The notes under the pieces are model-generated. The model was not told the origin of the DNA, searched no databases, and worked only from the letters and a program-made list of their open reading frames with translations. DNA of 60,672 nt, from NCBI GenBank assembly GCA_944326615.1, contig CALVEO010000007.1:1-60672 (forward strand). The letters run 5' to 3'. Position numbers and translations under genes: made by a program. Source of the stretch: Candidatus Gastranaerophilales bacterium (GTDB taxonomy: Bacteria > Cyanobacteriota > Vampirovibrionia > Gastranaerophilales > Gastranaerophilaceae). Positions 1 to 60,672 of the stretch are shown here, piece after piece; positions within the stretch are counted from its first letter, which is position 1; each line of letters begins with the position of its first letter.

Positions 1-190
1 GTCGCTGCGCTTTAGTCTTTTTTTTTTCAAGTCTTTTAGAATATCTTTTTTCGCTTGCTCCCGTTCTTAACCCTTTCCGTCAATATCCGTTGTAATTTTT
101 ACAATTTTTGTCAGTCGCTGCGCTTTAGTCTTTTTTTTTTCAAGTCTTTTAGAATATCTTTTTTCGCTTGCTCCCGTTCTTAACCCTTTC
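1..190. repeat. Two-copy direct repeat, 77-bp core, 113-bp period
   Basis: The 77 bases at 1-77 recur at 114-190 with essentially no change, including a run of ten T residues. The following about 25 bases are similar but diverged. The unit starts with GTCGCTGCGC and ends with TTAACCCTTTC. Copy one begins at the window edge, so more copies may lie upstream. I see no ORF in it, and it does not look like CRISPR: there are no short palindromic repeats with unique spacers. Confidence 0.9.
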
Positions 191-282
191 AATCAATGTT
201 CATTGTAATTTTACCATATTGTGCTGTTTAAATCAATAGGTAAATAAAATTTAATATATCAGCGGTTATTCCTTTTATATGA

Positions 283-288
283 TAAAAT
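283..288 (+). promoter_or_regulatory. -10 box for leaderless rimI
   Basis: TAAAAT at 283-288 places the expected transcription start (seven bases after the hexamer) on the A of the ATG at 295. There is no Shine-Dalgarno sequence. This fits the leaderless arrangement seen at several other genes in the window. Confidence 0.55.
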
Positions 289-294
289 CAGTAT

Positions 295-816
295 ATGTTA
301 AGCGTTAAAATTAAACCTATGCAAAAATCTGACCTTGATGATGTAATCTCAATTGAAGAAAAGGCTTACGGGACGCATCACTGGTCAAAAGAGTCGTTTA
401 TGAGCGAACTTTCAAATGATCTTGCAAAGTATTTCAGTGTTTTTAACGAAAATGATGAACTTGTCGGATATTGCGGGTGCTGGCAGATTTTAGAAGAAGC
501 GCATATTACAAATATTGCAATAACTCCTGAATACCGGCGTAATCATATAGGTGAAGCTCTTTTAACCACGATAATAGATGAATGTTACAAAAATATGGCG
601 AAATATATTACGCTTGAAGTCCGCGTAGGCAATAAGCCTGCAATTGCTTTATATGAAAAATACGGATTTAAATCTCTGGGCACACGAAAGGGATATTATC
701 AGGATAATAATGAAGATGCATTAATAATGTGGACAGAAAATATTTTTTACGATAAATTTAAAACAGGATATGAAAAAAATATCTTAGATTTAAAGGGGAA
801 AATTAATATTTTATGA
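295..816 (+). CDS. rimI: Ribosomal-protein-alanine N-acetyltransferase (RimI-type GNAT)
   Basis: 173 residues. A GNAT fold is recognisable: acetyl-CoA-binding region around residues 75-95 (NIAITPEYRRNHIGEALL, a version of the R/Q-x-x-G-x-G/A motif) and a C-terminal ALYEKYGFKSLGTRKGYY block typical of RimI. The family acetylates the N-terminal alanine of ribosomal protein S18; related enzymes act on other N-termini. About 20 residues after the GNAT core are extra and Lys-rich. The stop overlaps the start of bioY (ATGA), so the two are probably co-transcribed. The ATG at 295 has no ribosome site but a well-placed -10 box. The exact substrate is inferred from family only. Confidence 0.85.
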   Translation: MLSVKIKPMQKSDLDDVISIEEKAYGTHHWSKESFMSELSNDLAKYFSVFNENDELVGYCGCWQILEEAHITNIAITPEYRRNHIGEALLTTIIDECYKNMAKYITLEVRVGNKPAIALYEKYGFKSLGTRKGYYQDNNEDALIMWTENIFYDKFKTGYEKNILDLKGKINIL

Positions 817-1472
817 CAAACACTGCCGTACCGCGCATAAGAGTTATAAAAAAACAAATCGAGGGAATCAGATTATCATTTGGGAGCCTTCTTCTTGTAT
901 TGTGCTGTACGTTTTTGATAATTCTTTCCACTTTTATACAGATAAATATAAATCATTTTACACTGCCTGCCGGGTTATTCAGTGGAGAACATTTGAATGT
1001 AAGTGATTACGTTCATACATACAGGCTTATCCCGCAGGTCCCTGTTATAATGTTTGTCGGCGCGTTTTTAGGCAGAAGATACGGTATTGCAAGCATTTTG
1101 ATATATATATTGCTCGGTTTACTTGTTATTCCGGTTTTTGCTCTTGGAGGCGGCCCTAAGTATATTTTTGAATACAGCTTCGGGTATATACTGGCTTATA
1201 TTCCTGCTGTATTTTTTTCAGGATCAATATTGAAAAGCGGGTATACAAACAGGAATATGCTTCATGCTGTTCTTGTAGGGGTTTTGACAATTCATCTTAT
1301 AGGTGTTTTGTATATGCTGTTTATTGCCGGGTTGAAACATGAAGGCGCTGAATTTATGCTTGGCTGGATTTGTGCACAGAGCGGTGTTAAAATTATATAT
1401 GATTTTGTTCTTAGTTTTGCAGCTGTGTTTATTGCAAAGTATGCAAAGATTATTTTATGGTTTTTTATGTAA
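813..1472 (+). CDS. bioY: BioY-family biotin transporter (ECF S component)
   Basis: 219 residues with about six hydrophobic segments. The pattern LGGGPKYIFEYSFGYILAYI around residues 110-130 matches the BioY signature region, where a GG..Y....GY.LGF-like stretch precedes a membrane helix. BioY is the substrate-binding membrane subunit of an energy-coupling-factor transporter for biotin. No EcfA/EcfT genes are in the window, so it would share an EcfAT module elsewhere or work alone. The start overlaps the rimI stop by four bases; an AGGGG about 15 bases upstream may serve as a weak ribosome site. Confidence 0.75.
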   Translation: MTNTAVPRIRVIKKQIEGIRLSFGSLLLVLCCTFLIILSTFIQININHFTLPAGLFSGEHLNVSDYVHTYRLIPQVPVIMFVGAFLGRRYGIASILIYILLGLLVIPVFALGGGPKYIFEYSFGYILAYIPAVFFSGSILKSGYTNRNMLHAVLVGVLTIHLIGVLYMLFIAGLKHEGAEFMLGWICAQSGVKIIYDFVLSFAAVFIAKYAKIILWFFM

Positions 1473-1484
1473 GGAGTTAAATTT

Positions 1485-2588
1485 ATGAAAATTCAAGCAA
1501 TTAATTATTACAGTCCCTCATTTACAAGCAGCAGAAAAAAGTTTGATGTTCAGGGGCATATAGGTTCAATGCACGACGGGCTGCACAACTGTAATAGTTA
1601 TTATAATGTTCAGAATATTATTGATACTGTAGAAGCACACAATGTAAAAAAGGTTCTTGTAAGTTCTGTCTCTGCATTAAATCCGGAAGGTTCGGATTTA
1701 TTCAAATCAGAGATTAACGGAGCAAAAGAAATGGCAATGGTCACAGGAAATGAAAATGTTAAAATTTATCCATTGATATCCTGCCAGCCCGGAATTGCTA
1801 AAGACACCTCGGTTGTTGAAAAATTAATCGAAGGCGCTAAATTTTACGGAATGAAATTCCATCCTACTAATACCAAAAAATCCGTAAAAGATAATTTTGA
1901 AATTTATTCAAAATATCTGGATTTAGCCGAGAAAAAAGGGCTTCCATGTGTATTCCACTCAACTACAGACGGGATGTCTGACCCTGCAGAGATTATAAAG
2001 CTTGCTGAAAAACACCCTAAATTGCCTGTTGTTCTTTATCATATTGATTTAATGGCACAGCCTGACAGAATTTTGAAAACAATAGATAATATTGCGGAAT
2101 CTTTGAACGGGAAAAAGTCGAATTTGTTTGTCGATATATCCTGGCTTACACCTTTGTTCGGCAAGGGAGAAGAAAATAAAAATATTATAAATCATGCGCT
2201 TGAAAAATTGGGTGCTGATAGAATAATGTTCGGCTCTGACACTCCGATTGCAGAAATGGGAGATAAAGCAAAGTATGGTGAATTCGCTGATTTTGTCGAA
2301 AATACTGTTAAAGAATTTTATAAAGATAAGCCTGATGAAGTAGAAAATTCCCTGAATAAAATCTTTTATGATAATGCTCAGGAAGTTTTCATTGACAAAA
2401 AGTGGTACAAACCTGTATCAGATAAAGTTGTCAAAAAATCAAAACTATCTGCATCTCAAAAAGGCTGGATTGCTCTAGGTGCTGTTGCGGCAGCAGGTAT
2501 TATAGCGCTTGTTGCAAAAACTTTGTATGATGATAACAAAAAAGCAAAAGCTGCAAAGAATAATGCATCAAGAGTTATTAAACATTAA
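1485..2588 (+). CDS. Amidohydrolase-family (TIM-barrel) protein with C-terminal membrane anchor
   Basis: 367 residues. The body looks like the amidohydrolase-2 / TatD-like superfamily: VQGHIGSMHDG near the N-terminus in the place of the usual metal-binding DxHxH, MKFHPT around residue 125, a histidine-containing strand (CVFHST), and RIMFGSDTP near 250, the typical strand-8 Asp motif. The first metal motif is not canonical, so activity is uncertain. Residues about 325-345 (KGWIALGAVAAAGIIALVAK) form one hydrophobic helix followed by a basic tail, an unusual membrane anchor for this family. The start has an upstream GGAG ribosome site. It follows bioY by 12 bases and may be in that operon. Substrate unknown. 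Confidence 0.65.
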   Translation: MKIQAINYYSPSFTSSRKKFDVQGHIGSMHDGLHNCNSYYNVQNIIDTVEAHNVKKVLVSSVSALNPEGSDLFKSEINGAKEMAMVTGNENVKIYPLISCQPGIAKDTSVVEKLIEGAKFYGMKFHPTNTKKSVKDNFEIYSKYLDLAEKKGLPCVFHSTTDGMSDPAEIIKLAEKHPKLPVVLYHIDLMAQPDRILKTIDNIAESLNGKKSNLFVDISWLTPLFGKGEENKNIINHALEKLGADRIMFGSDTPIAEMGDKAKYGEFADFVENTVKEFYKDKPDEVENSLNKIFYDNAQEVFIDKKWYKPVSDKVVKKSKLSASQKGWIALGAVAAAGIIALVAKTLYDDNKKAKAAKNNASRVIKH

Positions 2589-2591
2589 TTA

Positions 2592-4289
2592 ATGTCGCCT
2601 TCGACTTTAAACGATTATATGCCAACCATTTTAACAGATGCATTAAACAGAGTAACGTTAAACGGCAAATACGCATCAGCTGCACGTTTTGCAGGTATAC
2701 CTCAGGAAGGCTTGGGGACATTACCGTCAGAGGCCATGCGTCAGGCCTTTGTAGAAGGTTTATATAACAGCGGTTTGATATCCGAGACTTTAAAAGACAC
2801 AATTAAAGGTTTGCCTTACAATCAGGCAGCAGGTTTTGGCGGAGATGTCACAGTTGCTGTTCAGACTAAAGAAGTTAGTCTGGATGAGCTTGTAACTATT
2901 TTAAATGAAACAGCAGTGACTCCACTTAATCCAACAGTTAGATTAAATCAAATAATGGAGTCTACTGGTTATATGGGCTTATATGATGCCAGTGCTGGTA
3001 ATGATGTTATTACAACAGACAGTAAAGCAAATATTACCAGTTCTACATCATCAATAGGACTTGGCAAAATTTTAAGTGGGAACTACGTATTGTGGGCACA
3101 AACAGGTGACTGTGGAGGTTCAACAAGAACTACTTCAATGATTGGTGGTGTTCTTGATGCAACTTTGAATAGTACGTTTTGGGATGATATGTTTAGCACG
3201 CTGGAATCCTTGTTTGATACTGGTGATCCTTATACTCAGCTGGCTTTGGAATATGCAAGAATCGAAACCGAAAAACTTCTGGATGATCCACGATATGATA
3301 AATCTGGAAGTCCTTATGGTGATGGCTGGTACTTAACAGAAAAGGCTGATGAAGATGATGGTGCCAAATGGGGTTCTTTCAGTGTACTGGAAAATAATGA
3401 CAAAATTCATACAAACTACCGTCGTGATGCTGGCAATACGACTATAAAAAATGAAGCAATAAACAAAGCATCTGACGATGAAAGCGGATATGTAGGCCTT
3501 GTTGCTGAAGGTCATACTGATTCTGGAGATGATGAAGCTAATGATTGCCGTTCTACATTATCAATAAATCTTTCTACTATGATGAAAGCCTATTTAACAT
3601 ATTTTTATGATTTCCTGAATGGGGTTTCTGCAACTGACGAGAATGGCTTAGATGCATATTATGTTGGAGATCAATTATCAACCTCACATCTTATAGATGA
3701 TAATACTGTTTTTACTATTAAAACAGGCACTGCCGTATCGAGTGATGATCTTGCGCAGGCAACATTTTATGATGCATTATTCAACCAGATTTGCGCAAAC
3801 GGGTGGACAGAAAACGACAATATAGATGACACCGAATATCTGCAGCAAATGCTTCAAAACGGCATGCTTTTTATTTCCAAAGCAAAAGATGACGGTTATT
3901 ATTACCAGGGAAATTATGCAACAGATCCTTATATAAAAGAAATATCCGATGATACCCTTATAGCGCAGGCCGAAGCCAAATATACAACTGAAAAAGCGAA
4001 ATTAAATTCCAAAGAAGAAACATTAGATATGAAGATGAAAAATCTGGATACAGAAATATCCTCTTTAACGACAGAATACGATACCGTAAAAAATACAATC
4101 TCCAAAAACATAGAAAATTCATGCAAACCTCAAGGGTGGAGCGGCACGCTCCCTAGGCTTATTAGCTTAAAAAACATGCTGAATAATGATTTATTCCAAC
4201 ATTATCAAGCTCTGGTACTTTTTGTGTGCAGATATCAATACATTTTGAACATCGCGGATGAAAACGGCATCCTTCTATATCCTGCATAA
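2592..4289 (+). CDS. Lineage-specific coiled-coil protein, 3' end disrupted
   Basis: 565 residues as an open frame; I recognise no family. The middle is rich in Asp, Ser, Thr and Gly. Residues about 455-510 form a heptad-like coiled coil (DTEISSLTTEYDTVKNTISK) resembling the C-terminal end of the small protein at 59411-59737. Coding appears genuine to about base 4117 (NIENS). After that the frame enters a repeat copy (4118-4156) and runs antisense through the last 128 bases of the ABC ATPase gene, which is not credible as original coding. I infer the true C-terminus was lost when the repeat or a rearrangement joined here. The ATG lies three bases after the previous stop with no ribosome site, so the 5' end may also be altered. 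Confidence 0.6.
   Translation: MSPSTLNDYMPTILTDALNRVTLNGKYASAARFAGIPQEGLGTLPSEAMRQAFVEGLYNSGLISETLKDTIKGLPYNQAAGFGGDVTVAVQTKEVSLDELVTILNETAVTPLNPTVRLNQIMESTGYMGLYDASAGNDVITTDSKANITSSTSSIGLGKILSGNYVLWAQTGDCGGSTRTTSMIGGVLDATLNSTFWDDMFSTLESLFDTGDPYTQLALEYARIETEKLLDDPRYDKSGSPYGDGWYLTEKADEDDGAKWGSFSVLENNDKIHTNYRRDAGNTTIKNEAINKASDDESGYVGLVAEGHTDSGDDEANDCRSTLSINLSTMMKAYLTYFYDFLNGVSATDENGLDAYYVGDQLSTSHLIDDNTVFTIKTGTAVSSDDLAQATFYDALFNQICANGWTENDNIDDTEYLQQMLQNGMLFISKAKDDGYYYQGNYATDPYIKEISDDTLIAQAEAKYTTEKAKLNSKEETLDMKMKNLDTEISSLTTEYDTVKNTISKNIENSCKPQGWSGTLPRLISLKNMLNNDLFQHYQALVLFVCRYQYILNIADENGILLYPA
4118..4156. repeat. Copy of the GGGTGGAGCGG..CGCTCC repeat
   Basis: TTCATGCAA followed by GGGTGGAGCGGCACGCTCC (4134-4152) matches two copies at 11774-11815 and 11990-12011, with one base (T) missing in the palindromic core. 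The GGAGCG/CGCTCC arms can form a hairpin. The copy lies exactly where the upstream gene loses sensible coding. Confidence 0.8.
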
Positions 4290-5112
4290 TTGTAGGAGGC
4301 TGGCCTTTGATTGTTTCAAGTCTTGAATTTTTGTTAGACGGTAATGATTTTAAAAGCGCATTGGTGTAAGGATGTCTCGGGTTTTGGAAGAACTCTTTCG
4401 AAGGTGCTGTTTCAACTATTCTGCCTGCATACATGACAGAGACATAATCCGCATTTTCGCCGACAAGTGCAAGATCATGCGTTATCAAAAGGATTGAAGT
4501 GTTTGTTTTGGATTGAATTTCTTTTAACAAATTCATAATCTGTGCCTGGATTGTAACATCAAGTGCTGTAGTAGGCTCATCTGCTATCAGAATTTCTGCC
4601 TGACAGGCTAATGCCATTGCTATTATTGCTCTTTGTTTCATTCCGCCTGAAAATTCATGCGGGTATGCTTTCATTCTTTCTTGAGCACATGGAATTTGTA
4701 CCGCTTCCAGAGATTCTACAGCTTTGTCAAACGCCTGTTTCCCCTTTAGCCCCTGATGAATGCTTATAACTTCCAGAAGCTGATCCCCGATGGTATATAA
4801 AGGATTTAGAGACGTCATAGGATCTTGCGGGATAAGTGCAATTTTTGAGCCTCTTATGTGCTGCAAATCTTTTTTTGATGCTTTAAGAAGATTTTCTCCG
4901 TTAAAGAAAATTTCACCGCCTGTTATTCTGACGTTTTTCGGCAGTAATTGTAAGATGCTCATTGCACTAATTGATTTTCCGCATCCTGATTCTCCCACAA
5001 GCGCATGCATTTTTCCTTTTTCAAGCGAAAACGATACATCAAACAGAGCCTGCCTGAATCCGCATTCACAATTGAAACCAAGATTTAAATTTTTTACCTC
5101 TAATACCGGCAT
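4162..5112 (-). CDS. Dipeptide/oligopeptide ABC transporter ATP-binding protein (DppD/OppD-like)
   Basis: 316 residues from the start at 5112. Walker A GESGCGKS, Q-loop PQDPMTSLNP, signature SGGMKQR, Walker B ILIADEPTTALD and the switch histidine (LLITHDL) are all present. The C-terminal GCRFHPRCSKC segment is the oligopeptide/dipeptide (oligo_HPY) extension with its cysteines. It would energise peptide or nickel import with two permeases and a second ATPase, but none are adjacent, so it is an orphan subunit here. I chose the ATG at 5112 (MPVLEVKNLN) over an in-frame ATG six codons upstream: it fits family N-termini and a TATTAT box ends seven bases before it. Confidence 0.88.
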   Translation of the reverse strand: MPVLEVKNLNLGFNCECGFRQALFDVSFSLEKGKMHALVGESGCGKSISAMSILQLLPKNVRITGGEIFFNGENLLKASKKDLQHIRGSKIALIPQDPMTSLNPLYTIGDQLLEVISIHQGLKGKQAFDKAVESLEAVQIPCAQERMKAYPHEFSGGMKQRAIIAMALACQAEILIADEPTTALDVTIQAQIMNLLKEIQSKTNTSILLITHDLALVGENADYVSVMYAGRIVETAPSKEFFQNPRHPYTNALLKSLPSNKNSRLETIKGQPPTIMQDIEGCRFHPRCSKCIDICTQKVPELDNVGINHYSACFLS

Positions 5113-5118
5113 AAGCCT

Positions 5119-5124
5119 ATAATA
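5119..5124 (-). promoter_or_regulatory. -10 box for leaderless DppD-like ATPase
   Basis: On the minus strand TATTAT occupies 5124-5119. Counting seven bases from its last T puts +1 on the A of the ATG at 5112. No Shine-Dalgarno sequence precedes the start. Confidence 0.6.
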
Positions 5125-5292
5125 CATCATAAGTTTTATCTTGTGAATAGTCCTTGCGGGTGCATTTGTTAATAAATGTTAAGAACTTTTGTGCAAATCA
5201 TGCAATTTTTTTACTCAAAAATTTTTTATAAAAGCATAGGGGATATTAAAAATTTAATTTTCTTTTAACGGGGAAAATGGAAAGGGAAAAAA

Positions 5293-6948
5293 ATGGGAAT
5301 TGACGGATTATCATTTTTTGGCAAAGATTATGCCGCAGAATTTAAAGAAAAATGGGGTTCACAGATTGAAGCAGATAAACAAAAACTTTCATCTGCAGGA
5401 ATTACTGTTCCTATAGGACAGCCGCAGGAAAATAAAAAGAATGATAATAAAGGGCTTGAAGTAGAAAAGGAACAGACTCAAAAAGAAAATTTCAAAAGAC
5501 AATTTACTTCAAATGATGATATTAAGAAAGCTGAAGAAGCAGCAGAAAAAGAATTTTTGAAAAACGGTGTATCAAAAGGTGATAATACTGAAACTGTTAA
5601 AGAAGGAAAACAAGCTGAAAAATTAGCTAAAAATTATGTTGAAAATGAGTACAACAAAGAACAGGTTGCAGGTACACAGGTTTTCATGGATAAAAAAGCT
5701 TATAAAGAAGCTGAAAAGGCGCGCAAAGAGCAGCGTAAAAATCTAATTGATGAATACAGGGAACAGGGTATGAGTAGAAAAGACGCTAAAAGAGCTGCTG
5801 AGTCCCAATTAGTTGAAAATGAATATGTCCGCGGCAAAAAGACACGCGCTTATATAGAAGAACATAAAGATGATTTTTATGATGAAAATGGTAATTTTTC
5901 AAGTGATAAATTTAAAGCAAAAGCTGTAGAATTTGCAAATACAAATACTACGGAAGGAGAAGTTAAAAATTATCATTTAAGCTTAAAAGAAAGACGAAAA
6001 GCCGCAGAAAAAGAAGGCGTAAGCGCAAATGTTATTAAAAATATTGCGAAAAAATCAAATCTGGACTATGAAAGAGATAATACAAACCTGTATAAAGGAC
6101 TTGTGATTACAGGAGCTACCGGAGCCGGTATTGCATTAGGGCCTTTATTTGGATCTTCTGCAGCGGCGGCCGCTGCAGCCGCAGCTGCTTCTTCATCATC
6201 GTCAGCAGCAAATGCAATTAGCGGCTCTGCATCAGCCTCAGATTCAGCAGCATCTGCAGCATCATCGGCCGCTTCACAGGCAAAAACAAACGGTTATGCC
6301 ACAGGTGGAGGAATAGGTTTGGCAGTTGGACTCGGCCTTTCTCAATTTGTTAAAGATAAAGGCAACAAAGAAGCTAAAATATATGAGCCGGGTGTACAGC
6401 AGTCACAGCCGCAACCGCAGCCGGATGTAGAACCTGATACACCGCCTGTACCGCCTCAGCAAGATATTGCACAGCCGCCTGTACAGCCTGTGGAACAACC
6501 TGAGCCATGTCCTGTAGAAACCTGGTACACTCCATTTTGTGATCATACGGTTAAAAAAGGTGATGACTGGACAAAAGTATCTCTTGCAAAAGTTAAATCA
6601 ATTAACGGTAAAAAACCTGACGGCAAGATTTTAAGAGCATACGTTCATGCAGAAAAGCTTAAACATGGAGTAACAGACTTTTCATTAAACACAATGCCGA
6701 AAGTCGGTGAAACAATGAGAGTTTATTCAGACTTCTCCGACCTTCTTGCAGATGAAGAACTGGTTAAAAAACATCCTGAATTGCTACTTTTGAAAGATGC
6801 ACAAATTGAATTAGATTGTGATGGACAGACAAACGGTAAAAGTTCAGGCAGACCAAAAGTTAAATATACACCATTCACAGGTGCATTTACTGACGCCGTA
6901 AGATACAAACAGGACTGCCACGATCCGGAACCGGTAATGATAAAATAA
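5293..6948 (+). CDS. Large coiled-coil, Ala/Ser-rich protein with LysM-like C-terminal domain
   Basis: 551 residues, no signal peptide. Order: charged Lys/Glu-rich coiled coil (about 20-260); a hydrophobic glycine-rich segment (272-285) running into a poly-Ala/poly-Ser tract (about 286-330); a second glycine-rich hydrophobic segment (about 336-350); a Pro/Gln-rich linker (about 363-400); then a C-terminal domain starting HTVKKGDDWTKVSLAKV, which looks like a LysM repeat (HTVKKGDTL-type opening). LysM domains bind peptidoglycan or chitin-like glycans. The two hydrophobic segments could form a membrane hairpin. The poly-Ala run uses GC-rich codons unlike its surroundings. A purine-rich AAAGGGAAAAAA precedes the ATG. 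Function unknown; I infer an envelope- or host-facing role. Confidence 0.7.
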   Translation: MGIDGLSFFGKDYAAEFKEKWGSQIEADKQKLSSAGITVPIGQPQENKKNDNKGLEVEKEQTQKENFKRQFTSNDDIKKAEEAAEKEFLKNGVSKGDNTETVKEGKQAEKLAKNYVENEYNKEQVAGTQVFMDKKAYKEAEKARKEQRKNLIDEYREQGMSRKDAKRAAESQLVENEYVRGKKTRAYIEEHKDDFYDENGNFSSDKFKAKAVEFANTNTTEGEVKNYHLSLKERRKAAEKEGVSANVIKNIAKKSNLDYERDNTNLYKGLVITGATGAGIALGPLFGSSAAAAAAAAAASSSSSAANAISGSASASDSAASAASSAASQAKTNGYATGGGIGLAVGLGLSQFVKDKGNKEAKIYEPGVQQSQPQPQPDVEPDTPPVPPQQDIAQPPVQPVEQPEPCPVETWYTPFCDHTVKKGDDWTKVSLAKVKSINGKKPDGKILRAYVHAEKLKHGVTDFSLNTMPKVGETMRVYSDFSDLLADEELVKKHPELLLLKDAQIELDCDGQTNGKSSGRPKVKYTPFTGAFTDAVRYKQDCHDPEPVMIK

Positions 6949-6971
6949 GGTGAAGTAAATCATATAAGGAG

Positions 6972-6998
6972 AAGTTCCTCATAAAAGAGGAACTTTTC
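6972..6998. terminator. Bidirectional hairpin terminator overlapping the ispE stop
   Basis: AAGTTCCTC (6972-6980) pairs with GAGGAACTT (6987-6995), with a short T-run on the plus strand. It sits between two convergent genes. The last codons and stop of the KsgA-IspE gene (minus, ending at 6979) lie inside the hairpin, so its final residues KVPLL are encoded by terminator sequence. Confidence 0.75.
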
Positions 6999-8703
6999 CG
7001 GCACCTTTTTCAATTGCCTGTAAATCATTTTTTATCCAGTAATCTTCTATAGGTTTAAATGTTTCGTTAACCATAAAATAAGTCGACCCTGACCCTGACA
7101 TTATTGAATCAGGGTATAAATTTTTAATTTTTTGGAGTTCTTCATAATCATCAATTAAAGCCCATTCAAGATCGTTTTTAAAATCATATCTTGAACCATA
7201 TTCTGATTTAAAATTTGATGATTTTTTTTGTGAAAATTTTGTGTAAGCTTCTTTTGCGCTAATTCCTAGACATTTAGGCTTTATAAGCGAAATTTTCATA
7301 TTTTCAAACGGCATTTTTTCCAGAATTTCCCCCCTGCCTTTTGTCATCTGTCTGCCGCCTTCAAGACAAAAATTCAGATCAGAGCCTAATTGGGCGCAAA
7401 GAGTATGAAGCTCTGTTTTGGAAAGAGGGATATTAAATAATTCATTTAACCCGAAAAGTGTTCCAGCAGCATCGGTGCTTCCGCCTGCCAGACCTGCGGC
7501 TACCGGAATATTTTTGTCTATATAAATATCTATCTTATGAGGCGGAAGATTTGTCTTCTCAATAAAAAGTATCGCTGCTTTATAGACAAGATTTTTTTCA
7601 TTATACGGAATTTCTGCATTGTTACCGGAAAGAATTATTTCAAAATTTTCAGCGGGTTCTGTTTTTATTGTCAAATAATCATACAGACTGATAGTCTGCA
7701 TAACGCTTTCTATATTATGAAATCCGTCATCTCGTCTGCCTGTAACTTTTAAATTTAAGTTAATCTTTGCCGGACACTGAATTTTTATTTCACCCGCTCT
7801 ATAGGGAGAAATTGTGTCACTACCCTCCCTTGAGGGGAGGGTGGAAATCTCTGATTTCCGGGTGGGTGAAATATCACGCAATTCTTCAGAGAGTTTGCCA
7901 AACATTTCAATTGAAAGTTTTTCCCCGCGTACATTTTCATCAAGCCCTAATTTAACAAGCGCATTTTGAATTTTTTCTTTTGGAAAACCTGCTGATAAAA
8001 GACAATTCTTAATATTTTTTCTTCTCTGTGAAAAGCCTGCCTTAACAGTTTTTCTAAAATGTGTGTAATCTGTTAAATCAAGAAGCGGTTTTTCTCTCAC
8101 CTTTAATTTCACAAGTGCAGAATTAACTTTCGGGGCAGGATAAAAAGAGCGTCTGCCGACAAGTTTCATAATTTTTACATCTGCCCAGAACTTTGACAAA
8201 ATTGTTAAAAGTCCGTATTGTTTGCCTGATGAATTTTCATCAGCCGCCATTCTTCTTGCAACTTCTTCCTGAACCATAAGTAGAATATCTGTTATTTTAT
8301 TTCTGTTTTTGTTATCTAAATCATCAACTTCCCCTAAAAGATGAGCGATAATCGGACTTGTTATATAGTAAGGAATATTTGCAACAACCTTAACTTTTCC
8401 ATCGCAAAGTTCTGATAAATCCTGCTTCAAAATATCATTGTGTATAATTGTAAGATTTGGCGCATCAAGTTTTTTAAGCTCTTTTATTGCTTCTTCATCA
8501 AGTTCAATTGCGATAACTTTTTTTGCATGCTTTACAAGCTGTTCTGTTACAAAACCAACGCCCGGCCCTATTTCAATTACCGTATCATCCGGTTTAATGT
8601 CTGCAAAATCAATGATATCTGAAATTGTCTGTCCGTCAATCAAAAAATTCTGGCCGAGTCGTTTTTTTGTCCTAAAATATTTTGCCCGTTCGTAGTAGTT
8701 CAT
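6979..8703 (-). CDS. ksgA-ispE: Fusion: 16S rRNA dimethyladenosine transferase (KsgA) + CDP-ME kinase (IspE)
   Basis: 574 residues in one frame. Residues 1-278 are KsgA: LGQNFL, SAM-binding EIGPGVG (44-50), and catalytic NIPYY (109-113); it dimethylates two adjacent adenines near the 3' end of 16S rRNA. Residues 306-574 are IspE: PAKINLNLKV, the GHMP ATP-binding GLAGGSTDAAG (404-414) and the C-terminal SGSGSTYF; it phosphorylates 4-diphosphocytidyl-methylerythritol in the MEP pathway. The linker (279-305) is encoded largely by a palindromic repeat (7821-7868) that also occurs inside coaBC. Both halves look complete. I chose the ATG at 8703 (MNYYERAK) because a TATTAT box lies just upstream; the longer frame has no support. 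ispD lies elsewhere in the window (41373). Confidence 0.9.
   Translation of the reverse strand: MNYYERAKYFRTKKRLGQNFLIDGQTISDIIDFADIKPDDTVIEIGPGVGFVTEQLVKHAKKVIAIELDEEAIKELKKLDAPNLTIIHNDILKQDLSELCDGKVKVVANIPYYITSPIIAHLLGEVDDLDNKNRNKITDILLMVQEEVARRMAADENSSGKQYGLLTILSKFWADVKIMKLVGRRSFYPAPKVNSALVKLKVREKPLLDLTDYTHFRKTVKAGFSQRRKNIKNCLLSAGFPKEKIQNALVKLGLDENVRGEKLSIEMFGKLSEELRDISPTRKSEISTLPSREGSDTISPYRAGEIKIQCPAKINLNLKVTGRRDDGFHNIESVMQTISLYDYLTIKTEPAENFEIILSGNNAEIPYNEKNLVYKAAILFIEKTNLPPHKIDIYIDKNIPVAAGLAGGSTDAAGTLFGLNELFNIPLSKTELHTLCAQLGSDLNFCLEGGRQMTKGRGEILEKMPFENMKISLIKPKCLGISAKEAYTKFSQKKSSNFKSEYGSRYDFKNDLEWALIDDYEELQKIKNLYPDSIMSGSGSTYFMVNETFKPIEDYWIKNDLQAIEKGAGKVPLL
7821..7868. repeat. 48-bp palindromic repeat, in-frame linker of KsgA-IspE
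   Basis: ACCCTCCCTTGAGGGGAGGG followed by a shorter second palindrome (GGAAATCTCTGATTTCC) and GGGTGGGTG. Nearly identical, inverted in the window, to 23388-23435 inside coaBC; they differ by a two-base AT insertion and a few substitutions. It is read through as SEISTLPSREGS on the minus strand. Confidence 0.85.
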
Positions 8704-8710
8704 CTTACCT

Positions 8711-8716
8711 ATAATA
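8711..8716 (-). promoter_or_regulatory. -10 box close to the ksgA-ispE start
   Basis: On the minus strand TATTAT at 8716-8711 predicts +1 at 8704, one base before the ATG at 8703. A second overlapping TATTAT (8719-8714) would give a four-base leader. No ribosome site is present. Confidence 0.5.
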
Positions 8717-8793
8717 ATACCACACACAGGTAAATGTTTAAAAAAAAGTTTTTTGCTAATTTTGTGGATGATATAATTGGATAGGGGGTAAAT

Positions 8794-10119
8794 GTGAGTA
8801 ACATTCAAACACAGGAAAAATTAGATAAAAAAGAAATTTTAAATTTATTCAAATCCGGCTGTAAAGCCGGTGAACAAAAAAGAATAGGAATTGAATACGA
8901 AAGGCTTCCGATTTTTTCAGTAACCTCCAGAGCAGCAGACTATTCGTCAGAATTCGGAGTATGTAATTTTTTGAGAAATTTTGCCAAGGAAGAAAATTGG
9001 GACTATATAACTGATGATTATAATATAATAGGGCTTAAACAGGTGCATGACACTGTGACTCTGGAACCGGGATGCCAGATAGAATTGAGTTTAAAGCCTG
9101 AACAGACAATTGATGAAATTCAAAGCAGAATTGATGAGCTGGATAAACAAATGAAACCTGTTCTTGATAAATCAGGCATATTGCTTTTAAACTACGGTGT
9201 TTCGCCTCTATCCACACATAAATCAATTAGTCTTATTCCCAAAAAAAGATATCATTTAATGGCAAAATATTTATGGGGAATTTTATCTGACGTAATGATG
9301 AGAGAAACTGCAGGAATTCAATGCTGTATAGACTTTGAAAGCGAAGAAGATGCCATGAATAAATTCCGTATAGCAAACAAACTTGTTCCATTTATGACTG
9401 CAATGTTTGCAAATTCCCCGATAAGAGGCGGGGTTGAGACCGGTTATAAGAGTTTTCGCGCCCTGAGCTGGCTAAATACTGATAATGACAGATGCGGATT
9501 TGTAGGGCAGATTGATGAAAGGTTTTCTTTTGAAGAATATATAGATTACGTTCTTCAATCGCCAATGATTTTTATAAACCGCGAATCAGGTGCAATTCCT
9601 GTTAACGGGAAAATTAATTTTGCAGAATTTATTGAAAACGGATTTGAAGATTTTAACGCTAATCTGGAGGATTTTAAACTCCATGCAAATCTTTATTTCC
9701 CGGAGGTACGTCTGAGAAATTTTATTGAGATAAGAAACCATGACTGTACAGGTAAAGGTATGCAATATTCAATTCTTGCAATATACAAAGGAATTTTATA
9801 CAGCCATAGTGCAATGGAAGAAATTGAAGAACTTTTTAAATCATTTGAGTACAGAGATTTTTCTGAACTGCGTTATAATGTCCCCAAAAATGCTTTGAAT
9901 GCAAAAATAGGAACATTTTTTGTAAAAGATATAGCAAAAGAAATTTTGTATATAGCAGAAAAATCTCTTATAGAAATGGATACGGGCGAAGAAAAATATC
10001 TTGATGCAATAAAAGAATATACTCTTAACGGCATAACTCCGGCGGATGTAATTATCCGCAACTGGAACGGAGTTTGGAACAAAGATATAAGAAAGTTAAT
10101 AAAATTTGTAAGTGAATAA
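8794..10119 (+). CDS. gshA: Glutamate-cysteine ligase, cyanobacterial/plant-type (GCS2-like)
   Basis: 441 residues. GIEYERLPI at the N-terminus, QIELSLKP around residue 90, TAGIQCCIDFESEEDA around 170, and VRLRNFIEIRNHD around 305 are the ATP/substrate-binding blocks of the GCS2-type ligases found in plants, cyanobacteria and proteobacteria. The enzyme joins glutamate and cysteine, the first step of glutathione synthesis; relatives make gamma-glutamylcysteine for ergothioneine. No gshB lies nearby, so the end product could be gamma-glutamylcysteine. Start is GTG with a clear GGGGG ribosome site eight bases upstream and a TATAAT at about 8771, so this gene has a normal leader, unlike the divergent ksgA-ispE. 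Confidence 0.8.
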   Translation: MSNIQTQEKLDKKEILNLFKSGCKAGEQKRIGIEYERLPIFSVTSRAADYSSEFGVCNFLRNFAKEENWDYITDDYNIIGLKQVHDTVTLEPGCQIELSLKPEQTIDEIQSRIDELDKQMKPVLDKSGILLLNYGVSPLSTHKSISLIPKKRYHLMAKYLWGILSDVMMRETAGIQCCIDFESEEDAMNKFRIANKLVPFMTAMFANSPIRGGVETGYKSFRALSWLNTDNDRCGFVGQIDERFSFEEYIDYVLQSPMIFINRESGAIPVNGKINFAEFIENGFEDFNANLEDFKLHANLYFPEVRLRNFIEIRNHDCTGKGMQYSILAIYKGILYSHSAMEEIEELFKSFEYRDFSELRYNVPKNALNAKIGTFFVKDIAKEILYIAEKSLIEMDTGEEKYLDAIKEYTLNGITPADVIIRNWNGVWNKDIRKLIKFVSE

Positions 10120-10132
10120 AACTTATTAAAAA

Positions 10133-10172
10133 GACACAGAACAGCATTATTATCTCCATTCTGTGTCTTTTT
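10133..10172. terminator. Hairpin terminator after gshA
   Basis: GACACAGAA (10133-10141) pairs with TTCTGTGTC (10159-10167), flanked by A-run and T-run, so it can act in both directions. Confidence 0.85.
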
Positions 10173-10191
10173 CGCGGTTACTGTTATAAGT

Positions 10192-10417
10192 GTGCGTGGA
10201 CGCACTTAAATCTTTTATGCATAATTATAAAAAAGATTTTTACCTGTTCAGCAACCGTCCGTATCCCGCCGCTGAGTCGCAGGAATTATGCAGGTTATCA
10301 CTATCACCTGCCTCGAAACTGAAGCACAGATTGTGCACTTTTTCCGCCCTTTGCGCAAATCTGGCGGCTGTGCTTCCCTGCACGCGTCATATCCGCATAA
10401 TTCGGCTTTGAGATACG
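10192..10417. ncRNA. Candidate structured non-coding RNA of unknown class
   Basis: This segment is visibly GC-richer than its surroundings and holds no credible ORF, yet shows consistent nested complementarity. Outer pair CGTATC (10260-10265) with GATACG (10412-10417); inside it GAATTATGC (10283-10291) with GCATAATTC (10395-10403); inside that a small hairpin AGGT/ACCT (10292-10309) and GAAGCACAG (10321-10329) with CTGTGCTTC (10368-10376), which encloses CCGCC/GGCGG (10344-10367) around a self-complementary TTTGCGCAAA. Two more hairpins precede it (10192-10205 and 10208-10239). I found none of the conserved cores of RNase P, SRP, tmRNA or common riboswitches on either strand. Strand is unresolved; a TTATAAG just upstream favours plus, while the flanking terminator works both ways. 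Confidence 0.5.
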
Positions 10418-10563
10418 AATTCCGTCTTACATATTTAGAATACTTTATTTTTTGAGATATTTCATTATGCTTTCTGATAATTTATTGCTCTTTTTTATAT
10501 AGACTTTTGTGTAATAGAACAGGTATTTGTTTGGTTAATAATTTATCTGCGGAGGAAAATTTA

Positions 10564-11595
10564 ATGGCAATAAAGACTTTAGTTTTTGATTACAGGGATG
10601 AAGAAAAGGAATTTTTCGGCACTCATGAGCTTGAAAATTTTGAGATAACCTTTTACAGCAACAGTTTGAATGGTGAAACAGTTAAGGAAATTCCGCAGGA
10701 GGTTTTGGATAATACTTATGTAATTAGCGTATTTGTAAATTCAGATGTAAATGAAAATGTTATAAATTCATTCAAAAATTTACGGATAATTTCTACCCGC
10801 TCAACAGGTGTTGAGCATATAGACAAAAAAACAGCAGATGAAAAAAATATTGCCGTTATAAATGTTGAAAGATACGGCGCAAAATCTGTTGCACAATATA
10901 CATTCGGCCTTATTCTTGCACTTGTAAGAAAAATAATCCCTGCCTCAAACTATTTTTTATCCGGCCAGCAGGAAAATTTTAGCAAAAATTTTACAGGCAG
11001 AGATTTGTCAACACTTACGTTAGGCGTTGTTGGTACAGGGAATATCGGAATTGCCGTATGCAAGCTTGCTAGAGCTTTTGGAATGAAAATTCTTGCGTAT
11101 GATTTAATCGAAAAGCAGGAAGCGGTTAATAATTTTGATATTACATACACAGGATTAAATACACTGCTTAAAGAAGCTGACATTATAACCCTGCATCTGC
11201 CTTATACAAAAGAAAGTTATAGAATGTTTTCATCAGAACAATTTAAATTAATGAAAAATTCTGCTTATCTAATAAATACATCACGCAAAGAAATTGTTAA
11301 TACAAAAGATTTATACGAAGCTGTATCCAAAGGATTGATTGCGGGAACTGCTCTTGATGTTGTATTTTGTAAAGATAAAAATTTTGACTGTGCAAATCTT
11401 TCCCCGCAGGCAGATGAAAGTTTGCACTGTTTTGAAGAGGAACAAATTTTAAAAGAACTTGCGAAACTGCCTGATGTTATTATAACTCCGCATATTGCCT
11501 ATGATACACAGGACGCTGTGGATTATATACTTGAAGTTACTTTTATAGCAATCAGTGATTGCATAAAAGGCGGGAATTCATACAGAATTTATTGA
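10564..11595 (+). CDS. D-isomer-specific 2-hydroxyacid dehydrogenase (D-lactate dehydrogenase-like)
   Basis: 343 residues. The NAD-binding GTGNIGIAVCKLARAF (about 155-170), the catalytic Arg in NTSRKEIV, and the active-site His in ITPHIAYDT near the C-terminus define the family; overall spacing is like LdhA. It would reduce pyruvate or a similar 2-oxoacid with NADH, fitting a fermentative cell. Substrate is inferred. I chose the ATG at 10564 because of the strong GCGGAGGA ribosome site upstream; an in-frame start 19 codons earlier lacks support. The gene is followed by a repeat-rich spacer. Confidence 0.85.
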   Translation: MAIKTLVFDYRDEEKEFFGTHELENFEITFYSNSLNGETVKEIPQEVLDNTYVISVFVNSDVNENVINSFKNLRIISTRSTGVEHIDKKTADEKNIAVINVERYGAKSVAQYTFGLILALVRKIIPASNYFLSGQQENFSKNFTGRDLSTLTLGVVGTGNIGIAVCKLARAFGMKILAYDLIEKQEAVNNFDITYTGLNTLLKEADIITLHLPYTKESYRMFSSEQFKLMKNSAYLINTSRKEIVNTKDLYEAVSKGLIAGTALDVVFCKDKNFDCANLSPQADESLHCFEEEQILKELAKLPDVIITPHIAYDTQDAVDYILEVTFIAISDCIKGGNSYRIY

Positions 11596-11607
11596 AATAA
11601 GCCGTAT

Positions 11608-11710
11608 TAGAAGATAGGAAGGTAGGCGCTATTTGGCAGACGGAGGATCGGAGGTCAGGAGGGCAAGCGGATTTAGAGGGTAAGAAGGTGGGAAGATAGG
11701 AGGGTAAGCC
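11608..11710. repeat. AGG-rich low-complexity tract
   Basis: About 100 bases made of degenerate short units such as GGAAGGTAGG, GGAGGATCGGAGG, GGTAAGAAGGTGGGAAG and GATAGGAGGGTAAG. Reverse-complement wording (CTTCCTCCTTACCACTTC) resembles sequence at 49168-49196 inside the M14 peptidase gene. No coding is apparent. Confidence 0.7.
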
Positions 11711-11773
11711 ATTTACAGTAAAAGGCTTATTTTCTAATTGTCGAAGTCTACCTTTTTGTAGTGATATAACAAG

Positions 11774-12011
11774 TTCATGCAAGACTCAGGTGATGGGTGG
11801 AGCGGCTACGCTCCTGGGATAAACATAAATCTTTCAAGCAAAACAGATGCGAGGGATAAAAAGTTAAGTAAATCTCTCCAGAATTGCGAGAATACCCGAG
11901 TGCGTTGGCTGAACAAAGCGATATTACGAATGAAATTTACAATATTTGAACATTCATTAAAGCGGCTTATGCACAGTCGTAAGCTTTATTGGGTGGAGCG
12001 GCTACGCTCCT
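11774..12011. repeat. Direct 22-bp repeats enclosing a non-coding 174-bp segment
   Basis: TGGGTGGAGCGGCTACGCTCCT occurs identically at 11794-11815 and 11990-12011. The first copy is preceded by TTCATGCAAGACTCAGG, as at 4118. The segment between them has no convincing ORF; a 96-codon open frame spans the repeats but has no homologous look or ribosome site. The second copy supplies the stop codon of menG. The spacer from 11596 to 12001 otherwise holds only this and the AGG-rich tract. Confidence 0.85.
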
Positions 12012-12694
12012 TTCGTCATAATCTGGGAAGAAATTACACCAAAAATATAATCTTTACGCTTTTTTAGTTTAAATCCTTTGTTTTCAAAATCTTTTATTAA
12101 ATCCTCCGGCGGCGGGAAATTTTGCTTTGATTTAATCAAATATTCGTAAGAATAATCATTTTCCGTAAATATTTTTGCAAGTACAGGAGTTATTTTTTCA
12201 TAAATTTTACTTAGTAAATTCACTTTTCCAAAGTCAAGGTGGAGAAAATGTCCATCAGGTTTCAGAATTCTATAAATTTCTTCAACAGTTTTTTCTGCAT
12301 TTTGAATATTTCTAAGACCAAACGCAATTGTTACGGCATCAACAGTATTGTCATGATAGGGAAGATTTGTGACATCTCCCTGGAAATATTTAATTTTAGT
12401 GTTTATAGATTTCTTTTTCGCAATTTTCAGCATATTTTCGGAAAAATCTATCCCCTCAACAATGGCGTCAGGGTATAACCTTTTAATTATTCTTGCAATA
12501 TCACCTGTACCTGTACATAAGTCAATTACGTGCTCATCAGGTTTTAAAGCAAGACTTTTTATGCTCATATATTTTACGTAATGATGGGAGCCAAAAGACA
12601 TTATATTATTCATAAGGTCATACTTTTGTGCTATTGTATTGAACATTAAATGAATTTTTTCAGGAGTTTTATCAATAATGTTTCTGCCTGTCAT
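12002..12694 (-). CDS. menG: Demethylmenaquinone methyltransferase (MenG/UbiE family)
   Basis: 230 residues. N-terminal MFNTIAQKYDLMNNIMSFG is the UbiE/MenG motif I; VIDLCTGTGDIA (about 58-69) is the SAM-binding loop; GLRNI and LHLDFGK are motif II/III blocks. It methylates demethylmenaquinone to menaquinone or acts on a related quinone. Its presence suggests quinone use, but no other quinone genes are in the window. AGGTAACA upstream of the ATG is a reasonable ribosome site. The stop codon and the last two codons (G, A) fall in the TGGGTGGAGCGG repeat, so the C-terminus was apparently reset by the repeat. Confidence 0.9.
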   Translation of the reverse strand: MTGRNIIDKTPEKIHLMFNTIAQKYDLMNNIMSFGSHHYVKYMSIKSLALKPDEHVIDLCTGTGDIARIIKRLYPDAIVEGIDFSENMLKIAKKKSINTKIKYFQGDVTNLPYHDNTVDAVTIAFGLRNIQNAEKTVEEIYRILKPDGHFLHLDFGKVNLLSKIYEKITPVLAKIFTENDYSYEYLIKSKQNFPPPEDLIKDFENKGFKLKKRKDYIFGVISSQIMTKGA

Positions 12695-12730
12695 AAATTG
12701 TTACCTTTTTGCTTATATTCAATCTTAACA

Positions 12731-12736
12731 TATAAT
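12731..12736 (+). promoter_or_regulatory. -10 box for leaderless DUF4127 gene
   Basis: Perfect TATAAT at 12731-12736 puts +1 on the A of the ATG at 12743 (seven bases after the hexamer). No Shine-Dalgarno sequence. Confidence 0.7.
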
Positions 12737-12742
12737 AAGTTT

Positions 12743-14149
12743 ATGAACATCGCTTTTGTACCTATAGATAACAGACCCGTTTGCTATACTCTTGCAGAAC
12801 AGATTTGCGCAATTAACAACGATATCAAATTGTTTATTCCGGAACGTGAATGGCTTGGGGATTTAACAAAATACGCAGATACTGGTAAAATTTTTGAGTG
12901 GCTTAAAAATCTGCCGTCAGTTGATGCTTTAGTTCTGTCTCTTGATACTATTGCGTACGGTGGACTGATTTCTTCCAGACGCTGTGAGGAAAGTTTTGAA
13001 CAAATAAAAAAAAGAGTAGAAAAATTAAAAGATATTCTTGTTGAAAAGCATGCAAAAGTTTATGCATTCTCAAGCATAATGAGGATTTCAAACAACAATA
13101 TTAACGAAGAAGAAAAAGAGTATTGGAGTGAGTGGGGCAAAAAAATTTTTGAATATTCATATAATACTCACAAAAATGGATATTGTGAAACAGATGTGCC
13201 GCCTGATGTTTTGAACGATTATCTTTCAACACGCAAAAGAAATTTTGAGATAAATAAAATTTATCTTGAATTTCAAAAGCAGGGATTGTTTGATATTCTT
13301 GTGTTTTCGAAGGATGATTGTGCCCAATATGGTCTTAATGTCCAGGAAGCGCAGAAGCTTGAAAACTCCGGCGGATTTGTTAAAACAGGAGCCGATGAAA
13401 TCCCTTTGACGCTTTTAGCAAGGGCAGTGAATGAATTTTATACAGCGCAATCATTTCAAAAAGACGGGGTGGAAACAATCCCTTGCCCCCTGTATCCTTC
13501 ACTTAAAATAGCTCCAATATTTCTTGAGCCGGGATATAAAAATTTAATCTCAAATTATGAAGATGTCTCAATTGAGCAGTCTGTAAGGGGACAGATTGAA
13601 CTTGCAGGATGCAAGATTTCAGAACCTTTAGATGCTGATATTCTACTTTATATAAATAATTTTAAAGAGCGTCAGGGTGAAATTGTTATGAAAATTTCGT
13701 CAGAGCCGTTCAATGGTGTGTGGACAAAGCCTGATAAGCCCTATATGATTGCCGATGTAAGATTTGCAAACGGAGCAGATAACGCTTTTGTTGAAAAATT
13801 GTTAGAAACTGATTTTGATGATAATTTTTACGGCTATTCTGCCTGGAATACTTCTGCAAATACACTCGGAAGCCTTATTTGTGCTGCAATTGTAAAATAT
13901 TATGCAAGTTCTTCCGCTGTCACTTTGCATCATTCACTTTTTAAAAAATTGCAGATTATCCGCTTTCTCGACGACTGGGCTTATCAGGCAAATGTAAGAC
14001 AGAAGCTTTCAAAACCGGATAAAAAAGAAATTAAACAAATGATGAAACCGTTTGAGGATAGAATTTTTAAAAAATTCGGCGTAAAATATGATGTAAACTA
14101 CAAATTCCCCTGGGAAAGACTGTTTGAGGTAGAAGTTTGCATTTCATAG
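12743..14149 (+). CDS. DUF4127 family protein
   Basis: 468 residues. FVPIDNRPVCY at the N-terminus and LSLDTIAYGGLISSR around residue 70 match the DUF4127 pattern (PLDxRPVN ... DTLAYGGL..SR). No enzymatic role is established that I can name; conserved Asp/Arg motifs hint at a hydrolase-like or sugar-related fold. It runs into mntP with a 13-base overlap, so the two are co-transcribed. The ATG at 12743 is preferred over a longer in-frame start because of the -10 box exactly seven bases away. Confidence 0.8.
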   Translation: MNIAFVPIDNRPVCYTLAEQICAINNDIKLFIPEREWLGDLTKYADTGKIFEWLKNLPSVDALVLSLDTIAYGGLISSRRCEESFEQIKKRVEKLKDILVEKHAKVYAFSSIMRISNNNINEEEKEYWSEWGKKIFEYSYNTHKNGYCETDVPPDVLNDYLSTRKRNFEINKIYLEFQKQGLFDILVFSKDDCAQYGLNVQEAQKLENSGGFVKTGADEIPLTLLARAVNEFYTAQSFQKDGVETIPCPLYPSLKIAPIFLEPGYKNLISNYEDVSIEQSVRGQIELAGCKISEPLDADILLYINNFKERQGEIVMKISSEPFNGVWTKPDKPYMIADVRFANGADNAFVEKLLETDFDDNFYGYSAWNTSANTLGSLICAAIVKYYASSSAVTLHHSLFKKLQIIRFLDDWAYQANVRQKLSKPDKKEIKQMMKPFEDRIFKKFGVKYDVNYKFPWERLFEVEVCIS

Positions 14150-14679
14150 AAATTTTACTTTTAGCAATCGCATTAGGAGTGGACTGTCTTGTTGTTTCGT
14201 TCTCTCAGGGGTTAATCTTTACCAGAAACAGATTAAAAAATTCTCTTGCACTTGCTCTTACTATGGGCATTTCTCAGGGACTTATGCCTTGTATCGGTTA
14301 TTTTGGTACGGGGATTATCAGCAAATTTATAGAACCTTTTTCTAAATGGCTTGTATTTGCAATATTTTTAGCTCTGGGAGTAAAATTTATTTATGAAGCT
14401 TTTCAGGAAAAAGAAGAAAAAATCTGCTGCATAGATTTAAAATGCCTGATAAGTATGGGACTTGCCACGAGCATTGATGCTCTGGCATCCGGAGTAAGTC
14501 TGAATTTGACACGAACTCCGCTAATATTTTCAGCTTTTGTAATTGCTTTAATGTCTTTTATTATGTCGCTTTTAGGATTTTGGTCAGGTAATTTTTTTAA
14601 AAAACTGCCGGCGAAATATCTTGAAATTTCAGGCGGGATTATTTTGATACTTCTTACAGTTAAAGCTGTTTTTATGTAA
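14137..14679 (+). CDS. mntP: Putative manganese efflux pump (MntP family)
   Basis: 180 residues with six hydrophobic helices. Two repeated motifs carry the conserved aspartates: LLAIALGVDCLVVSFSQG near the N-terminus and TSIDALASGVSL around residue 110, the two-fold repeat of the MntP/DUF204 family. The start is TTG at 14137, which reproduces the usual xxFIELLLIAI opening and overlaps the preceding gene. MntP exports Mn2+; regulation is often by a Mn riboswitch, but here it sits inside an operon and I see none. Confidence 0.85.
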   Translation: MHFIEILLLAIALGVDCLVVSFSQGLIFTRNRLKNSLALALTMGISQGLMPCIGYFGTGIISKFIEPFSKWLVFAIFLALGVKFIYEAFQEKEEKICCIDLKCLISMGLATSIDALASGVSLNLTRTPLIFSAFVIALMSFIMSLLGFWSGNFFKKLPAKYLEISGGIILILLTVKAVFM

Positions 14680-14893
14680 AAGGCATGCCGAAACAGGCAT
14701 GAATTCTAAATATTTTACAATTCTTAATACTTGTTCAAAATCATGAAAAACCATGACTTGAGCATGTTTACATGATTTAAAATCTGAAAACCATGTATCA
14801 GCTTTATTTTTAGCATGATTGACTTTTTAAAAAAGCCTGTTATCTATACTTTACGCCTATTGTTACAAATGTTCATAATCACATGTTCCGCCC
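14680..14893. other. Spacer with CATG-rich inverted motifs
   Basis: No ORF. CATGCC/GGCATG (about 14683-14702) can form a short hairpin directly after mntP, without a T-run. Several CATG-containing words (ATCATGA, CCATGAC, GCATG, ACATGAT, CCATG) follow within 130 bases. No function assigned. Confidence 0.4.
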
Positions 14894-14921
14894 TTGAAAT
14901 AATTTCCTGATTTTTTATAAT
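14894..14921 (+). promoter_or_regulatory. Promoter for the Cys-rich small protein
   Basis: TTGAAA (14894-14899), 16-base spacer, TATAAT (14916-14921). Predicted start near 14928, leaving a leader of about 125 bases before the ATG at 15054. Confidence 0.65.
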
Positions 14922-14927
14922 GTAATT

Positions 14928-15053
14928 AAGGACGTGAGGGAGCGAAAGCGCTTCTGATAAGGGGATTAGGGCAGGTGTATCTGCATAATTTTTTCGTACC
15001 TTGGGTGAGATAGTTAAAAGTGGAGATTATATAAATTGTTTAGAAGTAGGGAT
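14928..15053 (+). promoter_or_regulatory. Structured 5' leader, class unknown
   Basis: The leader contains a GCGAAAGC tetraloop hairpin within GAGGGAGC...GCGCTTC (14935-14954), a purine-rich AAGGGGATTAGGG, and a GCAG/CTGC hairpin (14971-14984) followed by a T-run. This could be a regulatory RNA or an attenuator-like element. I do not recognise a known riboswitch core. Confidence 0.35.
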
Positions 15054-15257
15054 ATGGGAAGAGCTGTTGCAGTAAGAAGATGGACTCCGACTGCTCTTGA
15101 ATGTTATAAAAGAGGATGTAATTGTGAAGGATGTTTTTATAGAGATTTCTTTAGCGGCTCCTCGCAAAAATGTCAGATGAAAGCCTCTGTTTTAGAACTT
15201 GTTCGTGTTATCGGAACTCCGAATGTTGAATTACAGCAATTTATTATTGAAGATTAA
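15054..15257 (+). CDS. Small Cys-rich protein, putative metal-binding
   Basis: 67 residues from the ATG at 15054. The core ALECYKRGCNCEGCFY has four closely spaced cysteines (C-x4-C-x-C-x2-C), and one more follows in QKCQMKAS. Such spacing suggests a zinc or iron-sulfur site. The C-terminus (LELVRVIGTPN) is not low-complexity, so this looks like a real conserved small protein. A TTG 18 bases upstream in frame is an alternative start. It has its own promoter and structured leader and is followed by hpf. Function unknown. Confidence 0.65.
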   Translation: MGRAVAVRRWTPTALECYKRGCNCEGCFYRDFFSGSSQKCQMKASVLELVRVIGTPNVELQQFIIED

Positions 15258-15316
15258 TGCTTTAATAAATATTTTTTGCAATATTGAGAAAAAGGCTTTA
15301 AAAATCAGAATAAATA

Positions 15317-15325
15317 TGTTATAAT
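15317..15325 (+). promoter_or_regulatory. Extended -10 promoter for hpf
   Basis: TGTTATAAT at 15317-15325 is a perfect extended -10 (TGnTATAAT). A weak TTTAAA lies 17 bases upstream of the hexamer. Predicted start near 15332, giving a 25-base leader containing AGGAGG. Confidence 0.7.
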
Positions 15326-15356
15326 ATACAAGCAGTATGTTATAGGAGGTTTCAAC

Positions 15357-15719
15357 ATGCACATTTACGTTAACGGAAGAAACATTGAAATTACTGATGC
15401 TATTAAAGCTTATGTAAAAGAAAAAATCGGTAAAGTAGCAACTCATTATGACCAGATTCAGGGTATTGATGTAGTTTTGTCGGTTATCAAAAATCCGGCT
15501 GCTTCCGGAAAACACGTTGCAGAAGTCAGCTGTAAAATGAATACAGGTGTTGTAAGATGTGAAGAAGCAGCTGATTCTATGTATGAAAGCATTGATTTGC
15601 TTGCAGATAAATTGCTTAGACAGGTTCAAAAATTTAAAGACAAAAGTGTAGGCACCGACAAGTCTTCTATCAGAACAGAAGCTAAAGTCGAAGAAACAGC
15701 TGAAGCTGTTGAAGAGTAG
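15357..15719 (+). CDS. hpf: Ribosome hibernation factor, short HPF/RaiA type
   Basis: 120 residues. The S30AE/HPF fold is clear (HIYVNGRNIEITDAIKAYVKEKIGKV, then a second strand-helix unit ending LLADKLLRQVQKFKDK). It binds the 30S subunit at the tRNA sites and inactivates ribosomes under stress. Cyanobacteria and Firmicutes usually have a long form with a C-terminal dimerisation domain; here that domain is absent and replaced by a short acidic tail (VEETAEAVEE). A strong AGGAGG site and an extended -10 promoter suggest high expression; it ends at a strong terminator, so it is monocistronic. Confidence 0.9.
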   Translation: MHIYVNGRNIEITDAIKAYVKEKIGKVATHYDQIQGIDVVLSVIKNPAASGKHVAEVSCKMNTGVVRCEEAADSMYESIDLLADKLLRQVQKFKDKSVGTDKSSIRTEAKVEETAEAVEE

Positions 15720-15730
15720 ATTTTAAAAAA

Positions 15731-15753
15731 GAGGTGCAATTGCACCTCTTTTT
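15731..15753 (+). terminator. Terminator after hpf
   Basis: GAGGTGCAATTGCACCTC (15731-15748) is a perfect palindrome preceded by A-run and followed by TTTTT. Confidence 0.9.
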
Positions 15754-15777
15754 ATATTTGTATAAATTTGCGATAAG

Positions 15778-16566
15778 ATGATAAATAATAAAAAAGTAGT
15801 TATAATAATGCCTGCGTATAACGCGGAAAAAACTCTGAAACAAACTTATGATGAAATTTATAAAGATTTTGTTGATGAAGTTATACTTGTAGATGATAAT
15901 TCGCAGGATAATACAAAACTTGTATCAAAAGAATTAAATATAAAAACTATTGTTCATAAAAAGAATAAGGGTTACGGCGGAAATCAAAAATCATGTTATA
16001 AGGCAGCTTTGCAGGCTGGTGCCGATATTGTTGTAATGCTTCATCCTGATTACCAGTATACACCGAAACTTATTCCTGCTATAGTTTGCATGATGGCTTT
16101 TGGTCAGTATGATGCAGTTTTGGCTTCACGCATGCTCGGCAATTCTGCCCTGAAAGGCGGTATGCCTTTGTATAAATTTGTTGCTAATAAATTTTTGACC
16201 TGGTTTGAAAATTTGTTTACAGGTGAAAATTTAACGGAATACCATACAGGTTTCAGGGGGTTTACAAAAGAAGTTCTTGAAGCTCTGCCGCTGGCCGAAT
16301 GTGATGATGATTTTATTTTTGATAATGAAATAATTGCTCTGATGTTTTACAACAAATATAAAATAGGCGAAGTTTCGTGTCCGACAAAATATTTTAAAGA
16401 AGCATCTTCCATAAATTTTGTACGTTCTTGCAAATACGGATTTGGAGTTCTTGCTGTAAGTATTAAATACAGACTTGCAAAAATGGGATTATTTAAGTCA
16501 AGAATATTCAAACCTGATGCAAAAAAACTCGATTTATCCAAAGAAATTGAATACTATTTCAAGTAA
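15778..16566 (+). CDS. Family 2 glycosyltransferase, DPM1-like
   Basis: 262 residues. IIMPAYNAEKTL, LVDDNSQDNT (the NDP-sugar Asp motif), and LHPDYQY in place of DxD define a GT2 domain of the dolichyl-phosphate/undecaprenyl-phosphate sugar transferase type; EYHTGFRGF is the typical acceptor-side motif. No C-terminal membrane helices are present. It likely transfers a sugar to a polyprenyl phosphate or to a glycan; sugar unknown. The ATG is only 25 bases after the hpf terminator, with TATAAA at 15761-15766, so the mRNA leader would be about five bases. No ribosome site. Confidence 0.85.
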   Translation: MINNKKVVIIMPAYNAEKTLKQTYDEIYKDFVDEVILVDDNSQDNTKLVSKELNIKTIVHKKNKGYGGNQKSCYKAALQAGADIVVMLHPDYQYTPKLIPAIVCMMAFGQYDAVLASRMLGNSALKGGMPLYKFVANKFLTWFENLFTGENLTEYHTGFRGFTKEVLEALPLAECDDDFIFDNEIIALMFYNKYKIGEVSCPTKYFKEASSINFVRSCKYGFGVLAVSIKYRLAKMGLFKSRIFKPDAKKLDLSKEIEYYFK

Positions 16567-16721
16567 GTTTTTTCCGGTTTGAATATTACATCCCGGACAA
16601 ATTAGTTGACAGTTTGATTTTTAATAACATTTATGAAGGCTGTACAGGCATTCTGAATAGCAGCCGTATGTAATTAATGTAGAACAGTTTTGATAGCTGG
16701 CCTATAGATTTGAATTTAACA

Positions 16722-18098
16722 TCACTTGTTGAAATCTCTGGGATTTATTCCATGTATCCAGTTTGACTCAATTTGTTCAAGAGAAATTCCTTTTGTTTCC
16801 GGAACAAAGAAATACACAAACAAAATACATAAGAACGATACAACAGCAAATCCCCAGAATGTATACGCTCCCCCAATATTGTGTATAAGTATAGGGAAGC
16901 TGCCAACTACAAAGAAATTGAACGCGAAATTTGCAACCGTACATATACTCATTGCAATTCCTCTAATCTTAAGCGGAAATACTTCCGAAACAATTATCCA
17001 ACCGATAGGGCCCAGACTCATTGCAAAACAGATTATATATGCTACAAGGCTGCCTACGGCAACATATTTAAGATTTTCTCCGAGTGCTGCTTCAAATGCA
17101 AACGCACATCCCAATGACATTAAACTAAGCATGACACCTGTAAGCCCAAAATAAAGAAGCGGCTTCCTTCCAAGTTTATCTGTAAAGAATATTGCAACAA
17201 TTGTCATTAAAAAGTTTACAACACCGATTCCTGTTGTGGCATATATCGCATTTAAGTTTGAATCAAACCCTGCAACTTTAAATATAGTTGGTGCATAGTA
17301 AATTATGGTATTAATACCTGTACATATTTGCGCAAACATAATACCAATACCGACTACAAAAGGCATTATCATCCATTTTTTGAATTTGAATTTTTGACCT
17401 GAAGTTTTTTCGTTTAATCTTAAAGTCTTTTTGATTTCCTTAATTTCTGTTTCAACATCGACATCAGGTTCGATTTTCTTTAATACTTTTTGAGCATCAT
17501 CGTCTTTATTTTTGCTTATAAGCCATCTTGGTGTATCACTCATGAAGCACATTCCTATCAATAAGACAAGTCCCGGAAGTACACCGGCCAGAAGCATCCA
17601 GCGCCAGTTGAATACCGCTTGCGCAAATGCCGCATTTATAAAGTAAGAAAACAATATACCTGCCGTAATTGCCCATTGATAAAGAGATACAAGAGTTCCT
17701 CTGACAGCTTTTGGAGAAATTTCAGATAAATATAATGGGATTACAAAGTTGACAATACCAACAGCAAGTCCTACAAATATTCGTGAAATTATCAAAATAT
17801 AAACATTAGTCGCAAGTCCACATAAAATAGAACCTAAAATAAATATAACAGCAGTTGCTATGATAACTTTTTTCCTCCCAAATATATCCGCAAGTATTCC
17901 GTTGGTGGCTGCTCCTATTACTGCACCTATTAAAACGGAACTGACAACTATACCCTGTAAAGAGTCTGATAAATCCCAAGTTTCGTTAATAAATAGAAGT
18001 GCTCCTGATATAACGCCTGTATCATATCCGGATAACAAACCGCCCAAAGATGCAATAATCGCAACAATATACAACCAGATAAACTTAAATCTTGCCAT
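16722..18098 (-). CDS. Sugar porter MFS transporter (XylE/GalP-like)
   Basis: 458 residues, twelve hydrophobic segments. Family motifs: GYDTGVISGALLF in helix 1, DIFGRKKV after helix 2, a PLYLSEISPKAVRG stretch after helix 4, TDKLGRKPLL after helix 8, SEVFPLKIRG after helix 10 and PETKG at the end. These define a sugar/H+ symporter of the sugar-porter family. Substrate (glucose, xylose, galactose or inositol) cannot be told. GAGGAG ribosome site before the ATG at 18098. It precedes the ROK kinase and amylase region by nearly 20 kb, so any functional link is only general sugar uptake. Confidence 0.9.
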   Translation of the reverse strand: MARFKFIWLYIVAIIASLGGLLSGYDTGVISGALLFINETWDLSDSLQGIVVSSVLIGAVIGAATNGILADIFGRKKVIIATAVIFILGSILCGLATNVYILIISRIFVGLAVGIVNFVIPLYLSEISPKAVRGTLVSLYQWAITAGILFSYFINAAFAQAVFNWRWMLLAGVLPGLVLLIGMCFMSDTPRWLISKNKDDDAQKVLKKIEPDVDVETEIKEIKKTLRLNEKTSGQKFKFKKWMIMPFVVGIGIMFAQICTGINTIIYYAPTIFKVAGFDSNLNAIYATTGIGVVNFLMTIVAIFFTDKLGRKPLLYFGLTGVMLSLMSLGCAFAFEAALGENLKYVAVGSLVAYIICFAMSLGPIGWIIVSEVFPLKIRGIAMSICTVANFAFNFFVVGSFPILIHNIGGAYTFWGFAVVSFLCILFVYFFVPETKGISLEQIESNWIHGINPRDFNK

Positions 18099-18436
18099 AA
18101 TAAACTCCTCGAAACCTATTTATATTTTAAATTATTTTTATAATTTCTACCAGATATTTTTTAAGAAATATGAAGATAAAGCTGTAAATACTACAGCTAT
18201 TGTAAAAGAACACATGGTTTGGTTATTTGTTTTACATAGTTTGATTTCTTCGGCAGCTTGTACTTATAAATTAAAACAAATCACTAAATAATTTAATCTA
18301 TATTCCCTTTATTATAAACATGTGATATTTTCTTCTCCGGGGAAGAAGAGATAACTGATTTTACAAGATATAATTAAGCTTTTATATTGATAGAATATGA
18401 CTCCTGGTGCATGGATCAGTTTTTTCCCGACTCTTT
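18099..18436. other. Intergenic spacer between MFS and decarboxylase
   Basis: AT-rich, no ORF with support. It contains the MFS promoter region and a hairpin AGCTGTA/TACAGCT (18180-18198) without a clear T-run. The start of the GC-richer decarboxylase segment is near 18400. Confidence 0.45.
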
Positions 18437-19857
18437 TCAGGGAAATTGTGACAATCGTTCTTTCTTCAACGTACGGGCATATTTGTCCAGAAGCTGTATC
18501 GTATGCTGGATCTCTTCTTCTGTGGTCTCCGGGTTAATTGAGCAAATTCGCAATACAGTCCGCCCTTTCAACTTGGTAGTCAGTACGCAGGCAAAGCCAT
18601 CTTCCATCATACGTTGTGAAATCGACGCATTGAGCTCGTCCTGCTGCTGTGGAGAAATTCCCTGCGGTGCGTAACGGAAATTAAGAACAGCTAGTTGTGC
18701 AGAAGTTACAATCTCCCATCCAGACTGGTCCCGAAGCATAGCCTCTGCCTTCTGAGCCAGCTCAATGCCGTGTGTCACCATATCGCTGATCTGCTCAGTT
18801 CCCAGTGTCTGCAGGGTGAGCCACAATTTCAGACAGCGTGCAGGCCGGGTTAGTTTCCCATTCCCAATAGTTGATTTCTCCATTCTCCGCAGCGGCATCC
18901 CGGAGATATTCCGGGTCAGAACTGTAAAACGCCGCAAGGTATTTCCTGTCACGAAACAGAACCGTACTGCAGGCATAAGTCTGAAACAGCCATTTGTGAG
19001 CGTCCCATACCTGACTGTCTGCCCGTGATATATCCTTCAGCAGGTGTCTATATTTCTTAGAAACCAGAACTGAAGCACCATAAGCACCGTCCACATGAAA
19101 CCAAAGTCTATGTCTCTGACAAATATCGGCAATTTGTGACAGTGGATCAATTCCGCCTGTATTAGTCGTTCCCGCTGTAGCAACCACCAGAAAAGGCTTC
19201 TTCCCTTCTTTTTGATCCTTAAGTATAGCCTGTTCCAACTGCAAGGTATCGATACACAGATGAACGTCACAAGGAATCTTTCGGATTTGTTCTTGGGTTA
19301 GCCCCATGATCCGCAATGCTTTTATTACAGAAAAATGAGCTTGCTCAGAAAGATAAGCCACACCGTCATTGTATTCTGTTTCTGCCAACATGGCATGTCG
19401 GGCAGCGGCCAGTGCAGTCAGGTTAGCAATAGACCCTCCTGAGACAAACAATCCGCCCGCTGTTTTTGAATAGCCTGCCTGCTGGCACAGCCATTTGATA
19501 GTTTCCTGCTCCAGACAACTAGCAGCCGAACTCTCCATCCAGGTGCCGCCATGAGGATTATATGCATCCGTCAGAACATCTCCTACCCAGGACAACGGAG
19601 ACGCAGGGCTTGGAACAAAAGCGAAAAAACGAGGGTGCTGCAGGAATGCTTGATTAGTAACAGTTCCTAGCATTTCGCTTACTACACTGTCAAGTGAGCG
19701 CCCCTGCTGCGGAAATACCATATTCCGTAGTTTTTGGATAGCGGCGTCATCAGCAACGGTCACTGTCTTTTGCTCATGCATCGTTTCATACAACGATAAA
19801 TAAGAATCTGTTATTTTCTACCGATTGGCGTATCTCTTCCAGTGCGTAGCATTTCAT
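18437..19857 (-). pseudogene. PLP-dependent aromatic-amino-acid-type decarboxylase, two frameshifts
   Basis: A group II pyridoxal-phosphate decarboxylase split over three frames. The original start is the ATG at 19857 with a GGAG site; MKCYALEEIRQ runs about 20 codons, then one extra base near 19797-19804 shifts into the main frame. That frame carries PHGGTWMESSAA, FVSGGSIANLTA, the PLP-contacting DGAYGA and the catalytic lysine in WDAHKWLF. Near 18851-18870 a second shift moves to the last frame, which gives RPARCLKLWLTLQTLG and the C-terminal domain to 18437. Joined, it is about 470 residues, the usual length. The segment is clearly GC-richer than its neighbours with different codon use, so it looks transferred, for example from a Firmicute. 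Either inactivated after transfer or affected by assembly errors. Confidence 0.85.
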
Positions 19858-20356
19858 TGCGATTTCTCCTCTTTGCAAAGACAAAATAAACCTGATGTCT
19901 ATTGGTTTGTATATAATATAGCAGACAATGGCATCGTTTGCAATGGAAAGGTTAATAATACAGAACTACGTTATATTAAAAGAAATCGTTTTCCAACCTT
20001 AAGAAAAAACTTCCGGCCTTGTTTAAAATTCTCAAACCTTATGATATTTTTCTGAAAATTTGCGGAACTGGACTTTTCCAAAATAATCAAATTATCCGTA
20101 CAACTCAAAAACGGTGCGTATGTAAAATAACACCTAGTTTGAGAAATTATCACAGCCCGTTTGAGATTTTTGGAAAAATTTTATTTTATTTGACTTAATT
20201 TTTTATAAAATGTGGCTCGAAATAATGTAGTAATTGTCATAAAAGTCATTTGATTAAATGTGATAATGATGCGAAAAGTCCATTGAAAAAATGTCATATA
20301 AATGTATGGTTTATTTAATATTAAGTTTTGTTAAGATATGATTTGAGAGAAATTAT
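19858..20356. other. Spacer with GTTTGAGA motifs and the left inverted repeat
   Basis: No supported gene. Contains TTCTCAAACC near 20029, GTTTGAGAAATT near 20137, and the left 21-bp inverted repeat at 20153-20173. A TATGAT at 20337-20342 could be the -10 of the downstream ATPase. Confidence 0.5.
20153..20173. repeat. Left inverted repeat (21 bp)
   Basis: CAGCCCGTTTGAGATTTTTGG matches the reverse complement of 22242-22262 with two mismatches. Together they bracket the ATPase and the broken restriction-type gene (about 2.1 kb). Confidence 0.8.
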
Positions 20357-21667
20357 ATGAAACGATATGCTATAAACAAACTTATAGAATGGAAAAATAA
20401 TTCTAATCGCAAACCTTTAATAATCAGAGGTGCACGTCAAGTTGGGAAAACTTGGCTAATGAAAGAGTTTGGAAAAACAGAGTACAAAAAGGTTATTTAT
20501 ATAAATTTTGAGTTAGATAAGCTCATGTGTGATTTATTTTCGATAGACTTCAATACAAAAAGAATTATTGAAGGTTTAGAGTTAACTCATTCTAAAATTA
20601 ATGCAACAAATACACTAATAATACTTGATGAAATTCAAGAATGTCCGAAAGCATTAACAACGCTTAAATATTTTTATGAGAATGCTCCAGAATATAATAT
20701 AGTTGCTGCTGGAAGTCTATTAGGTGTTGCTCTTCATGAAAATATTTCTTTTCCAGTTGGGAAAGTAGATTTTCTTGATTTGTATCCTTTATCATTTATG
20801 GAATTTCTTGATGCAATAGGAGAAAGTAATTTTATAGAATTACTAAATAATCCAAAATCACCAAATATAAAAGTTTTTAAAGAAAAGTATATTGAATGGT
20901 TAAAGAAATATTATTACATAGGCGGTATGCCGGAAGTAGTTAGTACATTAATTGAAACAAACGATTTTCAAAAAATTCGTAAAGTTCAGGAAAATATTTT
21001 AGATGCATATACAAGAGATTTTTCAAAACACATATCTTCTACAGGTAAATTAAAAATTGATTTGCTTTGGGAATCCATTCCAAGCCAACTTACTCAAGAA
21101 AGCAAAAAGTTTGTTTATAAAAAAATGAAACCGGGGGCGAGGGCGGATGAGTTTGAAGAAGCATTATCCTGGCTTGTAAATTGTGGACTTGTTTATAAAA
21201 TTAATCGAATAACAAAACCTGCTTTACCAATTAAGGCTTATGAAGATACAAAGGCTTTTAAACTTTTTATTTTGGATGTTGGTTTGCTATGTGCATTGAG
21301 TAAACTTCCGGCAAGAACTTTAATTGAAGGAGATAAAATTTTTACAGAATTTAATGGTGCACTGGCAGAGCAATATGTTTTACAACAACTAAAAGTTCTT
21401 GAAGATATGGAGGTTGCATATTGGATAAGTAAATCCGGTAATGCAGAAATTGATTTTGTAATTCAAACAGACGGTTATGTAATTCCTGTTGAAGTGAAGG
21501 CCAATACAAATCTACAAGCCAAAAGCCTTAAGGTTTATCGTGAAAAATTTGAACCCGAAATAAGTATAAGAACTTCACTTGCGGATTTTGAAATAAACAA
21601 TGGGCTTTATAATATTCCGTTGTATATGGCAAGTAGGTTTGATGAAATATTAAAGGATGGTAGATGA
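20357..21667 (+). CDS. AAA-type ATPase with C-terminal DUF4143
   Basis: 436 residues. N-terminal P-loop IIRGARQVGKTWLMKEFG (Walker A about 24-35), Walker B LIILDEIQECP (about 90-100), sensor region VAAGSLLG, then a C-terminal DUF4143 domain with the nuclease-like FNGALAEQYVLQQL ... EIDFVIQTDGYVIPVEVKA signature (E..D..ExK). Such proteins are abundant, mobile and often near defence or restriction genes; roles are poorly defined. A weak GAGAG precedes the ATG. The stop overlaps the start of the next gene (ATGA). The gene lies between 21-bp inverted repeats, suggesting it moved as a cassette. Confidence 0.85.
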   Translation: MKRYAINKLIEWKNNSNRKPLIIRGARQVGKTWLMKEFGKTEYKKVIYINFELDKLMCDLFSIDFNTKRIIEGLELTHSKINATNTLIILDEIQECPKALTTLKYFYENAPEYNIVAAGSLLGVALHENISFPVGKVDFLDLYPLSFMEFLDAIGESNFIELLNNPKSPNIKVFKEKYIEWLKKYYYIGGMPEVVSTLIETNDFQKIRKVQENILDAYTRDFSKHISSTGKLKIDLLWESIPSQLTQESKKFVYKKMKPGARADEFEEALSWLVNCGLVYKINRITKPALPIKAYEDTKAFKLFILDVGLLCALSKLPARTLIEGDKIFTEFNGALAEQYVLQQLKVLEDMEVAYWISKSGNAEIDFVIQTDGYVIPVEVKANTNLQAKSLKVYREKFEPEISIRTSLADFEINNGLYNIPLYMASRFDEILKDGR

Positions 21668-22151
21668 TGGGTGAACATTTGACCGAAGAAGAAGTTAGAG
21701 AAACAGCCGATAAATATTAGGTTTTACAAAGATAAAAAATGTACAATGCGGTGTTGGACAAATAACAACTTTTAATCAGTTGGGTATAAAAGGGGAGGGT
21801 AAGGATAAGAAACCGGACGGGTGGTATTTATCTAAAGACAAGGGTGCTATTGCTATTATTCTTGAAATAAAAAACAGTAACGAGGATATTGTTAAGAAAA
21901 ATTGGATCAATGAAATAAAACAGAATTGTCAAATTGTAATGGATGCCGGGTATACGCATGTCATCGGCATACTTCACAATAGATATAAAACTTTAGGGTT
22001 TAAAAATAATATTCCTATTGATGTTACCAATGAACTTCAAGATAAAGAATATTATTTTAAATTTTTTACGGAAGAATGTATTGATAAAGAACGTATTTAC
22101 ACTTTAACAGCGCGTATTAATAACTGTTTACATTTAAAAGAGGGAGAATAA
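21664..22151 (+). pseudogene. Remnant of a restriction-type nuclease/methylase N-terminal domain, frameshifted
   Basis: Starts at the ATG overlapping the ATPase stop: MMGEHLTEEEVRETADKY, then a stop. One missing T at about 21717 restores a continuous protein: ILGFTKIKNVQCGVGQITTF, followed by GKDKKPDGWYL and IILEIKNSNEDI, ending LHLKEGE at 22151. The PDGWYL ... ILEIKNS pattern (D...ExK) looks like the nuclease domain at the front of type II or IIG restriction-modification proteins. No methylase domain follows, so the gene is shifted and probably truncated. The exact family is my inference. Co-transcription with the ATPase is likely. Confidence 0.65.
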
Positions 22152-22241
22152 TAGGAAGATAAAGTCCAGGTGTGAGCGGTTTGAGAATTTTTTATTCACA
22201 ATTATTCCGACTTTAAAATCCAATAAAATCAAGCATGTCGG

Positions 22242-22262
22242 CGAAAAATCTCAAACCGGCTG
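22242..22262. repeat. Right inverted repeat (21 bp)
   Basis: CGAAAAATCTCAAACCGGCTG, the inverted partner of 20153-20173. Further copies of the GTTTGAGA word lie near 22179 and 22267, mirroring the cluster at the left end. Confidence 0.8.
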
Positions 22263-22313
22263 TTTTTCTCAAAGCGGACGAGAAAATAATAGTAAACTCT
22301 GATATAAGTACCT

Positions 22314-22342
22314 AAAAAAGACCTGCTAAACAGGTCTTTTTT
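22314..22342. terminator. Bidirectional terminator beside tRNA-Gln
   Basis: AAAAAAGACCTG (22314-22325), loop CTAAA, CAGGTCTTTTTT (22331-22342). Ends the tRNA transcript on the minus strand and could stop plus-strand transcription too. Confidence 0.9.
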
Positions 22343-22344
22343 AT

Positions 22345-22416
22345 CTGGGGCGGAAGGATTCGAACCTCCGAATGCCTGGACCAAAACCAGGTGCCTTACC
22401 ACTTGGCGACGCCCCA
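22345..22416 (-). tRNA. trnQ: tRNA-Gln (UUG)
   Basis: 72 bases on the minus strand. Acceptor stem TGGGGCG/CGCCCCA, T-arm with GGTTCGAATCC, anticodon stem-loop CCTGG-TTTTGGT-CCAGG reading TTG, discriminator G. CCA is not encoded. A bidirectional hairpin terminator follows at once. Confidence 0.95.
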
Positions 22417-22465
22417 ATATGAGCCACGTTTATAATTGTATTTGCTGAAAATTGATTGTCAATAT

Positions 22466-23155
22466 TCAGCATTGAATAAAGGGGCTGTTTTCTACGGCAT
22501 TAATGATTTTTATATCGGGCGGTAACAAATTTCTAAACACATCCAAAATCATTATTTCGCTCTCAAAATGTCCGATATCAAAGATTACAACAGGTGAGTC
22601 CAGTGCTGTATGGAATTTTAAATCACCGGTTACAAAAGCATCTGCCCCGTTTTCATAAGCTTCCCGAATAAATTCAGAGCCGCTTCCGGCGCAGAATGCA
22701 ATATTTTTAACCTCATTTACGCCTGAATTATTTACATAACGCAGCTTAGGCGAAACTGTTTTAAGAATGTCAATAAAATTTTTAATAGCAACAGGTTCAT
22801 CAAAACTTACAAGCCTTGTAAAATCTCCGATATTTTTTGTTTTGGTTAGTCCAAGCGCGCTTATTAATTTGTCCGTTGTCCCGCCCTTAGTCCTGTCCAT
22901 ATTGGTATGCGCACAATAGATATCTATATCTTTATAATAACAAGGGACAAAAAATAACGGGTGATGAGAGATTATCATATCGCAGTTTTGCGATTTTGCC
23001 TGACGTAAAACATCTTCAGTAACAGTAAGCGCAAGCAAAACCTTTTGAATATCAATATTTTTAGTTTCCACAAGCCAGCCTGAACAATCCCAGTTTTCTG
23101 CCAATTCTAAAGGTGCAAAATTTTCAATTCTTTTGACAATTTCGTATTTATCCAT
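22466..23155 (-). CDS. Nif3-like dinuclear metal-centre protein (NIF3/YqfO family)
   Basis: 229 residues. MIISHHPLFF (the metal-binding HH) and YCAHTNMD around residues 65-100, and a C-terminal GHFESEIM block supply the metal ligands of the NIF3 fold. Annotated in some databases as GTP cyclohydrolase I type 2; true role unclear, possibly metal- or nucleotide-linked. The ATG at 23155 (MDKYEIVKR) overlaps the coaBC stop by eight bases, so gmk-coaBC-nif3 form one operon. No PII-like insert as in the longer YqfO. Confidence 0.85.
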   Translation of the reverse strand: MDKYEIVKRIENFAPLELAENWDCSGWLVETKNIDIQKVLLALTVTEDVLRQAKSQNCDMIISHHPLFFVPCYYKDIDIYCAHTNMDRTKGGTTDKLISALGLTKTKNIGDFTRLVSFDEPVAIKNFIDILKTVSPKLRYVNNSGVNEVKNIAFCAGSGSEFIREAYENGADAFVTGDLKFHTALDSPVVIFDIGHFESEIMILDVFRNLLPPDIKIINAVENSPFIQC

Positions 23156-24359
23156 AAATTTCCTTAAAAATTTGTTTTGCAATTGTCATTTTATCTGCTC
23201 TTTCAAGTTTTTTCATTCCGCCGTTTTTATCTAAAATTGTAACTTCATTATAATCACTTGAAAAGCCGATATCTTTTCTTGAAATATCATTTGCAATCAA
23301 AAAATCACAGCCTTTTTTGTTTATTTTTTCCTTTGCGTTTTCAATTAAATTTTCGCTTTCGGCGCAAAAGCCAACAATCAGAGGGCCCCCCACCCGGAAA
23401 TCAGATAGATTTCCACCCTCCCTCAAGGGGAGGGTATTTTTTAAATTGCATAAACTTTTCAAAATATCCGGATTTTTTACAAGTGTCAGAGTAATTTCAT
23501 CATCAGAAGTCTTTTTTATTTTTTGCGGGCAAATTTCTTTAACTCTGTAATCTGCAACAGCAGCAGCCATAATAATACAGTCGGAATTTTCAAATTCTTT
23601 TTCTACAGCAGTTTTCATATCAAGAGCTGATTTAACTTTTATGACATTGTATTTTCTTGAAACATCTTTTGGCGTAATCAGAGTAACTTCTGCACCGAGA
23701 TTTTTGGCAGTATCAGCAAGCGCAAGCCCCATTTTACCAGAAGAATAGTTAGAAATATATCTCACAGGGTCAATATCTTCTATTGTGCCGCCTGATGTTA
23801 CAACAATTTTTTTACCACTTAAGGGTTTGTATGTTAAAATTTCAACTGTTTTATCAAAAATTTTTTCAAGCGAACAAAGCCTCCCCTTGCCTTCATAACC
23901 GCAGGCAAGATAACCGCTTTCAGGCTCAAGAATTTCATAATGAAGTTTATGTAGGTTTTCCTGCAAAATAGGATTTTCCCACATGTTACAGTTCATTGCA
24001 GGGGCTATAATAACTGGTTTTGTGAATGCACAGGCAATGGAAGTTAAAAGGTTATCGCAAATTCCCTGAGCAATTTTTGAAATAGTATTTGCACTCGCAG
24101 GAGCAATCACCATAATATCAGCCTGATCTGCGTAAGAAATATGCTCAGGTTTAAAGTTTTTTACGTCAAATTCTTCTACCGCAACTTCATTTTGGCTTAA
24201 ATTTTGCAGTGTAAGTTTGGTAACAAAATTCAAGGCATTTGGGGTACAAACTACAAGGACATTCGCGTTTGCCCGTTTATACATTCTGATAAGCTCGCAA
24301 ATTTTGTAAGCTGCAATTCCGCCTGTTATACCGACTAGAATTGTATTTCCGCTCAACAT
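23148..24359 (-). CDS. coaBC: CoaBC: phosphopantothenoylcysteine synthetase/decarboxylase
   Basis: 403 residues. CoaC half: FMN-binding VGITGGIAAYK, active-site PAMNCNM (120-126) and Cys153 in LACGYEG. CoaB half: VVTSGGTIEDIDPVR, NYSSGKMG and KIKK (280-283). It condenses 4'-phosphopantothenate with cysteine and decarboxylates the product in CoA synthesis. Residues 308-326 (NTLPLREGGNLSDFRVGGP) are an in-frame insertion encoded by a 48-bp palindromic repeat, between LKxLxxLK and LIVGFCAES, where relatives have only a few residues. The position is a surface loop by inference, so the enzyme is probably still active. Start overlaps the gmk stop. Confidence 0.92.
   Translation of the reverse strand: MLSGNTILVGITGGIAAYKICELIRMYKRANANVLVVCTPNALNFVTKLTLQNLSQNEVAVEEFDVKNFKPEHISYADQADIMVIAPASANTISKIAQGICDNLLTSIACAFTKPVIIAPAMNCNMWENPILQENLHKLHYEILEPESGYLACGYEGKGRLCSLEKIFDKTVEILTYKPLSGKKIVVTSGGTIEDIDPVRYISNYSSGKMGLALADTAKNLGAEVTLITPKDVSRKYNVIKVKSALDMKTAVEKEFENSDCIIMAAAVADYRVKEICPQKIKKTSDDEITLTLVKNPDILKSLCNLKNTLPLREGGNLSDFRVGGPLIVGFCAESENLIENAKEKINKKGCDFLIANDISRKDIGFSSDYNEVTILDKNGGMKKLERADKMTIAKQIFKEIYG
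23388..23435. repeat. 48-bp palindromic repeat, in-frame inside coaBC
   Basis: Inverted copy of 7821-7868 with the core CCCTCCCTCAAGGGGAGGG and the flanking palindrome GGAAATCAGATAGATTTCC. It is translated as part of CoaB in the opposite relative orientation from the ksgA-ispE copy, and both frames stay open. Confidence 0.85.
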
Positions 24360-24916
24360 TTTTTCTGTTCCTCTGATATTATCATTTCAAGTTCACAAAC
24401 AGCTCTTTTTAAATCATCATTTACTATTTTGTAATCAAAATTTTCTGCACGCGCCAATTCTTCTTTTACAGCTTCAAGACGTTTTTGAATTGCACTTTCA
24501 TCTTCTGTATGGCGTCCTCTCAAACGGTTTTCAAGAGCCTCTAAAGACGGCGGACATATAAATATCAAAACTGCTTCCGGCATCTGTTTTTTCACCTGTA
24601 ATGCGCCTTGAGTATCAATTTCAAGAATAATATTTTTGCCATCAGCCAGACATTGATTTATAAACTTTTTCTTTGTGCCGTAAAAATTCCCTGCAAATTC
24701 TGCCCATTCAAGAAATTTGTCATTGTCAATACAATTTTTAAAATCATCTTTTGTCATAAAAAAGTAATTCACGCCGTCAATTTCGCCTTCCCTTGGAGCA
24801 CGTGTTGTGCAGGAAATTGACAGCATAAAGTCAGGATTTTGTTTTAAAAATTCCTTTAATACAGTTCCCTTGCCGACACCTGATGATCCTGAAATTACAT
24901 ATAATTTTTTATTCAT
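24353..24916 (-). CDS. gmk: Guanylate kinase
   Basis: 187 residues. Walker A ISGSSGVGKGTV, the GMP-binding SCTTRAPREGEIDGVNYFFM, and ILEIDTQGALQVK define guanylate kinase, which converts GMP to GDP. The start at 24916 (MNKKLYVI) is chosen over an in-frame upstream codon: TATAAT lies exactly at the leaderless distance. First gene of gmk-coaBC-nif3; the gmk/coaBC order is common, but rpoZ, often between them, is absent. Confidence 0.95.
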   Translation of the reverse strand: MNKKLYVISGSSGVGKGTVLKEFLKQNPDFMLSISCTTRAPREGEIDGVNYFFMTKDDFKNCIDNDKFLEWAEFAGNFYGTKKKFINQCLADGKNIILEIDTQGALQVKKQMPEAVLIFICPPSLEALENRLRGRHTEDESAIQKRLEAVKEELARAENFDYKIVNDDLKRAVCELEMIISEEQKKC

Positions 24917-24922
24917 AGATAA

Positions 24923-24928
24923 ATTATA
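24923..24928 (-). promoter_or_regulatory. -10 box for leaderless gmk operon
   Basis: Minus-strand TATAAT at 24928-24923; seven bases on is the A of the ATG at 24916. No Shine-Dalgarno site. Confidence 0.7.
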
Positions 24929-24957
24929 CAATAAATATTTTAAATTAAACTTTTAAA

Positions 24958-26281
24958 TTATGTATATAATTTTGCAAGAATATTTACTGAAAAAATAAAA
25001 AGTACAAATATAATTAATATAAGTGAAATTCCTTTAAAAACTCTGTAATTTATAGTTTTTCCCGTAGAAAAAAGCATTAAAAATAAGGGCATCACTGGTA
25101 TTAAATAGCGTCCCTGAAAATTTTTTATAGTGCCATACTCTGAAGTTGAAAATAACAGATAACACACGAGAATTGTAATAATTACACAACTAAAATAACA
25201 TATTCCATACAAAATTTTATTCCTGATAAGCAGATATTCAGAAATACATTCTTTTTTGTCCTTAAATATTGCACCTGTAAAAAGAACAATATAGTACAGG
25301 AATATGAAATAAATAGAAATAAACCGGTTTTGCCAGCTAAAAGCCCCTATTGCCTGGCCGATAGCAGGCAGTCCTGAATACTCGAATATACTGAAAACAG
25401 ATTTAAAAAATAAATCAGGCTGAAAAATCATTGTATGAATCATAAATCCAACAGGTTTTATATCAGGATTTAAGCTGCTTAAACCCGTATAGATATAACG
25501 ATTATACAAAGTATTCAAAAGTGTATATACAAAAAATACGAGACAAGGAATGACTATATATTTTAATTTTTGTTTTGGATAAGAAAATTTTTTCTCCGGT
25601 ATGAGTATCATTAATAAAATCAGCACAGCATAAGGGAATTTACAAACGGTAATATAAGAAATTAATAAAAGTGTAATGATTAAATCTTTTTTCGTTATAT
25701 TTTGAATATTGCTGTTAAAAGCAAGATTAAACACGTATGCGGTATATAAAAAACAGCCATTTCTTTACAGGGGTAATTTTTATTGCAAAATAAGTTAAAC
25801 CCATATAAGTCAACAATGACGATAACCTTAAAATATACATCATTACAAGCGGATTGACATTAAATAATTTCAGGAAAAATAAAATAACAACTCCCGGCAT
25901 ATAAGAAAAAACAGGATATGTAGGAACAAAATAAAAATGAACACTTTTTTCATTTTTATTTAAAGGTAATTTTAAAAATGATTTTATATCATCAGAATTT
26001 GCCTTGATATTGCGATCGAACGGCATTGGTCCGTATTCTGTTATTATATGCAGCAAGCTATCCGGCAAATATGTAACGGCAAAAGTTTTTCCTGTTTGCG
26101 GCAGAGTCAGTTTTTGAAAATTTATTGAGCCTTCCGTAAAATTATACATCTTTGCCATATGTGAATTTTCATCGGATACCATAAAAGGAGGAGTTATTAA
26201 TGTAAATAGAATTCCAAACAACAAACATATTACTAAAAATAAATTTTCAGTTTTTTTTATACATTTCAAAAAATTTGCCAC
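24958..26281 (-). pseudogene. DUF2142-type polytopic membrane protein, split by deletion and frameshift
   Basis: Two adjacent minus-strand frames look like the two halves of one DUF2142 protein. The first (26281 to 25727, GTG start) has ITPPFMVSDENSH, the family's N-terminal PP(F)xVPDExxH signature, then helices to KKWLFFIY. The second (25734 to 24958) has many helices and NFQGRYLIPVMPL, the family's C-terminal GRY motif. The stretch that usually follows KxWLF, with the next helix and a conserved Ser/Asp loop, is missing, and the frames do not match. I infer an internal deletion plus frameshift near 25730. Family members are presumed cell-surface glycan transferases. Two separate short proteins are the less likely alternative. 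Confidence 0.65.
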
Positions 26282-26324
26282 TAAAAATTAATCCTTTTCT
26301 TTTTCATATTATAATAATTATATA

Positions 26325-27503
26325 ATGAATATGAAAATACTTTATGGTTTTATAAAAAAAATAAACAGTACAAAGAAAAGAAGCGAATTAATAAACATTT
26401 TAAATGAACAAATAATGGAAATAACGAATGCATCAGCCTGCTGGTGCGGGCTGGTTAATTTTGCAACAAATCAAATTGATATAAAAAAACAAATAATAAG
26501 CGATAACCTTAAAAGGAACAAACAGCTTGCTGCGGATTTTAAAAAACTCAAACAAACCCTTCTTGATTTTTATAACAGTTTTGAAATAGAAGATTTAAAT
26601 GATTTTATATTATTTGCATCGAAAAAAAATAAAATCATTAAACCTCTATCCTATAAAAGTAATATTGCGGGCTATATTATAATATTCGGCGACAGTCAAA
26701 ATTTTAACAAAAAATTTATAAATCTTGTAAATGTGTTAATTGAATATGTTAATATAAAATTGGAAATTATTTCTCTCTATGATGAAAGAAAAAAAAGCGT
26801 AAAGGAAAGAACCGAGTTTCTTGCAAGCGTTTCCCATGAATTCAAAACACCGTTGAATTCAATAATAGGTTTTTCGGGACTTTTAGCTGAGAAATTCCGC
26901 GGAACGGAAAGTGAAAAATATCTTAATAACATTTCACAAAGTTCATTATATCTTATGAGTCTTATTCAAAATGTTCTTGACTTTTCAAGAAGCGAATATA
27001 AGCCGATAGAACTCAAAAAAGAAAAAGTAAGGACTAAAAAAGTTATAAACGATATTATATGGAGCTTCAATGAAATGCGAAAGGAAAAAAATATTGATAT
27101 AAATTACACTCTTTCCGATGTAATTATCAACGCAGATCTGATTAGATTTAAACAGCTTGTTTATAATTTAATTTCAAACGCTCTGAAATTCAGTAAAGAA
27201 AACAGTTCTATCTCAATACTTACGTATGTCAGCAGAAAACAGGAATTTATATTTGAAATCAAAGATACCGGTGATGGAATAAGCAAGAGAGATTTAACTA
27301 AAATATTTACATTCTTCACCCAGGTCAATAGAAACCAGCTTAAAAGACAGCAAGGCTCAGGTGTCGGACTTGCTCTGTGCCGTAAAATTTTGCAGGCGCA
27401 TGGAGGAGAAATCTCTGTTAAATCAAAGCTTAATCATGGGAGTACCTTCTGGTTTAGAATTCCCGTAAAAAATTCTAATGATGATTTTTCTCATCAACCA
27501 TAA
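26325..27503 (+). CDS. Cytosolic sensor histidine kinase
   Basis: 392 residues, no membrane helix. Residues about 1-150 look like a GAF-type sensor (ACWCGLVNF, GYIIIFGD). The HisKA box FLASVSHEFKTPLNSIIGF has the phospho-accepting His near 169. The HATPase domain shows the N box (LIYNLISNALKFS-like), G1 DTGDGIS, and GSGVGLALCRKIL. No response regulator is adjacent, so it is an orphan kinase. TATAAT at 26310-26315 would give a three-base leader; a second ATG two codons later is possible. It ends overlapping the convergent transporter gene by 29 bases. Confidence 0.88.
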   Translation: MNMKILYGFIKKINSTKKRSELINILNEQIMEITNASACWCGLVNFATNQIDIKKQIISDNLKRNKQLAADFKKLKQTLLDFYNSFEIEDLNDFILFASKKNKIIKPLSYKSNIAGYIIIFGDSQNFNKKFINLVNVLIEYVNIKLEIISLYDERKKSVKERTEFLASVSHEFKTPLNSIIGFSGLLAEKFRGTESEKYLNNISQSSLYLMSLIQNVLDFSRSEYKPIELKKEKVRTKKVINDIIWSFNEMRKEKNIDINYTLSDVIINADLIRFKQLVYNLISNALKFSKENSSISILTYVSRKQEFIFEIKDTGDGISKRDLTKIFTFFTQVNRNQLKRQQGSGVGLALCRKILQAHGGEISVKSKLNHGSTFWFRIPVKNSNDDFSHQP

Positions 27504-28854
27504 GCACAGAACAGATAGATATGCATATTAATGCCGAGAAAATCCAGAATATAATAGCTCCGTTCCAGCCGAATTTGTCAACCATAAATCCTGTTCCTGT
27601 TGCGGATAATACAGCTCCTATATAGCCAAATGTCCCGGTAAATCCGGTGGCAGCAGATGCCACTTTTTTAGAACTTGATTCAACTGCGCACAAGCCGCCT
27701 ATCATCATCTGTGGACCGTATGTAAATGCTCCGAGAAGTCCTATGAGAATAAAATCTATTGTACTTATTGTATTAAATTTTAATAATACAAGACAAATAA
27801 CAACACCGATTAAGTAAATAAGATTAACAGGCGCTCTTTTGCCTTTAAAAACTTTATCGGAAATCAAACCTGCACAAATAGTTCCGGCGATGCCGACAAG
27901 AGGAAGTGAACTCAATTTCATTGCTGCAAGTTCAAGAGAATTGTGCTTTGCCTCGCTCAAATATTTTATCATCCAGTCTTCTGCGCCAAATCTTATTATG
28001 TAAACAAAAATATAAGCTATCGCAAGAAGCCAGATTGTTTTGTTATATAAGATATTCTGCTTAAATATTTCTACGTAAGACCTGTTATCTTCATCACAGT
28101 CTGCTTTTTTAGATACAGGTTCGTTATTATAAGTTTCAATATCCGGTAAACCTAGAGACTGCGGTCTGTCTCTTAACCTGTTATAAAGCCATATTGCAAC
28201 GATAATTGCAAGAGCTCCCGGGAAGAAAAAAGCCATTTTCCACCCGAAATGTGCAACCAGAAATCCGGAAATTATAACACTTAAGAAAGTCCCGGTCTGA
28301 TGAGAACAAGACCACAATGACCATTTAGTACCTCTTTCGGAATTTGAATACCAGTAGGTTAAACTTTTTGCAACAGCAGGAAATCCGGCAGACTGAAACC
28401 AGCCGGATGCTCCCCAGAAAAATACAAAAAGCCACAATAAAATTGTATTTGTCGGGAGTCCGAAAAATGATGCATGGCCAGGTGTAATGAATACAGCAGA
28501 CAGTCCGAAACAAATATTGGCAATGGCTGTCATAATTAAAGCAGTAGGTAAAAATTTGCGTACATCAGATCCGTCAGCCAAAACGCCATTTACAAATTTT
28601 CCGATGCCGTATGTCAAGTACAAAGAACTTCCCAAAATACCCAGCTCTGTATTTGTATACCCGTATTCTGCACTCAAACCGGGCAGGGCAACTGCAATAT
28701 TTTTTTTGCAAAGGTAAAATACCGTATATCCTATAAAGCATGCATAAAAAATTCTCCATCTCCAGTGAGCATACATGCTTTTTACCTGCTCTTTGTCCTG
28801 AATAGTTTCTTTTACAGGAGGCTCTTTAAAAAAATTTGCTAAAGTATTTAACAT
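27475..28854 (-). CDS. Organophosphate:phosphate antiporter family transporter (GlpT/UhpT-like)
   Basis: 459 residues, about twelve helices. CKKNIAVALPGLSAEYGYTN, GIGKFVNGVLAD and the WFQSAGFPAVAKSLTYWY stretch match the OPA family, which exchanges inorganic phosphate for glycerol-3-phosphate, hexose phosphates or phosphoglycerate. Exact substrate not determinable. It begins two bases after the stop of the upstream exonuclease gene, so both are on one mRNA. Convergent with the histidine kinase; some OPA transporters are induced by adjacent two-component systems (UhpBC), which makes the neighbourhood suggestive but not proof. Confidence 0.85.
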   Translation of the reverse strand: MLNTLANFFKEPPVKETIQDKEQVKSMYAHWRWRIFYACFIGYTVFYLCKKNIAVALPGLSAEYGYTNTELGILGSSLYLTYGIGKFVNGVLADGSDVRKFLPTALIMTAIANICFGLSAVFITPGHASFFGLPTNTILLWLFVFFWGASGWFQSAGFPAVAKSLTYWYSNSERGTKWSLWSCSHQTGTFLSVIISGFLVAHFGWKMAFFFPGALAIIVAIWLYNRLRDRPQSLGLPDIETYNNEPVSKKADCDEDNRSYVEIFKQNILYNKTIWLLAIAYIFVYIIRFGAEDWMIKYLSEAKHNSLELAAMKLSSLPLVGIAGTICAGLISDKVFKGKRAPVNLIYLIGVVICLVLLKFNTISTIDFILIGLLGAFTYGPQMMIGGLCAVESSSKKVASAATGFTGTFGYIGAVLSATGTGFMVDKFGWNGAIIFWIFSALICISICSVLMVDEKNHH

Positions 28855-28856
28855 AA

Positions 28857-29774
28857 TTATTTTCCTGCTTTTATAACCTGAATATTTCTTGTTTCGGTAA
28901 TTTCATGGCGTGCATCTTTTATAATTTCTCTTTTTTCTTCATCCAGCCTGCACCCGCCGACTAATCTGTCAATAAAACCTGTGTTTAATTTGACGGCTTT
29001 ATCAAATGCCCCGACTTCTTCAAGAACATCTTTTATCTGGTGTAAATCATATCCAAAAGATTGTTTTGAATTATAAACAAGAGTTTCGCCTGATTGGGAA
29101 ATAATCGGTTCGCCGCCCTGTTCAAAGTAAAGTTTAAACACTGATTTCAAATCTTGTAATTCCGACTGCAAAGTGGTAACTGTCTGCTGAATTCTCAAAA
29201 ATCTTTCAAACAAATATTCAACATTATCAAGCTGTTTAACTTCCCAGTCATATTTTTGAAGATATAATTTTTTTAATTTCGGATAAGCAAGCGCAAGCCC
29301 CATGGTATCAGCCATTGCGCGGTGATGATTTTTTAAGTCGACTTTAAATTTATCAGTCAATGCTTCAAGTCCATGAGACGGCAAATCCGGATATACTTCC
29401 TTAAACATTTGTTGTGAATCAATCCTGGGGTTATTTAATTCTTTGCCTGTTGTTCTAAGGCTTGCTTCATTCAAAAAAGAATAATCAAAAATACAATTAT
29501 GTGCAACAATAGGATATTCACCGATAAATTCAAGGATTTTCGGCATTGCTTCAGCTTCTGTCGGTGCATCTGCAACCATTTCCTGAGTAATACCATGTAT
29601 TGCCATGCTCGATTTTCTAATATGCTGTTCGGGATTAATCAATGTCTGGTATTCATCTTTTATTTTGCCGTTTTCAAGTCTCACCGCGGCAAATTCAACC
29701 ATTTTTTCTTTTGTATAATCCAAACCTGTTGTTTCTGTATCAAGAACTATTTCTACTATCTTTTTCCTTGCCAT
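28857..29774 (-). CDS. DEDDh 3'-5' exonuclease (DnaQ/PolC-exonuclease-like)
   Basis: 305 residues. ExoI LDTETTGLD, ExoII VAHNCIFDYSFL and ExoIII HHRAMADTMG carry the DEDDh acidic residues and the catalytic histidine. The N-terminal 180 residues are the nuclease; the rest is helical with no recognised domain. It could serve as a proofreading subunit or an independent nuclease. The ATG at 29774 has no ribosome site, but TAGGAT at 29786-29781 has the leaderless spacing. First gene of a two-gene operon with the OPA transporter. Confidence 0.88.
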   Translation of the reverse strand: MARKKIVEIVLDTETTGLDYTKEKMVEFAAVRLENGKIKDEYQTLINPEQHIRKSSMAIHGITQEMVADAPTEAEAMPKILEFIGEYPIVAHNCIFDYSFLNEASLRTTGKELNNPRIDSQQMFKEVYPDLPSHGLEALTDKFKVDLKNHHRAMADTMGLALAYPKLKKLYLQKYDWEVKQLDNVEYLFERFLRIQQTVTTLQSELQDLKSVFKLYFEQGGEPIISQSGETLVYNSKQSFGYDLHQIKDVLEEVGAFDKAVKLNTGFIDRLVGGCRLDEEKREIIKDARHEITETRNIQVIKAGK

Positions 29775-29825
29775 AATCCTATCCTATAGTATTCTGACAA
29801 GATAATAGCACAAAAAAAAATTCTG

Positions 29826-29834
29826 TGATAGAAT
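29826..29834 (+). promoter_or_regulatory. Extended -10 promoter for trxA
   Basis: TGATAGAAT (TGn then TAGAAT, 29829-29834). The predicted 88-base leader holds a GTCAGGA/TCCTGAC hairpin (29851-29857 with 29885-29891) ahead of the ribosome site. Confidence 0.55.
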
Positions 29835-29928
29835 AAAAAAAAGAACAGAAGTCAGGATGTCAAGCTGATTACAAAATTAACACCTCCTGACCTGTGTACA
29901 TTAAAATATAAGTAAAAGGAGATATATA

Positions 29929-30252
29929 ATGTCAAATGCAGCTGATATTAATGATGCAACTTTTGAACAGGAAGTATTAAATTCTCAACAGCCTGTTGTA
30001 GTAGATTTTTGGGCTCCCTGGTGCGGACCATGCAGAAAATTAGGCCCTGTGCTGGATGAAATAGCCCAGGAATTTGCAGGAAAAGTTAAATTTGTAAAGG
30101 TTAATACCGATGAAAATCTTAAAACAGCTCAGGATTATTCAATCAGCGGACTTCCGAGCCTTCTGGTTTTCAAAAACGGCAAAGCACTTGAAAGATTGGT
30201 AGGTTTGATGCCAAAATCTACTATTATTTCAAATATTGAAAAGCATTTATAA
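29929..30252 (+). CDS. trxA: Thioredoxin
   Basis: 107 residues, the standard length. WCGPC active site at about 31-35, cis-proline in GLPSLLVF, and the Asp of VVVDFWAPW are all present. A general protein disulfide reductase. A good AAGGAGATATATA site precedes the ATG; its transcript ends at a hairpin at 30278. No thioredoxin reductase nearby. Confidence 0.96.
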   Translation: MSNAADINDATFEQEVLNSQQPVVVDFWAPWCGPCRKLGPVLDEIAQEFAGKVKFVKVNTDENLKTAQDYSISGLPSLLVFKNGKALERLVGLMPKSTIISNIEKHL

Positions 30253-30277
30253 TTTATACGAAAATTGTTACAATTGT

Positions 30278-30311
30278 AAACTCTGTAAAACACCTGTTTT
30301 ACGGAGTTTTT
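30278..30311 (+). terminator. Terminator after trxA
   Basis: AAACTCTGTAAAACA pairs with TGTTTTACGGAGTTTTT (one G-T mismatch), ending in a T-run. Confidence 0.85.
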
Positions 30312-30398
30312 AGCTGTTTATAATGATTTAAAACAGTTATTTATTAAAGTTATCCGCTTATTTTTCCGTTAAATACATAAAAAGGAAAAAGGATAACA

Positions 30399-33300
30399 AT
30401 GCGAGTCGACGGCGTACCTAACAAATATGAAATATTTCAGGATTTTTACCTTATAGCTAATGGTGAACCAATCAGCTATACAGAAGCACTGCGCCTTTTT
30501 TACCAGATGGATGATGAGCAAAAAACCAGGTTTGAAAAATATTACAAAGATGAAACAGGATATGAAATCATTAGTGCTAGCGGTTATGACATTCCGGGGG
30601 ATGTAGAACTGACAAGAGATCCTTCTAATCCCGATGAACTTCTTGTAGTAGGGACAAAAACGGTTAAGAAAAAAGAAAAACAGCCGGACGGCACTATTAA
30701 ATATGTTGATAAAACATATAATATTTATACATCTAATTTAGCTGCAATTAACAAATTAAATCTTGAGATGCAGTATAGTATTGAAGCTTACGCTAAGAAA
30801 AGCGGTAAAATTCTTGATCCTGTGTGGTCAGGCTACTCTGCACAGGAAATAATACAGATGCAGCAAAATGGTGTTGATATTCCGCAGGACATAATTGATA
30901 TTGCAAATACTATTATGCAAAGCCAGGGCTCAAACCTTGAAAATTCCGCAGAAGTCGATGAAGGCGACAGTGAGACCGTTACCGAAAAGACACCTTATCT
31001 TGATCTTATTCCAAAAGTAAAAAATAAAATAGAAAAATGTAATGAAAATAATGAAAAATTAAGTGCAGAACTTGACAAACTTCTGCCTGAAACAAAAAAT
31101 GAACAACAGAATTTTCAGGATAAAATTAAGGATCAGAAAAAAGCGCTTGAAGAATATGAAAAACAGCTGAAAGAATGGAGAGCATTACAGGATAAAGTTA
31201 ACAACGGAGAAGTTTTATCTGATACAGAGGCAAGCCGTTATGCCGAATTAACCGGAATGCTTGAAGATAAAAAAGGCCAAAATTCAGATGAAATGATATT
31301 TGACAAAAATGAAATCGCGAAATCATTAAATCAAATTAATATTCTTGCAGTATTAGGCGAGGATTTAGGCGATGAAACAATATACCTCGGTGATATGCTG
31401 GCAGATTATACTTCCCAGTCGAATTACAAAAGAACATACCAGACTGTTTCACAAAAATTAGGTTTTATAGGCTCGATTCTTTCAATGGCAGAAGGTAAAA
31501 CACTTGCAAAAGAAGCAAACAAAACAGGAAATGATACCCAGGAATATTCCGGAGAAACAGTCGATTCAGTTAAAAGTATTGCATCGACAATCGGTGTTGA
31601 AAACAGCGTATTGTCCGCAACAGAATTACAAAGTACACAGACTGCAGAAGCTCCTGAGCAAGCTGGTCCGGAAGATGAACAACCTGTAAATCCTGCAAAT
31701 AGTGAAGAAAATCAGGATGAAACTGCTGCTGCAAAAGAAAATGATACAGAAGAAGACGATTTTATATTAAACGATGAAAGCGTTCAACAACTTACAGAAG
31801 AAGCTGGCGTAATTAATTCTGATTTGCAAAGACAAATTCAACAAGCATTAGCTTCAATCAGTACTGCCCAAAGTCATAAAGATTTTGCACAAACAGCTGA
31901 GAAAAAAGCAGATGAGCTTATAAAAGCCTATAATAAAGAAGAAGAAGCAAGACAGCAAAGAATTAAAGAACTTGAAGATGAAAATAAGAACGCTAAAAAA
32001 GATCTTGAAAGTTTAACAGGTAAATCATCAGAGGAGATTGATAGTGAGATTTCAAGCAGCAATCCTGAAGATGAAAAAATAGACGAAGCTACAAGAAGCA
32101 AAATTACTGAAAAGAAAAAAATAATAAGCGATAATCAAATTGAAATACAAGCTATAAACGAAGAAACAGAAGCTGCTAAAAAAGAATTCCAAATTCAGAC
32201 AGCAAAAGAAAAGTCAACATTAGATAAATCAATTCCCGAAGAAATTACGGCACTTGATGAAAATAATGAATATAAAAATTCATTAATCCCTGAATATTCG
32301 GCACAGCTTGATTTTACGAATAATTCAGGAATAACTCTTTCGCGTATAGGTGCTTTCTTTGTAGAAATGGCACTGAAACAATTCATACTTTCAGGACATT
32401 CAAGATGGCTTTATACTAAGGGGATTAAAAGTATAGAAACCGGCAAACAAGCTCAACGTGAAGCCGCAAAACCTTACAAAAATCAGGCTGAAAAATCTAC
32501 AAATGAAGCATTTACCAATATATCTGATGCATTATCAAGTCTTAATTCTGTGGATACAAAGATTGTTGCTATAACCGGAGAAGATTCAGCGCTTTCAACT
32601 GCATCTTCTGAAAATACAAATAGTGCAGAAAACAACTCAGGTACCCAGCAGCCTCAGCAAAATTCACAAGATACAGCAAAAGCGCAAGCTTCTGCCTCGC
32701 AAGCACAAGCTACTCCAAAGACCGCAAATGATGCACAACCTGCCGGGGTACAAACCGGAGCCGCAGCATCTGTTGAAAATGCCAATAATCCTATTAATAG
32801 TCAGCAAGCTAAAGAAGGCTCAACCAAGCAAACAAATCCGACAAATTCAACGCCGGAAAACGAAATTGATGGTGCTGTGGAGGAAGCTGCTCAGCCAAAC
32901 ACTGCGTTATCTTCTACATCTTCAAAATCAGATGACCCTAAACAACAGGCCGAAGAAGAAGCTGAAAAAGCTGATGAAAAAACTGCAGATAAGTCGCAAA
33001 AAGAAGTAGATACAATCGACGCAAGCGCAAATAAAGACGCAAAAGATTCAAAGGACATCAAAAAAGAAACAGAAAAAACAAAAAAAGAGCTTGAAAAAGA
33101 TGCAAAAAAATTACAAAAACAAATACAGCAGGAACAAAAAGAAGCAGAACAATTAACCAAAGAATCAGAAGAAGCCGCAAAAAAACAGGAAGAAATGCTG
33201 GCTGAATATCAAGCTTTGGTTACGGAAAACGAAACACTTGCAGCAGAAGATGCAAGTAAAAAACAACAAAATTCTCAGCCGCAAAATAATAATTCTCAGG

Positions 33301-34853
33301 GCGGTCAGCTTGGCAGTTCGTCATTTTCAATAGCTAATCAGGGGGATAATTCTGATAGAATTAACAGCAATAATGAAAGACTTAATGCACTAAGCGCACT
33401 GTTTCAAATTTCCGGAAACACAATAGTCAGAAATAACACTAAACTTGTTAATATAGAAAAAAGTGTTACAAAGAAACAAAAAACATTTGAAAAAACAAAT
33501 AAAGCAATTACCAAAAAAGTTAAACAAGAACAAAAAGACGAAAAAGAAAAACAGGAAAAACTGCAAAAACAATTAGGTGCAGTCGGCATTGCCGAAAACG
33601 TATTTTCTATAACTACCTCAACAGGTGTTATAATGAATAAAATCGGTACAGGAATGATAGCAAGCGGTACTGCAATGCTCAGCAACCCGTTTACTGCCGC
33701 AGCAGGTGCTGCTCTAATTTCAAGCGGAACTCCTATTCAAACAACAGGTATCACGTTAACAACCGTAGGTACATACGGAACCGTTGCATGCGGGGTTACA
33801 AAAGCTGCAATAAATATTGCAAATGGTAATCTTGCGGCAGGTTTGATGTCGTTGGGTCAAACAGCGCTTTCTGCCGTAACAACTATGTCCGGAACGCAGG
33901 GAGCTGTAAGCAGTACATTAACTGCAGTAAGCGCAGGTATGAATATCGTATCATCCGGAGCTTCAATGGTTAATAATGTCAGAGCTGTTCAGGGCAAAGA
34001 AGCAAGCGGTGTTTTTAGCAAAATTTCAACAATTGCAGGTGCCGCTTCATCTCTGACTACTTCTGCTTCAACAATTGCAGATTTGGGTAATACAGGAGCT
34101 TCCGCATTTGGCAAATCCATGCAGATAGCAGGAGTAGCCGGAAGCGCCTTATCTACAACAAGTCAGATTATGACAGAATTCGGGGCAGAAGGAAATGTTG
34201 CAAATATTTTAGGCATGGTCGGAGGAGCAATAAGCACAATTTCTGCTGTCGGACAGCTTGCAGCCAAAAAAGCTGACAACAATGCAGAAAATGAAAAAGA
34301 AGACAAAACAGAAGATAAAAAAGAAACAGACAAAAAAGATTCAACAGAAAAAACATCCAAAGAAGAACGCAGAGAACAAAAAGCTCAGGAAAAAGAAGAA
34401 TTAAAAGAAGCAAAAGCCGCAAGAAAAGCTCAAAAAGAAGCTTCTAAAGGACTTGATAAAGAACTGAAAGAAAATATGAGAGAAAACGGAGCTTCAAAAG
34501 AATATGCAAATATGGATGATGCAACACTGGATACGGAACTTGCTGCCGCACAACAGGCCGGAAACAATGACCAGATTGCAAAACTTTCTGCAGAAAAACA
34601 GCAGCGTGCTGACTACAAAGACAAAATGGCAAAAATAGAAGCATCATCTGAAAGAAAACAGAAAAATTTATCAAATATAATTTCTGCTGTTTCAGGTGCT
34701 GCTAATACAGGCACACAATTGTTAAGCATGAATCAAAACAAACCTCAGAGCCAGAAGAAAAAAGCTGCACCTCCGGGACGATTAACTGAACGTGCAAAAA
34801 AGATTATTGCAAAACATAAAATGCGTGTAGCATCACTATCAGCTATGGCATAA
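30399..34853 (+). CDS. Giant coiled-coil protein with glycine-zipper hydrophobic region (1,484 aa)
   Basis: No known family recognised. Residues 1-180 look globular (MRVDGVPNKYEIFQDFY...). Long charged coiled coils occupy about 205-280, 480-620 and 880-950, separated by Gln/Asn/Ser/Thr-rich low-complexity linkers (about 390-450, 730-880, 955-990). Residues about 1060-1290 are a long Gly/Ala/Ser/Thr hydrophobic block with GxxxG-like spacing (GTGMIASGTAM, ISSGTPIQTTG), then a Lys/Glu coiled coil and a basic tail. No signal peptide. The layout (coiled coil, small-residue hydrophobic hairpins, coiled coil) superficially resembles type III translocators, but that is only an analogy. AAAAAGGATAACA precedes the ATG; it is monocistronic with its own terminator. 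Confidence 0.7.
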   Translation: MRVDGVPNKYEIFQDFYLIANGEPISYTEALRLFYQMDDEQKTRFEKYYKDETGYEIISASGYDIPGDVELTRDPSNPDELLVVGTKTVKKKEKQPDGTIKYVDKTYNIYTSNLAAINKLNLEMQYSIEAYAKKSGKILDPVWSGYSAQEIIQMQQNGVDIPQDIIDIANTIMQSQGSNLENSAEVDEGDSETVTEKTPYLDLIPKVKNKIEKCNENNEKLSAELDKLLPETKNEQQNFQDKIKDQKKALEEYEKQLKEWRALQDKVNNGEVLSDTEASRYAELTGMLEDKKGQNSDEMIFDKNEIAKSLNQINILAVLGEDLGDETIYLGDMLADYTSQSNYKRTYQTVSQKLGFIGSILSMAEGKTLAKEANKTGNDTQEYSGETVDSVKSIASTIGVENSVLSATELQSTQTAEAPEQAGPEDEQPVNPANSEENQDETAAAKENDTEEDDFILNDESVQQLTEEAGVINSDLQRQIQQALASISTAQSHKDFAQTAEKKADELIKAYNKEEEARQQRIKELEDENKNAKKDLESLTGKSSEEIDSEISSSNPEDEKIDEATRSKITEKKKIISDNQIEIQAINEETEAAKKEFQIQTAKEKSTLDKSIPEEITALDENNEYKNSLIPEYSAQLDFTNNSGITLSRIGAFFVEMALKQFILSGHSRWLYTKGIKSIETGKQAQREAAKPYKNQAEKSTNEAFTNISDALSSLNSVDTKIVAITGEDSALSTASSENTNSAENNSGTQQPQQNSQDTAKAQASASQAQATPKTANDAQPAGVQTGAAASVENANNPINSQQAKEGSTKQTNPTNSTPENEIDGAVEEAAQPNTALSSTSSKSDDPKQQAEEEAEKADEKTADKSQKEVDTIDASANKDAKDSKDIKKETEKTKKELEKDAKKLQKQIQQEQKEAEQLTKESEEAAKKQEEMLAEYQALVTENETLAAEDASKKQQNSQPQNNNSQGGQLGSSSFSIANQGDNSDRINSNNERLNALSALFQISGNTIVRNNTKLVNIEKSVTKKQKTFEKTNKAITKKVKQEQKDEKEKQEKLQKQLGAVGIAENVFSITTSTGVIMNKIGTGMIASGTAMLSNPFTAAAGAALISSGTPIQTTGITLTTVGTYGTVACGVTKAAINIANGNLAAGLMSLGQTALSAVTTMSGTQGAVSSTLTAVSAGMNIVSSGASMVNNVRAVQGKEASGVFSKISTIAGAASSLTTSASTIADLGNTGASAFGKSMQIAGVAGSALSTTSQIMTEFGAEGNVANILGMVGGAISTISAVGQLAAKKADNNAENEKEDKTEDKKETDKKDSTEKTSKEERREQKAQEKEELKEAKAARKAQKEASKGLDKELKENMRENGASKEYANMDDATLDTELAAAQQAGNNDQIAKLSAEKQQRADYKDKMAKIEASSERKQKNLSNIISAVSGAANTGTQLLSMNQNKPQSQKKKAAPPGRLTERAKKIIAKHKMRVASLSAMA

Positions 34854-34889
34854 AAACAGGATTAAGCAATTTAACTTAATCCTGTTTTT
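34852..34889. terminator. Bidirectional terminator
   Basis: AAAAACAGGATTAAG (34852-34866) pairs perfectly with CTTAATCCTGTTTTT (34875-34889). It serves the giant protein gene on plus and the amylase gene on minus. Confidence 0.95.
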
Positions 34890-34904
34890 TATAAAATTTT
34901 TATT

Positions 34905-36452
34905 TTATTTTATTTCAAGATCTGTTATGTAAAGTAACTGAATTTCACCTGCATTAAGAGTTGTCTTAAATGCTCCTTTTTCGCTAATAGGAATATTTTC
35001 AATTTTTACAGGCAAGACGATATTTTTAGTTTCCAGTTTGGGCACATAAACAACAGTGTCAACATTGTTTCTGAAATTTAAATTCCCTATAACAACCACA
35101 CTTTTGCCTCCGTAACTGACAGCATAAGCAAAAGATGCGGGAGCAGTGCTTTTTAATGGAATAAACTGCCCGTTATTAATTATTTTAGAAAATTCACGTT
35201 TTAACTGATTTGCAAATATAAAAGAACTTAAAAGTTTCTCTGATTTCCCGCCCGGTTGTCTTGAAAAGTTAAATATATCAATTTTCCCGCGGTGTACAAA
35301 GTAATAGTCATCGTCGGTAAAAGTTTTGAAGGCTTCTTTATTTGCCCACATATAGATATAATTATCTCCGGTGTCAAATCCGTCTACGAAATATGAGTTT
35401 ACAGGCAGCGTAGCATTCAGCCATATAATCATTTCGCTAAATTTGTCTCCGTTAATAAGTATAGGGCTCATTTCATCATGAGTTGTAAAACTTCCTATAA
35501 CGGCTTTGGGTTCTGTATATTTTTTCAGGTTTGCATTTGTTGCAATAATTTGGTTTGTAAGCTCTCTGCCTGTTTTATAATTCTTCAGGTTAAAGAAGCT
35601 TCCGTAATAGCCGTCAAATCCTGCTTCCAGCAATTTGTCGTAAGGTGTGAATACAGCATATTCAGAAACCGGTGTTGTCCAGCTTTCAGAAGCTTCTGCA
35701 AGCCACATAAACTGATGATCTTTAGTTCTTGAATATGCTATCAGATCTTTCCAGAACTTCGCCGGTTTTAAAGTTGCGACATCTGCTCTTATACCATCGG
35801 CACCGAGAGATATAACCATATCGACAAATTCTTTATAAAGATTATAAACGTCTTTATTTACAGCGTTTTCACTTCCGGCATTGAAAAGTCTTACATCTGT
35901 CCAGTCAGCAGGAATTACAGGCTGGCCTGATTTGTCTTTAATAAACAATTCAGGTCTTTGCATATACAAATCATAAGAACCGCATGATGGTAAATCAATG
36001 ATTACACGTATATGGCGTTTATGGGCTTCATCAATAAATTTTCTTGCCTGATCATTAATTGATAAAGCGCTGTTTTTGCTTGCAAGCTGCGGGTTTAATG
36101 TATTAAATGATGAAGCCGCATATAAAGAGCCTGCTGTGCCTAATGCTTTTGTTTTTCCTACAGGCGTAATCGGCATTACATGAATTGTATTAATTCCCTT
36201 ACTTGCTAATTCACTTAGTTTAGGGATTGCATTAAGGAATGTTCCGCTTTCTTCTGCTTCATCAAAATCTATGATACCGTTTTTATTGGTATCCTGAGCA
36301 CCGAAAGTCCTCAAATTAATTTCGTATATAATAGAAGAATTGCTTGTAAACAGTCTTCTCAAATCATTTACCCAAACATCGGCACTGAATGCATACTGCC
36401 CTGCAAATAGAATAACAGCAAGAGTTATAAAAAATTTTTTCATCAAATTCAT
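34905..36452 (-). CDS. Secreted alpha-amylase-family glycoside hydrolase (GH13)
   Basis: 515 residues. Signal peptide: MNLMKKFFITLAVILFAGQ with cleavage after about AFS. The GH13 barrel shows INTIHVMPITP, the nucleophile Asp in DGIRADVATLKP, the acid/base Glu in MWLAEASE, and the third acidic residue in TTHDE. It would cleave alpha-glucans outside the cytoplasm. A small C-terminal beta domain follows. Start ATG at 36452 has a strong AAGGGGGATATGT site; MKK three codons later is possible. Divergent from the ROK kinase, consistent with glucan breakdown feeding glucose phosphorylation. An EF-hand-like DTNKNGIIDFDEA around residue 57 is inserted near the N-terminus and may bind calcium. Confidence 0.88.
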   Translation of the reverse strand: MNLMKKFFITLAVILFAGQYAFSADVWVNDLRRLFTSNSSIIYEINLRTFGAQDTNKNGIIDFDEAEESGTFLNAIPKLSELASKGINTIHVMPITPVGKTKALGTAGSLYAASSFNTLNPQLASKNSALSINDQARKFIDEAHKRHIRVIIDLPSCGSYDLYMQRPELFIKDKSGQPVIPADWTDVRLFNAGSENAVNKDVYNLYKEFVDMVISLGADGIRADVATLKPAKFWKDLIAYSRTKDHQFMWLAEASESWTTPVSEYAVFTPYDKLLEAGFDGYYGSFFNLKNYKTGRELTNQIIATNANLKKYTEPKAVIGSFTTHDEMSPILINGDKFSEMIIWLNATLPVNSYFVDGFDTGDNYIYMWANKEAFKTFTDDDYYFVHRGKIDIFNFSRQPGGKSEKLLSSFIFANQLKREFSKIINNGQFIPLKSTAPASFAYAVSYGGKSVVVIGNLNFRNNVDTVVYVPKLETKNIVLPVKIENIPISEKGAFKTTLNAGEIQLLYITDLEIK

Positions 36453-36525
36453 ACATATCCCCCTTCTTGATACTGACAATATACTATCAAACAATTCTGT
36501 TTTTTGCAAATTTTATATTTTTATA

Positions 36526-36531
36526 TATAAT
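36526..36531 (+). promoter_or_regulatory. -10 box near the ROK kinase start
   Basis: TATAAT at 36526-36531 predicts +1 at 36538, two bases before the ATG at 36540, so the leader would be at most two bases. Confidence 0.55.
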
Positions 36532-36539
36532 TTGATTAT

Positions 36540-37499
36540 ATGAAAAAGTATTCTATAGGAATTGATCTGGGCGGAACAAAAATTCTTACAGCGCTTGTAA
36601 ACAGAGAGACCGGCGAAGTTATTGAGCATGTAAAAAAGAAGACAAAAAAAGAAAAAGGCCCGCAAAATATTATAAAAAAGATGCTTGAAAGTATTGAAGA
36701 ACTTTTCGCTTCAAGCGGAAAAAAGTTTGATGAAATAAGCTCTATAGGAGTGGGAGCAGCAGGGCAGATTGACAGAGAAAATGGTGTTATAATTGCAGCC
36801 CCGAATCTTGATTGTTATGATTTAAACTTGAAAAAAATTATATTTGAACAGTTTAATATCCCTGTATTTGTTGGTAATGATGTTGAAATAGCCGCAATAG
36901 GCGAGCAAAAATTCGGCGCCGGTAAAGGTTGTAACGACTTTGTATGCGTATTTGTCGGAACAGGGGTTGGCTCTTCAATTATAAAAAACGGAAGAATTAT
37001 TTACGGAGCTACAGGAACAGCAGGAGAAATAGGGCATATTATAGTAGATTTGAACGGACGCCAGTGCGCCTGCGGTGCCCATGGATGTCTTGAAGCTTAT
37101 GCATCACGCTCTGCAATCGAAAAAAGAATAGAAGGAGCATTGAAAAAGGGCAGAAAATCTTGTATTCTTGATTATCTTGAACCAGGCAAGGCCATAACTT
37201 CAAGTATGATACATAAATCTGTTGAAAGAGAAGACGAGCTTGTAGTACAATGTGTTACAGAAGCTTCAGAATATCTGTCTGGCGGACTTGCAAGTATCAT
37301 AAATTTTGTTAATCCGGAATTAATAATACTTGGCGGCGGCTTGATTGAAGCTGTCGATTATTTTTATCAAAAAACTATTAAAAAAGCCAGAGCAAAATGT
37401 TTACCTGTTCCTGCAGAAAAAATTCAATTTAAAAAAGCGCAGCTGGGAGATTTTTCCGGTGTAACAGGTGCTGCATTTTTAGAGGACAGGGGATTTTAA
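36540..37499 (+). CDS. ROK-family glucokinase
   Basis: 319 residues. ATP-binding IGIDLGGTKILTALV at the N-terminus, catalytic Asp in VGNDVEIAAIGE, and zinc motif CACGAHGCLEAY define a ROK sugar kinase, most likely glucokinase. It fits next to the secreted amylase and a sugar porter in the window. Directly followed, with no gap, by the GT9 gene; an operon of ROK-GT9-GGDEF/HD-thiL-ispD is likely, with an internal promoter before the GGDEF gene. Confidence 0.9.
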   Translation: MKKYSIGIDLGGTKILTALVNRETGEVIEHVKKKTKKEKGPQNIIKKMLESIEELFASSGKKFDEISSIGVGAAGQIDRENGVIIAAPNLDCYDLNLKKIIFEQFNIPVFVGNDVEIAAIGEQKFGAGKGCNDFVCVFVGTGVGSSIIKNGRIIYGATGTAGEIGHIIVDLNGRQCACGAHGCLEAYASRSAIEKRIEGALKKGRKSCILDYLEPGKAITSSMIHKSVEREDELVVQCVTEASEYLSGGLASIINFVNPELIILGGGLIEAVDYFYQKTIKKARAKCLPVPAEKIQFKKAQLGDFSGVTGAAFLEDRGF

Positions 37500-38561
37500 A
37501 TGACAAAGAAAATTATGCTTGTAAGATTATCTTCACTCGGCGATGTTATATTTAACATTCCGCTGGCTAATGTTTTGACGGATAACGGTTATGAAGTTAC
37601 TTGGCTTGTATCAGAAAAAGGTATAGATATTGTAAAAGATAACCCTGCTGTAAAAAATGCTGTTTTAATCCCTTTGCAAAGATGGAAAAGAGAAGGTTTT
37701 TCCATAAAAAATATGATTGAATTTTTCAGACTGATAAAACGTCTGAGAGATGAACATTTTGATGTTGCAATTGACACGCAGATGATGTTTAAAAGTATGA
37801 TATGGATGAGGCTGTGCAAAGCTAAACGAAGAATATGCTACAGTTATGGACGGGAATTTTCAAATCTTGGCGGAAATGAATTTATAACTCCTGCACCAAA
37901 TCCGAATTGGCAGACACACGCTATCTTCAGGCATATGCAATATGCTGAATATCTTGGTCTTGAAGGTACGGATAGAGTGAAATTTACCCTTCCTGCGACA
38001 AGTCAGGAAACAAAAAATAAAGTAGATGAACTTTTGAAAGATGTTGATAATTCGAAACCGCTTGTTGTAATTTGTCCTGCAACGACCTGGAAGCTTAAAC
38101 ACTGGAATAGAGATAACTGGAAGGCTGTTGTTGAGGCAATAAAAGACAAATGTTCACTTGTTTTTACTGGAACTGCCGGTGATAAAGACTTAATATCATA
38201 TATCAGCGGGGATAAATTTATTAATCTTGCCGGTCTTACAAATATAAAAGATTTAATAGAAATTTTTTCACGTGCCGTACTTGTTATGGCTCCGGATTCT
38301 GGCAGTGCCCATCTTGCAAGGGCTACTGAAATACCTGCTGTTATTTCAATATTCTGCTGTACACCCCCAACATTTTACGGACCTTTTGGTGATGACAAAA
38401 AGTATTTTGCTTTGAACGGAAATCTAAAATGTCAGCCTTGTCATACGCGAAAATGTCCGTTAGAAGGCAAGGATGCAGAACAGTGTGTAAATTATCCGAA
38501 ACCTGAAGAAATTATAAATATTGTAAACAACATATTACAAAACTCAAAACATAGTGTATAA
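37500..38561 (+). CDS. Family 9 glycosyltransferase (heptosyltransferase-like)
   Basis: 353 residues. IMLVRLSSLGDVIFNIPLAN at the N-terminus and APDSGSAHLARATEIPAV near residue 265 are GT9 hallmarks (ADP-heptose:LPS transferase WaaC/WaaF type). The C-terminus has a CQPCHTRKCPL cysteine cluster frequent in the family. Its presence suggests a Gram-negative-type envelope with LPS-like core sugars. No ribosome site: the ATG follows the previous stop directly, so translation may be coupled. Confidence 0.88.
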   Translation: MTKKIMLVRLSSLGDVIFNIPLANVLTDNGYEVTWLVSEKGIDIVKDNPAVKNAVLIPLQRWKREGFSIKNMIEFFRLIKRLRDEHFDVAIDTQMMFKSMIWMRLCKAKRRICYSYGREFSNLGGNEFITPAPNPNWQTHAIFRHMQYAEYLGLEGTDRVKFTLPATSQETKNKVDELLKDVDNSKPLVVICPATTWKLKHWNRDNWKAVVEAIKDKCSLVFTGTAGDKDLISYISGDKFINLAGLTNIKDLIEIFSRAVLVMAPDSGSAHLARATEIPAVISIFCCTPPTFYGPFGDDKKYFALNGNLKCQPCHTRKCPLEGKDAEQCVNYPKPEEIINIVNNILQNSKHSV

Positions 38562-38562
38562 T
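38557..38562 (+). promoter_or_regulatory. -10 box for leaderless GGDEF/HD-GYP gene
   Basis: Perfect TATAAT overlapping the stop of the GT9 gene. Seven bases further is the A of the ATG at 38569. This would let the gene be transcribed from within the operon. Confidence 0.65.
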
Positions 38563-38568
38563 AAGTAT

Positions 38569-40464
38569 ATGAGTTTTTTCGATAACTTAAAAGACATATA
38601 CAGAAAAGTCTCAGAGGTAGAAAATGCCGTTTACAACGGCAAGCAGGACTACCTTGAAATATACGAGCGCAACCTTCAGCTTGAAAAAGAAATAGAAGAA
38701 CGTACAAGAGAACTTAATATCGCCAATAAAAGAATGCTTACACTCCAGCATATCTGGGATATGATGAATGCATCACGACCTTTGCAGAGCGTTCTGGAAA
38801 CTATTGTTAACAATATTCAGGGAGAATTGGGGTATCTTCATTGCAATATTATAAAAAAATGCGAAGATGAAAAGGGGATTTATTTAACAGTTCTTGCCCA
38901 GTCAAATGATCCTTCAATAAAAAGAGTTGAAAAACTTATAAAAATACCTTTTCAGGCAAGAAAACTTGTTTACAATGATGAAAGCGTTTATGCAAAAGCG
39001 TCACGTGATAAAAGAATTATGCTTACTCTTGACATTGGCGGCACCCTGAAATCTGTTGCTCCGGATGTTGCTGATGACATAATTGATGAAATAGTTGACG
39101 GAAGTCCAAGCAAAGCCATAATTACTGTTCCACTATACACAAGAAATATTCATTACGGGTGGTTTAATGTTTTTTCTTCAAGAAAAGAGCTAACATCAGG
39201 TGAAACGGAATTCCTTACAATTTTTGCGCAGCAGATTGAAATGGCAATAACAATTGCTGGACTCTTTGAAGAAGTAAAAGCGCAGGCAGTAACAGACGGT
39301 CTCACAGGTCTTTATAACAGAAGATATTTTGAAGAATATTTGAAAAAAGAAGTAACACGTGCACTTCGCCAGCAGCAGCCTTTTAGTATAATAGGGCTTG
39401 ATCTTGACCATTTAAAACAAATTAACGACAAATTCGGCCACGCATACGGAGACTTAGCCATAAAAACCGTTGCGGATGTTTTAAAAAAGAATGCGCGTTC
39501 AATAGATACGGCAGCAAGAATGGGCGGTGAGGAATTTAATGTTATTCTGCCCGGTGTTGATTCAAAAGGCGCTATGGTTGCTGCAGAAAGAATTCGAAAA
39601 ACTTTAGAAGAACAACAGCTTGATACTATCGGGCATATTACTGCAAGTGTCGGTGTCGCAACATTTTTAGAGCATTCTGATAATATTGAAGATATTCTTG
39701 AATTAACCGATCAGGCAATGTATCAGTCAAAAAGAAACGGCAGAAATCAGGTTACTCTTGCAAAACCAATAGCGGAAACAAGCTGGCAGGAAATTGCAGT
39801 TAATACATTTATGGATATTTTGTCAAAACATAATATTCCTCTTGATAAAAATCTTGCTGAAGAACTTAAACAGAAACTGCAAAATCCTAAAGATGATATC
39901 CCAAAAGAAGCCCTTTATACTGTTGCAGATATGTTGACCAAAACTTATAATCCGCTTCATCATTCAGGGGTTGTGAAGTCAAAAGTTCTGCTTGCAGTAA
40001 GCCTTGCTAAGCGTTTTGATCTTTCTAAAGACGAGATTGACAAATTGAGAATTGCAATGCTTTTATATGATATCGGAAATATTATGCTGCCGCCTGAGCT
40101 TCTTCAAAAAACAGCTCCGCTTACAGAAGAAGAAAGAAATCATATAAAAGAACATCCTCTCATTGCATCAAGGGAAATTTTACAGCCGATAAGCTATATT
40201 CAGGATATTATTCCTATAATAGAACACCATCATGAAAACTGGGACGGAACAGGATACCCTTCAAAAATATCAAAAGAAGAAATTCCTATGACATCTCAAA
40301 TTATTCTAATTGTAGATGCATATTTTGCCCTGACAGAACCCAGAACATATAGAGCAGAACTTACACCAAAACAAGCAATTGAAGTTATAAAGCAGGATTC
40401 GGGTAAAAAATGGAATTGTGCTCTTGTACAGGAATTTATTTCACTTATTGACCACGATATATAA
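38569..40464 (+). CDS. GGDEF plus degenerate HD-GYP signalling protein
   Basis: 631 residues. Residues 1-55 are coiled coil, about 60-230 a GAF-like sensor, about 235-400 a GGDEF diguanylate cyclase with GGEEF near 319, and about 425-630 an HD-GYP domain. The HDxGK motif is replaced by YDIGN (near 500) while the HHHENWDGTGYP block (near 555) is intact. The loss of the HD histidine suggests the phosphodiesterase half is weak or has become regulatory; the cyclase half looks active. c-di-GMP is the expected messenger. I use the ATG at 38569, not an upstream in-frame GTG. Confidence 0.88.
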   Translation: MSFFDNLKDIYRKVSEVENAVYNGKQDYLEIYERNLQLEKEIEERTRELNIANKRMLTLQHIWDMMNASRPLQSVLETIVNNIQGELGYLHCNIIKKCEDEKGIYLTVLAQSNDPSIKRVEKLIKIPFQARKLVYNDESVYAKASRDKRIMLTLDIGGTLKSVAPDVADDIIDEIVDGSPSKAIITVPLYTRNIHYGWFNVFSSRKELTSGETEFLTIFAQQIEMAITIAGLFEEVKAQAVTDGLTGLYNRRYFEEYLKKEVTRALRQQQPFSIIGLDLDHLKQINDKFGHAYGDLAIKTVADVLKKNARSIDTAARMGGEEFNVILPGVDSKGAMVAAERIRKTLEEQQLDTIGHITASVGVATFLEHSDNIEDILELTDQAMYQSKRNGRNQVTLAKPIAETSWQEIAVNTFMDILSKHNIPLDKNLAEELKQKLQNPKDDIPKEALYTVADMLTKTYNPLHHSGVVKSKVLLAVSLAKRFDLSKDEIDKLRIAMLLYDIGNIMLPPELLQKTAPLTEEERNHIKEHPLIASREILQPISYIQDIIPIIEHHHENWDGTGYPSKISKEEIPMTSQIILIVDAYFALTEPRTYRAELTPKQAIEVIKQDSGKKWNCALVQEFISLIDHDI

Positions 40465-41366
40465 TGAACGAAAAATCTCTTATAAAACTTATTAAATCAT
40501 CTTTGCAATCCTCTTATATAGGGGATGATTGCGCTTACCTGAAAGATTTAGGGATTGTAGTTACACAGGACAGTCTTGTTGAAGATGTGCATTTCAAAAG
40601 AGATTTAATAACTCCGTTTCAGCTTGGATATAAAACTGTTATGGTAAACATCAGCGATGTGTGCGCCTCAGGTGCGGAACCAAAATATTTAACAATTTCG
40701 CTTTCGTTGCCTGATACGGTGGATGAAAATTTTGTGAAAGAATTTTATGACGGAGCTAAAAACGCTGCAGAAGATGTAAAAATTGTTGGTGGAGATCTGA
40801 CAGGAAGCGATAAAATTTATATTTCCGCATCCGCAATAGGTTCTGATACAGGCAGAAAAATTTCATCACGTTCAAATGCAAAGGACGGTTATAAAATAAT
40901 AGTATCCGGAGAACATGGCTCAAGCGCTTACGGCTTAGCTCTTTTACTGAAAAATAATCTATCGCCGGATGAAAGATTTAATAACAAATTTGTAAATGCC
41001 CATCTTATGCCTGCTGCCCAAAGAGAATTTTCGCGTGAGATAGCGGAAAATATCAAAGATGATTACGCAATGATGGATACATCTGACGGTTTGGCAGATG
41101 CTCTGATGCAAATTGCACAGGCAAGCAGGGTTACAATAGATATTGAGACCTCTAAAATTTTGCATGACCCTATAGTTGATATGGATACAGTTTTATACGG
41201 CGGAGAAGATTATCAGCTTGTGGCAGCAGTTCCTAAATATATATTGAAAAATACAGATGCTTATACGATAATAGGAGATGTAAAAACAGGAAATGCAGGT
41301 CTCGTTATTGACGGCAAATCTTACACTGATATAGACAACAAACTATATAAACATTTTAAGGAGTAA
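40464..41366 (+). CDS. thiL: Thiamine-monophosphate kinase
   Basis: 300 residues. IGDDCAYL, TQDSLVEDVHF, NISDVCASGAEPKYL, VGGDLTGS and MMDTSDGLADAL are the ordered ThiL motifs with the Mg-binding aspartates. It phosphorylates thiamine monophosphate to the active diphosphate. The ATG shares its A with the stop of the preceding gene (TAATG), indicating coupled translation. Confidence 0.93.
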   Translation: MNEKSLIKLIKSSLQSSYIGDDCAYLKDLGIVVTQDSLVEDVHFKRDLITPFQLGYKTVMVNISDVCASGAEPKYLTISLSLPDTVDENFVKEFYDGAKNAAEDVKIVGGDLTGSDKIYISASAIGSDTGRKISSRSNAKDGYKIIVSGEHGSSAYGLALLLKNNLSPDERFNNKFVNAHLMPAAQREFSREIAENIKDDYAMMDTSDGLADALMQIAQASRVTIDIETSKILHDPIVDMDTVLYGGEDYQLVAAVPKYILKNTDAYTIIGDVKTGNAGLVIDGKSYTDIDNKLYKHFKE

Positions 41367-41372
41367 AGAAAA

Positions 41373-42029
41373 ATGAATTTTAAAGTAAACGCAATAATTC
41401 CTGCCGGAGGAACATCATCGCGTTTCGGAAATAAAAATAAGCTTCTTGAGAAGATAAATGATAAAGAGGTTATAAGTTACACTGTTGAAGCATTCGAAAA
41501 ATCTGATGTTGATGAAATCATAATCTGCGCCAATCCGGCTATTATGGATGAATTACAAGAAATATTTAAAAACAGCGCCAAAATTAAAATTATTGAAGGC
41601 GGAGCAACACGTCAGCAGTCAGTTTTTAACGGGCTTCAAGCCTCAGAATGCGATTATGTGCTAATACATGACGGGGCGCGTCCTATGATTACGACTGATT
41701 TGATTAACCTTGCAAAAGAAGAAGTAATAACCAAAAAAGCACTTACTGTTGCAACAAAAACGATTGATACAATAAAAGAAGTATCTGACGGTAAAATTAT
41801 CAGAACAATAGACCGTTCCAAACTTTATAACACACAAACCCCGCAGGCTTTTGAATACAATTTAATAAAAGAAGCACACCAAAAACTATACGGTCAAAAT
41901 TTTACCGATGATGCCGGCATGCTTGAATATCTTGGTGAAACGGTTTATATACTGAACGGGAGTTACAAAAATATAAAAATTACAACGCAAAACGATATTG
42001 CTATTGCAAAAATTTATCTGAATATATAA
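41373..42029 (+). CDS. ispD: 2-C-methyl-D-erythritol 4-phosphate cytidylyltransferase
   Basis: 218 residues. IIPAGGTSSRFG (nucleotide-binding), HDGARPMI, the RTIDRSKLYNTQTPQAF stretch and TDDAGMLE are the IspD landmarks. It makes CDP-ME, the substrate of IspE, which is fused to KsgA at 6979-8703. AAGGAGTAAAG is a good ribosome site. Last gene of the operon; convergent with nusB. Confidence 0.95.
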   Translation: MNFKVNAIIPAGGTSSRFGNKNKLLEKINDKEVISYTVEAFEKSDVDEIIICANPAIMDELQEIFKNSAKIKIIEGGATRQQSVFNGLQASECDYVLIHDGARPMITTDLINLAKEEVITKKALTVATKTIDTIKEVSDGKIIRTIDRSKLYNTQTPQAFEYNLIKEAHQKLYGQNFTDDAGMLEYLGETVYILNGSYKNIKITTQNDIAIAKIYLNI

Positions 42030-42040
42030 TTTTTCTCTGG

Positions 42041-42700
42041 CTAATTAATTCCGTAATCCACAATAACTTTTGCAAGAATTCCGTTGATAAATGAAGCGCT
42101 GTCATCTGTTGAATATTTTTTTGCAAGTTCTAATGCTTCGTCAACTACAACTTTCATCGGGGCATCTTTTATGTATAAAAGTTCTACAATTGCAATCCGC
42201 AAGATGTCTTTATCCATTTTAACAAGACGTCCTAGATCCCAATTTTTGGCATATTTTTGAATAATATCATCAACATCTTTATGATTTTTCTGGAAAAATT
42301 CTGCAATTTGAATTGCATAATTTTTTACATCGTTCTGTGAATCTAATGTTGTAAATTCTGCAATTTCAAGAGCCAGAACTGCTTTTTCCGCTATATCAAT
42401 CATTTCGTTAATTCTTCCTGTCATATCAGATGTCATTGGAATTGGCACAGGAATATTTGCGGCACCTATAGGTCTTTTTAGATTAATTTCCGAATCAGCT
42501 TCATAATTCTCTATTTGATCTCTCATAGCAATCAGGGAACCAAGCGCTGTTTTTAATTCATCTTCGGCGCTGCTTGTCAAAATTCTTACTGATTTCAGAA
42601 TTATATTTTGCAAATCTTCTCTTGAATAATTTGTTATTTTTTTATCAAATTGTGAAAATAATATAAATGCTAATTCTCTTGCTGCTCTGCGGGCCTGCAT
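42041..42700 (-). CDS. nusB: Transcription antitermination factor NusB
   Basis: 219 residues. The MQARRAARELAFILFSQ opening and the C-terminal KVVVDEALELAKKYS are NusB landmarks. The protein is longer than the roughly 140-residue E. coli form because of an extended middle, as in cyanobacterial NusB. It takes part in rRNA antitermination and termination control. The clearest phylogenetic marker in the window. An AAGAGGTAAAAAAT sequence precedes the ATG. Confidence 0.92.
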   Translation of the reverse strand: MQARRAARELAFILFSQFDKKITNYSREDLQNIILKSVRILTSSAEDELKTALGSLIAMRDQIENYEADSEINLKRPIGAANIPVPIPMTSDMTGRINEMIDIAEKAVLALEIAEFTTLDSQNDVKNYAIQIAEFFQKNHKDVDDIIQKYAKNWDLGRLVKMDKDILRIAIVELLYIKDAPMKVVVDEALELAKKYSTDDSASFINGILAKVIVDYGIN

Positions 42701-42760
42701 ATTTTTTACCTCTTTTTGCTTAATGTTTACAAGCCTAATGCTAACATGAAAAATTTTTAT

Positions 42761-42979
42761 CTACAATACAATTTTATTTAATGAATTTTCTAAAGCTGAG
42801 GTTTTTAATTTTAAATCGTGAAAATTTTCTTGAACTATTAAGCACATATTCTGGCAATCCTGTATTTTAAAGTCGGTATTTTCAAACAAAGCCAAATTGA
42901 GTGTTTTTAATAAGGTTTCAATTTTATCCATTCTGCATAAAATATCGCATAATTCATCGGAATATTTTCCGTTGTCCAT
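42761..42979 (-). CDS. Small helical protein of unknown function
   Basis: 72 residues, charged, predicted mostly helical (KIETLLKTLNLALFEN, SALENSLNKIVL). A strong CGGAGG ribosome site ten bases before the ATG supports it as a real gene. Three cysteines, no motif. Lies between nusB and the 510-residue coiled-coil gene; function unknown. Confidence 0.6.
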   Translation of the reverse strand: MDNGKYSDELCDILCRMDKIETLLKTLNLALFENTDFKIQDCQNMCLIVQENFHDLKLKTSALENSLNKIVL

Positions 42980-43077
42980 TTCAAGCCTCCGAATAAAAAT
43001 CTTTTATATTTATATTTTATACATAAATCTTTTAAATAATATTAATAATATTTATTGAAAACAGGTTTATTTTTTCT

Positions 43078-43105
43078 AAAAAAAGAAGTCCCCTTAAAAG
43101 GGGAC
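43078..43105 (-). terminator. Terminator of the 510-aa coiled-coil gene
   Basis: GTCCCC/GGGGAC with a short loop (43088-43105); on the minus strand it is followed by TTCTTTTTTT. Confidence 0.85.
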
Positions 43106-43185
43106 AAAATTTCACACTTAACCTACTGATTTTCTACCGTTTTCTTTCTGCCAAATATGAGGAATCATTATACATAAATCTTTTT

Positions 43186-44718
43186 TTATGCTGCTTTTTT
43201 AGCTGCAGATTCTTTTTTTAGATATTGTTCTGGTTCATAACCGGCTTTTTCAAGCGCTTTTGCTAATTCAAGATAATCTTTGCCGTAATAATTTTTACCG
43301 TTAATTCTTACGACAAATTTACCGTTTTCATATTTAACTTTTTCTGATATTTGAGCTTTATCATCGCCTAAGATTTCTCTCATATCATTTATGAATTGAG
43401 TTTTTTGTTCTTCGATTTTTTTAGCTTCTTTTTGTTCTTTTTCAGCTTTTTTAGCATCTGCTTTTGCTTTTTCCTGTGCTTTTTTAGCTTCGGCATCAGC
43501 TTTAGCTTTATCTGCTTTTTCGGTTTTTACATCTTTTTCAGCTTGCTTAGCTTCGGCTTTTGTTACTTCTTCACAAATTTTTTGTACAGCATTTTGAATA
43601 GCTGATTGATTTACAAAAGTGTCATCAAGTTCATCATAGCAAACTGCAAATTGTCCTGCGAGGTTGTTTTTTACGCCTAATTCCTGAGCTTTTTCATCGA
43701 GAGCTACAACGATGTTCCAGATAATATCCATATTATTTTTAGGATTTTCAATTTTTACATGACCGTTTTTAGGTTTGTGTAATGACGGATTCCAGAACAT
43801 TTCTTCATCAAACAGAGTTTCAATCAGGTTTGCATCACCGGTGCTTGGCTGATACTGTTCCTGCCAGGTATTAAGCACTGTTGTTACGTTGTCTTTATTT
43901 ATTTTGTTAGTACCTTTTTTGATTGTGCCGTAATTTGTTCCTGTGCAGCCAATTGAACCGTCGTAGATGTTTTGACAGATTTCAGTGGCTTGATTTTCAG
44001 TTTCTTTTTGTTTTTTGCCTACTTCGGTATCGGGATCAACAGAGCCGGCACCGTCATCATCTGATTCATTGCTTTCGTCAGCATCAGCAGTATCTTCTGA
44101 AGTATTGGAATTTTCAGCTTCTTCTGCTTCTTGAGTTTCTTTTACTTCTGCAAGAACTTCCTGTGCTGTTTTTGATGCATTTTCTATGACTTCTGCTATT
44201 TCACCCTGAATTGCTTCAAGTTCTTCAGTTTTTAGCTGGCCTTTTTCAAGCATTTTCTGAACTTTTTCTTTCAAAGCTTTAACCTGATCAAGTACATCCT
44301 GCAATCTCTGTTTTTGAGATTCATCAAGTTTATCAGATTTCAAAATTTCACCGAGCTGTGCTTCAAGATTTGAAAGATTGTTCAATTGAGAGCTTAGTTT
44401 TGCCTGCATAGCAAGAGAAGCTCCCCAGTTATATGCTGCAATGTTACCCTGCATATTCAACATAGGATTTGTATTCATTGATTGAGTCAAATCCATACCA
44501 ATTAACATAGGATTCCACTGGCTTATGTGATTTGTATTACCAAAACCCTGAGCCAGTGCATAAATTAACGGAGAATATCCGTCAGCATAAATATTATGCT
44601 GGGGAGAACCCACACCCTGACCGCCGAAGTCGGTAACATAATATCTGTTTCCGAGTGATTGGTAGGCAGCTAAGTTAGGCCATTGATTATAAAATGAATT
44701 TGTAAACCCAAATAACAT
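43186..44718 (-). CDS. Lineage-specific coiled-coil protein, 510 aa
   Basis: No known family. N-terminal 100 residues are Asn/Tyr/Gly-rich (YNQWPNLAAYQSLGNRYYV), about 105-200 is coiled coil, about 200-240 is an acidic Ser/Asp/Glu stretch (DADESNESDDDGAGS), about 240-380 appears globular with three cysteines, about 380-440 is a Lys/Ala/Glu coiled coil, and the last 65 residues form a small globular end. No signal peptide. GGGGATATGGAAA precedes the ATG. Composition recalls the other large proteins at 5293 and 30399; I infer a related programme but no shared domain is certain. Confidence 0.65.
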   Translation of the reverse strand: MLFGFTNSFYNQWPNLAAYQSLGNRYYVTDFGGQGVGSPQHNIYADGYSPLIYALAQGFGNTNHISQWNPMLIGMDLTQSMNTNPMLNMQGNIAAYNWGASLAMQAKLSSQLNNLSNLEAQLGEILKSDKLDESQKQRLQDVLDQVKALKEKVQKMLEKGQLKTEELEAIQGEIAEVIENASKTAQEVLAEVKETQEAEEAENSNTSEDTADADESNESDDDGAGSVDPDTEVGKKQKETENQATEICQNIYDGSIGCTGTNYGTIKKGTNKINKDNVTTVLNTWQEQYQPSTGDANLIETLFDEEMFWNPSLHKPKNGHVKIENPKNNMDIIWNIVVALDEKAQELGVKNNLAGQFAVCYDELDDTFVNQSAIQNAVQKICEEVTKAEAKQAEKDVKTEKADKAKADAEAKKAQEKAKADAKKAEKEQKEAKKIEEQKTQFINDMREILGDDKAQISEKVKYENGKFVVRINGKNYYGKDYLELAKALEKAGYEPEQYLKKESAAKKAA

Positions 44719-44839
44719 TTTCCATATCCCCTGTGTTTTAGTTTCCCGTATTTATATAAACAAATTTTATTTGTATAAATTGCCTTATTGTAACAAAAAC
44801 ATATAAATAAAAGGCTAAAAAAGCCCGTAAATAAAGGAA

Positions 44840-45499
44840 TTAATCCAAGTTTACATTACTTAATAAATTAATAATATCCTGCTTTGATATTTCCGGATTA
44901 ATTTCTTTAATTGTGATAATTGAAGATGTATCAACTTTTTCTTTAAACACTTTTTCCAGTATATTCAGGTCATAATCATATAATATTGATCCATGCTGGA
45001 GAATATAACCTTCTTTTCTGAATTGTGCAGAGCCTATAAGTTTTCTGTTATCAAAACATAAATCAGCGCCGGTTGCTACCATCATGCAGTAATCAGGATG
45101 TTTTAAAGGCTTTTTTATTCCCCCAAAATCCAGTTCTATTCCGATTTTGTTAAACGCATTTATTAGAATTTGTGAAATCTCTTTGTATGACTTAACAACA
45201 TTAAAACCGTTTTTCAAAAAAGATTCCGGGCATATAAAACTGTATGTTATTTCATTGTCATGCAAAAGCGCACGTCCGCCTGTCAAACGGCGGACAACAT
45301 CAATATTATTTTTTTTTAAAAATTCTTCATCAATAAAATCGCTTTTTTGATTGCGTCCCAGAGAAACACAGGCCGGCTTCCAGCCGTAAAGTCTGAAAAC
45401 AGGTTCTTTTAAGTTAGTTTTAACGGCATTTTCAAGCAGATTATTATCTGTCTGCATATTTTCAGCACCTGTTTTTACATCATACGGAATAAATTTCAT
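44840..45499 (-). CDS. Lipoate-protein ligase A family protein
   Basis: 219 residues. LGRNQKSDFIDEEFLKK, RRLTGGRALLHDNEITYSF and the lysine in GRKLIGSAQFRKEGYILQHGS-like sequence (here NRKLIGSAQ) match the BPL/LplA/LipB fold of lipoyl or octanoyl transferases. It lacks the C-terminal accessory domain of classical LplA, as in LipM/LipL or small LplA types. It would attach lipoate or octanoate to E2 or GcvH proteins. Start overlaps the stop of the upstream exported protein (ATGA), so it is in that operon, an unexpected pairing. Confidence 0.82.
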   Translation of the reverse strand: MKFIPYDVKTGAENMQTDNNLLENAVKTNLKEPVFRLYGWKPACVSLGRNQKSDFIDEEFLKKNNIDVVRRLTGGRALLHDNEITYSFICPESFLKNGFNVVKSYKEISQILINAFNKIGIELDFGGIKKPLKHPDYCMMVATGADLCFDNRKLIGSAQFRKEGYILQHGSILYDYDLNILEKVFKEKVDTSSIITIKEINPEISKQDIINLLSNVNLD

Positions 45500-46386
45500 T
45501 CGTTTTTGGCTTCTCTTTTGGTTAAATCTTTTTCAAACTGTGAAAATACGTCACTACCTACAAATTGTTCAAGGGCTGCGCGTTTTGCATAATAATCGGA
45601 CTTTGCTTTCATCAGATTATCAAGAGCAGTCCTGTAATATGCATCGGTAATCAAAATTACTTCTTTTGACAAATCCTGTGCTAAGTCATAATTTTTCTTT
45701 CTTTCTTCTGCAATATCCTCTATCATTTTCAATTTTTTACGTGCAGTCATATAATTGTAATACAAATCAACAGTTCTCTGTTGTAAATCTTCGATTTTTC
45801 TGACGAGAATAATCATATCGGCATCAGTAACCTTTGTATATTTATAATTCAATGCTTTTGTATCCTGAGACATAATACCAAGAACGTTGCCGCCGATTAT
45901 TGAACCTGTTGCAAGGATAGGATTTCCCATACTCGCACCGACAATGGTTGACATACTTGCAATAGTTGTCAAAACTTTTTTTACTGATTTTTCATCAGGT
46001 TTGTCTTCATCGGGGTTTGCAAGTTTGTACAGCGCAAAGTTAATAGTATCGCTCTGGGTTGCGGCCCCCTGCCATAAAACTGTCAAATCGCCTACCATAT
46101 CTTCCTGATCAAGCTCAAGATCTGCTGCAACTTCTCTTGAAATCTGTTTGATACTCAAATCCGCAAATGTTAAATCGGTAGAATCAAATTGTTCTGCATC
46201 TTTTTTTACGTATGTTTGATGAACTTTGTCTTCTTTTGCTTTTGCTTCCATATATTCTTTTTCGGGAGTATCTGAAAGCCCTGTGCGGTAAGCAGGAGGT
46301 TTCGGGTTTTTAATATCTTTGTATTCAATTGAAAAGCAGGGCAAAGATAAATTTATAATCAAAGCAATTATCAAAAATTTTTTCAT
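45496..46386 (-). CDS. Exported coiled-coil protein, paralogue A
   Basis: 296 residues. Signal peptide MKKFLIIALIINLSLPCFS. After it come an acidic linker, a conserved block (DLTVLWQGAATQSDTINFALYKLA), a small-residue hydrophobic stretch (about 140-170), and a long helical region with YYNYMTARKKLKMIED. The same blocks appear in the upstream gene (DIENLWKGTVENNQVIGFALKKLA; YYNYKSSLSQLK), so the two are tandem paralogues. Coiled-coil periplasmic architecture is loosely TolC-like, but I cannot assign a family. Overlaps both neighbours by four bases. Confidence 0.7.
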   Translation of the reverse strand: MKKFLIIALIINLSLPCFSIEYKDIKNPKPPAYRTGLSDTPEKEYMEAKAKEDKVHQTYVKKDAEQFDSTDLTFADLSIKQISREVAADLELDQEDMVGDLTVLWQGAATQSDTINFALYKLANPDEDKPDEKSVKKVLTTIASMSTIVGASMGNPILATGSIIGGNVLGIMSQDTKALNYKYTKVTDADMIILVRKIEDLQQRTVDLYYNYMTARKKLKMIEDIAEERKKNYDLAQDLSKEVILITDAYYRTALDNLMKAKSDYYAKRAALEQFVGSDVFSQFEKDLTKREAKNE

Positions 46387-47201
46387 TTTTGCACCGCCTT
46401 TTCTCCGACAAGTGTTGAATTATAGTTAAACTGATACAAATTCAATTTGTCTACAACTTTTTTGCCTGCCAGTCTCTGGAGTTCAAGATGATATTTTTTT
46501 GCGCATTCCATATAATAAAATTCTTCCACCCGCATATTATCGTAAAGTGATGAGGATATTGAAATTTCAAGCAAATCTTCTTCATCCAGAGCTTTTGCGT
46601 AATTTTTGTTATATAAAAGCAGCCTCTGGCGTGTTTCTTTTAATTGTGAAAGAGAGCTTTTGTAATTATAATATGCTGTAATAATTTTATCCTGCAAGGT
46701 TTCCACAAGTCCTGCAAGTTCAATTAATTCTGTATCGGTCAGCGGAATTTCCGTCGGCATATTTTTTCTGTTAATCAAATTTTGTGCAAGTCTTCCAGCC
46801 GCAAACGCGGATGACTGAACCATATAATCAGCCCCTATTAATGAAGGTGCTAAAGAAGCGCCTGCAACAACAGCAGACAATGTTTTTGCCATAAGTGATG
46901 AGTGTATTCTTCGCTGACTTTCAGGAGTCGCAAGCTTTTTCAATGCAAAGCCTATTACCTGATTGTTTTCTACAGTGCCCTTCCAGAGATTTTCAATATC
47001 TTCAACATCCTTGTCCTTCTGTAGTCTGATAAGTTCCTGCAAAACCTGTTCATCGTTAACAACAAGCGACTGTTTAGCATTTACATTAGTTTTCGGAAGC
47101 TCTATTTTTTTTGTTTCGACTTTTCCAAGCGACACTTCATCAGCCCATGCGGGAATTCCTGTAAAACTTAAGATTAACACACATACCAGATACTTTTTCA
47201 T
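46383..47201 (-). CDS. Exported coiled-coil protein, paralogue B
   Basis: 272 residues. Signal peptide MKKYLVCVLILSFTGIPAWA. Shares with the next gene the LWKG ... FALKKLATPE block, a small-residue hydrophobic stretch (AVVAGASLAPSLIGA), and TDTELIELAGLVETLQDK followed by YYNYKSSL. First gene of the operon B-A-lplA. I chose the ATG at 47201 because it gives a proper signal peptide and TATAAA at 47213-47208 is at the leaderless distance. Function unknown; export implies an envelope role. Confidence 0.7.
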   Translation of the reverse strand: MKKYLVCVLILSFTGIPAWADEVSLGKVETKKIELPKTNVNAKQSLVVNDEQVLQELIRLQKDKDVEDIENLWKGTVENNQVIGFALKKLATPESQRRIHSSLMAKTLSAVVAGASLAPSLIGADYMVQSSAFAAGRLAQNLINRKNMPTEIPLTDTELIELAGLVETLQDKIITAYYNYKSSLSQLKETRQRLLLYNKNYAKALDEEDLLEISISSSLYDNMRVEEFYYMECAKKYHLELQRLAGKKVVDKLNLYQFNYNSTLVGEKAVQK

Positions 47202-47207
47202 AACAAT

Positions 47208-47213
47208 TTTATA
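47208..47213 (-). promoter_or_regulatory. -10 box for leaderless exported-protein operon
   Basis: Minus-strand TATAAA at 47213-47208 (in GGTATAAAATTG) predicts +1 at the ATG at 47201. The last position deviates from the usual T. Confidence 0.45.
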
Positions 47214-47264
47214 CCACAAGAAAAATAATAAATCCAATGATTGATAAACTTATACATCAAACGG

Positions 47265-48077
47265 ATGTTCTTCAAAACTGCAAAAAAAACTATCATTAAC
47301 AATGATGATTTGAATAGAAATTTTTATAAGCCGACAGGAAGGTTAAAATTGAACTATACCGTAAAAACATACTCTAACCCTGAGAACAGTTTTTTTGAAA
47401 AAGCAGATGAACTGCGCCGCAAAAATATGTATAAAGAAGCTGTTGCAAATTATTTAAATGCAATACTTATCGACAGAAAAAATGCCGAAAGCTATTACGG
47501 TTTGGGAGTTTGCTACAAAAATTTAAAACAGTATGCAAAAGCTGTAAAATATCTTACAACGGCATCGGAAATTAATCCTGAAAGTTACGAAATTTATTTT
47601 GAACTTGGTCTATGCCATTTGTTAGAAGGAATTCCATGCGGAGCAATAAAAAATTTCATTCGTGCAATACAGATTAATCCTGATAATCCTGAAGCAATTC
47701 TGCAGCTTGGTATAGCTCATGAATTGTGTGAGGAATACGATCTTGCGTTGATGATTTATCAAAAATTAATAGAAAACTCACCTAAATTCATAAAAGCTTA
47801 TGATAACAAATCAACTCTGCTGATGAAATTAGGTAAATACAAGGAAGCATCAGTTATTTTACATAGCATATTAAAGCAAAATCCGGAATATTACAAAGCT
47901 TACGCCGGTATCGGCGTCTGTTTTGATAAACTTGGCAAAAGAAATGATGCTCAAAGATACTACAGAAAATTTTTGTCGGAAGAGCCGTTTTCTAATAATG
48001 CGGAATTTATCAAAAACAGGTTAGACAAAATTTCTGAGCGGAAAAATTTACAAAATCATTTAAGATTGTGTAAATAG
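47265..48077 (+). CDS. Tetratricopeptide-repeat protein
   Basis: 270 residues. At least five TPR units are visible (for example AVANYLNAILIDRKNAESYYGLG, YAKAVKYLTTASEINPESYEI, AIKNFIRAIQINPDNPEAIL). N-terminal 55 residues are basic, without a signal peptide. TPR domains mediate protein-protein contacts. Start chosen at the ATG at 47265 because TATACA lies at 47251-47256; the upstream TTG is less likely. Divergent from the exported paralogue operon, so a shared control region is possible. Confidence 0.82.
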   Translation: MFFKTAKKTIINNDDLNRNFYKPTGRLKLNYTVKTYSNPENSFFEKADELRRKNMYKEAVANYLNAILIDRKNAESYYGLGVCYKNLKQYAKAVKYLTTASEINPESYEIYFELGLCHLLEGIPCGAIKNFIRAIQINPDNPEAILQLGIAHELCEEYDLALMIYQKLIENSPKFIKAYDNKSTLLMKLGKYKEASVILHSILKQNPEYYKAYAGIGVCFDKLGKRNDAQRYYRKFLSEEPFSNNAEFIKNRLDKISERKNLQNHLRLCK

Positions 48078-48157
48078 AGCTAATAAAGAATTTACGTCCA
48101 TTTTTGGAGACTGATAAGAATGCATAAAATTTGGATGAAAATTAAATAATTTTGTGT

Positions 48158-48163
48158 TATTAT
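48158..48163 (+). promoter_or_regulatory. -10 box for leaderless ftsY
   Basis: TATTAT at 48158-48163 gives +1 on the A of the ATG at 48170. No Shine-Dalgarno site. Confidence 0.65.
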
Positions 48164-48169
48164 CCGGAT

Positions 48170-49084
48170 ATGTTCGGATTTTTTAAAGATAAATTTAATA
48201 ACCTGAAAGAGACTGTCTCTAATACTGCACAGGCGCTTGTCGGAAATGTTGTTAAAACTGTAGAGAATGAAGAAGAATTTTCGGAATTTGTTCTTGATGA
48301 TATGGAAGATATGCTGATAAGTGCTGATTTAGGTGTCGGATATGCATCAGAACTTGTTGACAAATTAAGAAACCAGACTAAAATTAAACCATCTGAAGTT
48401 AAAAAATACTTAAAAGATGAATTTTTGAAAGTTTTGAAAGAGGCAGGGGACAACACTTTAAGCTATAAAGAAAACGAATTAAATATCTATTTTATAACAG
48501 GTGTAAACGGTGCCGGCAAAACTACACTTATAGGTAAACTTGCTTATAAATTTAAAAATTCAGGGAAAAAAGTTTTAATTGCAGCAGGCGATACCTTCCG
48601 CGCGGCGGCAGAAGAGCAGCTTGACATTTGGTCAAAACGTGCCGGCGCCTCTATTGTCAGACGTGATAAGGCAGATCCGGCATCAGTTGTTTATGAAGCA
48701 ATTGAGAAAGCAAAAGCCGAAAATTATGACGTAATTCTTGTTGATACAGCGGGCAGACTTCAAAATAAATTCAATCTTATGGAGGAATTAAAAAAGATTA
48801 AATCCGTAATTGATAAAAAAGCCCCGCAGGCTTTGCGCGAATGCATGCTTGTATTAGACGCAAATACCGGTCAAAACGGACTTCAGCAGGCTAAAGTCTT
48901 TACAGAAGCGGTTAATATTACATCTGTTGCCTTAACAAAGCTCGACGGTTCTGCTAAAGGCGCAATTGTTCTTGCTGTTGCAAAAGAATTAAAATTGCCT
49001 GTCAAACTTGTCGGGGTTGGTGAAAAAATGGAAGATTTGAAAGAATTTAATCCGGATGAATTTATTGAAGCATTGTTTGAGTAA
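48170..49084 (+). CDS. ftsY: Signal recognition particle receptor FtsY
   Basis: 304 residues. N domain (about 1-95) and GTPase G domain with GVNGAGKTTLIGKLA (about 108-122), DTFRAAAEEQL, VDTAGRLQNK, TKLDGSAKGG-like (TKLDGSAKGAIV) and GVGEKMEDLKEF. It receives SRP-ribosome complexes at the membrane. The acidic A domain of E. coli is absent; only a short MFGFFKDKFNNLKE amphipathic start remains, enough for membrane contact in many bacteria. Confidence 0.95.
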   Translation: MFGFFKDKFNNLKETVSNTAQALVGNVVKTVENEEEFSEFVLDDMEDMLISADLGVGYASELVDKLRNQTKIKPSEVKKYLKDEFLKVLKEAGDNTLSYKENELNIYFITGVNGAGKTTLIGKLAYKFKNSGKKVLIAAGDTFRAAAEEQLDIWSKRAGASIVRRDKADPASVVYEAIEKAKAENYDVILVDTAGRLQNKFNLMEELKKIKSVIDKKAPQALRECMLVLDANTGQNGLQQAKVFTEAVNITSVALTKLDGSAKGAIVLAVAKELKLPVKLVGVGEKMEDLKEFNPDEFIEALFE

Positions 49085-49094
49085 AAGGTGAACA

Positions 49095-49799
49095 GTGAAG
49101 AGGGAAGAGAAATATAAAGTTTTAAAATATGGAGTGACAAAATTGGGAAATCCGATTGAATTAATTTCCACTTCCTCCTTACCACTTCACACTCCGCTTA
49201 TTATCGGTGTATTTCATGGTGACGAACCGCAGGGAAAATATTTGATAGAAGAATATTTAAAAAAAATTATTCCCCCTTCCTCGAAATCAAATATTTCGAG
49301 GAGGGGGATGCTGTTTATTCCCTGTCTGAACCCCGACGGCTTGCAGCTCGGACGGAGGACTAATGCAAACGGGGTTGATTTAAACAGAAATTTTCCGACA
49401 AAAAACTGGGGGCTAAATCTTGGCGATAACGCAACATGTGATGATGAAAATTCAGGCTATTACGGTGGAAAAAGTGCGGGAAGCGAAATAGAAACACAGT
49501 TTCTAATTGATACTATTAATGAATTTAAGCCTGAAATAATATTGACGCTTCACGCTCCATACAAAGTTGTAAATTATGACGGTCCTGCACAAAAAATTGC
49601 AGAAAAGATCTCACAGATAATAAATTATCCTGTTGAATCCAGCATAGGCTACCCGACACCTGGAAGTTTTGGCACCTATGCGGGAGTAGAGAGAAATATT
49701 CCGACAATTACACTTGAACTTGATGAAGAGTGCCCTGTTGAAGCATTAGCGGAACCTGTACATAAAATATTTGATGAATTAAAAAAGACGGTCTTATAA
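49095..49799 (+). CDS. M14-family zinc carboxypeptidase-like protein
   Basis: 234 residues. VFHGDEPQG carries the first zinc ligands (HxxE), ANGVDLNRNFP is the substrate-binding DxNRNF motif, LTLHAPY the third ligand, and ITLELDEECP the catalytic Glu. It resembles murein-peptide amidase MpaA and gamma-D-Glu peptidases. No signal peptide, so cytoplasmic muropeptide recycling is plausible. Start GTG at 49095 is uncertain. Two insertions look repeat-derived: STSSLPLHTP (from a CTTCCTCCTTACCACTTC tract) and PPSSKSNISRR (from the palindrome at 49273-49308). Confidence 0.78.
   Translation: MKREEKYKVLKYGVTKLGNPIELISTSSLPLHTPLIIGVFHGDEPQGKYLIEEYLKKIIPPSSKSNISRRGMLFIPCLNPDGLQLGRRTNANGVDLNRNFPTKNWGLNLGDNATCDDENSGYYGGKSAGSEIETQFLIDTINEFKPEIILTLHAPYKVVNYDGPAQKIAEKISQIINYPVESSIGYPTPGSFGTYAGVERNIPTITLELDEECPVEALAEPVHKIFDELKKTVL
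49273..49308. repeat. Palindrome inside the M14 peptidase gene
   Basis: CCCCCTTCCTCGAAAT followed by its near-complement ATTTCGAGGAGGGGG. In-frame, encoding about 11 residues between the conserved LKKI and MLFIPCLNPDG blocks. Different sequence from the 48-bp repeat but the same kind of insertion. Confidence 0.6.
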
Positions 49800-49812
49800 A
49801 AAACCGTCCTTT
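49787..49812. terminator. Hairpin between convergent genes
   Basis: GACGGT (49787-49792) pairs with ACCGTC (49803-49808), followed by a short T-rich stretch. It overlaps the stop of the peptidase gene. Confidence 0.65.
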
Positions 49813-49817
49813 AATTT

Positions 49818-50279
49818 TTATTTCTCTTTATCATCAAGATAAACACTGAATTTAAAGTCATTCCCATCATGGCTGAATGTAACTCCGCCGTCTCCTTTGT
49901 TTACCCCGCCATCTGAATAAATACCTGCATCTTTAACATAGTATTTATCAAGACCTTTTTTGTTCAAATCCCTATTTAATTTCGGGGCAAGATTTCCGTT
50001 AGAATCCTTATTATCAATTCTGCCGTCATCATTTACGTCCATCCGTTCAAGTGCCAGACCCATCAAATCAAATCCTTCTTTAAAATTCTTTCCGCGGGTA
50101 AAAACAATTTCATTATTTTTGCCCTTAGCAGGATCATAAACTTTACCGTTTACTTCAATTTGTTTGCCTACAGGTACCAAAAAAGTTTTTGTTTTTTTCG
50201 CTTTTTCATCATACATTTTAATTTTTGTGTAGCCTTCAGGCACATTTCCGTTTTTTGCATTGTTTACAGGTTCAACCAT
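49818..50279 (-). CDS. Small EF-hand-like protein
   Basis: 153 residues. DVNDDGRIDNKDSNG (around 82-96) fits a DxDxDG calcium-binding loop, like dockerin or EF-hand loops. The N-terminal half (YTKIKMYDEKAKKTKTFLVPVGKQ) resembles in wording the N-terminus of the protein at 51850 (IIYETKDAKTGKVTKFSIPEE), which may mark a shared small domain. No signal peptide. GGAGATATTGT site before the ATG. Function unknown. Confidence 0.65.
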   Translation of the reverse strand: MVEPVNNAKNGNVPEGYTKIKMYDEKAKKTKTFLVPVGKQIEVNGKVYDPAKGKNNEIVFTRGKNFKEGFDLMGLALERMDVNDDGRIDNKDSNGNLAPKLNRDLNKKGLDKYYVKDAGIYSDGGVNKGDGGVTFSHDGNDFKFSVYLDDKEK

Positions 50280-50372
50280 TACAATATCTCCTCATGTTAA
50301 CTATTACGTATATACTTAATAAATATTTTTGAAATACAAAATTGCGTGATATTTTATTTTTATTTACATTAG

Positions 50373-50400
50373 TTAACATATATGTTTTTTGTAGTAGAAT
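50373..50400 (+). promoter_or_regulatory. Promoter for cysS
   Basis: TTAACA (50373-50378), 16-base spacer, TAGAAT (50395-50400). The leader is about 18 bases and contains AGAGGG. Confidence 0.55.
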
Positions 50401-50424
50401 AATAAATAAAAGAGGGATAATAAT

Positions 50425-51798
50425 ATGAAATTGCATAATTCTTATACGAATAAAGTTGAAGAATTTGTTCCGATTGACGGGAACAAGGTTAAAATGTATG
50501 TGTGCGGACCTACAGTTTATGATTTTGCGCATCTTGGGCATGCAAGATGCTACATAACGTGGGATGTTTTGTACAGATATTTAAAGTTTAAGGGTTATGA
50601 TGTTACATACTGCCGTAACGTAACAGATGTTGATGACAAAATTCTTAAAAAAGCAGAAAAAGAAGGAAAAACTCCAGAGGAAGTGTCACAGTTTTGGTAT
50701 AACCAATTTGAAAATTCAATGAAAGCTTTAAATACCTTAAAACCTGACATTGAACCGTTTGCCACAAAAACTTTAGGTGAAATGATAGGAATGGTAAAGG
50801 ATTTAATTAATAAAGGCTTTGCCTATGAAGTGGACGGCGATGTTTATTTCAGGGTGAAAAAATTCCCAGAGTACGGTGCACTTTCAAAACAGCCGATAGA
50901 TCAGCTAGAAAGCGGCGCAAGAATTGAAGTCGGGGAGCATAAAGAAGATCCGCTTGATTTTGCGCTGTGGAAAAAGGATGAAAAATTCGGCTACAAATCT
51001 CCCTGGGGTATCGGGCGTCCCGGCTGGCACATTGAATGTTCAGCTATGAGCAGAAAATATTTGGGTAAAACAATTGATATCCACGCAGGCGGTGCAGATT
51101 TAATATTCCCTCATCACGAAAATGAAATTGCACAATCAGAATGCGCAAACGGCTGTAAATTCGTAAATTACTGGCTTCATAACGGTTTTGTGACGATAAA
51201 TAAAGAAAAGATGTCAAAATCTTTAGGCAATTTCTTAACCATAGATGAACTTTTGAAAAAATATGACTCCAATACAATAAGATTTTTCATTCTTACAAAC
51301 CACTACAGAATGCCTGTAGAATTTTCAGATGAAGCACTTTCATCAGCTCAGGCAGGCGTGAAGAGAATGCTTAATGCAAAGCGCACAAAAATCAATGAAG
51401 ACTTAGATATTACTAAGACTGATGAATATAAAGCTTTTGTTGATGCTATGGATGATGATTTGAATACGTCAAAGGCTTTAGCAGTATTATTTGAACTTAC
51501 AAACAAAGCTAATAAAGACGATAAAGATGCTTTTACAATTCTCTATAAATTAGCATCAGCACTCGGCTTTACTTTTGAAAAACCAACACTTTCAGAAGAT
51601 GAATTGAAAAATGCGGTTAAACATGTCTCGGAAAAACTCGGCAAAAACTTCTATTCAATGGAAGAATTAATAGCGTACAGAAAAGAAGCCAGAGATGCCA
51701 AAAACTGGGATGTTTCAGATAAAATCAGAGATGCGCTTGATGAAGTTAATATAGTCCTGAAAGATTCCAAAGAAGGCACAACGTGGGAAGTTAAGTAA
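50425..51798 (+). CDS. cysS: Cysteinyl-tRNA synthetase
   Basis: 457 residues. [15 protein letters not shown] (HIGH motif and zinc Cys), [22 protein letters not shown] and KMSKSLGN are all present and in order. Full length. AGAGGGATAATAAT ribosome site. Charges tRNA-Cys. Confidence 0.97.
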
Positions 51799-51849
51799 AT
51801 TTTTTTTAACAAACAGGCAAAAAATATTTTGACAGGACTTATACAGAGT

Positions 51850-52374
51850 ATGGTAGATATAAATATTTCAACAAATACGACAATACCGTTTATGCCTGCT
51901 GCAAAAGGTAAAACTTCTGACGGCAGAATTATATATGAAACAAAAGATGCAAAAACAGGTAAAGTAACTAAATTTTCAATTCCCGAAGAAAATCAGGACA
52001 AATTTGAAAAAGTAGTTCAGGAAGTTCAGAAAAAATATGGGAAATTTAACACAAATCCTGAAAAGAAATTTGCACAGGCAGCACATTTGGCAACTTTAGG
52101 TGGTGCTATTGCAGGCGGTGCTTTAACAGCATCATTTATCAAAACAAAATCGAAAACCGGCAGATTTTTTAAAACTATCGGCGGTGCGTTAGGCGGTGCG
52201 GCTGTTGCAGGTATTGCTCTTGCAGGTGCAATATTATATCCGATGTTAAAATATACTAAAGAATTGAAAAATTTAGGATATAAACCTTTGAATGAACCAG
52301 CTGCTGAAATTAAGCCTGAAGAAAAAGAGCCTGAAACAGAAGAAAAAGAACAGCCGAAAACAGAAAAACAATAA
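51850..52374 (+). CDS. Glycine-zipper membrane-hairpin protein
   Basis: 174 residues from the ATG at 51850 (an upstream TTG is possible). N-terminal 75 residues soluble; about 80-100 (LGGAIAGGALTAS) and about 110-137 (TIGGALGGAAVAGIALAGAIL) are glycine-rich hydrophobic helices separated by a basic loop; the tail is Glu/Lys/Pro-rich. This is a glycine-zipper hairpin, seen in membrane-spanning or pore-forming proteins. Follows cysS by 51 bases. Function unknown. Confidence 0.65.
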   Translation: MVDINISTNTTIPFMPAAKGKTSDGRIIYETKDAKTGKVTKFSIPEENQDKFEKVVQEVQKKYGKFNTNPEKKFAQAAHLATLGGAIAGGALTASFIKTKSKTGRFFKTIGGALGGAAVAGIALAGAILYPMLKYTKELKNLGYKPLNEPAAEIKPEEKEPETEEKEQPKTEKQ

Positions 52375-52400
52375 TTCTTACCTTTTTTGCAGGTTTGTCA

Positions 52401-52406
52401 TATAAT
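52401..52406 (+). promoter_or_regulatory. -10 box for leaderless SpoIID-domain gene
   Basis: Perfect TATAAT at 52401-52406; +1 falls on the A of the ATG at 52413. No ribosome site. Confidence 0.7.
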
Positions 52407-52412
52407 AATTGT

Positions 52413-54152
52413 ATGAAAAAATTATTATATTTGATTACAATTTTGAGCTTTATATTTAGCATTAAACCAGCTTCAGCACAGATTGTCCCTCAGATTCCGC
52501 AATCAACTCTTGAGGCAGCACGCGAAGCTTCTGTTACCGGAGATAATATCCCCGCTTCAGAGGTTATCAGAGTCGGCATAGGAACGCAAAACTTCGGAAC
52601 TTACCAGTACAAAGAAATAACGATTTTCGGAACAGGCGATACTCAGATTTATGATAACAGAATACTTATCGGTAATTATCCTTCTGATAAGGAAATAAAA
52701 ATTTCTTACACTAACGGGAAATTTAATATTTACACAGAAGGCAATATGTTTCCTGACAGAATTGACGGGCCTGTCGAAATAACAAGTAATTTCGGTCTTT
52801 TAGGAGTTTCTGGTTTAAAAAGAGCCGGCAAACAGGCGCTTTACCATGGCGCATTTGAACTTACACCTAACAGCAACGGAACATTTAATCTTGTTAATAT
52901 GATAGAGGTTGAAGATTACCTCAAAGGTGTTGTTCCAAATGAAATGCCGGTGCATTTCGGGCTTGAAGCGCTCAAAGCGCAGAGTGTTGCGGCAAGAAAT
53001 TATGCTCTTTCCCCGCGTGTAAAATCATCGCCGAATTACGATCTTGTAGACAGTGTTGCAAGTCAGGTTTACTTTGGCGCAAATACCGAAAAAGATTTAT
53101 CAAATCAGGCAGTTGAAGAAACAGAAGGAATTGTTGCAATATATGACTGGGATTTAATTCTTGCCCAGTATTCTTCAACCGCAGGCGGATATACCGAAAG
53201 TTTTTCAAACGCATTTTCAGATCCTAAGACAAAAGAATTTCCGTCTAATGATAAGCCTTATCTGCATGCGCGTCCCGATATTATAGGCCAGACACCGTTG
53301 AACAAAGAAGAAGATGCACAAAACTATTACAAATCAAAACCTGATGCCTATGATATCCGCTCGCCTTATTTCAGATGGGAGCGGGAATGGACAGCTGATG
53401 AACTTAAAAATGCACTTGAAACTACACTTGTTTCCCAATCTGCAACTGGGTTTGTACATCCTGTATTTAAAAAAGGCGACAAACTTGATGAACTTGTAGA
53501 ATTAAAAGTTATCCGCCGCGGTGATTCAGGCAAAATTATTGAAATGGAAGTTGTCACCAGCTCACAAAAATACAAAATCTTTAAAGAACTGGTTGTGAGA
53601 CGTCTTTTAACTAAAGACGGCAAAGCTTTACCGAGTGCAAATGTCGTATTTGACAATATTCAGGATGAAAATGGAAACCTTATAACAGTTCACGCTTACG
53701 GCGGAGGCTTCGGGCATGGGGTCGGCATGAGTCAGTACGGTGCAGGTTTTATGGGGTCTGAAATGCATATCCCTTATGACAAAATTCTCCAGCACTACTA
53801 CACAGGGATAACTCTTTCCACAAAGCCGGTTATAGTATCAACAGATACAGGACAGCAAAGCGTAACACAGCATTTTTATGCAAAAGATAAAAAAGCAAAA
53901 ATTATAATTGATAACAAATTCGGCGTAAATAATTTAACCGTTGATATTAACGGAATCAAACAAAATTATGAATTACCCAAAGAAATGCTCGGATTCAAAA
54001 GATATTCTGAAATTGATATTTCAAAATATATAAAAAAGGGACGTAATACAATTACATTTACATCTCCAGAATTTTTTGAAAGTTCGACAAGGAAGGGTGT
54101 AAGATTATATGTAGAACTGGTGCCGAAAAGAGAAAATAGCTGGTTTGACTAA
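52413..54152 (+). CDS. Exported SpoIID/LytB-domain protein (putative peptidoglycan lytic enzyme)
   Basis: 579 residues. Signal peptide MKKLLYLITILSFIFS...ASA. VEDYLKGVVPNEMP, ALKAQSVAARNYAL, YSSTAGGYTESF and GFGHGVGMSQYGAG are the SpoIID/LytB signature blocks; the first contains the catalytic Glu equivalent of SpoIID. SpoIID is a lytic transglycosylase acting on denuded glycan strands. The cell is not expected to sporulate; cyanobacteria also have such proteins. Adjacent to murJ, so a wall-synthesis role is likely. Start at 52413 gives the signal peptide directly. Confidence 0.88.
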   Translation: MKKLLYLITILSFIFSIKPASAQIVPQIPQSTLEAAREASVTGDNIPASEVIRVGIGTQNFGTYQYKEITIFGTGDTQIYDNRILIGNYPSDKEIKISYTNGKFNIYTEGNMFPDRIDGPVEITSNFGLLGVSGLKRAGKQALYHGAFELTPNSNGTFNLVNMIEVEDYLKGVVPNEMPVHFGLEALKAQSVAARNYALSPRVKSSPNYDLVDSVASQVYFGANTEKDLSNQAVEETEGIVAIYDWDLILAQYSSTAGGYTESFSNAFSDPKTKEFPSNDKPYLHARPDIIGQTPLNKEEDAQNYYKSKPDAYDIRSPYFRWEREWTADELKNALETTLVSQSATGFVHPVFKKGDKLDELVELKVIRRGDSGKIIEMEVVTSSQKYKIFKELVVRRLLTKDGKALPSANVVFDNIQDENGNLITVHAYGGGFGHGVGMSQYGAGFMGSEMHIPYDKILQHYYTGITLSTKPVIVSTDTGQQSVTQHFYAKDKKAKIIIDNKFGVNNLTVDINGIKQNYELPKEMLGFKRYSEIDISKYIKKGRNTITFTSPEFFESSTRKGVRLYVELVPKRENSWFD

Positions 54153-54159
54153 TTAGATT

Positions 54160-54215
54160 TCTCTCTCCCTATTGGAGAGGAGAGGGTACGTTAGCGGCCA
54201 AGGTATTTACGTGGT
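54160..54215. repeat. CTCTCCC..GGAGAGG palindromic segment upstream of murJ
   Basis: CTCTCTCCCTATTGGAGAGGAGAGGG forms an inverted repeat, followed by ACGTTAGCGGCC. It resembles in style the other CCCTCCC/GGGAGGG repeats. Because it is open in frame with murJ, automatic starts at 54172 would wrongly include it. Confidence 0.5.
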
Positions 54216-54225
54216 GAAGGTAATA

Positions 54226-55830
54226 ATGAACGGAAGTACAAAAATTAAAGGTGATGAAAAAACAACAAGCGTCTTAAAAGCCGCGTGGATAATAGCTGTG
54301 GTTACAATAATAAGCAAACTTATAGGATTTATAAGAGATATTGTTATCGCAAATTATTACGGAGCGACTTTAGTTTCGGATGCTTATTACTATGCTTATC
54401 AAATTCCGTCTCTTTCTTTAATTTTGCTCGGCGGTGTCGGCGGCCCTTTTCACAGTGCAACAGTTGCAGTGTTTTCAAAACTTATTCCAAGTTTGAAAGA
54501 CAAGCCGGCGGATGATGTTAACAAATTATATTCAACATTTATGACAGCTACCACAATATTTTTTCTTATACTTTCTGTCATAATGTTTGTATTCCCGCGT
54601 CAGATAATGGGATTGATTATATCAAACGGCTCTGCGGATATGATTAATCTTGCGGCTGAACATTTAAAAATTATGACCCCGCTTTTAATCATAGGCGGAA
54701 TTGTCGGAATTTACTACGGAATTTTGATTATATATAAACAGTTTATGCTCCCGAATTTGTCGCCAATAATAATGAGTGCGGCAATCATAGGTGTTGTAAT
54801 GGCTGTCCCTGATGACAATAAAGGATATGCACTTGCGTGGGCGACAACAATAGGTGCAATATTACAGCTTGTTATTCAGTATCCGAATGTGAGAAAACTT
54901 GGATTCAAGTGGAGGCCTGATTTTCATTTTACAAATAACCCGAATTTCAAAGAAATAACAGAACTTTTATTCCCCGCTGTTTTAAGCTCAACCGTCGGAC
55001 AAATCCATATTTATGTAGACATGTTCTTTACATCATCAATTTCAGAAGGCGCATGGACTGCAATCGGTTATGCAAACAGAGTTTTTCAGTTCCCTGTAGG
55101 AATTCTCGTTACAGCATTTCTTGTTCCATTGTTCCCGATTTTTTCAAGACTTGTTGCCGAAAAAGATTTAGAGGGGATTAAAACTTATTTTAATAAAGGT
55201 GTCGGAGTTCTTTTCTTTGCGGCAATCCCGATTATTATAGGAATATTGACTGTCGGAACAGATGCTGTCAGATTAGTGTTTGAGCGCGGAGCATTTGATG
55301 AAAGTGCAACATTTATGGTAACAGAAGCTTTATGGTTTTTATCTGTTTCAATTTTGCCTTACGTTTTCAGAGATTCGATAACAAGGGTTTATTATTCTTT
55401 TAATGATTCTAAAACCCCTTTTATCGTCGCTTTTTCCTCAATTGTATTAAAGTATCTTTTGAACGTTATATTTATAAAACAAATGGGAATGGGTATAGGC
55501 GGAATTACTCTTTCCACATCGCTTGTAACTCTGTTCAATGCCTGTGTTTTAGGAGCTTTGATTTATAAAAAAGTGAGAATGGATTACAAATCTTTGTTTA
55601 CAAATCTTTTAAAGATGTGTATTGCAGGAATTATTACAATTACTGTTTGTTTTGGCACTGCCGTTTGCTTTGATAAATTTATAGGACTTCCTAAAACCAT
55701 CTTTGAAATAACCAAAATAACATCTGTAGGAATAATTTGTGTTGTAATTTATACAGGACTTAATCTCCTCTTTAAAATGGAATATGCTAAAGAATTAAGT
55801 CTGAGATTAATTAATAAAATTAAAAAATAG
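54226..55830 (+). CDS. murJ: Lipid II flippase MurJ
   Basis: 534 residues, about 14 hydrophobic segments. ISKLIGFIRDIVIANYYGATLVSDAYYYAYQIP is the MurJ/MviN N-terminal signature, with conserved Arg and Asp residues; FERGAFDESAT and RVYYSFNDSKTP follow near the middle. It flips lipid II across the membrane for wall synthesis. The ATG at 54226 is chosen because GTGAAGGTAATA lies upstream and the extra 18 residues of the longer frame come from the palindromic segment. Confidence 0.93.
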   Translation: MNGSTKIKGDEKTTSVLKAAWIIAVVTIISKLIGFIRDIVIANYYGATLVSDAYYYAYQIPSLSLILLGGVGGPFHSATVAVFSKLIPSLKDKPADDVNKLYSTFMTATTIFFLILSVIMFVFPRQIMGLIISNGSADMINLAAEHLKIMTPLLIIGGIVGIYYGILIIYKQFMLPNLSPIIMSAAIIGVVMAVPDDNKGYALAWATTIGAILQLVIQYPNVRKLGFKWRPDFHFTNNPNFKEITELLFPAVLSSTVGQIHIYVDMFFTSSISEGAWTAIGYANRVFQFPVGILVTAFLVPLFPIFSRLVAEKDLEGIKTYFNKGVGVLFFAAIPIIIGILTVGTDAVRLVFERGAFDESATFMVTEALWFLSVSILPYVFRDSITRVYYSFNDSKTPFIVAFSSIVLKYLLNVIFIKQMGMGIGGITLSTSLVTLFNACVLGALIYKKVRMDYKSLFTNLLKMCIAGIITITVCFGTAVCFDKFIGLPKTIFEITKITSVGIICVVIYTGLNLLFKMEYAKELSLRLINKIKK

Positions 55831-55877
55831 TACAATATTTGAACCCAATTTTTTGCTTTACAATCCGAAAAAAACAC

Positions 55878-55906
55878 TCGACATTAAGTTTTGTTTATTA
55901 TAGGAT
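55878..55906 (+). promoter_or_regulatory. Promoter for rplI
   Basis: TCGACA (55878-55883), 17-base spacer, TAGGAT (55901-55906). Leader of about 35 bases with AAAGGAGATATAAAA. Confidence 0.55.
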
Positions 55907-55947
55907 AGGCTTACTTGCGAGATATAAATAGAAAAGGAGATATAAAA

Positions 55948-56445
55948 ATGCAGGTTATATTAAAAAAAGATGTTCAAAACCTCGGAGAAGCAGGCGACAT
56001 CGTTAATGTAAAAGACGGTTACGCAAGGAATTTTCTTCTCCCGCAGTCAATAGCTGAAATCGCTACTAAAGGCGCTTTAGAAAACAGAGAAAAAAATCTG
56101 GCAAGAATTAAAGCTAAACAGGAAAAATTGCACGCTGAAGCTTTGGAAACTGCTAAAAAAATTGAAGAATTTGCTAAACTTGAACTTTCAGCAAAAGCAG
56201 GTGAATCAGGCAAATTGTTCGGTACAATTACTACTAAAAAACTTACAGAAGAATTAAAAACTAAATCAGGCATTGAAGTTGACAGAAAAAATGTTTCTTT
56301 GAACGCTCCGATTAACAAAATCGGAGAATATACAATGCTTATCAAATTGACTTCTAAAGTTAAATGCGAACTGGCAGTTGTAGTTACAGCTTCTGAAGTT
56401 CTTAAAGAATCAGTTGAAGAAGCTGTAGAAGAAACTGAAGAATAG
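55948..56445 (+). CDS. rplI: 50S ribosomal protein L9
   Basis: 165 residues. MQVILKKDVQNLGEAGDIVNVKDGYARNFLLP is classic bL9, followed by the long helix and the C-terminal domain (GKLFGTITTKKL). A short acidic tail (EEAVEETEE) is extra. Start at 55948 after GGAGATATAAAA; an upstream in-frame codon is unlikely. Confidence 0.97.
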   Translation: MQVILKKDVQNLGEAGDIVNVKDGYARNFLLPQSIAEIATKGALENREKNLARIKAKQEKLHAEALETAKKIEEFAKLELSAKAGESGKLFGTITTKKLTEELKTKSGIEVDRKNVSLNAPINKIGEYTMLIKLTSKVKCELAVVVTASEVLKESVEEAVEETEE

Positions 56446-56452
56446 GCGGCAA

Positions 56453-57586
56453 ATGGCTCAAAATTCTAAATTGACACTTGAAGCTCTGGCAATTGGTTCT
56501 TTGCCTCATACCAATTTAGAATCAGCTATGGAACTTGTTAAAAAAGATTTTGACAAAATTCCGTTCTGGCCTCAATTAAGTAAAATTAATAAAAACGAAG
56601 ACATGATTTTTCAATTTTTGGAAAATATGCCTTCGTTTTTTATTGATGAAAACACAGGGAAATCATATCTTGAAACTGAAAGCGACAAGTTTTTTGAAGA
56701 TATGGAACAGTTTTTTGCCGACTATGAAGAAATCATTCATTGTTTCCCTTGTGAAAGTGAGGGGGATCGCTTGCGGTGGAAGGATTGTGAAAAGATACTT
56801 GATAAATATGCGATATCATATTCCTGCACATTCCCCGAATTTATAAAAATTGTAAAAGATACAAAACCTGCTTTTGCAAAAGGCCAGATTGTAGGGCCGT
56901 TTACACTGGCAACAACGCTTGTTGATAAAACTGGCAAATGTGCATTTTATGATGAAACATTAAAAGAAATTATAATAAAAACACTTACATTAAAGGCCTT
57001 ATGGCAGATAAAGGAAATTAAATGCGCAAACCCTGATACTACTCCGATAATTTTTATTGATGAACCATCAATATCACAGCTTGGTACTTCTGCTTATATA
57101 ACAATTTCTAATGATGAAGTAAAGAATATGATAAAAGAAATTTCGGATTTGGTAAAAGCAAATGGTGCCTTAAGCGCAATTCACTGCTGTGGAAAATGCG
57201 ACTGGAGGGTGCCTATAGAAGCCGGTGTTGATATTATTAATTTTGATGCCTACACTTTTGCCCAGAATTTAAGTCTTTTCAGCAGTGATTTAAAATGTTA
57301 TCTTGAGCAGGGAAGAAAAATTGCCTGGGGAATTGTTCCAACACTCCGTCCTGATAGTCTTGAAAAAACAAATTTAAATGAAATGATTTCTGTTTTTGAA
57401 AAAGCTGTTAAATATTTGACGAAAAAAGGAATTGATGAGAAAATTATTATAGAAAATTCAATTATTACACCGTCATGTGGAGCAGGCGCATTGAGTGAAG
57501 AACTTGCACAAAAAGCTATGGATTTGACAAAGCAATTGTCAGAAAATTTAAAAGAAAGGCGTGTAGCCGTTCCACCAGCCACATAA
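56453..57586 (+). CDS. Cobalamin-independent methionine synthase-like (core MetE/UROD-fold) protein
   Basis: 377 residues. LAIGSLPHTN at the N-terminus, VGPFTLATTL, FIDEPSIS, IHCCGKCDW (His-x-Cys zinc ligands), NFDAYTF, WGIVPT and TPSCGAG (last Cys ligand) match the single-domain MetE-like proteins of the UROD/MetE superfamily. Such core-MetE proteins can take methyl groups from corrinoid proteins rather than from folate. Exact donor unknown. Only seven bases after rplI, with GGCGG site. The stretch CESEGDRLRWKDC may be a repeat-derived insertion. Confidence 0.75.
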   Translation: MAQNSKLTLEALAIGSLPHTNLESAMELVKKDFDKIPFWPQLSKINKNEDMIFQFLENMPSFFIDENTGKSYLETESDKFFEDMEQFFADYEEIIHCFPCESEGDRLRWKDCEKILDKYAISYSCTFPEFIKIVKDTKPAFAKGQIVGPFTLATTLVDKTGKCAFYDETLKEIIIKTLTLKALWQIKEIKCANPDTTPIIFIDEPSISQLGTSAYITISNDEVKNMIKEISDLVKANGALSAIHCCGKCDWRVPIEAGVDIINFDAYTFAQNLSLFSSDLKCYLEQGRKIAWGIVPTLRPDSLEKTNLNEMISVFEKAVKYLTKKGIDEKIIIENSIITPSCGAGALSEELAQKAMDLTKQLSENLKERRVAVPPAT

Positions 57587-57593
57587 AGCTTAA

Positions 57594-57735
57594 TTTAATC
57601 CCCTCCCTTGTGAGGGGAGAGCGCGAATGAGCGAAGGGCGAAACGGCGGCGCGCAGGCGGCGGCGTTGCAGTCCCGTTATTCACGAGTGAGCAAGACAGG
57701 GGAAATAAAGGGGTGGGTGAGAATAGAAAAAGTAG
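57594..57735. repeat. Longer member of the CCCTCCC..GGGTGGGTGA repeat family
   Basis: Begins CCCCTCCCTTGTGAGGGGAG and ends GGGGTGGGTGAG, the same ends as the 48-bp repeat, but with about 100 bases of GC-rich sequence (GGCGGCGCGCAGG, GGCGGCGGCG) between. It lies in the otherwise empty spacer before the CooC-like gene. Confidence 0.65.
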
Positions 57736-57794
57736 CACAACCACATAAGTTTTGAATAAATTTATTTGAGAACAACGAAAGAAAGGTATTTAAT

Positions 57795-58547
57795 TTGACA
57801 TTTAAATTAGCTATAACAGGAAAAAGCGGAAGCGGTAAAACAACAATTGTTAAAGGATTTTTGAGAGTTTTTCAGGAATATTTTCCTGAAAAATCAATTC
57901 TTTTGTTTGACAATGACCTTACAGGAGAACTCGGGCACAGTTTCGGGCTTGATATTAGAAATACAATTTACGGCATTCGAAGCGGGAAACACGAATATAA
58001 GACAGGAATTCCCGAAGGGATGTCAAAGCAGGAATTTGTCGAATGGGCTATGGAAGATATTGTTGTTTCTCTCGATGAAAATGTCGATATCATCGTATCA
58101 TGGTTTGTGGGTTCAAAAGACTGCAGATGCCCTATTACGGGACAAATCAACGACGCTGTTTTAAAACTTATTGACAGATATGATATTGTAATTTTTGACT
58201 GCGAATTTGACTTAAAATACTTAAATCAGCTTGTGGATACAGATATTGATACTACACTTATTGTTGCAAATCCTACAGATGAAAGCGCGCATCTTGTAAA
58301 ACGTATTGAAGAATTCAGCGCAAAATATGCTGCAGGAAACCAGCTCGGTGTTGTTATAAATAAAGCTGACGGATCAGATTTGAACGCGTTATACGATTTT
58401 CTTAAACGTTATGATCTCGATGTCCTGGGTGTAATTCCGGTTGATGAACAATTAAAATTACATTCGGTGGATAAAGAGTCAGATATTGTTCAAGATGCTA
58501 TCAAACAGTTTTATTTCAGGTTAAATCTTCCTCAGGTGAGAGAGTAG
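57795..58547 (+). CDS. CooC/MinD-like P-loop ATPase
   Basis: 250 residues. GKSGSGKTTIVKGF is a deviant-style P-loop near the N-terminus; LLFDNDLTGELGHSFGL is the switch I-like block; YDIVIFDCEFDLKYL fits Walker B; INKADGSDLN fits the base-recognition step. Best resembles CooC-type ATPases that load nickel or activate corrinoid/CO-dehydrogenase enzymes, rather than ParA. CRCPITG supplies a cysteine pair (CxC) like the metal-binding pair of CooC. TTG start at 57795 with AAAGG. Between the MetE-core gene and folD, suggesting one-carbon metabolism; the partner enzyme is not in the window. Confidence 0.65.
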   Translation: MTFKLAITGKSGSGKTTIVKGFLRVFQEYFPEKSILLFDNDLTGELGHSFGLDIRNTIYGIRSGKHEYKTGIPEGMSKQEFVEWAMEDIVVSLDENVDIIVSWFVGSKDCRCPITGQINDAVLKLIDRYDIVIFDCEFDLKYLNQLVDTDIDTTLIVANPTDESAHLVKRIEEFSAKYAAGNQLGVVINKADGSDLNALYDFLKRYDLDVLGVIPVDEQLKLHSVDKESDIVQDAIKQFYFRLNLPQVRE

Positions 58548-58552
58548 GTAAT

Positions 58553-59398
58553 ATGACAGAAATTTTAGACGGTAAAAAACTAAGAGATAAAATTTTTGCG
58601 GGCTTAAAAACAAAATTGGATAGAATGTCTGAAAAGCCAACGCTTGCTGTAATTTTAGCAGGAAATGATCCAGCAAGCCAAATTTATGTCCGTAACAAGA
58701 AAAAAACTGCTGAAAATTTAGGGATTAATTCTATTGTAATAGAATATCCGGCAGATGTTACGGAAACAGAGCTTCTTGCTAAAATTAGCGAATTAAATAA
58801 CGATAAAAAGATTTCCGCAATTCTTGTTCAGCTTCCGCTGCCAAAGCAAATTGATAAATTCAGGATTATTGATGCAATTTTGCCTCAAAAAGATGTTGAC
58901 GGGCTTACACCTTATAATCTCGGAAAACTTTTTGCAGGTGAACAACCTTATGTCTATCCCTGTACTCCAAAAGGGATATTGCTTTTACTGGATGAGTACG
59001 GCATAAATCCGGCTGAGAAACATGTTGTTGTAATTGGCCGTTCAAATTTGGTTGGAAAACCTGTTGCTCAAATGTTGCTACAACGTAATGCAACTGTGAC
59101 AATGTGCCACAGTCATACGACAAATCTCCCTGATATAACAAAAACTGCTGATATTGTTGTCTCAGCAGTAGGGAAAAATATTATAGGGGAAAAAATGTTA
59201 AAATCAAATTGTGTTGTTGTAGATGTTGGAATTTATAGAGATGAGACCGGGAAAGTCCGCGGCGACGTGGATTTTGAGGGGGTCTCAAATATCGCCGCTT
59301 ACATTTCACCTGTCCCGGGCGGTGTAGGCCCGATGACCATAGCATCTTTGATGCTGAATACGGTCGAACTTTTTGAAAGAAATAAACAGTCTTTATAA
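58553..59398 (+). CDS. folD: Methylenetetrahydrofolate dehydrogenase/cyclohydrolase
   Basis: 281 residues. YVRNKKKTAENLGI (catalytic Lys), LPLPKQID, PQKDVDGLTP, GRSNLVGKPVAQML (NADP site) and PVPGGVGPMT are all present. It interconverts methylene-, methenyl- and formyl-tetrahydrofolate. Five bases after the CooC-like gene, so co-transcribed. Confidence 0.96.
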   Translation: MTEILDGKKLRDKIFAGLKTKLDRMSEKPTLAVILAGNDPASQIYVRNKKKTAENLGINSIVIEYPADVTETELLAKISELNNDKKISAILVQLPLPKQIDKFRIIDAILPQKDVDGLTPYNLGKLFAGEQPYVYPCTPKGILLLLDEYGINPAEKHVVVIGRSNLVGKPVAQMLLQRNATVTMCHSHTTNLPDITKTADIVVSAVGKNIIGEKMLKSNCVVVDVGIYRDETGKVRGDVDFEGVSNIAAYISPVPGGVGPMTIASLMLNTVELFERNKQSL

Positions 59399-59410
59399 AT
59401 CTATATGTTA

Positions 59411-59737
59411 CTATTGACCTATAAGATTCAATGTACAGTAAGATTTAATATTGCTGTTAACAAGGTTTTTCAAGCTCGATATCTCATTTTCCATCAAACT
59501 TATCTGGGAATCCAGTGAATCTTGCCGCGTTTCAAGATACGACTCTTCTTGTTGAAGCTGGATGTATGTCGGATCATCATCCACGTCAAGTTCTGACTCT
59601 TCTAATTCTTGTGCTCTGTAGCCCATTTGTTTTGTAATGTAATTTGCACGACTCATAACAAGCGTTTGTTCAAATTGCAGTTGGCTTTTCTGCAATGTGA
59701 ATAAATTCTTCTGTGCATCAAGTGCTAAAAATGTCAT
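59411..59737 (-). CDS. Small coiled-coil protein of the lineage-specific group
   Basis: 108 residues. Helical throughout: LALDAQKNLFTLQKSQLQFE, then an acidic linker (ESELDVDDDPT), then QQEESYLETRQDSLDSQISL and MENEISSLKNLVNSNIK. The last block parallels the coiled-coil end of the protein at 2592 (NLDTEISSLTTEYDTVK..ISKNIE). Excellent AAGGAG site before the ATG. Function unknown; heptad structure suggests self-assembly or a secretion accessory role. Confidence 0.65.
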   Translation of the reverse strand: MTFLALDAQKNLFTLQKSQLQFEQTLVMSRANYITKQMGYRAQELEESELDVDDDPTYIQLQQEESYLETRQDSLDSQISLMENEISSLKNLVNSNIKSYCTLNLIGQ

Positions 59738-59888
59738 CTCATCTCTCCTTATATTTTTATCTTTTCTTACACATATAAAGTATTTTAAAATTATTCAATT
59801 TCACAAGAAAGAATTTTTGTTACATTTGTTAACATAATTAATATTATTGAAAGGATTCTAAAGCGTTAGTGCCCTGGTGTTTTAATGC

Positions 59889-59916
59889 AAAAAACCGGCG
59901 TTTCTGCCGGTTTTTT
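59889..59916 (-). terminator. Terminator of the rplM-rpsI operon
   Basis: AAAAAACCGGC / GCCGGTTTTTT hairpin with a five- to six-base loop, downstream of rpsI on the minus strand; symmetrical, so it can act both ways. Confidence 0.9.
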
Positions 59917-59938
59917 GTAAAATATTTTGATAATATAA

Positions 59939-60334
59939 TTATCTTTTAGAAAATTGGAAACGTTTTCTTGCACGTTTACGGCCGTATTTTTTACGTTCTT
60001 TAACACGCGGATCGCGGGTTAAAAGTCCTTCTAAACGTAATACGTTTCTGTATTCTTCATTTGCTTTAACTAATGCTCTTGAAATACCATGTCTTATTGC
60101 TCCGCACTGGGCAACAACACCGCCGCCTACTGCTTTTACTTTTACATCGTATTTTTCCTGATTATCAGTTAAAACCAGAGGTCTGTATACTAACATTTCA
60201 ATAGCAGGTCTGTTGCCGATATAATTTTTTAATGTTTTACCGTTAACAAAAATTCTGCCTTTGCCTTTTACAAGTTTTACAACCGCAATAGAGGTTTTTC
60301 TGCGGCCTGTTGCCATAATTTCTTTATCTGCCAT
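59939..60334 (-). CDS. rpsI: 30S ribosomal protein S9
   Basis: 131 residues. TGRRKTSIAVVKLVKG at the N-terminus, KAVGGGVVAQCGAIRHGISRAL-type centre and the basic C-terminus KKYGRKRARKRFQFSKR that reaches the P site. The ATG shares its A with the rplM stop, so translation is coupled. AAAAGGAGGCTAAATA supplies the ribosome site inside rplM. Confidence 0.98.
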   Translation of the reverse strand: MADKEIMATGRRKTSIAVVKLVKGKGRIFVNGKTLKNYIGNRPAIEMLVYRPLVLTDNQEKYDVKVKAVGGGVVAQCGAIRHGISRALVKANEEYRNVLRLEGLLTRDPRVKERKKYGRKRARKRFQFSKR

Positions 60335-60672
60335 TATTTAGCCTCCTTTTCAAGCACAATCGGTTTTTGTGCTGCATGCGGATGTTCAGGTCCGTTGTAT
60401 ACTTTCAATTTTGTAAATTGTGTATCGCCTAAAGTGTTGTGCTGAAGCATTCCTTTAACTGCTTTTTCAATTAAAAGTCTTGCATCTTTTTCACGTAATT
60501 CTTTTACGCTTGCACTCTTTAAGCCTCCCGGATAACCGGTATGGTGATAATAAATTTTATCTGTTTCTTTTTTACCTGAAACCAAAACTTTGTCAGCATT
60601 GATTACGATTACGAAATCACCTGTATCAACGTTTGGTGTATATTCAGGTTTATTTTTTCCTCTTAAAATATT
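60334..60672 (-). CDS. rplM: 50S ribosomal protein L13 (partial, 5' end beyond window)
   Basis: The C-terminal 112 codons only. In frame from the window end it reads [14 protein letters not shown], then [33 protein letters not shown] and [27 protein letters not shown], which are bL13/uL13 signatures. The gene begins outside the window; the ATG at 60585 is internal. First gene of the conserved rplM-rpsI pair. Confidence 0.97.

Follow-up and report, generated by a model that had tools for sequence, protein, structure and literature searches.

The window, i.e., the whole 60,672-nucleotide stretch that was analysed, belongs to contig CALVEO010000007.1 of a Candidatus Gastranaerophilales bacterium (assembly GCA_944326615.1, GTDB family Gastranaerophilaceae). 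Between a convergent glutamate–cysteine ligase gene and a divergent 2-hydroxyacid dehydrogenase gene, it harbors a unit which, read on the minus strand, consists of a promoter-like motif, two covarying folded domains and a shared terminator (Table 1). The terminator, constituting the 3' end of the RNA unit, is flanked on both sides by U/A tracts, hence it could also serve the convergent ligase gene. The 5' end of the RNA would lie near 10425–10430. Taken together, the data establish a conserved, structured RNA gene at this site, probably a stand-alone one.

Table 1. Features of the RNA locus and of the genes next to it (window coordinates)
Feature	Position	Strand	Basis or remark
GCS2 glutamate–cysteine ligase family gene, convergent neighbour	8794–10119	plus	Pfam PF04107
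Whole non-coding RNA gene, ~300 nt	10127–10430	minus	Fold z; aligned homologues from TTCGTATC to the terminator; covariance-model matches
Intrinsic terminator, inverted repeat, 17-bp stem then U run	10128–10172	minus	Sequence and fold
Domain 2, closed by P7 CGGUUGCUG/CAGUAACCG	10175–10257	minus	3 of 8 P7 pairs with two-sided changes
P7, closing helix of domain 2, 9 bp	10249–10257 with 10175–10183	minus	
Domain 2, inner hairpins	10208–10239 and 10192–10205	minus	Helix mapping
Domain 1, closed by P1 and P2	10258–10419	minus	Fold and covariation
P1	10410–10419 with 10258–10267	minus	Fold, covariation
P2, GCCG/CGGC	10403–10406 with 10268–10271	minus	Fold, covariation
P3 hairpin, GAUAU-type loop, kept across genera	10382–10398	minus	Two-sided changes in all four P3 pairs
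P4, 5' strand GCAGG, pairing with CCUGC at 10279–10283	10377–10381	minus	Alignment, covariation
P4, 3' strand CCUGC	10279–10283	minus	Alignment, covariation
P5 hairpin, length varying among species	10321–10376	minus	Covariation, helix mapping
P6 hairpin GCAGGU/ACCUGC, conserved loop GAUAGUGAUA	10290–10311	minus	Window's genus only
Promoter-like motif AATGAAA-N17-TATTCTAAA, common to the hsp20 promoter region of relatives	10434–10466	minus	Sole match in the window genome
D-isomer specific 2-hydroxyacid dehydrogenase gene, divergent neighbour	10507–11595	plus	Pfam PF02826; synteny

A first-pass annotation, made from the letters alone, had described a strongly structured segment at 10175–10430, with nested complementary segments in a 158-base core (10260–10417), two more hairpins before it, a GC content above that of the surroundings, and a bidirectional terminator and a dehydrogenase gene as flanks. 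This description was borne out: the core corresponds to domain 1, the two hairpins make up the interior of domain 2 within helix P7, the GC content is 46.5% in 10200–10399 vs. roughly 27–36% in most neighbouring 200-base windows, and the flanks are as described, with the ligase gene lying beyond the terminator. The unit is longer than the segment then delimited and reaches the terminator on one side and the promoter-like motif on the other. The strand, the full length and the linkage to hsp20 are additions of the present analysis.

Several features of the neighbourhood can be recorded in passing. A 609-aa minus-strand ORF (6979–8808) likely represents a KsgA–IspE fusion: its ribosomal RNA adenine dimethylase (KsgA-type) domain is succeeded by one of the GHMP kinase (IspE-like) kind. 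A 551-aa plus-strand ORF (5293–6948) with Ala/Ser-rich and Pro/Gln-rich tracts gave no Pfam match. Just past the dehydrogenase gene, a purine-rich plus-strand stretch (11610–11760) contains repeated GGAGG/GGTAAG-like units at a GC skew near 0.47.

The minus strand is the one that matters, as follows from its far better fold: segment 10175–10430 folds at −82.9 kcal/mol (z −4.13, none of 200 shuffles as good) on the minus strand vs. −69.4 kcal/mol (z −2.18, 4 of 200 shuffles as good) on the plus strand. For the full unit (10127–10430), the minus-strand fold reaches −104.1 kcal/mol with a z of −5.49, not equalled by any of 100 shuffles. The covariance-model matches, at 10249–10419, are on the minus strand as well.

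Compensatory changes confirm most of the helices. RNAalifold, run on a MAFFT alignment of 20 congeners made from sequence alone, predicts P1, P2, P4, P6, P7 and the terminator, with two-sided changes at 14 of the 46 consensus pairs. When the named helices are scored on the same alignment, 99.1% of the cells are paired and eight pairs change on both sides; none of 500 shuffles was as high for pairing, two-sided changes or the covariation score, further pair types were no more numerous than in the shuffles, and controls with slid partners gave 31–51% pairing. In a broader alignment of 49 sequences, which leans to the covariance model to which it was fitted, two-sided changes were found at 28 of 36 pairs and 96.3% of the cells pair; this was reached in 0 of 500 shuffles, and sliding the partners by 1–3 columns lowered pairing to 32–50%. 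Thus, the covariance check on homologues suggested in the first-pass annotation revealed strong covariation in both alignments. Of the refuting conditions set in that annotation, neither a lack of covariation nor a match to a known Rfam class applied.

Outside its core, the RNA diverges fast, and beyond the window's genus it can be as short as ~130–160 nt, terminator included. In these compact relatives, the strand just after P3 pairs with a hairpin loop of domain 2. An exact 5-base kissing complement is present downstream in all 22 compact sequences, representing eight genera, vs. 5.2 expected from neighbouring 5-mers, an indicative comparison, the contexts having been picked by eye. The kissing pair occurs as four covarying types (CGUAC/GUACG, CGUGG/CCACG, CGUGC/GCACG and CAUGC/GCAUG), and a similar loop–loop complement in group g21 shows the compensatory variants GUCGGC/GCCGAU, AUCGGU/ACCGAU and ACUGGC/GCCAGU. 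The position of this kissing strand is that of the 5' strand of P4: in the window's genus, the equivalent strand forms this nested helix instead.

The family has a narrow distribution. By blastn, the segment was found in 25 of 58 related genomes (the window's own included), nearly all of them congeners; the one match in another family, 27 bases long and outside the core, was treated as chance. Searches with covariance models (R1, built from 18 sequences, and the broader R2, built from 49) detected the RNA in 28 of 33 congeneric genomes, with a single copy in each; the remaining five gave no model match, so the RNA is not universal in the genus. Across the order, 62 of 383 genomes carry it, once per genome, in eight genera which all belong to the window's family, and 48 of 289 genomes of the class were positive, none outside this family. 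The large scans of order and class ran stricter filters through which weak matches can escape, and what the subsequent searches recover is set by the first covariance alignment; the sampled genomes are MAG assemblies.

Among named genomes, matches to the core pattern came from gut MAGs labelled Candidatus Gastranaerophilales and from two entries named “uncultured bacterium”, along with matches labelled Streptomyces and Sphingomonas, presumably due to chance. Sequence FR900472.1, labelled “Fusobacterium sp. CAG:439”, carries the RNA, and its label appears to be wrong. The core pattern had no exact match in IMG/VR, where a viral origin was looked for. The literature search returned no paper on non-coding RNA in Gastranaerophilales. 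The main text of a survey of structured RNAs in the human microbiome mentions neither this group nor hsp20 (PMC8040213); an anonymous listing of the RNA in its supplementary tables, beyond the main text, is possible.

In most sampled relatives, a dehydrogenase homologue is situated upstream of hsp20 and/or the RNA. The gene order of the linked loci is the divergent dehydrogenase gene, hsp20, the RNA and the terminator, and in most loci the distance from the Hsp20 stop codon to the RNA is 0–87 nt, with ~50 nt as the upper end except in two cases, where it comes to ~90 nt. In further genera with few or no model matches, a core-like RNA with the kissing pair again lies behind the orthologous hsp20, and nothing similar was seen behind the nearest hsp20 examined in other families of the order. 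Hence, a location in the 3' untranslated region, ending at the terminator of the mRNA, is found in the linked relatives, and the mRNA part is missing in the window species, where the RNA would probably be a stand-alone gene.

The window species is not alone in this respect: it and 16 further loci of the sample lack an hsp20 ORF between the dehydrogenase gene and the RNA, which remains intact. These account for 17 of the 43 loci in the dehydrogenase tree, on which 11 changes of the hsp20 label are needed, at least 10 of them forced by well-supported branches; the changes may be losses, or some of them regains by recombination. The pairing is preserved in 453 of 469 cells (96.6%) at loci without hsp20 and in 779 of 811 (96.1%) at loci with it, and where two solo RNAs are closely related, most of their differences fall outside the helices. 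Global alignment of solo and linked loci gave one clean empty-site pair (L004/L005), several other pairs being ambiguous. In the window genome, hsp20 matches occur only elsewhere, the strong one being a clearly different sequence type (a paralogue).

At the linked loci, the motif AATGAAA-N16-TTATTCT precedes the ribosome-binding site of hsp20, and several solo loci, the window included, have this motif immediately in front of the RNA. Nine congeneric genomes contain 12 matches to the pattern, eight of them at the RNA locus, vs. none for the reversed pattern in all nine; the window genome has a single match, immediately upstream of the RNA. Only the upstream half of the motif is recognisable in one solo clade (L007, L009, L014, L019, L020). 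A wider regulon governed by this motif was rejected, most of the matches being at the RNA locus itself. The spacer between the dehydrogenase gene and hsp20/RNA contains a second conserved motif, TTCTATT(A/G)CACAAAAGTA, e.g., at L012 and L016; the dehydrogenase gene may have its divergent promoter there.

In view of the above, the locus is best explained by a structured non-coding RNA family derived from the hsp20 3' untranslated region, stand-alone in the window species and most likely acting in trans, a reading to which we assign a probability of approximately 0.6. The family would be confined to one Gastranaerophilales family. Ancestrally, one particular hsp20 gene would have carried the RNA in its 3' untranslated region, so that every transcription of this gene would have co-produced it. 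In the window species, where the hsp20 ORF is absent, the RNA would be expressed directly from an hsp20-type promoter, up to its own terminator. Action in trans is considered most likely, since many lineages that lack the protein gene have preserved both the RNA and its pairing; the hsp20 response would then have a non-coding arm in this RNA, which would be a protein-bound scaffold or a regulator. We infer that the RNA would be transcribed and induced by stress; the data support, without proving, its co-expression with hsp20 and its action in trans. A more far-reaching version can be put forward only tentatively: the RNA may be a lineage-specific, conserved product of the hsp20 locus which is built on a kissing core, is induced together with the small heat-shock protein, persists where the protein gene has repeatedly disappeared, takes over its promoter and forms the RNA component of a protein-quality-control response.

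The alternative that fares best, overlapping the preferred reading as one possible realisation of it, is an ordinary trans-acting antisense sRNA whose conserved loops pair with mRNAs. Its arrangement resembles that of CpxQ and other sRNAs derived from 3' untranslated regions (PMC4817254, PMC9438474), and loops such as that of P6 are conserved within the genus. However, the RNA is ~5 times the length of CpxQ and far more strongly folded, the compact relatives have no P6 loop, and the bases conserved across genera sit in the core of the fold, as in protein- or ligand-binding RNAs, so that we regard a plain antisense sRNA as rather improbable.

A cis-acting element of the hsp20 mRNA, affecting its stability, blocking exonucleases or mediating temperature-dependent decay, would accord with the location of the RNA immediately past the hsp20 stop codon in most loci, with its own terminator. 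The solo copies would then be relics, but the undegraded pairing in the 17 sampled loci without hsp20, the promoter-like motif kept in several of them and the at least 10 state changes with the RNA retained are not what relics would show, which makes this explanation unlikely.

That the locus encodes a small protein is very improbable: there is a 73-aa plus-strand ORF along with short minus-strand ORFs, and part of domain 1 is open in one frame in some congeners, but no start or reading frame is conserved, length differences are not multiples of three, the longest frames differ between species and the segment is altogether missing in the compact relatives.

A divergent copy of 6S, RNase P, SRP RNA or tmRNA or a known riboswitch, to which the RNA is comparable in size and overall fold, can be practically dismissed, because the four housekeeping RNAs are found elsewhere in the genome, neither the window nor 35 homologous loci gave an Rfam match, and no same-strand gene lies downstream for a leader to control. 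In the window, no Rfam family reached the threshold, even a relaxed one, and there was no credible sub-threshold match; weak matches, such as those to STnc40, GibS and whalefall-1, were outside the core or far below the threshold. The sole matches to RNase P RNA (RF00010) and SRP RNA (RF00169) are at G000:C11 and G000:C8, respectively; tmRNA (RF00023) has an above-cut-off match at G000:C34 and none at the RNA locus. 6S RNA (RF00013) likewise gave no match at the locus, and the 6S candidate of the genome (G000:C10:39597–39780) scores 43.5 bits, just below the Rfam cut-off of 46.4. A riboswitch was rejected, since a terminator closes the unit and the gene beyond it is convergent. The first-pass annotation, which saw none of these known classes in the sequence, had left a choice between a regulatory or housekeeping RNA of unknown class and a folded DNA element. 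The former still stands; the latter is disfavoured because of the conserved strand asymmetry, i.e., the promoter-like motif, the orientation with hsp20 and the terminator.

Among the known systems, the closest parallel in arrangement, by analogy, is CpxQ, an sRNA made from the 3' untranslated region of the mRNA of the stress protein gene cpxP (PMC4817254, PMC9438474). Both RNAs lie close to the stop codon of a stress-protein mRNA, in its 3'-terminal part, and end at an intrinsic terminator, so one transcript would yield a protein arm and an RNA arm. Unlike CpxQ (~60 nt), the Gastranaerophilales RNA measures ~130–340 nt, has a covarying multi-domain fold with a kissing interaction and is kept while the protein gene is repeatedly missing; no sequence relation between the two is known. 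In Deinococcus radiodurans, the heat-inducible non-coding RNA DnrH acts on Hsp20 (PMC6798082). Compared by description, both are bacterial non-coding RNAs tied to Hsp20, DnrH being tied to heat tolerance as well, but DnrH comes from a different phylum, has no known homology to the new RNA and was reported to target hsp20 rather than to constitute the 3' untranslated region of an hsp20 gene. With 6S RNA, the new RNA shares a similar size and a closing stem round a folded interior, whereas the branching differs. OLE, GOLLD, ROOL and raiA are large structured bacterial non-coding RNAs with a highly conserved complex fold and a function not evident from sequence. The Gastranaerophilales RNA also has a conserved complex fold; unlike them, it is restricted to one family and tied to hsp20, and has no Rfam match to any of them.

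Overall, a well-supported new RNA family has been added to a largely uncultivated group of gut bacteria, and hsp20 provides it with a clear genetic handle, missing for most orphan RNAs. The repeated loss of hsp20 with the RNA of its 3' untranslated region kept offers natural experiments on the conversion of an mRNA tail into a stand-alone RNA gene. If the induction by heat or other stress is true, the RNA would represent an RNA arm of the small-heat-shock-protein response.
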